Below, in pieces: positions 1 through 39,220 of a stretch of DNA of 39,220 bases. Under the pieces are notes generated by a model. The model ran no database searches and was not told where the DNA came from. It worked only from the letters and a program-made list of their open reading frames with translations. Within the stretch, counting starts at the first letter, position 1; the number at the start of each line of letters is the position of its first letter. The position numbers and the translations under genes are program-made. The stretch is taken from positions 1 through 39,220 of the IMG/VR virus record IMGVR_UViG_3300017767_000037; one strand, 5' to 3'. Origin of the DNA: a virus.

Positions 1-1
1 A

Positions 2-223
2 ACAATTCTTGATAATGCCGGGCTTAGCGATAATTTAAGCATGGAACGCAAAGGCTGGGGACGCGATGTTGTAACAGGTAAGCCGACTAATATGATACGG
101 GCTGGTATTATAGATCCGGCCTTTGTTACAAAGACTGCTCTTAAAAATGCGGTATCAGTTGTCAATACAATTATATCTGCTGACTGTATAATCAATAACA
201 TACGACTGGATGAGAGCAATTAA
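2..223 (+). CDS. groEL: Chaperonin GroEL-like protein, C-terminal fragment (5' end outside window)
   Basis: The reading frame is open from base 2, so only the last 73 codons are present. The visible part matches the end of the GroEL equatorial domain: a TILDNAG segment, an acidic glycine turn (WGRDVVTGK), then NMIRAGIIDPAFVTKTALKN and a hydrophobic helix. GIIDP corresponds to E. coli GILDP, whose Asp (D495) contacts ATP, and that Asp is kept. The turn that is NAATEEY in E. coli is DVVTGKP here, so the nucleotide pocket is divergent. The usual GGM-rich tail is missing; the protein ends soon after IINNIR. The next gene is GroES-like and overlaps it by 14 bases, which fixes the functional pairing, although the order groEL then groES is the reverse of the bacterial operon. 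Role by family: ATP-driven folding cage, probably for virion proteins. Confidence is high for the family, low for activity. Confidence 0.85.
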   Translation, partial: TILDNAGLSDNLSMERKGWGRDVVTGKPTNMIRAGIIDPAFVTKTALKNAVSVVNTIISADCIINNIRLDESN

Positions 224-467
224 TTATTTTGTAGTTATTGAAAAAATCAAGGAAGCACCGAAGACAGTAGGTGGGCTTGAGCTTACAGAATCGCAAAACA
301 GCGACGATAGGTACTTAAAGGGTAAAGTAATATCTGCAGGTAACCTGGTTGAGTCGCTTAAAGAAGACGATATTGTTTATTACGACAAGCACAACGGGCA
401 CGGTATACAGTGGAAAGATAAGCTATACCATGTGTTAAAGCTTGCTGATATAGTTTTGGTCGAATGA
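210..467 (+). CDS. groES: GroES-like co-chaperonin (cpn10)
   Basis: This 85-residue protein has the cpn10 layout. It has a first strand YFVVIEKI, then a mobile loop with GGLEL at residues 21-25 where GroES has GGIVL (the hydrophobic tripeptide that docks on GroEL). These are followed by GKVISAG, a DIVYYDKHNGHGI segment and the closing strands YHVLKLADIVLVE. It is shorter than the usual ~95-100 residues because the roof-hairpin region is reduced. The start lies inside the end of the chaperonin gene (14-base overlap, different frame) and its stop overlaps the next ATG (ATGA), so translation is probably coupled. Known role of the family: cap of the GroEL chamber; phage versions such as T4 gp31 adapt the chamber to fold the capsid protein. 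That it serves the adjacent phage GroEL is inference. Confidence 0.9.
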   Translation: MRAINYFVVIEKIKEAPKTVGGLELTESQNSDDRYLKGKVISAGNLVESLKEDDIVYYDKHNGHGIQWKDKLYHVLKLADIVLVE

Positions 468-904
468 GATTAACAGCAGACGATATTAAAGAACTAAATT
501 TAATGAAGTATTATAGGCTCATTCGCAAATGGGCCTGTAAAACTCATGAGTTAAAAGACGCTGATTTAGAACTTTTAATATATTTAGATTGCAAAAAGCG
601 TTTTACGCGTAATGATTTTATAGAAGGCGAGTACACATATTCTTGGGATAAAGATAGATGGGAGCGCCTTCGTCGCGATGGCTGGATTGAGGTTTGGCGT
701 CATCGTAACCGTACTTCAATTAAATATTCTATATTTCAAACCTCATTTAAATGCAAACACTTAATAAGTAGAATATATAGAATAATGCTAGGTGAAGAAG
801 ACCTTCCAACGTCTGAGCGTAGCGTATTTTTCAAAAACAAAACATATACAGATAAAGTCTACAACAAGGCTATTGACGATATGATCAAAGATCCAGAAAG
901 ATAA
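464..904 (+). CDS. Probable winged-helix DNA-binding protein
   Basis: A 146-residue protein with no family I can name firmly. The middle part (about residues 30-100) reads like a winged helix: helices around DADLELLIYLD and RFTRNDFIEG, a recognition-like helix KDRWERLRRDGWIEVW, then a basic RHRNRTSIKYSI wing. MarR- or GntR-type folds show similar patterns. The C-terminal third is charged and ends in DPER. It starts within the groES stop (ATGA) and its own stop overlaps the next ATG (TAATG), so it sits in a translationally coupled early-type operon with the chaperonin genes. Role inferred only: transcriptional regulation or DNA binding. Confidence 0.55.
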   Translation: MRLTADDIKELNLMKYYRLIRKWACKTHELKDADLELLIYLDCKKRFTRNDFIEGEYTYSWDKDRWERLRRDGWIEVWRHRNRTSIKYSIFQTSFKCKHLISRIYRIMLGEEDLPTSERSVFFKNKTYTDKVYNKAIDDMIKDPER

Positions 905-1272
905 TGGCATTCACAATGAAAAGCAATGTGCCTGGTTTGCTAGGTATAAACGCGGAGCTAAGCACGTATTCAGTTCCAGTATTTGAAAAAGATTTGCCAG
1001 ACGGAATATGGGGAGCTGCGAATATAGATAGAACTATAGTTATAGAAAAAGATTTAAAACCGAAAGATAAGAAATCTGCGGTAGAGCATGAAATGATGCA
1101 TATCATGCAATTTAAAAATGGAAGTGTAAGATACGACAATAAAAACGTATATTATAAACCTAACAAAGGATCTGCTACAGAAATATTCCCATTAACATCA
1201 ATAAGACCCGGTAATCATAAGTTACCATGGGAAAAAAGTATATACGATAAAACTAAAACTTATGCCGAGTAA
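904..1272 (+). CDS. Small HExxH zinc-metallopeptidase-like protein
   Basis: A 122-residue protein carrying AVEHEMMHIMQF; H62, E63 and H66 form the HExxH signature of zinc metallopeptidases, set in a predicted helix as expected. Upstream is IDRTIVIEKDLKPKDKKSA, a strand then helix arrangement that often precedes such motifs. A third zinc ligand cannot be assigned with certainty. The tail holds LPWEKSIYDKTKTYAE. No signal peptide is visible, so it would act in the cytoplasm or be packaged. Its ATG overlaps the previous stop and its end overlaps the next gene by 11 bases. Activity and substrate are unknown. It may also be a catalytically silent structural protein. Confidence 0.55.
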   Translation: MAFTMKSNVPGLLGINAELSTYSVPVFEKDLPDGIWGAANIDRTIVIEKDLKPKDKKSAVEHEMMHIMQFKNGSVRYDNKNVYYKPNKGSATEIFPLTSIRPGNHKLPWEKSIYDKTKTYAE

Positions 1273-1549
1273 GAACGCGCCATCAAGAAAAAAGTCTAAA
1301 GGCTATTACGCCAAAGTAAAAAAAGGCAGAGGTACTGGTAAAAAAGCCGGCGGTGGAATGACAGCTAAAGGTGTTAGGAAGTATCGTAAAGATAATCCAG
1401 GTAGTAAGCTGAAAACAGCTGTAACTACACCTCCTTCAAAACTTAAGAAAGGAAGTAAAGCCTGGAAACGAAGAAAATCATTCTGCGCAAGATCTAAAAG
1501 CTGGACTTCAGAAAGAGGTAAAGCTGCGCGGAGAAAATGGAATTGTTAA
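1262..1549 (+). CDS. Small basic conserved phage protein (RRKSFCARS / RKWNC type)
   Basis: A very Lys/Arg-rich 95-residue protein. It carries the ordered blocks MTAKGVRKYRKDNPGSKLKT, KAWKRRKSFCARS and a C-terminal ARRKWNC. I recognise this block order from small proteins recurring in marine phages, including cyanophages, where function is unknown. The conserved Cys residues (SFCA and the terminal Cys) and the strong positive charge would fit nucleic-acid binding, but that is inference. It starts inside the preceding gene (11-base overlap). A second set of similarly basic small proteins lies far downstream at 37188-38269. Confidence 0.65.
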   Translation: MPSKNAPSRKKSKGYYAKVKKGRGTGKKAGGGMTAKGVRKYRKDNPGSKLKTAVTTPPSKLKKGSKAWKRRKSFCARSKSWTSERGKAARRKWNC

Positions 1550-1553
1550 TATT

Positions 1554-1715
1554 ATGAGATCAAGAGGACTAGGTGACGACATTCACAAGTTTACCACAGC
1601 TACTGGTATTAAGAAAGCTGTAGATTTTATGTCAAAAGGATTAAATATACCATGCGGTTGTGAGGGGCGCCGCGAGGCTATGAACGCGTTGTTCCCCCGC
1701 AAAAACAAAAATTAA
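1554..1715 (+). CDS. Small CGC-motif protein
   Basis: A 53-codon gene beginning ATGAGATCAAGA four bases after the previous stop and ending TAA four bases before the next ATG. The product has RGLGDDIHKFTTATGIKKAV, then IPCGCEGRREAMNALFP. The pattern GLGDxIxKxTxxTGIK followed by CGCxxRxxxxNxLFP recurs in small phage proteins that I recognise but cannot give a function. The Cys-Gly-Cys could bind a metal, but with only two Cys this would need a dimer or partner. The tight packing between its neighbours supports it being a true gene. Confidence 0.65.
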   Translation: MRSRGLGDDIHKFTTATGIKKAVDFMSKGLNIPCGCEGRREAMNALFPRKNKN

Positions 1716-1719
1716 AGAT

Positions 1720-2727
1720 ATGGCACAGAAATTAATGAAAGGCAAGAAAGAAGCTGGGGAAGGGCTTTACAAGCTTTATAAATCAAAACCTGAAGTGGTT
1801 GAAAAAATGGGCTACACTATGCAAATGGGCAAAGACAAGTCTGGTATGGATAGCAGTCATACGTTTCCTATGGGGCAGGCATATAACATGCAAATGGCTC
1901 CACTGCTAAATACGCATGACGAAGAAGGTATGCCTTCGAATATTTCAAGTGAACAAGCAATTGGTCAGACTGGAGCACTAGGCACTTTAGAAACAACAAC
2001 AGATACAGAAGTCATTCCTGGAAGTCAAGAAACAAAGAAAAGGCTTTCTTATGACGAAGCATGGGAGCAAAACCTAGAAGGAATACAAGGCATGTATAAA
2101 GATAAAGCTGCTTATATAGCTGATAGGACAGGTCAAAAAGAAGCTGACCCAACTGGATATGAACTTGACCTAGCCACCAAAACAGGTGTTTCAGGCGGTC
2201 CCGGCACTATAACAATTGACAAACCAGGTGAAACGGTAACAACTGCAACAAAAAAATTTACTCCTGGAATTTCACAAGTTGAAGGCCTTAGCCCTTTAGA
2301 TCAGCGTAGAGATATTAGAAGAGGGCGTATACTTTCTAGAAATATTGGTAAGCTTGAAAGAAAGCTTAGAAATGCAAAAGAAGGAAGTCAGAAAAAAGCG
2401 GCTATCCAAAGAGAGTTAGATGCTTTAGTTAAGCAAAGCGAACTTAGGGCTCTACAACAGGATCAAGGTAAAACAGGTGAGCAGCAATTTGATATTGACG
2501 CAGTACCAACTGCCGCGCAAGCAGCAGAGCTACCAAAAGGAACCAGCGGCACTACTACTACTGGCACTGCCTCTACCAAGCCCACTATAGATATAGCTGG
2601 TATTATGGGTCAGCCAAAAAAATCAAATGAATTTGGTAGATTTGGTTATCAAGCAGGTTCTATGCTAGAAAATATAAACATGCCGATGATGAAATTTAAA
2701 GGTAAAAAATCAACATATAAAAAATAA
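1720..2727 (+). CDS. Hypothetical protein, low complexity, possible virion-associated
   Basis: A 335-residue protein without a recognisable enzymatic fold. The N-terminus is Met/Lys/Gly-rich, with repeated MQMGK- and MQMAP-like pieces. A segment near residues 109-140 (SYDEAWEQNLEGIQGMYKDK) resembles a short linear motif common in phage structural proteins. Residues about 195-245 form a charged coiled-coil-like stretch (RRDIRRGRILSRNIGKLERK). The rest is Thr/Gly/Pro-rich and probably disordered, ending in a basic KFKGKKSTYKK tail. It lies between small basic genes and the holin. Nothing shows its role. A packaged or scaffold-like protein is one option. Confidence 0.5.
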   Translation: MAQKLMKGKKEAGEGLYKLYKSKPEVVEKMGYTMQMGKDKSGMDSSHTFPMGQAYNMQMAPLLNTHDEEGMPSNISSEQAIGQTGALGTLETTTDTEVIPGSQETKKRLSYDEAWEQNLEGIQGMYKDKAAYIADRTGQKEADPTGYELDLATKTGVSGGPGTITIDKPGETVTTATKKFTPGISQVEGLSPLDQRRDIRRGRILSRNIGKLERKLRNAKEGSQKKAAIQRELDALVKQSELRALQQDQGKTGEQQFDIDAVPTAAQAAELPKGTSGTTTTGTASTKPTIDIAGIMGQPKKSNEFGRFGYQAGSMLENINMPMMKFKGKKSTYKK

Positions 2728-2732
2728 AAGTT

Positions 2733-3446
2733 ATGTCAAATTACAAAATGCGAATGGGTCATCATAGCGAAGATAGTGATACCACATTTAAAGCTAAGGA
2801 TCAGGCTGTAATCAACACAAGCCCATCTAGCAGAAGAGCGGCTTCTAATCTTTCTAAGAAAAAAGCAAATGCTTCAAAAGCATCATCAACTAGCTCTTAT
2901 GGTTTTGACAAAAGCAAAGGAAGTGTTAGAGGGCAGCAGCGCAAAGCTGAACTAGTAAGACAAGGTAGAATTAAACCTGCTCCAGTTATGACACCAGCTC
3001 CTTCGGCTCCTAAAACACCAAGCGTAACAACAAAGCCAAAAACTGCAAAGGCGAATGTTCCTACTCCTGCTCCTAAAAAACCAACTAAAACAGTTAAACC
3101 AGCAGCAAAATCTATTGCTGTTCCTAAATCAAAACCTGTTTCAATTTCTACACCTAAGCCAACTGCTAGTACTTCGATTCCGGTTCCAAAGCCAACGGCT
3201 GTAGCGGCGCCGGTTAAAACCCCAACGGTTAAACAATCTAAACCCAATGTTAAAAAAGCAGATAAAAGCTTTTCTAAAATGGTTAAGCTTCGTACAAAAG
3301 CTAATATGATAGCGGAAGACGATTCCATGTCTGATAAAAGAAAACAAAGAAAATTAAGTAGATTAAGAAAACGATACGACAGACAGGCTACAAAACAAAA
3401 GAAAAGTCGCCCTTCTATTGGCGATGCTTATAAAGTAAACCTATAA
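2733..3446 (+). CDS. Pro/Lys/Ala-rich hypothetical protein
   Basis: A 237-residue cationic, low-complexity protein. Residues about 85-175 are a degenerate run of KPT, PKP and APKKPTK units resembling histone-H1- or TonB-like linkers. The C-terminus is a basic helix-like segment (RKQRKLSRLRKRYDRQATKQ). No signal peptide or membrane segment is visible, which argues against a TonB-like envelope role and favours nucleic-acid binding or packaging with DNA, though this is inference. It follows the previous gene by 5 bases, and its TAA overlaps the holin ATG (TAATG). A 143-codon open frame on the opposite strand is a by-product of the repetitive composition. Confidence 0.5.
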   Translation: MSNYKMRMGHHSEDSDTTFKAKDQAVINTSPSSRRAASNLSKKKANASKASSTSSYGFDKSKGSVRGQQRKAELVRQGRIKPAPVMTPAPSAPKTPSVTTKPKTAKANVPTPAPKKPTKTVKPAAKSIAVPKSKPVSISTPKPTASTSIPVPKPTAVAAPVKTPTVKQSKPNVKKADKSFSKMVKLRTKANMIAEDDSMSDKRKQRKLSRLRKRYDRQATKQKKSRPSIGDAYKVNL

Positions 3447-3832
3447 TGAAAAAATTACTCAGTTTAATCACTGGGGGTCTTATAAAAGATGTAGGTGGCG
3501 TAATAGATAGTTTAACAACCACCGAAGAAGAAAGACTAGAAGCAAAACAAAAATTGCAGGAGCTTTTAGAAAAAGCCGACCAAGACGCCCAAAGTCAAAT
3601 TACAGAGCGTTGGAAGTTGGATATGCAATCCGATTCTTTTCTTTCTAAAAACATCAGGCCCTTAGTTCTAATTTACTTAACATTTATTTTTACCGCGTTG
3701 TCATTTTTTGATGGCAATATAGGTGGCTTCCAGGTGGCTGAAGAATATATACCTATTTTTCAGTCATTACTTATTACAGTATATGGAGCTTACTTTGTAG
3801 GTAGAACATGGGAAAAATCAAAAAAACAATAG
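3446..3832 (+). CDS. Holin, 3TM gene-transfer-agent-like family
   Basis: A 128-residue protein. An N-terminal amphipathic segment (LLSLITGGLIKDVGGVIDSL) is followed by a charged coiled coil with TTEEERLEAKQKLQELLEKA. The signature DSFLSKNIRPLVLIYLTFIF leads into hydrophobic segments at about residues 69-85 and 97-118. The motif in which a D/S-rich stretch, a short RP and a hydrophobic helix follow one another is typical of the 3TM holin family of tailed phages and gene transfer agents. Role by family: forms holes in the inner membrane that release the endolysin. The likely partner endolysin is at 38266, at the far end of this window, so the lysis genes are not adjacent here. Confidence 0.8.
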   Translation: MKKLLSLITGGLIKDVGGVIDSLTTTEEERLEAKQKLQELLEKADQDAQSQITERWKLDMQSDSFLSKNIRPLVLIYLTFIFTALSFFDGNIGGFQVAEEYIPIFQSLLITVYGAYFVGRTWEKSKKQ

Positions 3833-3835
3833 CAA

Positions 3836-4513
3836 ATGGCTAGAATTAGTACCTATTCTAAAGACCTTATCATAACTAAGGATGATAAAGTTATTGGATC
3901 CGACGCTTCTGGTTCGATAACCAAGAATTATACTTTAGAAGGTATTGCTAAGTTTTTAAGTGAAAACGGTTTAATATCAGTACACACCCAGGTTTCATAT
4001 CAATTATCAACAACATCGGGTGAAAAAAAATTTACAGGGCCAAGCTCAGGTACTTCATTTTCATCTGTGTCTTCTTTACAATTTAGTAAAATTGACGGCG
4101 CTGAGCATAATATGGAAAACTTTATACTAGACTATAAAGGTGAAGCTGTTATACTTTTTCAAACAGATGATAAAAATATTTATGGAATATATGAAGTTGA
4201 AAATGTAGTTCAAAATTCTTCTGACTCAAATTTTTATGACTTTACTTTAACATATGTTTCAGGCAACGGTGTATTAACAGTAGATAAGTATTATAGCTTA
4301 GCTTTTGTTGGAGACGGCGATAAGCACTTTGAGTTTGATCAGTCTAGCGCATCTGCCACCTGGGATATTCAACATAACCTAAACAAATTTCCTTCCGTAT
4401 CTGTTGCGTTACCTTCGGGGCAAAAAGGATATGGCAACGTAACTTATATAAACAAAAATAGATTAACAGTGTCTTTCATCAGCGCGGAGTCTGGTAAAGC
4501 ATATATGAATTAA
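3836..4513 (+). CDS. Tail fibre / receptor-binding type protein
   Basis: A 225-residue protein. The N-terminal ~60 residues (RISTYSKDLIITKDDKVIGS) look like an attachment domain. The C-terminus has the pattern seen at the end of many short phage tail fibres: SATWDIQHNLNKFPSVSVAL, then GNVTYINKNRLTVSF and a final GKAYMN. The order W-x-I-x-H-N-L then P-S-V then Y-x-N-x-N then GKAY-N marks a small beta-rich tip domain. It is the first of three consecutive fibre-like genes, between the holin and a 530-aa fibre, with the next ATG 5 bases after its stop. Host-binding role is inferred from family and position. Confidence 0.7.
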   Translation: MARISTYSKDLIITKDDKVIGSDASGSITKNYTLEGIAKFLSENGLISVHTQVSYQLSTTSGEKKFTGPSSGTSFSSVSSLQFSKIDGAEHNMENFILDYKGEAVILFQTDDKNIYGIYEVENVVQNSSDSNFYDFTLTYVSGNGVLTVDKYYSLAFVGDGDKHFEFDQSSASATWDIQHNLNKFPSVSVALPSGQKGYGNVTYINKNRLTVSFISAESGKAYMN

Positions 4514-4518
4514 TAATT

Positions 4519-6111
4519 ATGGCAATACAATTTCTACATAACATAGACCTTAATGACAATCAGTTATTAAATGCTAAATTGCATACAACAGGGTCGGCTC
4601 CAACAGCAGCGGAAGGGCAAGTGTATTTTGACAGTTCTTCGCATCATATAAAGATACACGACGGCACTAGGTTTTTAAAAGCGCCGAGAGATATTATAAT
4701 CAATGATGGCAGCTCAGATGTAACATTAGTTTCTTTTCAAGATTTTAAATTAATTGAAGGAGGCAATACTACTTTTACAGTTGCTGGGTCAGCTACTGAT
4801 GCAACTAAAACATTAACAATAGCATCTGATAATACAACATATACTTTACCTGTTACAGGTAGTGTAGCACCTAATCCAGGCGTTACAGGGGGTTCTACAA
4901 ATATAACTTTAACAGATTCAAGCGGGGGTACAGATTCTGTAGCAATTAGCGGTACTGCAAAAGAAGTAGATGTTACTGGAAATAATAGTGCTGGTACAAT
5001 TAGTATTGGATTGCCTAATGATGTTACAATAACAGGTGACTTAACAATAGGAGGTGGCGAATTATTTTATGATGTTAATCATACTATAAAAAGTACAGCC
5101 GCTGCTCATAATGCCGCAGGTAAAACTTTAACAATAAAAGGCGGTGATACTACCGCTGGCACGACAAATAATTTAGCCGGCGGTGCTTTGACGATTGCTG
5201 GTGGTATTGGTAAAGGAACAGGCGCTGGAGGTAGCATCATATTTCAAATAGCAAAAGCAGATAGCTCAGGAAGTTCTTTAAATCCTCTTTCAAACGCGCT
5301 TACAATAGCAGGTAGTGATGGAAATGCCACATTTGCAAATAATGTTACAATAACAGGTAATTTAACAGTATCAGGTAATACAACTACAGTAAACTCTACG
5401 GTGGTAACTATTAAAGACCCTGTAATAGAACTAGGGGGTGATGATAACGGTGCCACCTTATCAAGTAATGACCAGTTAGATAAAGGTGTTACTTTTAATT
5501 GGTTTCAAGGCGGATCTCCTGGTGCTGCTAAGTTAGGATTTTTTGGTTATGATGAAAGCACAGGTTACTTTACATTTATACCAGACGCTACAAATTCAAG
5601 TGAAGTATTTAGCGGTACAGCAGGCGTTGCAAATCTAGGAGGCGTAAGGTTGCCAGATAGCGGCCTTGTATTAAATAACACAGCTGTTGGCTCTACAGCG
5701 GCTGAACTAAATATGCTAGATGCTGGAACAGCGGGGTCTAGTGTTACATTGGCAGATGGAGATTCAATGATAATTGGAGATACTAGTGCATCTAATCAAA
5801 CTAAAAAAGTATTACTTTCAGATGTAAAAACTTATATAGCAGCAGGGGACAAAATAACTAAAAAAATATCGGGGGATGGCAGCACAACGTCTTTTGAAGT
5901 TGTACATAATTTTAGCACGCATATAGTTTCTGTAACACTATTAGATTACGGAAATGATGGATCAGGAGCAACGTATGAGCAGGTATTTGCAGATATTACA
6001 AAAGGAACAACTTCAGATGCAAATGATCGAGTAACTGTAGCTTTTGCAACAGCACCTTCAGCTACTCAAGACTATCTTGCTTTGATAACTAGCTTCCCAG
6101 CAATATCTTAA
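4519..6111 (+). CDS. Tail fibre protein
   Basis: A 530-residue Ser/Thr/Gly/Asn-rich protein with long beta-solenoid-like repeats typical of phage fibres. The N-terminus MAIQFLHNIDLNDNQLLNA and a YFDSSSHHIKIHDGTRF motif match the virion-attachment end of many marine phage fibres. The middle has repeated ITG(D/N)LT units (for example around residues 173-180 and 276-281). The C-terminus has a small domain (SFEVVHNFSTHIVSVTLLDY) comparable to the tip of the preceding gene's product. Its start closely resembles that of the next gene (MAIKFLNTVAVDTD), suggesting a shared attachment domain. The role is adsorption; the receptor is unknown. Confidence 0.8.
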   Translation: MAIQFLHNIDLNDNQLLNAKLHTTGSAPTAAEGQVYFDSSSHHIKIHDGTRFLKAPRDIIINDGSSDVTLVSFQDFKLIEGGNTTFTVAGSATDATKTLTIASDNTTYTLPVTGSVAPNPGVTGGSTNITLTDSSGGTDSVAISGTAKEVDVTGNNSAGTISIGLPNDVTITGDLTIGGGELFYDVNHTIKSTAAAHNAAGKTLTIKGGDTTAGTTNNLAGGALTIAGGIGKGTGAGGSIIFQIAKADSSGSSLNPLSNALTIAGSDGNATFANNVTITGNLTVSGNTTTVNSTVVTIKDPVIELGGDDNGATLSSNDQLDKGVTFNWFQGGSPGAAKLGFFGYDESTGYFTFIPDATNSSEVFSGTAGVANLGGVRLPDSGLVLNNTAVGSTAAELNMLDAGTAGSSVTLADGDSMIIGDTSASNQTKKVLLSDVKTYIAAGDKITKKISGDGSTTSFEVVHNFSTHIVSVTLLDYGNDGSGATYEQVFADITKGTTSDANDRVTVAFATAPSATQDYLALITSFPAIS

Positions 6112-6115
6112 TAAA

Positions 6116-6129
6116 TAATTAAATAAAAT
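6116..6129 (+). promoter_or_regulatory. AT-only leader directly upstream of a fibre gene
   Basis: The 14 bases TAATTAAATAAAAT lie immediately before the ATG of the 914-aa fibre gene. The same 14 bases occur at 9257-9270, four bases before another ATG. No Shine-Dalgarno is present in either. This fits an A-rich, SD-independent initiation region as known for Bacteroidota. Whether it also contains promoter elements cannot be told. Confidence 0.4.
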
Positions 6130-8874
6130 ATGGCGATTAAATTTTTAAATACAGTCGCAGTAGATACAGACGTACTATATGTAGATGCAGCTTCAAATGA
6201 AGTAGGTATTGGTACAACAAGTCCAGATTCTAAACTAGAAGTTGTAGAAGTTAGGTCAGGTACTGGTGCATCTGCTCAAACTAAATACACTTTAGTCTCA
6301 AAATCTACAGTGTCTTCAGGCACACCGGGCACAGGTGGCATAAAAGTACAATATACAGATAGTAGTAATAATGAGCATGGGTTTGGCCTTGTTGCTGGAA
6401 GCACCTCAGCTGACTTCCTTACTTCAGGGCCTATGAATTGGCATACAAACTCTGATTTAAATACTCAGAGTGCTACTGGTTTTGCAATGACTATTGACAC
6501 AAGCCAGCGTGTTGGGATTGGACTTACAAATCCAGGAGCTAGACTTCATGTTAAGGAAACAACCGGATCGACATCAGCGGGTTATGTTTTACGAGTAGAA
6601 AGCGTAAATGGAGGAGGTGACTATTTTAACACATCCGGTTTTTATAAAGATAGCAGTCAAAACATGAGGCTGATACTTAAGTCAAATGTTAGTGGTTCTT
6701 CAGGTGAAAAAGTATTATTAAACTCTAATGGTGATTCATATCTCAACGGTGGTAACGTTGGTATAGGCGCGACGAGTCCAGACGACGGTAATTTGCAAAT
6801 TGGTGATTCAAATACTTCTTTCAATATGGCATTTGCCGGACCTCGTACTAAATTTGGTTACGACGGGTCGTCAAACGCCGTTGTTCAAGGCGGTGCGTCA
6901 AAAGGTATAAAATTTTGTGTAAACAATTCTACATTCGGAAGTGGTGAAGCAATGCGCGTCAATACCTCGGGCAATGTTGGCATCGCTGTAACGGATTTTA
7001 CTACAACATACGGTTCTGTCCCAGATTTAAGGGTTGGTTCTATTAGTGGTACAGGTGCCCCGGGGGTTATAGATATACTTAGAAAAGATGGAACGGTAAC
7101 TGCTGGAGAAACAACTGGGATACTTCAGTTCAGTGTTGATGACGACAATAACTATTGTAACGCTCAAATTGAAGTTGAAAGTGCTTCAACAGTTGGAAGC
7201 GGTAATTCTGGAGGGGGAATATTAAAATTTAAAACAACACCGTCAAGTAGCGGTGGAACCCCTACGGAACAAATGCGCATTGATTCAAACGGCAACGTTG
7301 GAATAGGCGTGTCAAATCCTTCGTCATTTTTTAATCAAGCAAGCAATCTTGTTATTGGTGGTGCGGGAAATATTGGCGCAACAATTTATTCTTCAAATTC
7401 GGGTAATTCTTTTTTAGCTTTTGCTGATGTTGCAGACGGCGCAAATAGTGGTTTTAATGCCGGGGGTTCAATTTATTATGAACACGCAAACAACGCAATG
7501 GTTGCAAGAGTAAACGGTGCAGAACGTTTGCGTATTAATTCAAGTGGTAATGTTGGAATTGGACATACTGATCCTGCTTCTAAACTCCATATTAAGCAAA
7601 ACACTACTGGAACTGGTAATTCAACAGGTTTAATTATTGAACAAGATGGTACTGGTGATGCAATAGCTCAATTTTTACTTACAGGAGCAAGAAGATGGGT
7701 TCTTGGAGCAGATAATAGTGATTCTGATAAGTTTAAGTTAGCATCAACCTCAGATTTAAACACTGATGCTGCACTAACTGTTGATACAAGTGGTAATGTT
7801 GGTATAGGAACAACAGCCCCAGCAGAAAAATTAGAAGTGTCTGGCGGAGCTATTAAAGTAACGAATACTGGTGCGGCTCAATTAATACTAAGAGGTGATA
7901 GTGGTGATTCTGGGGATTCAGGGAATGTAGACGGTATTATTGATTTTATCCATGATCAGGGCTCATATGGCTATAGGCTAAATACTGAAAATTATAGTGG
8001 TAAAAATGCCTTTCATATACAAGACTATCAAAATAGTTCGTATCTATCCAGAATATATATAGACCAAGATGGTGAAGTTGGTATTGGAACAAATTCTCCG
8101 GCTGAAAAACTAGTGGTTTCGGGAACTGATGATGTTAGTATTAGAATAAATTCAACTAGTAACAAAAATTGGACAGCGGATGAATTATTAGGCGCGTATG
8201 AGTTTTATGGCAATGATGCATCTGGAGCAGGCGCTCAAATAAAAGCAAAAATAGATTGTTCGGCAGTAAACGAATATGGCGCGGCGTTTAACATGAGATT
8301 TTTTACCGCCGGAGGGGGGGCTGGTACGTCAGCGGCAGAAAGAATGCGTATTAGGTATGATGGGATTGTTTTAATTGGAAAAACAAGCTCAGGTACTAAT
8401 ACAGCCGGACTTGAATTTAATCCAGTTGGGTTGGCTACAATTACAAGAAGCGGGAACGTGCCATTACTTGTTAATAGAACTACTAATGACGGCACACTTG
8501 TTTCGTTTAGAAGGAGCAACAGTCAAAAGGGTTCAATTAGTATTTCAGGTTCAACAACAGCTTACAATACTACCTCTGATTATAGATTAAAAGAAAATGT
8601 TGTTGACATGGCAGGTTCGCTTGATAGAATCGAACAATTACAACCAAAACGTTTCAACTTTATTTCAGAAGAAACAACTGTTGACGGGTTTGTTGCACAT
8701 GAAGTTCAAAATATAATTCCTGAAGCTGTACTAGGTGAAAAAGATGGTGTTAATGAAAATGGCGAGCCGGAATATCAAGAAATAGATAACTCAAAAATTG
8801 TACCTTTATTAGTTGGTGCAATTAAAGAATTAAAAACAGAAATTGAAAACTTAAAATTACAAATAAATTCATAA
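6130..8874 (+). CDS. Tail fibre with C-terminal S74 intramolecular chaperone domain
   Basis: A 914-residue fibre. Eight copies of a VGIG unit (from NEVGIGTTSP at about residue 23 to GEVGIGTNSPAEKL near residue 652) are spaced irregularly along a Gly/Ser/Asn-rich shaft; this is the trimeric beta-helix type repeat. The last ~99 residues are a Peptidase_S74 domain: the cleavage site is at the Ser of TSDYRLKENV (S816), with the catalytic-dyad Lys at K821, then PKRFNFI, VDGFVAHEVQ and IVPLLVGAIKELK. By family, this domain trimerises the fibre, folds it and then cuts itself off. It lies third in a fibre block, with an almost AT-only leader before its start. Confidence 0.88.
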   Translation: MAIKFLNTVAVDTDVLYVDAASNEVGIGTTSPDSKLEVVEVRSGTGASAQTKYTLVSKSTVSSGTPGTGGIKVQYTDSSNNEHGFGLVAGSTSADFLTSGPMNWHTNSDLNTQSATGFAMTIDTSQRVGIGLTNPGARLHVKETTGSTSAGYVLRVESVNGGGDYFNTSGFYKDSSQNMRLILKSNVSGSSGEKVLLNSNGDSYLNGGNVGIGATSPDDGNLQIGDSNTSFNMAFAGPRTKFGYDGSSNAVVQGGASKGIKFCVNNSTFGSGEAMRVNTSGNVGIAVTDFTTTYGSVPDLRVGSISGTGAPGVIDILRKDGTVTAGETTGILQFSVDDDNNYCNAQIEVESASTVGSGNSGGGILKFKTTPSSSGGTPTEQMRIDSNGNVGIGVSNPSSFFNQASNLVIGGAGNIGATIYSSNSGNSFLAFADVADGANSGFNAGGSIYYEHANNAMVARVNGAERLRINSSGNVGIGHTDPASKLHIKQNTTGTGNSTGLIIEQDGTGDAIAQFLLTGARRWVLGADNSDSDKFKLASTSDLNTDAALTVDTSGNVGIGTTAPAEKLEVSGGAIKVTNTGAAQLILRGDSGDSGDSGNVDGIIDFIHDQGSYGYRLNTENYSGKNAFHIQDYQNSSYLSRIYIDQDGEVGIGTNSPAEKLVVSGTDDVSIRINSTSNKNWTADELLGAYEFYGNDASGAGAQIKAKIDCSAVNEYGAAFNMRFFTAGGGAGTSAAERMRIRYDGIVLIGKTSSGTNTAGLEFNPVGLATITRSGNVPLLVNRTTNDGTLVSFRRSNSQKGSISISGSTTAYNTTSDYRLKENVVDMAGSLDRIEQLQPKRFNFISEETTVDGFVAHEVQNIIPEAVLGEKDGVNENGEPEYQEIDNSKIVPLLVGAIKELKTEIENLKLQINS

Positions 8875-8875
8875 A

Positions 8876-9211
8876 ATGGCAACAACATATTCATGGAAAA
8901 TTAATGCATTAGATACATATCCAACTAAAGATTCTTTAGCGGATGTTGTATATAGTGTGCACTATTCTTATATAGCTATATCTGATCAAAAAGATTCTGA
9001 CGACAATCCTTATTCAACTGATTTTATAGGCACTGTTCAAGTTGGAGATCCTGATTCTAAAAATTTTACTGCTTTTGCAGATTTAAAAGAATCGACAGTG
9101 ATAGCGTGGATAGAAAGTGTTTTAGACGTAACGGCTATGAAATCATCAGTTGATAGCGCATTGGCAGATATAATTACCCCCTCAACAGTTACTAAAGAAG
9201 TGCCTTGGTAA
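8876..9211 (+). CDS. Small conserved phage structural-region protein
   Basis: A 111-residue protein with pattern MATTYSWKINALDTYPTKD, then DVVYSVHYSYIAI, ADLKESTVIAWIESVLD and a C-terminal EVPW. I recognise this block order from small proteins that occur next to tail-fibre genes in marine phages, but the function is unknown. Its ATG follows the fibre stop by one base. Nothing suggests an enzyme; a role in fibre assembly or as a minor virion part is only a guess from position. Confidence 0.65.
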   Translation: MATTYSWKINALDTYPTKDSLADVVYSVHYSYIAISDQKDSDDNPYSTDFIGTVQVGDPDSKNFTAFADLKESTVIAWIESVLDVTAMKSSVDSALADIITPSTVTKEVPW

Positions 9212-9256
9212 AAAACAAACAAAACAAGTAATTATTTAAAGTATAGATAATCAGTT

Positions 9257-9270
9257 TAATTAAATAAAAT
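9257..9270 (+). promoter_or_regulatory. AT-only leader, second copy of the 14-base element
   Basis: TAATTAAATAAAAT in the 63-base gap at 9212-9274, identical to 6116-6129 and placed four bases before ATG 9275. The rest of the gap is A/T-rich and holds no terminator hairpin that I can see. A promoter for the downstream packaging operon could lie here, but no clear Bacteroidota TTTG / TAnnTTTG pair is present. Confidence 0.4.
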
Positions 9271-9274
9271 TATT

Positions 9275-9526
9275 ATGTCAAAAATTAAAAAAGAAGAGCT
9301 TGAAAAGCTACAAGGAGTAGTTAAAGAATTAAATAAAATCCAATCGCAATTGGGAAGTATTGAACTTCAGAAACACGGGTTATTGCATGAATCCGCAGAG
9401 TTGCAAGACGGATTAAAAAAACTGCAAAATGAACTTGAAGAAGAATATGGTCAAGTTACTATAAATCTTGAAGATGGCAGTTATACAGAAATAACCGAAG
9501 AAGATGAATCTGATAAGGAAGATTAG
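9275..9526 (+). CDS. Small coiled-coil protein
   Basis: An 83-residue acidic protein that is almost all heptad-like helix from residue 4 to about 58 (EELEKLQGVVKELNKIQSQL, then ELQDGLKKLQNELEEEYGQV). It ends with VTINLEDGSYTEIT and a disordered acidic tail. Prefoldin-like small coiled coils of this kind are frequent in marine Bacteroidota phages; function unknown. It is the first gene after the fibre block and leads into a tightly overlapped run towards the terminase. The next gene overlaps its end by 23 bases. Confidence 0.6.
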   Translation: MSKIKKEELEKLQGVVKELNKIQSQLGSIELQKHGLLHESAELQDGLKKLQNELEEEYGQVTINLEDGSYTEITEEDESDKED

Positions 9527-9722
9527 TATCGGTAGAGACTATAAAAACGAAGCTATGCATTACGCTGTAGGTCAAGAAGTCTACGGAGGGCATACTATTT
9601 GTGATATAGTTGAAGCTGATGATAAATATAGTATTTATATTAAAAAACATAACGACGTACTGCCCTGGAAAGATTTTAATAAAAACATGGCAGTAGCAGT
9701 AGAATACAACCTAGAATATTAA
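9504..9722 (+). CDS. Small conserved hypothetical protein
   Basis: A 72-residue protein with YAVGQEVYGGHTICDIVEAD, IYIKKHND, LPWKDFNKNM and a C-terminal VEYNLEY. The conserved-looking core begins at the second Met (base 9555), so translation may start there rather than at 9504. The longer form overlaps the previous gene by 23 bases, and neither start has a Shine-Dalgarno. The compact beta-rich sequence resembles small barrel proteins, but there is no assignable function. It precedes the cpn10-like gene, with its TAA overlapping that ATG. Confidence 0.6.
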   Translation: MNLIRKISIGRDYKNEAMHYAVGQEVYGGHTICDIVEADDKYSIYIKKHNDVLPWKDFNKNMAVAVEYNLEY

Positions 9723-10327
9723 TGCGAAGTATATTTAATTTTATTATAGCCCCAAAAAAAGATAGATACAATAATAAAAAATCTATAGGCGATAAAGAAT
9801 TAATACTAAATACCGAAATATCTGATCATAGATATGTAAGCAGAAACGGTGTTGTTCTTGAAACACCTGTTGAAGTAAAAACAGATATTAAAAAAGGTGA
9901 TGAGGTTATATTACATCATAATGTTTTTAGAAGATGGTATGATGTATATGGTGAAGAAAAAAACAGTAGAGGATTTTTTAAAGAAAACGAATACTTTGTA
10001 GACCCATCACAAGTTTTTTTGTATAAACGAAACAAAGAATGGATAGCACCAAAAGGATATTGTTTTGTAAAACCTATTGAATCAATAGATAAATTTGATA
10101 CAAATCCCGAAAGACCTTTAATAGGTATAATAAAGTTTGTAGATAAAGAGCTTCAAAAAAACGGTATTAAAAAAAATGATCTTGTAGGTTTTACGCCAAG
10201 CAGCGAATATGAATTTGTTGTTGATGGCGAAAGAATGTATAGGGTGTTAACCAATTCAATTTCTATTAAATATGAATATCAAGGAGACGAAACAGAATAT
10301 AATCCGAGCTGGCTACAAAGCGGTTGA
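9722..10327 (+). CDS. Probable tandem cpn10 (GroES-fold) protein
   Basis: A 201-residue protein that reads as two successive small beta-barrels. The first (about residues 5-105) has FNFIIAPKKDR, NGVVLETPVEVKTDIKKGDE and VILHHNVF. The second (about 108-190) has PKGYCFVKPIES, PLIGIIKFVDKELQKNGIKK, NDLVGFTPSSEYEF and MYRVLTNSISI. The order 'strand with K/P, G-x-V-x-x-V, K-K-G-D/N-x-V, barrel end' is that of cpn10, and similar proteins in marine phages are called co-chaperonins. No clear GGIVL-type mobile loop is seen, so direct GroEL binding is uncertain. A structural or head-assembly role is equally possible. It sits two genes before the large terminase. Confidence 0.55.
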   Translation: MRSIFNFIIAPKKDRYNNKKSIGDKELILNTEISDHRYVSRNGVVLETPVEVKTDIKKGDEVILHHNVFRRWYDVYGEEKNSRGFFKENEYFVDPSQVFLYKRNKEWIAPKGYCFVKPIESIDKFDTNPERPLIGIIKFVDKELQKNGIKKNDLVGFTPSSEYEFVVDGERMYRVLTNSISIKYEYQGDETEYNPSWLQSG

Positions 10328-10547
10328 TGAGCTTATACATGTTGCAGAAGAAAAAATCATAACAAACACAGAAGATGACGTTTCTGCGGATAGGCTTAAG
10401 AATGCAGCAGCAACTAAAAAGCTTGCGATATTTGACGCGTTTGAGATTCTAAATAGAATAGAAGAAGAAAAGTCAATACTGCTAAATAAACCTAAAGAAG
10501 AAAAAAAACAAGCATTTAGTGGCTTTGCAGAAAAAAGATCAAGGTAA
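10272..10547 (+). CDS. Small terminase candidate / conserved protein before terL
   Basis: A 91-residue helical protein with RAGYKAVDELIHVAEEKI, DVSADRLKNAAATKKLAIFD, AFEILNRIEEEK and a C-terminal SGFAEKRSR. Proteins with this SADRxKNAAAxKKLAIFDAFEIL pattern lie directly before the large terminase in related marine phages. That position and the all-helical, charged nature suit a small terminase subunit, but no DNA-binding motif is proven. It starts 56 bases inside the previous gene, an unusually long overlap, and no later in-frame ATG exists before the conserved part. Its TAA overlaps the terL ATG by one base. Confidence 0.5.
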   Translation: MNIKETKQNIIRAGYKAVDELIHVAEEKIITNTEDDVSADRLKNAAATKKLAIFDAFEILNRIEEEKSILLNKPKEEKKQAFSGFAEKRSR

Positions 10548-12766
10548 TGTACGAGCAAACTTTATTTGAGGTTATTGAACCGATTAAAATAAACACGCTC
10601 AAACGTCACAACAAAGCGCGTAGATGGAAATATGGCTATGATAAAGAAAATGATATTGTAGTTATCAGTAAGACAGGGCAAATTGGCAATGTGTATAGCA
10701 TACAAAATTTAAAGATTGCGCTGCCACCTATGCCTACAAATATTACTAAGGGTGAAAACAAATGGTTTAAGCGTGAATACCCTAAAGAGTTAAATAGAAT
10801 AAAAACAATCTTTGACTGGAAAAACTATCCGGAAGAATTCAAAGATCAATGGGAACCATATATAGATGAAGAGTTTAAAAGACGCGATGAGGGTCATTGG
10901 TTCTATAACAAGAACAAGCCTACTTATATTACTGGCACTCATTACATGTACCTGCAGTGGAGTAAGATTGACGTTGGGGCCCCTGAATTTAGAGAAGCAA
11001 ACAGATTATTCTTTATATTTTGGGAAGCATGCAAAGCCGATTCACGGTGTTATGGAATGTGCTATCTCAAAAACAGACGCTCTGGCTTTTCATTCATGGC
11101 ATCATCAGAAGCTGTTAACATGGCAACAATATCGTCTGATTCACGGTTTGGCATACTGTCCAAATCTGGGGCTGACGCTAAGAAAATGTTCACAGATAAA
11201 GTTGTTCCAATATCCGTTAACTACCCGTTCTTTTTTAAACCAATACAAGACGGTATGGATCGTCCCAAAACCGAGCTCGCATATAGAGTACCCGCTTCAA
11301 AACTCACGCGTAAATCTATACAGTCAGGGCAGACGCGGGAAGAGCTACAAGGGCTTGACACCACAATTGACTGGAAGAACACGGGCGACAACTCCTATGA
11401 CGGCGAGAAGCTCAAACTCCTCGTACACGACGAATCGGGTAAATGGGAACGGCCGGACAATATCCTCAACAACTGGCGAGTCACGAAGACAACGCTAAGG
11501 TTAGGTAGCCGGGTTATTGGTAAATGTATGATGGGATCTACAAGCAATGCTTTAGACAAAGGCGGCGAAAACTTTAAAAAACTATATTATGATTCGGATG
11601 TTACAAAGCGAAACGCCAATGGGCAGACTCGCTCAGGACTATATTCTTTGTTCATACCTATGGAATGGAACTACGAAGGATTCATTGATTCTTTTGGAAA
11701 CCCTGTCTTTGATACGCCGCGAAAACCGATTGAAGGTCCGTATGGAGACCTTATTGAGGTCGGAGTTATAGATCATTGGAACAATGAAGTTGATGGCTTA
11801 AAAGGAGACCAGGACGCCTTAAACGAGATGTATAGGCAGTTTCCGCGCACAGAGGAGCATGCTTTTAGAGACGAAACACAAAATAGTATATTTAACCTTG
11901 CAAAAATATACGAACAAATAGATTACAATGACGATATATATTCATCGGCAGGTGTAGCGCAAGGAAGCTTTAGCTGGGCAAACGGAATAAAAGATAGCAG
12001 TGTTGTGTTCACACCAAACCCAAACGGCAGGTTTAAAGTAAGTTGGGTACCACCTACAAATCTTCAAAACCGCGTAATAGAGAAAAGAGGGGTGTTATAC
12101 CCCGGAAACGAACACGTCGGCGCGTTTGGTTGTGACTCATATGATATATCAGGAACAACAGACGGCCAAGGTTCAAAGGGTGCACTGCACGGATTAACCA
12201 AATTTAGTATGGAAGAGGCTCCTGCAAATATGTTTTTTCTTGAATATATTGCACGGCCTCAAACAGCTGAAATGTTTTTTGAAGATGTATTAATGGCATT
12301 ACACTTTTACGGTATGCCAATACTCGCAGAAAACAATAAACCTAGATTATTATATTATTTAAAGCGTAGAGGCTATAGAAAGTTTTCAATTAATAGACCT
12401 GACAAAACTTTTAACAAGTTATCTACTGCTGAAAAAGAAATAGGCGGAATGCCAAACTCAAGTGAAGATATTAAGCAGGCTCATGCAGCTGCGATAGAAT
12501 CATACATACAAAAACATGTGGGATTAACAGATGAAGGAACATATGGCCAAATGTATTTTAATGGTACACTTAATGATTGGGCCAAGTTTGATCTAAACAA
12601 AAGAACAAAGTTTGACGCAGCGATTAGCTCAGGGTTAGCTATTATGGCATGCAACAGGCACTTGTACTCACCTAAACAAGAAAGAGAAAAACTAAGTCTA
12701 AGTTTTAATATAGCTAAATATAAAAACGAAGGCATGAAATCAAAATTAATAAATAATTATGGCTGA
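10547..12766 (+). CDS. terL: Terminase large subunit
   Basis: A 739-residue packaging motor. The ATPase half starts after a conserved HWFYNKNKPTYITGTHYMYL block. The Walker A position carries CYLKNRRSGFSF (about residues 172-182), a deviant loop without GKS/T. Walker B is LKLLVHDE, with D295-E296. The nuclease half has a first acidic site at FGCDSYDISG (D530, D533) and a last one at NKRTKFDAAISSGLAIMAC (D690), the usual RNase-H-like order. By family it translocates and cuts concatemeric DNA at the portal. The sequence style is that of crAss-like and related marine phages. The portal gene overlaps its end by 8 bases. Bases 11281-11520 are clearly richer in GC (about 51%) than the surroundings. 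Confidence 0.93.
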   Translation: MYEQTLFEVIEPIKINTLKRHNKARRWKYGYDKENDIVVISKTGQIGNVYSIQNLKIALPPMPTNITKGENKWFKREYPKELNRIKTIFDWKNYPEEFKDQWEPYIDEEFKRRDEGHWFYNKNKPTYITGTHYMYLQWSKIDVGAPEFREANRLFFIFWEACKADSRCYGMCYLKNRRSGFSFMASSEAVNMATISSDSRFGILSKSGADAKKMFTDKVVPISVNYPFFFKPIQDGMDRPKTELAYRVPASKLTRKSIQSGQTREELQGLDTTIDWKNTGDNSYDGEKLKLLVHDESGKWERPDNILNNWRVTKTTLRLGSRVIGKCMMGSTSNALDKGGENFKKLYYDSDVTKRNANGQTRSGLYSLFIPMEWNYEGFIDSFGNPVFDTPRKPIEGPYGDLIEVGVIDHWNNEVDGLKGDQDALNEMYRQFPRTEEHAFRDETQNSIFNLAKIYEQIDYNDDIYSSAGVAQGSFSWANGIKDSSVVFTPNPNGRFKVSWVPPTNLQNRVIEKRGVLYPGNEHVGAFGCDSYDISGTTDGQGSKGALHGLTKFSMEEAPANMFFLEYIARPQTAEMFFEDVLMALHFYGMPILAENNKPRLLYYLKRRGYRKFSINRPDKTFNKLSTAEKEIGGMPNSSEDIKQAHAAAIESYIQKHVGLTDEGTYGQMYFNGTLNDWAKFDLNKRTKFDAAISSGLAIMACNRHLYSPKQEREKLSLSFNIAKYKNEGMKSKLINNYG

Positions 12767-15182
12767 ATCAGTTGTAAAAGGTTATTTTCCAAGCCAAACG
12801 CTTAGCGACGCAGAAAAAGCTAGTCCGAATTTCGGGAAAGACGTTGCTAGAGCAATAGAGCATGAATGGTTTAAAAAAGATTCTGCTGGAAACCGTTTTT
12901 ATATTAATCAAAATCATTTTCACAAATTGAGATTATATGCGCGCGGAGAGCAATCTGTGCAAAAATATAAAGATGAATTATCAATAAACGGTGATTTATC
13001 TTATCTTAATTTAGATTGGAAACCCGTGCCTATTATACCTAAGTTTGTAGATATAGTAGTTAATGGCATGGCTAATAGATCATATGACGTAAAAGCATAT
13101 TCACAGGACCCTTTCGGTGTAAATAAAAGAACTCAGTATATGGAAAGTATATTGAGAGATATGGCAGCTAAAGAGCTTGACTCATATATTCAGGCCGAGT
13201 TTGGTATGCAAACTAAAGAAAGTGGAATTACTGATCTACCATCTAATCAAGACGAGTTAGATTTGCATATGCAGCTTAATTATAAAGAAGCTATTGAAAT
13301 AGCTGAAGAGCAGGCGATTACAACAACATTTGAAAAAAATAGATACGAGCTTACTAAAAAGCGCATGTATTACGATCTAGCTGTTTTAGGTATTGGCGCC
13401 GTAAAAACAACATATACTAATTCTGAAGGAATAACAATAGACTATGTTGATCCTAGCAACTTAGTTTATTCATATACTGATTCTCCTTATTTTGAAGATA
13501 TATATTATATAGGCGAAATAAAAACAATACCTATTAATGAATTGAAAAAACAATTTCCAAATTTAACAAATGAAGATTTGGAAAAACTAGCAGGAGGTAG
13601 CTATTCTAACTACAAAGCTTATAATAAATTTACAACCACAAAAAACAGAGATGATAATAATACGGTTGATGTATTATATTTTAATTATAAAACTTTTCAC
13701 AACGAGGTATATAAAGTTAAAAATACAGTAACAGGTGCTGAAAAAATTATAGTTAAAGATGAAAGCTTTAACCCGCCTATAGACCCTCGTGCTAGGTTTG
13801 AAAGAATAGCCAGGAATATAGAAGTATTATATGATGGGGTGTATGTACCAGGAGCTAACATGCTATTAAAATGGCAACTATGCGAAAACATGCTACGCCC
13901 TAAAAGCGATGCCGCAAAAGTTAGAATGAATTATTCGGTCGTGGCGCCTCGTATGTATAATGGGCGTATTGAATCTTTGGTTAGTAGAATTACTACATTT
14001 GCCGATATGATTCAAATAACACATTTAAAGTTACAGCAAGTAATGTCACGTATGGTACCTGACGGTGTTTACTTAGATGCTGATGGTCTTGCTGAAATAG
14101 ATTTGGGTAATGGCACAAACTACAACCCACAAGAAGCGTTAAACATGTTTTTTCAAACTGGTTCTGTAATTGGTAGATCATTTACATCTGATGGTGATAT
14201 GAACCCAGGCAAAGTGCCTATTCAAGAAATTAATTCAAATAGCGGCAGTAATAAAATAGCTTCACTTGTAAGTACATATAATTATTATTTGCAAATGATG
14301 AGAGACGCTACTGGATTAAATGAAGCTAGAGATGGAACAGCTCCAGATCCGAAAGCTTTAGTTGGTGTGCAAAAATTAGCAGCCGCTAATAGCAATACAG
14401 CTACTCGGCATATACTACAAAGCGGTTTATTCCTAACGGCTGAAACTGCTGAAAAAATATCATTACGAATATCTGATGTTATAGAGTACTCACCATCTAG
14501 AGAAGCATTTATACAGGCAATAGGTATTCATAATGTATCTGTGTTAGCTGAGCTGGGGGAACTTCATTTGCATGACTTCGGTATATTTATTGATTTAATG
14601 CCGGATGAAGAAGAAAAACAAAAGCTTGAAAACAATATACAGGCTGCATTGAGTGGAGGTCTTGTTGATTTAGAAGACGCTATTGATCTTAGAGAAATAA
14701 AAAATGTTCAATTAGCAAACGAAATGCTAAAAGTACGACGCAAGAAAAAGCTAGAACGGGATCAACAAATGCAACAGCAGAATATTCAAGCACAGTCGCA
14801 AGCCAATGCTCAGGCGCAGCAAGTCGCCGCGCAAGCTGAGGTTCAAAAACAACAAGCTCTTACGTCTCAAAAAGCAGAATTAAAACAATTAGAGTCTCAA
14901 CTTGAAATGCAAAGATTAGCCAATGAAGCTAACCTTAAAAAAGAATTAATGAAGCTTGAGTTCCAAATGAATATGCAGCTTAAGGGGTTAGAAGTTGAAA
15001 CTGCTAAGTCTGCTATAAAAGAAAAAGAAGATCGCAAAGACGAGCGAACAAAAATACAAGCATCGCAGCAGAGCGAGCTTATAAGCCAAAGAAAAAACAA
15101 TTTACCGCCAAAAGTATTTGAATCTGCAGGAAATGATATACTTAGCGGTGATTTTGACTTAGGTTCTTTTGAACCCAAGTAA
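12759..15182 (+). CDS. Portal protein
   Basis: An 807-residue protein. It is placed between terL (8-base overlap) and the scaffold and capsid genes, and contains the portal-type core FHKLRLYARGEQSVQKYKDE, YLNLDWKPVPIIPKFVDIVV near residue 85-105, and TGLNEARDGTAPDPKALVGV around residue 520. The last ~150 residues form a long Gln- and Lys/Glu-rich coiled coil (QMQQQNIQAQSQANAQAQQ onward), with a hydrophobic-acidic end (ILSGDFDLGSFEPK). It is longer than most portals because of that tail. By family it forms the dodecameric ring through which DNA enters and leaves, and docks the terminase and head-tail connectors. The closest style is crAss-like portals. Confidence 0.88.
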   Translation: MAESVVKGYFPSQTLSDAEKASPNFGKDVARAIEHEWFKKDSAGNRFYINQNHFHKLRLYARGEQSVQKYKDELSINGDLSYLNLDWKPVPIIPKFVDIVVNGMANRSYDVKAYSQDPFGVNKRTQYMESILRDMAAKELDSYIQAEFGMQTKESGITDLPSNQDELDLHMQLNYKEAIEIAEEQAITTTFEKNRYELTKKRMYYDLAVLGIGAVKTTYTNSEGITIDYVDPSNLVYSYTDSPYFEDIYYIGEIKTIPINELKKQFPNLTNEDLEKLAGGSYSNYKAYNKFTTTKNRDDNNTVDVLYFNYKTFHNEVYKVKNTVTGAEKIIVKDESFNPPIDPRARFERIARNIEVLYDGVYVPGANMLLKWQLCENMLRPKSDAAKVRMNYSVVAPRMYNGRIESLVSRITTFADMIQITHLKLQQVMSRMVPDGVYLDADGLAEIDLGNGTNYNPQEALNMFFQTGSVIGRSFTSDGDMNPGKVPIQEINSNSGSNKIASLVSTYNYYLQMMRDATGLNEARDGTAPDPKALVGVQKLAAANSNTATRHILQSGLFLTAETAEKISLRISDVIEYSPSREAFIQAIGIHNVSVLAELGELHLHDFGIFIDLMPDEEEKQKLENNIQAALSGGLVDLEDAIDLREIKNVQLANEMLKVRRKKKLERDQQMQQQNIQAQSQANAQAQQVAAQAEVQKQQALTSQKAELKQLESQLEMQRLANEANLKKELMKLEFQMNMQLKGLEVETAKSAIKEKEDRKDERTKIQASQQSELISQRKNNLPPKVFESAGNDILSGDFDLGSFEPK

Positions 15183-15213
15183 TGTATAGTGTATAATCTT
15201 ATAATATTTTATT

Positions 15214-16452
15214 ATGTCTGAAAACGTTGAAGCAAAAGTCGTTGAAAGCGAAGAGCTATCAATCCAAGAAAAAGAAGAACTTGTACAAGAAAAAGCAGGG
15301 GCCGTATTTGAAGACGGCATGTACAAGGTTGATTTAACTCAACCGCCTGCAGAACAAACTGAACAAACAGAAGATGCCATTCAAGAACCAGAAACAGAGG
15401 GCAGCGTGTTACGCGGAGACGAACCGGCTGAAGAAGCAGGGGAAGAAGCCAAAGTGGAACTGCAAGAAGTACGACAAGAAGAGGAGGTAAAAGAAGAAGC
15501 TGAAGAATTAGTTTTAGAAGAACTTCCAGAAGCTGAAGAAGCACAAGAAGAAACTATTAAAGAAGTAGAGGATCTTGCGGGTGAAGTTGAAAAAGCATTC
15601 CAAAAAGAAGAGGAGCAAGGTATAGAGCTCCCTGAAAATATTCAAAAAGTTGTTGATTTTATAAATGAAACAGGCGGTTCGCTTGAAGATTATGTAGCGC
15701 TTAACAAAGATTATTCAAATGTAGATGATCTTGCACTACTTAGAGAGTATTATCAACAATCTAAACCGCACTTATCATCAGATGAAATTGATTTTCTTAT
15801 TGAAGATAAATTTACATTTGACGAAGAAGTCGACGATGAAAGAGACGTCAAAAGAAAAAAGCTGGCTTTCAAAGAAGAAGTAGCAGGCGCTAAGTCTGAA
15901 CTTGAAAGTCTTAAAACCAAGTACTATGAAGAAATTAAAGCCGGATCTAAACTAACGCCAGATCAACAAAAAGCTGTAGATTTTTTTAATAGATATACCA
16001 CAGAAAACGAAGAAACATCAAAAATAGCCAAGCAAGCTCAGAATGTGTTTTTACAAAAAACAGATCAAGTGTTTAATGATGAATTCAAAGGTTTTGAGTT
16101 CAAGGTTGCAGATAAACGCTATAGATTTAATGTAAAAAACACAAATGAGGTAAAAACCAACCAAAGCGACATTAATAATTTCGTTAAAAAGTTTTTAAAT
16201 GAAGATAATGTTATGAATGACGCTAAAGGTTATCATAAATCCTTGTTTGCTGCTATGAATCCTGATGCAATTGCTAATCATTTTTATCAACAAGGTAAAT
16301 CCGATGCGATAAAAGAGAGCATGAAGTCCGCTAAAAACATTAACATGGATCCGAGAGGGGTTCATAGCAAAACTAATGATACAGGCGGAATAAAAGCAAG
16401 AGTTTTAGGCGATGATACTTCAAAATTAAAACTTAAACTTAAAAATTACTAA
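15214..16452 (+). CDS. Capsid scaffolding protein
   Basis: A 412-residue, strongly acidic protein. The first ~130 residues are dominated by Glu, Gln and Ala. The middle is helical and charged (VAGAKSELESLKTKYYEEIK). The C-terminal part is more basic, ending in KLKLKLKNY, which fits the usual scaffold design where a basic C-terminal helix holds the capsid protein. Position is decisive: directly between portal and major capsid protein, 13 bases before the latter. No protease motif is visible, so a self-cleaving maturation protease is not indicated. It starts after a 31-base A/T-rich gap that could hold a promoter (TATAAT-like at 15189-15202). An antisense frame here reflects the Glu-rich repeats. 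Confidence 0.75.
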   Translation: MSENVEAKVVESEELSIQEKEELVQEKAGAVFEDGMYKVDLTQPPAEQTEQTEDAIQEPETEGSVLRGDEPAEEAGEEAKVELQEVRQEEEVKEEAEELVLEELPEAEEAQEETIKEVEDLAGEVEKAFQKEEEQGIELPENIQKVVDFINETGGSLEDYVALNKDYSNVDDLALLREYYQQSKPHLSSDEIDFLIEDKFTFDEEVDDERDVKRKKLAFKEEVAGAKSELESLKTKYYEEIKAGSKLTPDQQKAVDFFNRYTTENEETSKIAKQAQNVFLQKTDQVFNDEFKGFEFKVADKRYRFNVKNTNEVKTNQSDINNFVKKFLNEDNVMNDAKGYHKSLFAAMNPDAIANHFYQQGKSDAIKESMKSAKNINMDPRGVHSKTNDTGGIKARVLGDDTSKLKLKLKNY

Positions 16453-16465
16453 AAATTTATAAAAA

Positions 16466-17941
16466 ATGGCAACTAATGTATCATTTAGTGGCTTAACCGG
16501 TGGGATTGTAACCCCCTCCGTGGAAAAAGCTACTCTTAACACAAACTATTTGAACTTTCATGGTTCAGGTGGTGCAAACTGGTCGCAACAATATCTTCCA
16601 GAACTTTACGAACAAGAAGTAGAGCGTTATGGAAACCGTTCGATTTCATCTTTCCTACGTATGGTAGGCGCAGAAATGCCTATGGCTTCTGATCAAGTTA
16701 TTTGGTCTGAGCAAGGTCGTCTTCACTTAGCTTATAACGGGCAGATTAATCCGGTTACTGGTGCGGTCGACACAATTACAGGAATTGATTCAGGTGCAAC
16801 TGAAGCTCACGCTATCAGAAAAGGAGCAACTGTTGTAGCTACTGTAAATAGTGTTGTATTTAAAGCTATTGTTACAGCTGGTTCCGAAACTAGTACAAGT
16901 GCATTGACAATTAAGCCTTACGGCGCTGAAAATGTTGATGACCTATCTGGTATTGCAACTACTGATAACCAAGTTATTAAGTTCTTTGTATACGGTTCTG
17001 AATATGACAAAGCTACAGACACTATGACTGGAGCTATTCAGCCTACATTCAAAAGCTTTACCAACAAGCCTATTATCATCAAAGATCACTTTGAGATTTC
17101 AGGTTCTGACACTGCTCAGATTGGTTGGGTTGAAGTTTCTGGAGAAGCTGGACAAACAGGATATTTATGGTATATGAAGGCTGAAGGCGATACTCGCGTT
17201 CGATATGAAGATTACCTAGAAATGACTATGGTTGAAGCTGAAAAAGCTGATAGCACTAGTGCAGTAGCCGATGAATTCGGAAACTCTATTTCAGGTACTG
17301 AAGGGCTTTTTGCAGCCATCGAGTCTCGTGGAATCGTTTCTACAAATCAATTTGATTCAGCAACACCTGGAGCTGTTGTTTCTGGGGCAGGAGTGCCTAG
17401 CAATGACAGATTATCTGAATTTGACCTATTGTTAAAAGAACTTGACAAACAAGGTTCTATCGAAGAAAATTTACTTTTCTTAGACAGAGACGCTAACTTG
17501 TACGTCGACGATCTTTTAGCTGGTCTTTCTGCAGGTGCACAAGGTGGTACTGCTTACGGTGTATTTGAAAACTCAGAAGACATGGCATTGAATCTTGGCT
17601 TTACAGGATTCCGTCGTGGATCTTATGACTTTTACAAAACTGATTGGAAATATCTTAACGATGCTTCTACTCGTGGTCTTGTAGGTGGTCTTTCTGGTGT
17701 TCTTACTCCAGCAGGAACTTCATCTGTATACGATCAACAACTTGGAAAAAATGTAAGACGTCCATTCCTTCACGTACGTTATCGTGCGTCTGAAGCTGAT
17801 GACCGAAGAATGAAATCTTGGGTTACTGGTTCAGTTGGTGGGCCTACAAGTTCAAGCGTTGACAAGATGGAGATTCACTATCTATCTGAAAGATGTTTGG
17901 TCACTCAAGCGGCTAACAACTTTGTTCTTTTCAAGAGCTAA
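16466..17941 (+). CDS. Major capsid protein
   Basis: A 491-residue protein after the scaffold gene and before a strong terminator. The N-terminal region has NWSQQYLPELYEQEVERYGN, then ISSFLRMVGAEMP and VIWSEQGRLHLAYNG, the pattern of crAss-like and related marine phage capsid proteins, which adopt the HK97 fold. Later parts (RGSYDFYKTDWKYLNDASTR, MEIHYLSERCLVTQAANNFV) agree with the same family. Codon use differs from its neighbours: arginine is mostly CGT here, against AGA in portal and scaffold, as expected for the most highly expressed gene. Confidence rests on position, size and recalled motif similarity. Confidence 0.88.
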   Translation: MATNVSFSGLTGGIVTPSVEKATLNTNYLNFHGSGGANWSQQYLPELYEQEVERYGNRSISSFLRMVGAEMPMASDQVIWSEQGRLHLAYNGQINPVTGAVDTITGIDSGATEAHAIRKGATVVATVNSVVFKAIVTAGSETSTSALTIKPYGAENVDDLSGIATTDNQVIKFFVYGSEYDKATDTMTGAIQPTFKSFTNKPIIIKDHFEISGSDTAQIGWVEVSGEAGQTGYLWYMKAEGDTRVRYEDYLEMTMVEAEKADSTSAVADEFGNSISGTEGLFAAIESRGIVSTNQFDSATPGAVVSGAGVPSNDRLSEFDLLLKELDKQGSIEENLLFLDRDANLYVDDLLAGLSAGAQGGTAYGVFENSEDMALNLGFTGFRRGSYDFYKTDWKYLNDASTRGLVGGLSGVLTPAGTSSVYDQQLGKNVRRPFLHVRYRASEADDRRMKSWVTGSVGGPTSSSVDKMEIHYLSERCLVTQAANNFVLFKS

Positions 17942-17956
17942 ATTAGTTATGTAATA

Positions 17957-17992
17957 CTCGGGGTGGTTATGCCACCTCGGGTTTACTTTTTT
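17957..17992 (+). terminator. Rho-independent terminator after the major capsid gene
   Basis: A 10-base-pair stem CTCGGGGTGG / CCACCTCGGG (17957-17966 with 17972-17981, two G-T wobbles), loop TTATG, followed by a T-rich tract TTTACTTTTTT. It lies 16 bases after the capsid stop and is the clearest hairpin in the window. Confidence 0.85.
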
Positions 17993-18014
17993 AAATTTTT
18001 TATTATATTATATC

Positions 18015-18773
18015 ATGGCAAAAGAAAAAAAGGTAGCAGTAAAAGCTGCTCCAAAATGGGAAGTAAAAGACAGATTATACGAGCTAAAAGGAAATAAAAA
18101 ACCTATTGTTCTTATGTTAAAAAGCAAAGGTATTTATTGGTTCGATGAAGATATGGGGTATGAAAGAGAAATAAAATATACCATAAATCAAAAAACTGTT
18201 TTTGTAGATGAATTTAAAGGTAACGCAAGACTCGGGCATATTATATTTAGAGATGGCCAGCTGTTTGTTCCTAGAGAAAAAGTAATTCTACAACAAATAT
18301 TATCACTATATCATCCAGACAATGGAAGAGTCTATGAAGAACATAATCCTGTTCAAATAGCCGAAAACGATATAGATTATTTAGAAATGGAAATTCAAGC
18401 TTTAAATTTAGCATCACAAACTGATGTTGATAGGGCGGAAGCAATATTAAGAGTTGAGCTTGGAGATAAAGTTTCTACTATGACATCCAAAGAACTTAAA
18501 AGAGATTTGCTATTATTTGCTAGATCAAATCCTCAGTTGTTTTTAGAATTGTCGCAAGATGAAAACATTAATGTACGCAATATGGGTATTAAAGCTGTTG
18601 AGCAAGGCATTATAAAATTATCAAACGATCAACGAACATTTAAATGGGCTAGCAATGACAGAAAACTTTTAACTGTACCATTTGATGAAAACCCTTATTC
18701 AGCATTAGCCGCGTGGTTTAAAACTGACGAAGGTATTGAAGTTTACCAAACAATAGAAAAACGTTTGGCTTAG
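18015..18773 (+). CDS. Conserved protein downstream of the capsid gene, function unknown
   Basis: A 252-residue protein. The N-terminal half is beta-rich (DRLYELKGNKKPIVLMLKSK, GIYWFDEDMGYEREIKYTIN, FVPREKVILQQILSLYHP). The C-terminal half is helical with TSKELKRDLLLFARSNPQL and ends in DEGIEVYQTIEKRL. Related phages carry the same protein right after the capsid gene, but its role is not known to me; a head decoration, head-completion or replication-linked role would all fit. It is bracketed by terminators on both sides, so its transcript level is probably set separately from the capsid and tail genes. Confidence 0.6.
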   Translation: MAKEKKVAVKAAPKWEVKDRLYELKGNKKPIVLMLKSKGIYWFDEDMGYEREIKYTINQKTVFVDEFKGNARLGHIIFRDGQLFVPREKVILQQILSLYHPDNGRVYEEHNPVQIAENDIDYLEMEIQALNLASQTDVDRAEAILRVELGDKVSTMTSKELKRDLLLFARSNPQLFLELSQDENINVRNMGIKAVEQGIIKLSNDQRTFKWASNDRKLLTVPFDENPYSALAAWFKTDEGIEVYQTIEKRLA

Positions 18774-18781
18774 AAGTTGTG

Positions 18782-18811
18782 AAAGGCTCACAGCTTTGTG
18801 GGCCTTTTTTA
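18782..18811 (+). terminator. Rho-independent terminator after the 252-aa gene
   Basis: An 11-base-pair stem AAAGGCTCACA / TGTGGGCCTTT (18782-18792 with 18797-18807, one G-T wobble), loop GCTT, followed by a short T run. It lies 8 bases after the stop and only 14 bases before the next ATG. Confidence 0.85.
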
Positions 18812-18824
18812 TTAAAAAAATAAT

Positions 18825-19526
18825 ATGGCAATAAGTATAAATACAGTATATCAAAGAGTATTGGCAATACTTAACAAAGAGCAGCGAGGTTATTTAACCC
18901 CTGTAGAGTTTAACTTATTTGCTAATCAAGCACAGCTTGATATATTTGAACAATATTTTTACGATTTAAATCAGTTTAGCAGATTACCGGGCAACAGCAC
19001 AGAGTATTCGGATATGGTTGATATACTTGAAGAAAAGATAAGTGCGTTTCAAAAAACAGCACAGCCAACATATTCTGCTAATCATTTTGTAGAACCTACG
19101 GATTTATACAGGTTAGGCACAGTTATATACAACGGAAGCGAAGCAGAACACATAAATAAAAACGAATATCTGTATATTACTTCATCACCGCTTTCAAAAC
19201 CAACAAATGATTTTCCTATATATACTAGAGACTTAAGTGGCATAAAAATATATGCAGCAGCAGAGCTAACTAATAACACAGGTGTTACATTTAACTATGT
19301 TAAAAAGCCTGGAGTTCCTGATGAGGCAGAATGGAAATATACAGTTGTTAATGGAGAAGCTTTGTATTTAGCAACAGGTACGGTCGATTTTGAATTGCAC
19401 GATTCAGAAGAAACCGACCTTGTAATAAAAATATTACAATTAGCAGGTGTATCAATAAAAGACCCAAGCATTTATCAAGTTGGTACTGCGGAAGAAGCAA
19501 AAGACGTTCAACAAGAAAAAGCATAA
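18825..19526 (+). CDS. Probable head-tail connector / virion structural protein
   Basis: A 233-residue protein with AISINTVYQRVLAILNKEQR, EFNLFANQAQLDIFEQYFYD near the N-terminus and LVIKILQLAGVSIKDPSIYQ near the C-terminus. The same blocks are found in a protein placed before the gp4-like gene in crAss-like and other Bacteroidota phages, where the ring or adaptor proteins of the neck are encoded. The exact place in the virion cannot be read from the sequence. It starts 14 bases after a terminator and is followed 3 bases later by the gp4-like gene, so the two are likely co-transcribed. Confidence 0.65.
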   Translation: MAISINTVYQRVLAILNKEQRGYLTPVEFNLFANQAQLDIFEQYFYDLNQFSRLPGNSTEYSDMVDILEEKISAFQKTAQPTYSANHFVEPTDLYRLGTVIYNGSEAEHINKNEYLYITSSPLSKPTNDFPIYTRDLSGIKIYAAAELTNNTGVTFNYVKKPGVPDEAEWKYTVVNGEALYLATGTVDFELHDSEETDLVIKILQLAGVSIKDPSIYQVGTAEEAKDVQQEKA

Positions 19527-19529
19527 TAG

Positions 19530-20666
19530 ATGGCATTATTTAACATTACACACGAACGTTATTATAATAACAGCGTTAATTTTACCGGTGATGGTACGAC
19601 AAAAACTTTTACCATTACTACGGCAGCGCTTGACCCTATACCAGCCGCGAAAGCTGACATTGATATATATGTAAACGGTAAAGAAGTTAGCGTAGGAAAT
19701 TATGCTTATAATAATAGTTCCGGTGTTGTAACTTTTTCTGGTAACACAAATAATACAGATATATTAGAATCTGATGGTGCGCCTAAAAATGGTTTAATAA
19801 TAACGGTCATTCAAATAAATGCTGAAGATAAGTTAGGCAGCTACCAGTTCATAACATTAAAAGATATTATAAATAACTTTATGGTATCATATGTTGGTGA
19901 AGAAAAAATTATACCAAAAGTTAAAAGAAGCAACGTATTATTTTTTGCACAAAGAGCAATTCAAGAATTAAGTTACGACACGTTTAAGAGCGAAAAATCA
20001 CAAGAAATAGAAGTTCCTACTGATTTGCAAATGAAACTCCCTCATGACTACGTAAACTACGTTAAACTAAGCTGGTGCGATGATGGAGGTATAGAAAGAA
20101 TCTTATATCCAGCTATTAAGACAAGTAACCCAACACCACTACTTCAAGATGATTCATACAAATATCTTTTTGATAGCGACGGTTATTTACTAACAGCAAC
20201 ACCTTCTGAAACATGGAAGAAGTTTGAAAAGCAAGATTTTTCTGAAGAAGCTAAAAACGATTTTTATACTGAAACAAATAACACATTTCAAGTATTATTT
20301 GGGCAGCGATTTGGCTCGTCGCCGGAACACATGAATTCTAACGGATTATTTTTTATAGATAACGTTAGAGGAAAGATATTCTTTTCAAGTCATGTTTCAG
20401 AGCGTATTATAACTCTTAAATACATAAGTGATGGAGTTGCAACAGCAGAAGAAAAACTTGTACACAAATTTGCAGAAGAAGCTATGTATAAAAGCATAGC
20501 TCACGCAATACTAGCAACTCGACAAAACACACCTGAATACCTTGTAGCAAGATTTAAAAGAGAACGATTTGCAGCAACAAGACAAGCTAAGCTGCGATTA
20601 TCAAATTTAAAAGCAGAAGAACTTACACAAACGCTACGAGCAAAATCTAAATGGATTAAACACTAA
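19530..20666 (+). CDS. Tail tubular / P22 gp4-like connector protein
   Basis: A 378-residue protein. The N-terminal ~100 residues are a beta domain (FTGDGTTKTFTITTAALDP, VNGKEVSVGNYAY) of the type found in phage fibre attachment. The remainder has FITLKDIINNFMVSYVGEEK, IIPKVKRSNVLFFAQRAIQE, LSYDTFKSEKSQEIEVPTDL and LPHDYVNYVKLSW, an order I associate with the P22 gp4-like (tail tubular) protein of crAss-like phages. The C-terminus is helical and basic. By family it sits below the portal and closes the head. The N-terminal fibre-type domain fused to it is unusual and may anchor fibres. Confidence 0.75.
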   Translation: MALFNITHERYYNNSVNFTGDGTTKTFTITTAALDPIPAAKADIDIYVNGKEVSVGNYAYNNSSGVVTFSGNTNNTDILESDGAPKNGLIITVIQINAEDKLGSYQFITLKDIINNFMVSYVGEEKIIPKVKRSNVLFFAQRAIQELSYDTFKSEKSQEIEVPTDLQMKLPHDYVNYVKLSWCDDGGIERILYPAIKTSNPTPLLQDDSYKYLFDSDGYLLTATPSETWKKFEKQDFSEEAKNDFYTETNNTFQVLFGQRFGSSPEHMNSNGLFFIDNVRGKIFFSSHVSERIITLKYISDGVATAEEKLVHKFAEEAMYKSIAHAILATRQNTPEYLVARFKRERFAATRQAKLRLSNLKAEELTQTLRAKSKWIKH

Positions 20667-20669
20667 TAT

Positions 20670-23600
20670 ATGCCAATAACCAAAAACGTATTTATCAAGG
20701 GCAAAATGAATAAAGACCTTGATGAAAGAATAGTTCCTAATGGCGAATATAGAGATGCGTTGAATGTGCAGATATCAACATCTGATGGCTCAGATATTGG
20801 TGTTATGCAAAATGTATTAGGTAACCAAGCTAGAAGCGCTATTGGTATATCAGGCGGGCAGTGCGTAGGTTCTATTGGTGATACTGAAAACAATAAAATA
20901 TATTGGTTTATAGCCGGAACAAGTATTGATGCTGTTGCAGAATATGATGAATCTACTCGCGCGGTTAGTCCTGTATTAGTTTCTGTAAAATCAACCGCTA
21001 ATGTTTTAAACTTTAGTAAAACAAAATTAATTACAGGAATAAATATAATAGACGGGCTTTTATTATTTACAGATGATAATTCTGAACCTAAAAAAATAAA
21101 CATTGAAAGTTGCAAAAGCGGTTCAAGTAATTTTTCAACTCATACAGTATTTACAAAATACGATGGCACCACATATAATTTTTCTGAAGATGATATAACA
21201 GTTATAAAAAAATCACCTATTTCTGCGCCTGTTATTACAATGGCAAATACTACTCGCGTTAAAGAAGATGGAACAGTAGCAATAGTAACAGCTATTGGCG
21301 AAACCGATTATGCGCCTTTCAACACATTAGCTCAACCAGGTAATGTAATTGATGCTAATCTTTTTACAAGACCCGATTTTAAAGTTGGGGATAGAATTAG
21401 AGCTACATTAGAAACTATAGAAAATGAGGTAGAAGAAGACGAAGTTGAAATTATATTAACTTCTTTTAAAATACCTAACTCATCCACATCTTCTATTTAT
21501 AATTTTAAAATAGAATCTATACCAGATAATACACCATTAACTGAAAGAAATTATATTTATGAACTAATACAAGAAGATCCTTTATTTGAAAAAGAATTTG
21601 TTCGTTTTGCTTATAGATATAAATATGACGACGGTGAGTATTCTGCTATAAGCCCTTTTAGTGAGGTTGCTTTTTTGCCTGAGGATTTTGAATATGATTC
21701 CGCGAAGGGTCATAATACAGGCATGGAAAATAATATGCGGTATTTAAAAATTGCAGGGTTTTCTAACCCAACTGATATTCCAAAACAAGTAATAGAAATA
21801 GAATTATTACTTAAAAAAGAAACAAGCACAAATATATATAGCGTACAATCTTTTAAATACACAGATCAAGAATGGACTAATAATTATTATGAAATTAATT
21901 CTGAATTAATACACAAAGTTTTACCGGCTAATCAATTATTAAGGCCCTACGACAATGTACCTTTAAAAGCAAAGGCTCAGGAAATAGTTGCTAATAGATT
22001 AATATACGGTAATTATTTACAAAATTTTGATTTAAAAGATTTAAGAGATAGTAATTATACTCCTAAATTTGAAACAAGATTAAATTTATTAAAAAACAAA
22101 CCAACAGTTGGCGATGTTGGCAAATCTATAAAATCAATGCGCACTTACCAACTAGGCGTTACTTTTATGGATGAATACGGAAGAGAAACGCCGGTTCAAA
22201 CCGATGACTCAGGCTCAATAAAAGTTAGTAAAAGCCTTTCTGATAAATATACAAGTATTGAAGCGTCAATAACTACTTCTATACCAACATTTGCTAAAAG
22301 TTTTAAATACTATATAAAAGAAATTAGTAATGAGTATTATAATTTAGCAATGGATCGCTGGTATGATGCTGAAGATGGTAATGTTTGGATTAGTTTTCCG
22401 TCATCTGAAAGAAATAAAATAAACGAAGAAAGTTTTATAATACTAAAAAAAGCTCATAATTCTAATGATTTAGTTAAAGACACTGCTAAATATAAAATTA
22501 TTGATATAAAAAACGAAGCTCCAGAAGAAATTAAAGAAATAAAAACATCATATGGAGTTGTAGAAAGCCCAGCAACAGGCGCAAATGTTTTTCATCAAAA
22601 CGACTTTCCTAAGCCAGACGCTACATTTTTTAGAATTATAGACGGAGATGGAGCTGCTAATTCACCCGGATTTGAAGATGCTTTTGGAACAAGTCCTAGT
22701 CTTTTGTTAGATTCAAATAGATTTGTAAAAATAAAAGCACCTTCCTTAGGATCATCTAGGTTTTATGAGGTGCAATCAATTGCTAAAGCAGAAGGCTATT
22801 ACACGGTTAATTTAGCAGAAAGATTAGGTGACGATGTTAGTAGCTTTTTTCCAAGCGGAGCAAATTCGAATAGGACCGGAGGGGTTTCTCAAGTTGGTGC
22901 TGAATTTTTTCAATCTAAAATAAAAAATAAAAAAGAATATATTGGTAGATTTTTTGCTAAAATATATAAAAACGCCGCTTTGGCTGAAAATGTTTTAAAT
23001 TTGCTTGAAACTCAAGAATATTCAATAGTATCTACTAAAAATATTTTTAATAGATTTGGTAGGCCAGCTTCATTGTCCGACTATCGTTTTGATGAAGACG
23101 ATCGTAATCCCAAAGTAGGTTTTTATGTTGATGAACATTCGCCTTATGAGTGGAAGGGAACTGTCAGAGGTACTAAAAAAAGTTTAATACCAACCGACAA
23201 TTCATATTATAAATGGCATTTTGAAGAGCCTATTAAAGCGGGGAGTAAAAAAATTGCACTACAATATTTAGGAAAAAGAGATACAGATGGTATAAAAACA
23301 GATAGAAACCGAATTCATTCTGAATTTATAACGGCAATGACAACTCAAGACACTTTATTTAGATTTGCTCAAGATCCTGAAAAAACAGTTTACAAAATTA
23401 AGGATTATGCAGAAAGAGGAATTCGCAAAAGAAGAGGTCGTAAAAATTGGTCAGAAAATCAACATACTTTACTTGTTTTTGAGTTAGATAAACGAATTCA
23501 AAATTTTGAAGTTGTTAAAGATGAAAATAAATCTGACATTGCGCGGGAAGCGTTTTTTGATATAGAAATTTTAGAAAACTATGAAGCCGCGGGTCAATTT

Positions 23601-24899
23601 AAAAGTGATAATCCCGCTATATTTGAAACTGAACCTAAAGAAGCAATAGATATAGATATATATTATGAAGCAAGTGATGCTTTACCTATTAGTTCTTACG
23701 GAGAAGAACAATCTTTAAATTGGTTTAATTGTTTTTCTTTTGGAAATGGTGTTGAGTCAAATAGAATAAGAGATGATTTTAATGCTTCAACAATATCAAA
23801 AGGAGTTAGGGTTTCAGCACCTTTAGCTGAGCAATACAAGCAGGAAAGACGTAAAAATGGATTAATATTTTCTGGAATATTTAATTCAACAAGCGGCATA
23901 AATAGATTAAATCAGTTTATTGCTGCAGAAAATATAACAAAAGATTTGAATCCTGAATATGGATCAATACAAAAACTACATACTAGGGACACAGATTTAA
24001 TTACATTTTGTGAAGATAAAGTTTTAAAAGTATTGGCTCAAAAAGATGCTTTATTTAATGCTGATGGAAATGCTAACGTTACTTCTAATGCAGCTGTGCT
24101 TGGGCAAGCAATTCCATTTGTAGGTGAGTTTGGCATATCTAAAAATCCAGAAAGCTTTGCTTCATATGGTTATAGAATGTATTTTGCTGATAAAGCAAGA
24201 GGTACAATAATGAGATTATCAAGAAATGGGCTTGAAGCAATTTCAGCTAAAGGCATGTCTAGTTATTTTTATGATAAACTTAAAATATCTAATGAAATTA
24301 TAGGAACGTTTGACGTTAGAAAAGGTAATTATAATTTGACTCTTGTAAATAAAGATTTAAATACAGGAAATTTATTAGAAAGCATTGACACAGTAAGTTT
24401 TAAAGAAGAAGCGCAAGGGTGGCCAAGCAGAAAATCATATATACCTGAAGCTGGACTTTCTTTAAATAATTTGTATTATACATTTAAGTCCGGAGAATTA
24501 TATTCTCATGATAATGAAACAAGAAATACATTTTATGGGCAAGCTGCTGAAAAATCTTCAGTGCAATTAATTTTAAACTCTAATCCTTCAGAAATAAAAA
24601 ATTATAAAACAATAAATTATGAAGGTAATCCAGGATGGAAATGCCCTTCAATTATAACAGATCAACAAAACGGGCATATACCTTTAAATCCAACAACAGG
24701 CTTATCTTTTATAGAAGAAGAAGGTAAACATTATAACTATGTTAAAGGAATAGAAAATACGTGGGATAATGCTTCACAAACAGGTGGGTTAGATACTAGC
24801 GAGTTTTCAACTCAAGGTATAGATGTTTTGCAATCTATAACAGATTCCGCGGGTCAAACGCAAGTTACTATAACAATAAAGGAAAACAACGACGCTTAA
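20670..24899 (+). CDS. Stabilization-type tail protein (P22 gp10-like, crAss-type)
   Basis: A 1409-residue protein opening with FIKGKMNKDLDERIVPNGEY and RDALNVQISTSDGSDIGVMQ, the N-terminal signature of the phage stabilization protein found after the gp4-like gene in crAss-like and marine podo-type phages. It is far longer than P22 gp10 (about 470 residues). Later parts are beta-rich with many Asn/Asp/Ser-Gly turns, suitable for a tail-tube or hub body, and the C-terminal third has a folded stretch around FGISKNPESFASYGYRMYFA. It is placed 3 bases after the gp4-like gene. By family it seals the head-tail channel. The extra length probably carries additional hub or fibre-binding domains (inference). 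Confidence 0.75.
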   Translation: MPITKNVFIKGKMNKDLDERIVPNGEYRDALNVQISTSDGSDIGVMQNVLGNQARSAIGISGGQCVGSIGDTENNKIYWFIAGTSIDAVAEYDESTRAVSPVLVSVKSTANVLNFSKTKLITGINIIDGLLLFTDDNSEPKKINIESCKSGSSNFSTHTVFTKYDGTTYNFSEDDITVIKKSPISAPVITMANTTRVKEDGTVAIVTAIGETDYAPFNTLAQPGNVIDANLFTRPDFKVGDRIRATLETIENEVEEDEVEIILTSFKIPNSSTSSIYNFKIESIPDNTPLTERNYIYELIQEDPLFEKEFVRFAYRYKYDDGEYSAISPFSEVAFLPEDFEYDSAKGHNTGMENNMRYLKIAGFSNPTDIPKQVIEIELLLKKETSTNIYSVQSFKYTDQEWTNNYYEINSELIHKVLPANQLLRPYDNVPLKAKAQEIVANRLIYGNYLQNFDLKDLRDSNYTPKFETRLNLLKNKPTVGDVGKSIKSMRTYQLGVTFMDEYGRETPVQTDDSGSIKVSKSLSDKYTSIEASITTSIPTFAKSFKYYIKEISNEYYNLAMDRWYDAEDGNVWISFPSSERNKINEESFIILKKAHNSNDLVKDTAKYKIIDIKNEAPEEIKEIKTSYGVVESPATGANVFHQNDFPKPDATFFRIIDGDGAANSPGFEDAFGTSPSLLLDSNRFVKIKAPSLGSSRFYEVQSIAKAEGYYTVNLAERLGDDVSSFFPSGANSNRTGGVSQVGAEFFQSKIKNKKEYIGRFFAKIYKNAALAENVLNLLETQEYSIVSTKNIFNRFGRPASLSDYRFDEDDRNPKVGFYVDEHSPYEWKGTVRGTKKSLIPTDNSYYKWHFEEPIKAGSKKIALQYLGKRDTDGIKTDRNRIHSEFITAMTTQDTLFRFAQDPEKTVYKIKDYAERGIRKRRGRKNWSENQHTLLVFELDKRIQNFEVVKDENKSDIAREAFFDIEILENYEAAGQFKSDNPAIFETEPKEAIDIDIYYEASDALPISSYGEEQSLNWFNCFSFGNGVESNRIRDDFNASTISKGVRVSAPLAEQYKQERRKNGLIFSGIFNSTSGINRLNQFIAAENITKDLNPEYGSIQKLHTRDTDLITFCEDKVLKVLAQKDALFNADGNANVTSNAAVLGQAIPFVGEFGISKNPESFASYGYRMYFADKARGTIMRLSRNGLEAISAKGMSSYFYDKLKISNEIIGTFDVRKGNYNLTLVNKDLNTGNLLESIDTVSFKEEAQGWPSRKSYIPEAGLSLNNLYYTFKSGELYSHDNETRNTFYGQAAEKSSVQLILNSNPSEIKNYKTINYEGNPGWKCPSIITDQQNGHIPLNPTTGLSFIEEEGKHYNYVKGIENTWDNASQTGGLDTSEFSTQGIDVLQSITDSAGQTQVTITIKENNDA

Positions 24900-24900
24900 T

Positions 24901-27888
24901 ATGGGGTTAATAAATTGTAAAAAAGTATCAGATATTTCGATTGGCGTTACAAAAAATCAGGCTATTACTAGTTCAGTAAATGGTGTATTGTTTATAGAGC
25001 CTATAGATTCAAATTATGTTTTAGATGCGGCTAATTTTACAAATAATAGTGGCACTATAGCAAATATATCTGGAATAACTTTAACAAATACTACGACTGC
25101 ATATGCCGCAGATAATAAAGTTCAAATTAATGTAGATTTGCTAGATAGCTTTTCACCTTCTGCAGATGCGGAATTTATTATAGACATAGATGGGGAAGCT
25201 ACTCATGTTAGTAATATACCATATACCGTAGCAGGTACATATACAATAACTCAATCTTCTAACATTACAGTAACGCCTTCAGGCACTACATATTCTAATT
25301 CTGGTATAGTTGGACAAACTGAAACATTATTTACTTTAACGTTTGCTGCTGGCTCGGGTTATTATATGAATGTTGAGCCTGAATATGAGTTTTTAGACGA
25401 CATTGCTCACGAAAATAATTACACGATTACTTTTTTTGATAGAGTTTATAGTGATGACCTATTAACATCAATTAAAGCTAGAGTACAATGGACCTATCCA
25501 GCTTTTAGTGTTTCAGGAGATGAATTAGTTTTTTCAGCTGAAGTTGAATCAATACCTGTTCAAGTAAATTTAATTACAGGATTTGAAATGGATGATTCTG
25601 TTATACCTTCAAAAGGAGCATTTAGAGATATAACAATAAAAGGAAGCCCAGGCGCTTCGTTCGTTCTTACAGCAACAAATACAACAGCTAATCCAAACAC
25701 TACATACGATTTTTCTGCAGGCTCAATAGTTTCGTTAGATTCAACATCTTCAGCAACTACAGGTTTTACCGCTAGTGCAACAAACTTAACAGGTCTAATA
25801 CCTGTAACAGGAGAATTTGTTTTTGAAGATTTTTCTTTCCCAGCCTCAACTACGCTTATTGAATATTCGTTTAATTTGCAAGGAGGGTCCTCTCCAAGTA
25901 CGAATACATTAATAGGTGGTGAAACAAATAATAATCCATTTACCTGGAAAATTAGATCGTCTGATCCTGTAACTGTTTTTATAGGAACAGAATCATCTAA
26001 TGTTACATCCATTATAAATTCTGTTTCTTTAACAAATAATATATTGCTATTAGATAGAGGTATACAGGGCGATGCAGATACAGGTGTTAATTTTACAACA
26101 CAAGATTTATCAATAGTTTTATCTGGAACAAAAAATTTATTTATAAGAAGAAACCCTAAGTTTTCACCAGAAAATCAATCTGAAAGTGATTTTTCAAATT
26201 CTGATTATAATGAAAATGGCGGAATGTGGTGGCAAATGGAAAACCTTAGAGTTACTGGAAATGGAACATCTACATTATCAATTTTAGCAGGATTAACTTT
26301 TAATCAAATAGGAGTTAGAAGCGTAAATTCGCTTTTAAATTTAGATAATATAATAAATAGAGCTCCGGTAGCTAGCACAGGTATAACATTTAATTGTAAG
26401 CAAGGTGCTGCTCAAATTATAACATTAACAGGAAGTGATGCAGATAGTGATCCGCTAACATTTATTATAACAGCTGACGTAAATCATGGGGAGCTATATG
26501 AAGTTACCGATTTAAATTTAGCAACACCTATAGCTTCGTTTCCGCATGCATTAACCGCGGGTGATAAAAATAAAGTGTTATTTAAACATGACGATAGCAC
26601 TAATTTTAGCCCTACTTTTTCGTTTAAGGCAAATGATGGTTTTGAAGATAGTGTTGCAGCAGCAACGGTAACAGGCACAGTTACAGCATCAAATACCTTG
26701 CCCGTAGCTACAGCGGCCAGCCACCCTGTAAACCAAGGTGAAGCTAAAATTATAACTCTAACAGGGACAGATGGTGATGGCGATGCTTTAAAATTTAAAA
26801 TAACATCGCTACCTAGTAACGGTACATTGCATACTGTTGAAACGAGTACTCCATTAGAAGGTTTTGAAAATATTGATGCATATTATACATCAGCAAATCA
26901 AATAACAACAGTTCCATCTGCTTTTTTAACTAGAGTAGTTTATAAGTCTGGTAGTGGTAATTATACACAAGACACATTCCAATTTAAAGCAAATGATGGA
27001 AAAGCTGATAGCTCAGCCGCCGCAACTATAACTATACCTACCAATAGAAAACCTGTTGCAACTTTATCTACTATTAATAATTTTCCTCGTTTAAGCAGTC
27101 AAGTTATTACTTTAACAGCAACAGACCCAGATACAGGCGATAGTATATCAAAATATTTTTTAGTAGATTTACAAAATCGCCTAGGAGCGGCAGAGTTTAG
27201 AGAAACTGCCACAAGTCCTATCATAACGGAAAATCAAATGCCTTATGAGCTTCCGGGAAATACATTTTATTATAAAAACAATTATACAAATCCAACTGTA
27301 CCTGTAAGTGATTTATTTGCTTATAAAGCTCAAGACTCTAATGGGGCTTTTAGTGATGACAAATATGTTACAATTAATATAATAGCGCCTAATGCATCAG
27401 ATGTTTTTGATGGAACAGGAACCGTTACCGGAACAGCTTTTGGCAGCTCATTTACTGATTCATTTTCAGTAATAAATACTTTAACGTCGAATCCACATGG
27501 CGCTAAATCAACACATGCAAAAACCTCCTTACTTAGTGGATTATATCATAGTATGACTGTTGGCACTGGAGGCGCAACAATTGAACTTTTGCAATATTTT
27601 AACAGCTCTAGTATTTCCGGCAGAGCAAGATTTATAATAGGGGAAGTTAAATTTTTTGACACTATTTCAAATGCAACTGCATACAATAATCCTCTTTTTG
27701 AAATAAAAAAACACCGCGATACTTATAGCTCTGGGTGGGGCTTTCGCGCGTATAGCCCAACAACCGCTATTAAAGTTGGTGAGGTTGATTTGCCGGCGGG
27801 TACATATGTTGTTAGAACAGGTCAGCAAATTATTGAATATTCACAAAGTGTAGTACAACCAAGAATGTTAGTAAGAAAGAAAACTTAA
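24901..27888 (+). CDS. Large virion protein with cadherin-like repeats
   Basis: A 995-residue protein; the ATG follows the stop of the stabilization gene by one base. The N-terminal ~480 residues are Thr/Ser/Asn-rich beta structure without a recognised fold. Three repeats of about 115 residues then begin near residues 484, 597 and 714, each with a Pro-Val-Ala start (NRAPVAS, NTLPVAT, NRKPVAT), an ITLTGSDADSDPL-type acidic motif (the Ca-binding style of cadherin or bacterial Ig-like domains) and a closing FKANDGxxDS or YKAQDSNGA motif. Such repeats are typical of adhesins; here they probably form a tail adhesin or fibre. The DxDxD-like motifs suggest calcium-dependent stiffening, which is inference. 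Confidence 0.7.
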   Translation: MGLINCKKVSDISIGVTKNQAITSSVNGVLFIEPIDSNYVLDAANFTNNSGTIANISGITLTNTTTAYAADNKVQINVDLLDSFSPSADAEFIIDIDGEATHVSNIPYTVAGTYTITQSSNITVTPSGTTYSNSGIVGQTETLFTLTFAAGSGYYMNVEPEYEFLDDIAHENNYTITFFDRVYSDDLLTSIKARVQWTYPAFSVSGDELVFSAEVESIPVQVNLITGFEMDDSVIPSKGAFRDITIKGSPGASFVLTATNTTANPNTTYDFSAGSIVSLDSTSSATTGFTASATNLTGLIPVTGEFVFEDFSFPASTTLIEYSFNLQGGSSPSTNTLIGGETNNNPFTWKIRSSDPVTVFIGTESSNVTSIINSVSLTNNILLLDRGIQGDADTGVNFTTQDLSIVLSGTKNLFIRRNPKFSPENQSESDFSNSDYNENGGMWWQMENLRVTGNGTSTLSILAGLTFNQIGVRSVNSLLNLDNIINRAPVASTGITFNCKQGAAQIITLTGSDADSDPLTFIITADVNHGELYEVTDLNLATPIASFPHALTAGDKNKVLFKHDDSTNFSPTFSFKANDGFEDSVAAATVTGTVTASNTLPVATAASHPVNQGEAKIITLTGTDGDGDALKFKITSLPSNGTLHTVETSTPLEGFENIDAYYTSANQITTVPSAFLTRVVYKSGSGNYTQDTFQFKANDGKADSSAAATITIPTNRKPVATLSTINNFPRLSSQVITLTATDPDTGDSISKYFLVDLQNRLGAAEFRETATSPIITENQMPYELPGNTFYYKNNYTNPTVPVSDLFAYKAQDSNGAFSDDKYVTINIIAPNASDVFDGTGTVTGTAFGSSFTDSFSVINTLTSNPHGAKSTHAKTSLLSGLYHSMTVGTGGATIELLQYFNSSSISGRARFIIGEVKFFDTISNATAYNNPLFEIKKHRDTYSSGWGFRAYSPTTAIKVGEVDLPAGTYVVRTGQQIIEYSQSVVQPRMLVRKKT

Positions 27889-27893
27889 ATACT

Positions 27894-28235
27894 ATGCCTG
27901 ATATAACATTAAATTTTGCAAATAAACTAAATGTTTCATTGCAATCAAATAATCAAACAAATACGCCTGGAGCAGATATTGTTTATTTTAAAGATTCTAG
28001 TAATAAAATATACAAGATTGGGCCATGTAAATCAATAACAAATAATAGTATAGTGTGTGAAATTCCGGCAAATTTTAAAAGGCCTGCAGCTAATGACTTT
28101 ATATTTTTTGCTAAAAATACAGAAGCGAACACATCGGGTATAATAGGCTACCATGCTGTTATAGACATGGAAGTTACTTCCACAGATAAAAAAGAATTAT
28201 ATGCCGTAGGCAGTGAAGTCGTGTTAAGTAGTTAA
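27894..28235 (+). CDS. Small conserved structural-region protein
   Basis: A 113-residue protein with LNFANKLNVSLQSNN, IVYFKDSSNKIYKIGPCKSI, FIFFAKNTEANTSGIIGYHA and a C-terminal ELYAVGSEVVLSS. Small proteins with the FANKLNxSLQ opening, a DxxYF barrel start and a GYxAxxxM...ELxAVGSEV ending recur in marine phage structural operons. I cannot assign a function. A minor tail or neck component is the most natural reading, given its place between the cadherin-like protein and the internal-core genes. Confidence 0.6.
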   Translation: MPDITLNFANKLNVSLQSNNQTNTPGADIVYFKDSSNKIYKIGPCKSITNNSIVCEIPANFKRPAANDFIFFAKNTEANTSGIIGYHAVIDMEVTSTDKKELYAVGSEVVLSS

Positions 28236-28273
28236 TAAACACGTAATTAAAATAACATAAAATACAATAAATT
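28236..28273 (+). promoter_or_regulatory. A/T-rich leader before the internal-core gene block
   Basis: A 38-base spacer, almost free of G, lies between two genes in an operon where most neighbours overlap or nearly touch. It could hold a weak promoter or just an SD-less initiation region. I see no convincing -33/-7 pair and no hairpin. Confidence 0.25.
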
Positions 28274-28912
28274 ATGGTAAATCCAGTTGGCGCGGTTGGC
28301 GGGCTAATAAAAATGGGCGCTGGTCTTATAGGCGGTAGAAAAAGACGACGTGAAGAACGTGCGGCTCAGGCTGAATTTAACGCTATGAAAGATCGCTATT
28401 CTCAATTAGATACGTCTAATCCATATGAAAATATGGGTAATGCATATGAAGATCTAACAGTTAATACACAGGCAGCAGATTTTGCAGCGCAGCAAAGCCA
28501 ACAGTCTTCTGCCAATATCATGAGTAGCTTAGGAGCAGCAGCCGGTGGATCGGGTATTGCAGCGCTAGCGCAAAGCTTAGCAAACTCACAAGCTCAACAG
28601 GCAGCCGCGGCATCAGCTTCTATAGCACAGCAAGAAAGCAGAAATCAACAAATGGCTGCTCAGGGCGAACAACAGCGTCAACAAATGGTTGCTTCAGGTG
28701 AAATGCAATCAAGACAAATGGAAGCTGCCAAAACATCACAAATGTTAGGTATGGCTAGCCAAAGACTTGGTGCTGCACAAGCAGCTAGAGGAGCAGCAAC
28801 ACAAAACTTAGTTGGCGGTGTAGCTGATCTTGTAGGTGGAGTTGGGGCCGCAGCTCAAGCAGGCGAAGGCGATGCGATTGGCGATAGAATATTAAGCGGG
28901 TTTGGTCTTTAA
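28274..28912 (+). CDS. Internal virion protein (T7 gp14-like in size and position)
   Basis: A 212-residue protein. After an N-terminal Gly-rich start (VGAVGGLIKMGAGLIGGRKRRR) come a basic patch, a SNPYENMGNAYEDLTVNTQA motif, and a long Ala/Gln-rich helical body (SQQSSANIMSSLGAAAGGSG, ASASIAQQESRNQQMAAQGE), ending in Gly-rich VGGVADLVGGVGAAAQAG. The Gly-rich hydrophobic ends and Ala/Gln helical centre are typical of ejected internal proteins. It is the first of three genes of 212, 507 and 2244 aa, mirroring T7 gp14 (196), gp15 (747) and gp16 (1318). Role in the inner-membrane or periplasmic ejection channel is inferred. Confidence 0.65.
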   Translation: MVNPVGAVGGLIKMGAGLIGGRKRRREERAAQAEFNAMKDRYSQLDTSNPYENMGNAYEDLTVNTQAADFAAQQSQQSSANIMSSLGAAAGGSGIAALAQSLANSQAQQAAAASASIAQQESRNQQMAAQGEQQRQQMVASGEMQSRQMEAAKTSQMLGMASQRLGAAQAARGAATQNLVGGVADLVGGVGAAAQAGEGDAIGDRILSGFGL

Positions 28913-28924
28913 GAACAATAAGTT

Positions 28925-30448
28925 ATGAAAGGAATAAATACATCAGTTTACAACGTTACAGGGCAAACCGCTCAGGCTTATAAAACACCAAACATAAAAA
29001 TAAATATACCTAATCAAACTAGAATAGGTGCTTATCAGCAAATGCGCCGTGAAAATGAAGCTAAACAGTTTAGAGAAAATGTAGATAATTTTGTTTTAAC
29101 AAAAATAAATGATTTACCAGAAGATTACACAGCTGAAAAATTAACGCCAGCTGTTCAAAACGCAATACAGCCAATTATATTAAGCGCAAGACAACAATAT
29201 GCAAATTCAGCTAGATTGCTAGCAGGAATGAAAGGGCAAGTCGGTACACCAGACTATTTAAAAGTTATGGACGGCATGAACCGGTCTAAAAAGGTTATTG
29301 AAAATTTAAATACTAATTTAGTAGATTTACAAAAACTTACAAATGAATATGTAGGAAACAGAGAAATGATGTCTAAAGGTATGAACGCAGAAAAAGTTGC
29401 AGCTTTAGATGAAATATTTGTTAATAAGAACTACACAATGCAGTTTATGCCTGATGGTTCACCTTTGTATCAAACGCAATATGGCGCGCTAAAACAAGAA
29501 GATATATCAAAGTATTTTCTTAAAGACTCAACGTTTTCGTTAGATATATTAAAGCAGGCGCAGGGCATGTATAGCAAAGGAGCCAGAGGTTTAGACCTTA
29601 GTAAAGATCAATCTGCATTTCAATTGCTAAAAGCACAGTTTTCAAATGCGTTAGATAAAGGTGGTTCTGAAACAATTAAGTCACTACTAAATGATGATTT
29701 ATTTGATGGCTTTAAACTTATTGATATACCTGGCGAAATAGCTAATGACCCTAGCAGAAAAGAAGAGGTGAAAGATATGCTTCTTGATAGTATTATGGGC
29801 CATATATCAACTGTTAACGCTGATGGTTTAAAACAATATAAATCAGCGCAAGTCGCTAGAGGTGGGTCTACGAGCGGCGGAAGTGGTGTACCTGGATATA
29901 AAATGGGTCAAGGATTAAAAGATGATTTGTTTACTTTTGGTGGGTTGGCTGATAAAGGTATGAGAGGCGCTCAAAACTTAGTTAGTGAAATATCTGGATT
30001 GTTAAGCGAAACGAGAATACCAGAAGGAGAAAGACAAGTTTTATTTGCGCAAAAAGTGCCAGAATATAGACAAAAAGTTGTTAATTTAATAAAAGATCAA
30101 ATGCCTCCAAGCGAGAGAGGTAAGCTAATGACTAGAGAAGAAATGTTTGATTTATTTAAGTCAGATGAAGATGTAATATCTCGTGAACTTAATCCTGATC
30201 AACTTAGAGAAGCATTTATTAATACATATGGCAATGCTGGTATATTTTATGACTCTTCACCATTTAATATAGATATTACAGACGCATACTCTGTGTCTAA
30301 CGCCTTTTTTGATTTAGCAGATATAAGCACAGATGCTAAAAATTATTACAAAAACCAGCTAGAAGGTATGCGTAGATCCGGCGAAACTGCGCAACAACAA
30401 AGAGCACAAAATCCTTCAGGCGCTGCAAGATTTAATCCTTCAAATTAA
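28925..30448 (+). CDS. Internal virion protein (T7 gp15-like in position)
   Basis: A 507-residue mostly helical protein. The N-terminus has TGQTAQAYKTPNIKINIPNQ then RIGAYQQMRRENEAKQFREN, a coiled-coil-rich body, and a Gly/Ser linker at about residues 313-325 (RGGSTSGGSGVPG) before a second helical part (NLVSEISGLLSETRIPEGER). It ends in a Gln/Ala-rich disordered tail. There is no enzymatic motif. It lies between the gp14-like gene (12-base gap) and the giant 2244-aa gene (5-base gap). Its assignment as a core or ejection protein rests on gene order and composition; it is smaller than T7 gp15. Confidence 0.6.
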   Translation: MKGINTSVYNVTGQTAQAYKTPNIKINIPNQTRIGAYQQMRRENEAKQFRENVDNFVLTKINDLPEDYTAEKLTPAVQNAIQPIILSARQQYANSARLLAGMKGQVGTPDYLKVMDGMNRSKKVIENLNTNLVDLQKLTNEYVGNREMMSKGMNAEKVAALDEIFVNKNYTMQFMPDGSPLYQTQYGALKQEDISKYFLKDSTFSLDILKQAQGMYSKGARGLDLSKDQSAFQLLKAQFSNALDKGGSETIKSLLNDDLFDGFKLIDIPGEIANDPSRKEEVKDMLLDSIMGHISTVNADGLKQYKSAQVARGGSTSGGSGVPGYKMGQGLKDDLFTFGGLADKGMRGAQNLVSEISGLLSETRIPEGERQVLFAQKVPEYRQKVVNLIKDQMPPSERGKLMTREEMFDLFKSDEDVISRELNPDQLREAFINTYGNAGIFYDSSPFNIDITDAYSVSNAFFDLADISTDAKNYYKNQLEGMRRSGETAQQQRAQNPSGAARFNPSN

Positions 30449-30453
30449 ATAGT

Positions 30454-33400
30454 ATGAACGATAAAGCATTGGAATATGCATTCGGTCTGTTTCAACAGGA
30501 CGGATATACAGGTACATTAGACGAATATAAAGAACTTATTGGTAAAGATCAAGAAGCTTTGAATTATTCGTTTGATTTGTTTTCTAATGATGGATATTCT
30601 GGAAATAAAGATCAATTCTCAGCATTGGTTATGCCGGGAAAGACAGAACCCATGGCTCCGGGTGTGGCTGTGGAGGAAACTGCAGCACCCGATCTCGTAA
30701 GTACGGAGTTACAATCGGAGGCTGGTTCTTTGGCTTTACAAGAAACTGAATTAACCACAGCTCAATCAATTAAAAATTCTTTTTCCAACATGTTTGAGCA
30801 GCTAGGCGATGTTGTTGAATTTTGGGGTGCTGATGAGGGTCAGGGTTCGGCATTAGATATTGCAACTAATACTGTTGCGGCTTCTATATTTGGCCAAAAG
30901 AAAATTGACGACTACGCAGCCAAAACTTCTGATTATGTTAGCGGTGGACTTGGAACAGAAGCTACTGTTGAGGCTATGAAAGAATACGAAAAAGAATTAG
31001 CTCAAACAAAAAGAACAAAAGGAATTATTGAAAGTGCTAAAGAAGGTGATGTAGGGGGAATGTTTGCAGGGACTGTAAATGCTGTTACAAATGCTCTTGG
31101 CTCAATTGGGTACACATTTGGCACTTTATTTACTGGAAATGTTGTTAACTATATAGCCAATAACTATGTAGAGTACAATAAACTAAAGGCTAAAAATTTA
31201 AATTTAGAGGTTAAAGATTTAATAAAACAAGGCAAGGCTGATACCGCGGCCCCTATTTCTATGGGTATATTAAGCGGGTTATTAGAAAACATAGGTAGTT
31301 CAACAATAGCAGGAAGTGCTGTTAAAGGTTTAGCCGGAAAAACTTCTTTAGCTGGTATAAACAAAAAAATTGCTGAAAAAATATTTTATGATAAGAATGC
31401 GAGGAGGGTTGCTAATATAGTATCAACAGGGTCTACAGAAGCGGTAACTGAAATATTGCAGCATGCATCAGACGAAATAAACGTAGAGCTTGGTAGCGTT
31501 GCAGGAACTGATGATAGCGCAAAAGTTATGTCTACATTTTTTGACGCTGTAACAAGCGAAGAAGGGCTGGAAGCTGGCCTCCAGGGGTTTTTAGGTGGTA
31601 GCGGATTATCAGCTGGATCTTATTCAGCAAAAGCTTTAAATACCGTAAGACAAACTACTAACTTAAAACAAATTGACGGTCTTATACAGGAGTTACATAC
31701 TCTTCGTAAAAACTATACGGGTGTTACAGATCCAACAGCTAAAAAAGGTATAGAGCAAAATATTAATACTGTTGAACAAAAGCTTTCAGATTCAATTGAT
31801 AAAGGTAACTTAATATACGAGTCATTATCTGATGAGCAGGTTTCTGAAATAGAAAGTATAACTGATTTAGCAAATACAGCTGCTAATGAAATTACAGAAT
31901 TAAATAAAAAATTTAGAGCAGGAACAATAAATAAAACAGAATATGCTACCGCGTTTAATGGGTTTAAGTCTCAATACGAAGGCGCAAGAGATAAGTTAGT
32001 TAGTTTAAAACTTGAAGAAAATATTTCATTAGCAAAAGAAGAAGCCGCTAAAAGAGGCACAGTAGTTCAAGCTTTTGAGACTAATGAGGAATATGCAAAA
32101 GAATATAAAAAGCTAACCGGCAAAGACGTGGCCAACTCAAACGGTGTGTTTTTAGGTAAGGGTAAAATACTCATAAATAAAGAACTAGCTAGAGAAACTT
32201 TTTCTATTAACGTTGGAAAGCACGAATTACTACACAACGTTTTAAATGCTGTTGTTGGCAATGCTACTGAACAGCGGAAAGCTGTGAGAAAATTGCAAAA
32301 AGCAATGACCGTTACGCAGCGCAGAGAGGTTAATAAATTATTAAAAAGAAAAGGAATAAAAGCAAATTCATCTACCTATTATACAGAGTACATGAATGGC
32401 TTTTCTGATCTTTTAGCAACCGATAGAGTAGGGTTTGATAAGACTGCTTTTGAAAAAATAGGTGGTGCGCTCGTTAGTATATTTAGACCCGTAGGTTTTG
32501 AAAATATGGGTTTTGCTTCCGGTCAAAGTACATATAACTTTATAAAAGAATATAGTAAAGCAAAAGGCCCCGAGTTTGCTAATGTTGTTCAAACCGTTGC
32601 TGGAGATATTAATTTAGCAGATGTAAAAGCTTTTGCAGGTTCTCAATTTGATGAAGAAATTAAAGCTCAAGTGCAAGCTTTAGGACAAGTAGAATTAAAA
32701 CCTGAAGACACACAAGGGTTATCTGAAAACGAAATAGCTAAACTTAAAAATGAAAAATGGAAAAAAGGATTAGCAGAAGAAGCTATAGGCGAGTTATATG
32801 CTAGCGGTATATTAAATAGATTAATTGGTAGCAAAATAACATTTAAAGATAGAGGCTTACCTGATTTTAAAGAAGATGACTTTATAATGGGCGCAATTGA
32901 AGAATTAATACCTCATATTCGTAATTTTAAGCCAGGTCAAAATGATAACTTATCTGGCTGGATTAATTCTCAATTAAATAACAAAATAAGTCAAGCAAAG
33001 AAAACTGGCAAAGTTGGAACTAAACAAAAGTTTGAAGAAAGCTTAAGCGCTGTAACAGAAGAAGGCCAAGAAAGATTTCAAATAGAGTCTAACTATTTGG
33101 ACGGGGCATCTTTATTACAAATTAGAGCAGAAGAAGAAGCTTTACAGAAAGAAAAAATAAATCCTATAGCAGAATTTTTTGATGAAGACCGGCAAATAGA
33201 ACATTATGGCAGAACTGTTACAGCTATAAATCAACTTAGCGAAGAAGAATATGAAAACTTAACATTTGCGGATATGCCTGATATGGTTCCTGAAATGACT
33301 GCGGAGTTATTTGGCATAAAAATAAATGCATATTTAGGCGTTAACAAAGAAGGAAAAGAAACATCTTCAAACTTTTCAGGTGACAAAACACCAGCACAAT

Positions 33401-36400
33401 CATTTATATATGAGAATGCTGATAAACTAATCAGAATATTACCTAATGGTGCAATTTTAGAAGGGGATACTGCTAAAGAAAATTTAATAAACACTGGTCT
33501 TAAAATACCTAGAAAAATACAACAAGCTTTTTATGAGCAGCAAGGTAGAGTTACTTTAGGAGCAGGCTTAGCACCTTTTAAGCTTAAAGATAATATAACT
33601 AAAAAAGATTTTTTAGCCACATTTGGTATATCTACAGATGGTAAGTTTGCTGATTTAAAAAATGGTGAGCCCAGAGCTATAGCAATGCTTGCATTAGCAA
33701 GGCTTATGGGTAGAATAATGAGTAATACATCTGTTAGAGTTGGCGTAAATTTAACACTAGAACAAGAGCAAAACTTAAAAGCTGGCACAAGTGTAGGGCA
33801 ATTTGATTTAGAAGCGGGGCGTGAGCTAACAGCTAGAGACGAAGCTATAGTATACGACGTATCAAAAAGTTTAATAAAAAACATAGATAGCATATTAAAA
33901 AGTAACGCAAAATTATTGCTTAAGCAAGGCGTAAACGTAGAGGAACTTGACACAGCAAATATTTTAATAGTTGACAAACCAAAAGGCAAAGGACAAGCTG
34001 CGGATTTTTATAAAGCAAAAAACTTTTTTGAAAATGCAACAGAGCTAGCAAAAGGCATTGATCCTTCAATTGGTAAAATGCGAACTTTTTCAAGAAATAT
34101 ATTTGGCAACTGGCGAGACACTGGTTTAGGCTTTAAATATGACTCTAGTGATTATAAAGTAATAGTAAAAGACGAACAAGTTCTTTTATATGAAGATGGC
34201 AAAGGTAAAAAAGATATAGACAAGATATTAGAGATATCAAGTGCTAAAAGTATAAACAACGCATTTGATTCTGGGGTTGCTCCTTGGGTACAAAATAGCA
34301 CAAAAAAATTAGTAGAAAAGTATAAAAAATCTCTTAAAGAAAACCCTACTATAGGTAGAGCATATTCACCTAATTCATCAAATAAAATTGCTACTCAGAA
34401 GAAAAATTTACGTCCTAAAAATACAGAAAAAGACGCTCAAAACACAGACGAAGCGCTATCAAAACACAATTCTACTAATAAATTGTTAGCAGAATCAGTT
34501 GTAAGTACATATAGAGACTTTTATCATTTTGGTCCAGGCAATAAAATTAATAGATTAAAAACAATTATAATAATCTTAGTGGCTAATAGGAATTCTGTAA
34601 ATGGCCTACGCTCATTATCAGAAGTTGTTGGTGTTGTTTGGAGCCCGTCTGAAACAAAAGCTTACCATATGGAGCACATTGAATCTATTGCTTCTATTGT
34701 TTCTAATTTATTAAAACAAATAATTTCAAGCCCTGACACCGAAATAAAGTTTGAATCTAAATCTATGCTTGTGCCTAAAGAAGTAGCTATTAAAAGAGAC
34801 GCAACTCAAGAAAGCAAATTTAGCACAAAAGCTTTTAAAAGCATATTAAAAAATATGCTAAATGACGAAAACAATGATTTAGAATATTACGGGCGGCAAT
34901 ATGACAAAGCTGAAGTAATAAACGATATGATAACCCGAAGCGTTCCTGAGGGTAAAGCAGCTTTTGAAAAAATTAGCAAAGAAGACAAATTTGAAATGGT
35001 TGATGTGGTCACACGCCAAATGTTCCCCGAGTCTACCAACCAACCAATGGGCAGCTACCAATCATTAAACCCTGAACAAAGAAAACAAGTATTTGACAGG
35101 ATGCAAGATGTTGGTATGATTGCACCAGAAGCACAATTTGATTTAAGAGAAGACATATCTCAAAAAATTAGCAATAAATCAAATATAGCGGCTACTGCTG
35201 AAATATCTGAAAAGAAAGCGAGACTATTAGGTAAAGGTAAAGGTAAATGGAAATTCTTTATACCACCATCTGCTGATGACTTTGCGGGCCTTATGTATTA
35301 TATGGTTGGTAAAGGCAAAAAAGGAGATGAGGATTTAGCGTGGTTTAAACAAAATTTATTTGATCCTTTTGCTAAGGGCATAAATGAGTTTAGCACATAC
35401 AGGCAGTTTACAATGAACCAATTTAGAGGAATGAAAAAACTTTTAAGAGGTAAAAAAGTAAAACTAAAAGCTAAAAACTCTACTGGATTTACAAATGAAG
35501 TTGCGGTAAGAGTATATGTATGGGCTACAAATGGCTATGAAGTACCAGGCCTTTCTGAAGCAGAAGTAAAAGAAATGGTTAATATTGTTTCTAATGATTC
35601 AAGCTTAAGAAACTTTGCTGGACAAATTATAAACTTAACTAATTTTGCAGAAACACCTGCTCCTGAAAAAAGCTGGGATGGGGGTACACTAACTACGGAT
35701 ATTCTTGATTACTTAAACACATCGTCAAGAGAAAAGTTTTTAGAAGAATACCTTTCAAATGCAGAAGAAATATTTGGTAAGTTTGGACAGAGCGGCGAAA
35801 TAGAAGGCAATACTGCAAATAGATTGCGTGCAGCATTTGGCGATAACTATGTAGAAGCATTAAGCGATGTTCTTTATAGAATGAAAACAGGTAGACGTAG
35901 AATTAGTGGCTCAAATAGATTAACAAATCAATTTGTAAATTGGATTAATGATTCTGTTGGTGCTATTATGTTCTTTAATACAAGATCTGCGTTATTACAG
36001 CAACTGTCTTTTGTTAACTTTGTTAACTTTGGTGATAATAATCCGCTAGCAGCAAGTCGCGCTTTTATAAATCAACCACAATTTTGGGGCGATTATGTAT
36101 CGTTATTTAATTCTGACTTCTTAAAAGAAAGACGATCAGGCTTGAAAACCGACGTAAACGCGGACGAGATTGCAAGAGCAGCAGAAGAAGGTAGAAACCC
36201 CGTAAGAGCTGTTATAGCGTCATTACTTAAAAAAGGTTTTTTGCCTACACAAATTGCTGACTCGCATGCAATAGCATTAGGCGGCGCGTCATTTTATCGC
36301 AACCGATTAAATAGGTATGTCAAAGAGGGAATGACGCAAGAGGACGCGGCTAAGCAGGCATTTGTTGACTTTCAAGAAATAGCTGAAGAAACACAGCAAT

Positions 36401-37188
36401 CTTCACGTCCAGACCGCATATCTATGCAGCAAGCAAGCGGTTTAGGGCGCCTTATATTAGCTTTTGCTAACACACCTATGCAATATGCTCGCTTAACAAA
36501 AAAGGCTGCTTTAGATTTGATTAATCGAAGAGGTGATTGGAAAACAAACCTTAGCAAATTAATGTACTACGGTGCTGTGCAGAACGTAATCTTTTCTTCT
36601 TTACAAACAGCTTTGTTTGCATTAGCGTTTGATGACGAAGAAGAAGAGAAAACTAGAAACAGATATTTTAGAATAGCAAACGGTACAGCTGACGGTTTGC
36701 TTAGAGGTTTAGGATTTGGTGGTGCTGCGGTTGCTGCTGGTAAAAATATGGTGCTTGAAGGTGTTAGACAATCTAAATTAGCAAGGCCAGATTACGAAGA
36801 GGTGGCATACGAAGCCTTAAAGCTATCACCACCTATTAGCTCTAAAATAGAAAAGTTAGCGTCAGCAGGTAGAATGTTTACATATCGCAACACGCGGGAA
36901 AAAATGAAAACGGCTGGGTTTACGTTAGACAACCCAGTATTTGAATCAGCAGGAAAAATTATATCCGCAACTACTAATTTACCAGCAGATCGCGTAATAC
37001 GTAAATTAGATAACCTTTCTACACCTGTGCGCCAAGATGTTGAAACTTGGCAGGCTGTTTCGCTAGCTTTAGGTTATAGTAAATGGGATGTTGGATTGAT
37101 AGAATCAAAAGCTAAAAAACCGCAAACATCTACAACAGGATTAAAGAAAGTTAAAAGAAAAAAATTAGAACGTAAAAAATTAAACTGA
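30454..37188 (+). CDS. Giant polyvalent internal virion / ejection protein
   Basis: A 2244-residue protein, by far the largest here. The N-terminus has two copies of an A-L-x-Y-x-F-x-L-F-x-x-D-G-Y-x-G unit (about residues 4-27 and 33-58), followed by a GC-rich Pro/Ala/Glu linker (30631-30720). Residues about 200-300 are hydrophobic (ALGSIGYTFGTLFTGNVVNY). A zinc-peptidase motif follows at H590-E-L-L-H594 (KHELLHNVLNAVV). A region near 810-845 has NDNLSGWINSQLNNKISQAK. Near the C-terminus (about 1820-2060) come FFNTRSALLQQLSFVNF, FLPTQIADSHAIALGGASFY, ETQQSSRPDRIS and FANTPMQYARLTKKA, which match the conserved C-terminal region of large polyvalent phage proteins (LPD38-like in my recollection), then a hydrophobic helix. 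The third gene of the gp14/15/16-like set; likely ejected and cell-wall acting. Confidence 0.72.
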   Translation: MNDKALEYAFGLFQQDGYTGTLDEYKELIGKDQEALNYSFDLFSNDGYSGNKDQFSALVMPGKTEPMAPGVAVEETAAPDLVSTELQSEAGSLALQETELTTAQSIKNSFSNMFEQLGDVVEFWGADEGQGSALDIATNTVAASIFGQKKIDDYAAKTSDYVSGGLGTEATVEAMKEYEKELAQTKRTKGIIESAKEGDVGGMFAGTVNAVTNALGSIGYTFGTLFTGNVVNYIANNYVEYNKLKAKNLNLEVKDLIKQGKADTAAPISMGILSGLLENIGSSTIAGSAVKGLAGKTSLAGINKKIAEKIFYDKNARRVANIVSTGSTEAVTEILQHASDEINVELGSVAGTDDSAKVMSTFFDAVTSEEGLEAGLQGFLGGSGLSAGSYSAKALNTVRQTTNLKQIDGLIQELHTLRKNYTGVTDPTAKKGIEQNINTVEQKLSDSIDKGNLIYESLSDEQVSEIESITDLANTAANEITELNKKFRAGTINKTEYATAFNGFKSQYEGARDKLVSLKLEENISLAKEEAAKRGTVVQAFETNEEYAKEYKKLTGKDVANSNGVFLGKGKILINKELARETFSINVGKHELLHNVLNAVVGNATEQRKAVRKLQKAMTVTQRREVNKLLKRKGIKANSSTYYTEYMNGFSDLLATDRVGFDKTAFEKIGGALVSIFRPVGFENMGFASGQSTYNFIKEYSKAKGPEFANVVQTVAGDINLADVKAFAGSQFDEEIKAQVQALGQVELKPEDTQGLSENEIAKLKNEKWKKGLAEEAIGELYASGILNRLIGSKITFKDRGLPDFKEDDFIMGAIEELIPHIRNFKPGQNDNLSGWINSQLNNKISQAKKTGKVGTKQKFEESLSAVTEEGQERFQIESNYLDGASLLQIRAEEEALQKEKINPIAEFFDEDRQIEHYGRTVTAINQLSEEEYENLTFADMPDMVPEMTAELFGIKINAYLGVNKEGKETSSNFSGDKTPAQSFIYENADKLIRILPNGAILEGDTAKENLINTGLKIPRKIQQAFYEQQGRVTLGAGLAPFKLKDNITKKDFLATFGISTDGKFADLKNGEPRAIAMLALARLMGRIMSNTSVRVGVNLTLEQEQNLKAGTSVGQFDLEAGRELTARDEAIVYDVSKSLIKNIDSILKSNAKLLLKQGVNVEELDTANILIVDKPKGKGQAADFYKAKNFFENATELAKGIDPSIGKMRTFSRNIFGNWRDTGLGFKYDSSDYKVIVKDEQVLLYEDGKGKKDIDKILEISSAKSINNAFDSGVAPWVQNSTKKLVEKYKKSLKENPTIGRAYSPNSSNKIATQKKNLRPKNTEKDAQNTDEALSKHNSTNKLLAESVVSTYRDFYHFGPGNKINRLKTIIIILVANRNSVNGLRSLSEVVGVVWSPSETKAYHMEHIESIASIVSNLLKQIISSPDTEIKFESKSMLVPKEVAIKRDATQESKFSTKAFKSILKNMLNDENNDLEYYGRQYDKAEVINDMITRSVPEGKAAFEKISKEDKFEMVDVVTRQMFPESTNQPMGSYQSLNPEQRKQVFDRMQDVGMIAPEAQFDLREDISQKISNKSNIAATAEISEKKARLLGKGKGKWKFFIPPSADDFAGLMYYMVGKGKKGDEDLAWFKQNLFDPFAKGINEFSTYRQFTMNQFRGMKKLLRGKKVKLKAKNSTGFTNEVAVRVYVWATNGYEVPGLSEAEVKEMVNIVSNDSSLRNFAGQIINLTNFAETPAPEKSWDGGTLTTDILDYLNTSSREKFLEEYLSNAEEIFGKFGQSGEIEGNTANRLRAAFGDNYVEALSDVLYRMKTGRRRISGSNRLTNQFVNWINDSVGAIMFFNTRSALLQQLSFVNFVNFGDNNPLAASRAFINQPQFWGDYVSLFNSDFLKERRSGLKTDVNADEIARAAEEGRNPVRAVIASLLKKGFLPTQIADSHAIALGGASFYRNRLNRYVKEGMTQEDAAKQAFVDFQEIAEETQQSSRPDRISMQQASGLGRLILAFANTPMQYARLTKKAALDLINRRGDWKTNLSKLMYYGAVQNVIFSSLQTALFALAFDDEEEEKTRNRYFRIANGTADGLLRGLGFGGAAVAAGKNMVLEGVRQSKLARPDYEEVAYEALKLSPPISSKIEKLASAGRMFTYRNTREKMKTAGFTLDNPVFESAGKIISATTNLPADRVIRKLDNLSTPVRQDVETWQAVSLALGYSKWDVGLIESKAKKPQTSTTGLKKVKRKKLERKKLN

Positions 37189-37322
37189 TGGCAAAAGACG
37201 CGTGTTACCATAAGGTAAAAAGAAGATATAAAGTATTTCCGTCGGCTTATGCTAGTGGAGCATTAAGCAAGTGTCGTAAAGTCGGCGCTGCCAACTGGGG
37301 TAATAAATCTAAAAAGAAATAA
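37188..37322 (+). CDS. Small conserved protein (YHKVKRRYKVFPSAYASGAL type)
   Basis: A 44-codon gene whose ATG overlaps the stop of the giant gene (TGATG). The product is CYHKVKRRYKVFPSAYASGA followed by LSKCRKVGAANWGNKSKKK. This block is a well-marked small family of marine phages, including cyanophages, and of some large DNA viruses of eukaryotes; no function is known to me. Two Cys and one His are present and conserved in my memory of the family, which could bind zinc. It is the first of five short basic genes before the endolysin. Confidence 0.75.
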   Translation: MAKDACYHKVKRRYKVFPSAYASGALSKCRKVGAANWGNKSKKK

Positions 37323-37323
37323 A

Positions 37324-37500
37324 ATGGCAAAGGATAAAATGTATATGAAAGAGGACGCGATGTACATGAAAAAAGGGGAAAAAGATTTTAAGCCTCATAT
37401 GATGTACTGTGGAAAAAAAGGAAAAGCTTTTAAAGCTAAAACATTTGCAGAGCATATTGCTTTGAAGAAAAAAGGATGCGGGCATAAAAAACCTAAGTAA
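37324..37500 (+). CDS. Small putative zinc-finger protein
   Basis: A 58-residue Lys-rich protein. The C-terminal half has MMYCGKKGKAFKAKTFAEHI then ALKKKGCGHKKPK. A Cys, a His, and a later Cys-x-His in order give one possible CHCH zinc site, though spacing differs from classical fingers. The N-terminal half has repeated MYMK-like units (DKMYMKED, DAMYMKKG). The gene starts one base after the previous stop, and its TAA overlaps the next ATG (TAATG). Such tight spacing implies translation as one unit. Function unknown; nucleic-acid binding is plausible. Confidence 0.6.
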   Translation: MAKDKMYMKEDAMYMKKGEKDFKPHMMYCGKKGKAFKAKTFAEHIALKKKGCGHKKPK

Positions 37501-37784
37501 TGGCCGATCCAAAAAAAGGTACAGGTAAAAAACCTAAGGGTTCTTCTCGTAGACTATATACAGACGAAAACCCTAAAGATACTGTTAGTATAAAATATAA
37601 ATCGGTTGCTGATGCTAACGCAACTTGCAAAAAAGTTATGGGATCTAGTAAATCTTTTGCTAGAAAAATACAAATATTAACAGTAATGGAGCAAAGAGCT
37701 CGTTACGGTAAAAAACCTAAGCAATCTAAAATAGCTACAGCCTGTAAAAATAAATTAAGAAAAAAGCATGGCAAAAAGACCTGA
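37500..37784 (+). CDS. Small basic conserved protein (SSRRLYTDENPKDTVS type)
   Basis: A 94-residue protein, strongly basic, with KKPKGSSRRLYTDENPKDTV then SIKYKSVADANATCKKVM and RARYGKKPKQSKIATACKNK. The RRLYTDENPxDTVSxKF opening is shared by small proteins of marine phages and large DNA viruses in my recollection; function unknown. It is predicted to be helical in the second half. Its start overlaps the upstream stop, and its end overlaps the next gene by 17 bases. Positive charge and lack of signal peptide fit a cytoplasmic or packaged nucleic-acid-binding protein, not proven. Confidence 0.65.
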   Translation: MADPKKGTGKKPKGSSRRLYTDENPKDTVSIKYKSVADANATCKKVMGSSKSFARKIQILTVMEQRARYGKKPKQSKIATACKNKLRKKHGKKT

Positions 37785-38013
37785 ATGGAAAGATAGTGAT
37801 GCTCCCGATGCGGAAGGTAAATTTAAGAAGCTATCCTGTGGTGATCTTGCAAAATGGATGATTAAAAGTAGAAAAGGTAATAAAAAGAAAATTATCGGAA
37901 GCTTGAATCAACAATACGTTTTTAATCGTAAAAAAAATCCTAGCTATGCTAAAAAAATGGTCTGCACAAGAAACAAAGTAAATAAAATATTAGATGGCAG
38001 TAAGAAAAACTAA
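37768..38013 (+). CDS. Small basic conserved protein (WKDSDAPDAEGKFKKLS type)
   Basis: An 81-residue protein with PEWKDSDAPDAEGKFKKLSC, GDLAKWMIKSRKGNKKKIIG and SLNQQYVFNRKKNPSYAKKM. The order DAPDAxGKFxxLS, LAxWxIxxRKG, SLNQQxxFNRKKNPxYAxKM is a recurring small family of phages and large viruses (recalled); it is helical and basic. Function unknown. Overlaps both neighbours (17 and 20 bases), so all five short genes in this run are coupled. Confidence 0.65.
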   Translation: MAKRPEWKDSDAPDAEGKFKKLSCGDLAKWMIKSRKGNKKKIIGSLNQQYVFNRKKNPSYAKKMVCTRNKVNKILDGSKKN

Positions 38014-38269
38014 AAAAGGTGCTGCTCTGCGTAGATGGTTTAAAGAAGAATGGGTTGATGTCCGTACAGGTAAACCATGTGGCAGAAGAAAAGGTGAAAA
38101 AAGAGGCGTGCCATATTGCCGTCCTAAAAAACGTGTGTCTAGCGCTACACCTAAAACAGCATCTGAAATGTCTGCTTCTGAAAAGCGTAAAAAAATAGCT
38201 GAAAAGAAAAGACTGGGGCAGCCAGCTGGTAAGCCTCGTCGTGTTAAATCTGTAAAGAGAAGAAAATGA
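37994..38269 (+). CDS. Small basic conserved protein (WVDVRTGKPCGR type)
   Basis: A 91-residue Lys/Arg-rich protein. Key blocks are LRRWFKEEWVDVRTGKPCGR, RRKGEKRGVPYCRPKKRVSS and KTASEMSASEKRKKIAEKKR, ending KSVKRRK. The W-V-D-x-x-T-G-K-P-C-G-R ... Y-C-R-P pair of cysteines recurs in small marine phage proteins of unknown role. The Cys pair could form a metal or disulfide link between two halves. The stop overlaps the endolysin ATG (ATGATAA), so it is coupled to lysis-gene translation. No function can be assigned. Confidence 0.65.
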   Translation: MAVRKTKKGAALRRWFKEEWVDVRTGKPCGRRKGEKRGVPYCRPKKRVSSATPKTASEMSASEKRKKIAEKKRLGQPAGKPRRVKSVKRRK

Positions 38270-38724
38270 TAAGCGACCACATTAGTTATAAAGAAGCTAC
38301 GCTTTCATACACAGCTAAAAGAAAAGGTATAAACAATATACCTAACGAGTATGAGAAGACTAATATGCAAGTTGTTGCAGAAAATATATTTGAGCCACTA
38401 CGTAAATTTGTAGGTGGCCCTATAAAAATTAATTCATTTTTTCGTTCGGTTGAGCTTAATAAAGCAATCGGAGGTAGTTCAAAATCACAACATTGTGAAG
38501 GCCGTGCAATTGATATTGATGACACATATGGTCACAAAACAAACGCGGAAATGTATAACTACATAAAAAACAATCTTGATTTTGATCAGCTTATATGGGA
38601 GTTTGGAACAGATAACAACCCTGATTGGGTACATGTTAGTTATGCATGTCCTGACTCTAATAGAAACAGATGCTTAAAAGCTTACAGAGATTCCAACAAC
38701 AAAACAAAATACGAAGTAATATGA
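38266..38724 (+). CDS. Endolysin, M15-type peptidase
   Basis: A 152-residue enzyme with the M15/VanY-like layout: NSFFRSVELNKAIGGSSKSQ, then H76 (SQHCEGRAIDIDD), D83 and H123 in PDWVHVSYA as the expected zinc ligands. The block FDQLIWEFGTD precedes the last one. By family it is an L-Ala-D-Glu or D-Ala-type peptidoglycan endopeptidase that cuts the cross-linked peptides at lysis. No signal peptide or cell-wall-binding domain is visible, so it needs the holin for release. Its stop overlaps the following gene's ATG (ATGA). The holin lies at the far side of the window. Confidence 0.85.
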   Translation: MISDHISYKEATLSYTAKRKGINNIPNEYEKTNMQVVAENIFEPLRKFVGGPIKINSFFRSVELNKAIGGSSKSQHCEGRAIDIDDTYGHKTNAEMYNYIKNNLDFDQLIWEFGTDNNPDWVHVSYACPDSNRNRCLKAYRDSNNKTKYEVI

Positions 38725-39220
38725 AAAAATTAATTCTGCTTATAGCAGTACTATTGTCCTTTAATGCGCAATCGCAGTTTCTCAAAGGCTTATACGATGA
38801 CTTTTTAAAATACGGCACCGTATATGCTGCAGGTAATATAGGCAATGCTAAATTAGAGCAAACAAAGTATTTTGTTAGAACTAACCCAGATAATTTATAT
38901 GATATACCACGTGTTGTAGATCAAACTACATATCACCCGAATAACTATCGTATTGGTGTTGGATTACGTAAGCTAGCAAGGTTTGGCTATGAAAGCAAAC
39001 CAAATTTTTACAATGGTACAGAAAATAACGTAGGTTTATCTGCACCAACAGCCGCAGTAAAAGGTTTAGAATATTTATTACATTTAGAAAGACAAAGAGT
39101 AGACGGTAACGAATTTGATAACAAACGTTTATTTGTAAGACATACAGGTAAATACCATATAGGTAAATTTGAGTCGAGAGAATCTGGTAATGTAGGATTT
39201 GAATATATGTCTGGTGAAGT
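38721..39220 (+). CDS. Secreted / outer-membrane-type phage protein, N-terminal part (3' end outside window)
   Basis: The frame runs from ATG 38721 to the window end without a stop (166 codons). The N-terminus is a clear Sec signal peptide: MKKLILLIAVLLSFNAQSQF, with a cleavage site after AQS. The mature part has DFLKYGTVYAAGNIGNAKLE, FVRTNPDNLYDIPRVVDQ, YRIGVGLRKLARFGYESKPN and VGLSAPTAAVKGLEYLLH. The alternation of aromatic and polar residues later on, and my recollection of a longer family in marine Bacteroidota phages, suggest an outer-membrane beta-barrel. A phage-made envelope protein could alter the host surface, block superinfection or help lysis; which one is unknown. The ATG overlaps the endolysin stop. 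Confidence 0.65.
   Translation, partial: MKKLILLIAVLLSFNAQSQFLKGLYDDFLKYGTVYAAGNIGNAKLEQTKYFVRTNPDNLYDIPRVVDQTTYHPNNYRIGVGLRKLARFGYESKPNFYNGTENNVGLSAPTAAVKGLEYLLHLERQRVDGNEFDNKRLFVRHTGKYHIGKFESRESGNVGFEYMSGE

Follow-up and report, generated by a model that had tools for sequence, protein, structure and literature searches.

A groEL-groES gene pair and a predicted double-domain co-chaperonin in a marine phage contig, probably flavobacterial

A virus contig that opens in the last part of a groEL gene, overlapped by groES, raises the question of whether the pair is a working phage chaperonin and which proteins it would fold. An earlier note on this DNA suggested a dedicated chamber for virion proteins. 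The contig, a linear virus record, is 39,220 bases long and is here called the window; its end falls inside groEL. The features at this end are the following.

2 to 223, + strand: groEL, last 73 codons and stop, with an open 5' end (the contig stops short of the 5' part)
104 to 118, + strand: GIIDP motif, its Asp at the position of E. coli D495 (ATP contact)
210 to 223, + strand: 14-nt groEL/groES overlap, ATGAGAGCAATTAA, containing the start of groES and the stop of groEL
210 to 467, + strand: groES, complete, 85 aa, roof shortened (Cpn10 39.6 bits, cut-off 21.1)
270 to 284, + strand: GGLEL mobile loop of GroES, from the sequence

The first frame had been read as a chaperonin C-terminus with a GIIDP motif, and family searches agree. 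It matches Pfam Cpn60_TCP1 over positions 432-488 of 490 (35.6 bits, cut-off 34.3) and the GroEL family PHROG 5725 over positions 475-538 of 540 (45.1 bits), covering the final 12-13% of the Cpn60 family. The protein ends in ...RLDESN, and the GGM repeat is absent, as the note had said. The complete GroES with its GGLEL loop and the gene order, reversed relative to bacteria, were also described correctly: E. coli has groS then groL, whereas the window has groEL then groES. The reported 14-base overlap is found exactly in 59 of the 81 distinct GroES of related loci, most others having 1-28 nt. Since it is kept in this way, the overlap is not a matter of chance.

Two scans of IMG/VR provided these relatives, with 37 loci found through GroES and 80 through the GroEL C-terminus. 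The order groEL-groES is common to about 115 viral loci. The C-terminal fragment as query gave 156 confirmed viral-contig matches, and a full GroEL matched 264 phage records, a few of which are bacterial records or unannotated fragments. The statement that phage GroELs are rare is not supported by these counts; published work likewise reports viral GroELs to be common in the ocean (PMC5332604, PMC9611531).

Another explanation for these genes in a virus record is that host chromosomal DNA was mis-binned as viral. No point in its support was found. Against it, the groEL-groES pair shares its contig with holin and tail-fibre genes and with the two packaging genes below.

10547 to 12766, + strand: terminase large subunit (PHROG 6681, 557 bits)
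12759 to 15182, + strand: portal protein (PHROG 6547, 510 bits)

Phylogeny gives the same answer. In a maximum-likelihood tree of 64 GroELs, including 42 bacterial ones (15 of these from Bacteroidota), the window's relatives form one viral clade (100/98) outside the clade of all 42 bacterial GroELs (100/99); several isolate phages sit on long branches, and their exact places are unsure. The nearest bacterial GroEL among the matches listed is 42% identical. The gene thus does not fall among host sequences, and the phage origin proposed earlier stands. With this gene context and tree position host contamination is ruled out, its probability being negligible.

The terminase and portal have their nearest matches in phages of Flavobacterium, Cellulophaga, Maribacter and Tenacibaculum and in Manatee Spring phage ctfjg026 (MW202828.1), a circular genome of 60,850 bases whose terminase is 62% identical. 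These matches suggest a flavobacterial host and a genome of about 60 kb; the phage is marine.

Because the window holds only a 73-codon fragment of groEL, its ATPase has to be judged from relatives. The closest three, L009, L010 and L011, have GroEL C-termini 93-99% identical to the window's. Their GroEL is 523 aa long, without stops, and is followed by the same overlapping groES, so that by proxy the upstream gene is not interrupted, a possibility the earlier note had raised. Across the relatives, intact GroELs measure 514-542 aa, and groEL always stands directly before groES. Among 78 distinct full-length phage GroELs, K51, D52, D87, T89, T90, I150 and S151 are invariant, as are R395, D398, GGG414-416, D495 and P496. 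D87 of this ATPase set belongs to the GDGTTT motif; the window itself holds the D495 region only. Intact ATPase residues in a full-length groEL are thus found by proxy. Judged from sequence, the relatives' proteins are group I chaperonins in their ATPase residues and in their uninterrupted length of about 520-550 aa. The best PDB match of the lineage's GroEL is an ancestral FCB chaperonin.

A further alternative is that the pair is degenerate or a mere passenger and has no function; in the window's own sequence groEL is indeed a fragment only. Between close relatives, dN is 0.035-0.08 against a dS of 0.57-1.29 for groES, and 0.08-0.20 against 0.82-1.23 for groEL; dN/dS is about 0.06-0.25 on groEL, groES and the second co-chaperonin described below. 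Such values indicate purifying selection on all three genes. The full-length frames, the invariant ATPase residues and dN/dS below 0.2 all argue against decay, and a split groEL frame is the exception. The sole such case seen is locus L093 (8652-10219), where the frame is divided into 55 and 479 aa, possibly by an assembly error. On the strength of open frames, invariant residues and purifying selection gene decay is rejected, and a functionless pair is very improbable.

The lid differs from that of E. coli mainly in its roof. The window's GroES has 85 aa and the E. coli protein 97; a deletion of 9 residues at the roof hairpin accounts for most of the difference, so the earlier description of it as short is accurate. 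An AlphaFold2 model (pLDDT 90.5) has no strand between residues 44 and 54, and Foldseek matches it to Cpn10 structures and to T4 gp31. By family match, fold and hydrophobic mobile loop the protein is a Cpn10. In the tripeptide within GGLEL the outer two residues are hydrophobic and the centre is Glu in most relatives, the usual form there being L-E-L compared with I-V-L in E. coli.

T4 gp31 lacks the roof hairpin and forms an enlarged cage with GroEL. For the expanded gp31-GroEL cage, a statement in PMC9611531 cites Clare et al. 2006. The deletion and the predicted model place the window's GroES with gp31 in its roof, which would have no beta-hairpin. Both have a viral Cpn10 fold with a reduced roof (structure 1g31 against the model: TM 0.67, E 1.4e-3), although gp31 is longer. 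T4 encodes only the lid and uses host GroEL. This second gp31 trait, capping host GroEL for a phage that encodes none, is not found here: in the window and its relatives groEL immediately precedes groES.

Changes on the GroEL side may suggest a private pair. The GroES-contact residue L234 is replaced by Q in 71 of the 78 phage GroELs; together with the altered mobile loop, this is the pattern that a private GroEL/GroES pair would be expected to show. Co-adaptation of GroEL residue 264 with GroES residue 26 was considered but is not supported. The two are paired in 69 of 73 cases (Ala/Thr with Glu/Asp, Met with a hydrophobic residue), yet the pairing rests on about three tree changes and the paired test was uninformative (median p = 1).

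The contacts between rings have also drifted. The inter-ring residues K105, R452 and E461 are not conserved among the 78 proteins, 75 of which lack the E434 loop. From these changes, single-ring operation appears possible, and the double-ring cycle of E. coli may not apply to this GroEL. Single-ring operation is known for some phage chaperonins (PMC5934643). Phages EL, OBP and AR9 resemble the window's lineage in encoding GroEL-like proteins with altered ring-ring behaviour (PMC7185714, PMC5934643, PMC9598537). The EL chaperonin is about 22% identical to GroEL, failed with E. coli GroES and has no known phage GroES (PMC7185714). In the window's lineage, unlike in EL, groES adjoins groEL, and the GroEL is closer to bacterial GroEL.

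The earlier note passed over a second co-chaperonin gene, which precedes the terminase gene by about 220 nt.

9722 to 10327, + strand: second co-chaperonin, 201 aa, predicted double-domain Cpn10-like (PHROG 13932, 74 bits)

The window's protein has no Pfam match. In its homologues from phi18:3 and phi38:1, the C-terminal half passes the Pfam Cpn10 cut-off with 32.6 and 28.2 bits. The best PDB match of its AlphaFold2 model (pLDDT 83.5) is the tandem chloroplast Cpn20, 7ekq_R, aligned over both halves (E 9.7e-5, TM 0.51-0.53). This alignment spans 207 columns with 16% identity and an rmsd of 7.1. The N-terminal half has a loop-like motif L-I-L-N-T-E, whose counterpart in phi18:3 is SGLELHAD. The mobile loop of the C-terminal half is recognisable in phi18:3 (SLIYIPEDNKEK) and unrecognisable in the window's version, which in this differs from Cpn20. 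A profile comparison of the two halves was weak, with no convincing sequence match, and a PDB search with an alignment profile of the protein recovered no GroES at the sequence level. The prediction of two Cpn10 domains therefore rests on the fold model for the N-terminal half and on distant homologues for the C-terminal half.

The position of this gene is constant, the terminase following it in all 80 viral loci found with it (matches 220-626 bases apart, most 220-240). GroEL is absent from 6 of 12 viral contigs checked, all of them linear records and possibly fragments. The complete circular genome of phi18:3 (L207, KC821620.1) is clearer: it carries the double-domain gene and another, single Cpn10, and no GroEL was detectable in it. 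The double-domain gene is therefore independent of a phage GroEL. Existing annotations name individual copies cpn10 or GroES, and cpn10 counts among the core genes of Pervagoviridae (PMC8776804); no paper describing a double-domain co-chaperonin in phages was found, in a search with incomplete literature coverage. One speculative and rather doubtful reading is a chloroplast-like set of GroEL, single lid and Cpn20-like double lid, in which the double lid would be linked to the terminase-portal operon and couple capping to assembly of the packaging machine.

The lids of phi18:3 show that this phage group's co-chaperonins can act without a phage GroEL. This lends something to the idea that the phage GroES mainly caps host GroEL, like T4 gp31, while the phage GroEL works without GroES. 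Within the window's lineage, however, groEL and groES always overlap or adjoin, and such a division of labour is improbable.

The more probable reading, held with reasonable though not full confidence, is a phage-lineage group I chaperonin operon with an ATP-driven GroEL and its own gp31-like lid. Translation of the two genes is probably coupled by the 14-nt overlap. GroEL would form an ATP-driven ring with the catalytic residues seen in the relatives, and the phage's own GroES would cap it, its shortened roof perhaps leaving a roomier chamber. By analogy with T4 gp31 and gp23, the likeliest clients, late in infection, would be the phage's own proteins for the virion, the tail fibres or packaging. 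The double-domain co-chaperonin near the terminase may serve the phage's chaperonin or the host's.

The choice of clients is where this reading meets its main competitor, in which the pair boosts proteostasis in general and serves proteins of both host and phage, such as replication enzymes, without favouring virion proteins. The chaperonin genes of phi38:1 and immuto adjoin DNA polymerase genes and not structural genes, and in the window about 9 kb separate the pair from the terminase. Between them, on the same strand, lie holin and tail-fibre genes among others, which places the pair in a late-looking region. A general booster is unlikely, but it is a serious contender. For the operon reading, a chamber dedicated to virion proteins, as first suggested, is plausible by analogy.

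How new is such a pair? The window offers a good example of a kind already known in many ocean phages. In 2017, 36 environmental genomes of phi38:1-like Flavobacteriaceae phages were reported to encode GroEL (PMC5332604); GroEL and GroES occur together in Maribacter phage Panino (PMC11590407), and elemo phages are already annotated with groEL-groES in the window's order. The phi38:1-like phages (Callevirus) belong to the same phage group by terminase and portal. Like the window's phage, phi38:1 has its own GroEL and Cpn10 and a double-domain Cpn10 before the terminase; unlike it, cpn10 precedes groEL with one gene between, and its GroEL is 38% identical to that of L009. Flavobacterium phages elemo (Elemovirus) and MW202828.1 are closer in arrangement, with groEL then groES, adjacent or overlapping, and a double-domain GroES before the terminase. 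Their GroELs are 36-37% identical to the window lineage's, and in elemoA the pair and the terminase are on opposite strands.

Gene order has been linked to the phylogeny of viral GroELs by Marine et al. 2017, in the summary given by PMC9611531. In the present tree, phages with groES before groEL (immuto and phi38:1) lie nearer the bacteria and those with groEL first lie elsewhere, which agrees with such a link, subject to caution over long branches.

To our knowledge, laboratory work has covered only a few phage chaperonins, most of them with no lid known. The pairs of this lineage are compact and encoded together, their contacts with the lid and between rings are altered, and their roof is reduced; cultured relatives exist in elemo, phi38:1 and Panino. 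The predicted double-domain co-chaperonin beside the terminase, kept in phi18:3 without GroEL, makes a lid role in building the packaging machinery directly testable.

Other genes of the window deserve brief mention. The tail fibre at 6130-8874 has 914 aa (PHROG tail-fibre matches), and its C-terminus resembles, in sequence, a self-cleaving endosialidase-type chaperone domain. A single ORF of 2,244 codons at 30454-37188 matched neither Pfam nor PHROG at the thresholds applied, and its late position suggests a large protein inside the virion. Four small proteins very rich in lysine and arginine (1262-1549, with DUF6321; 37500-37784; 37768-38013; 37994-38269) are possibly DNA-binding or capsid-associated. 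Finally, the small protein at 904-1272 contains an EHEMMH stretch and weakly matches the phage metalloprotease family PHROG 87 (E 0.002).
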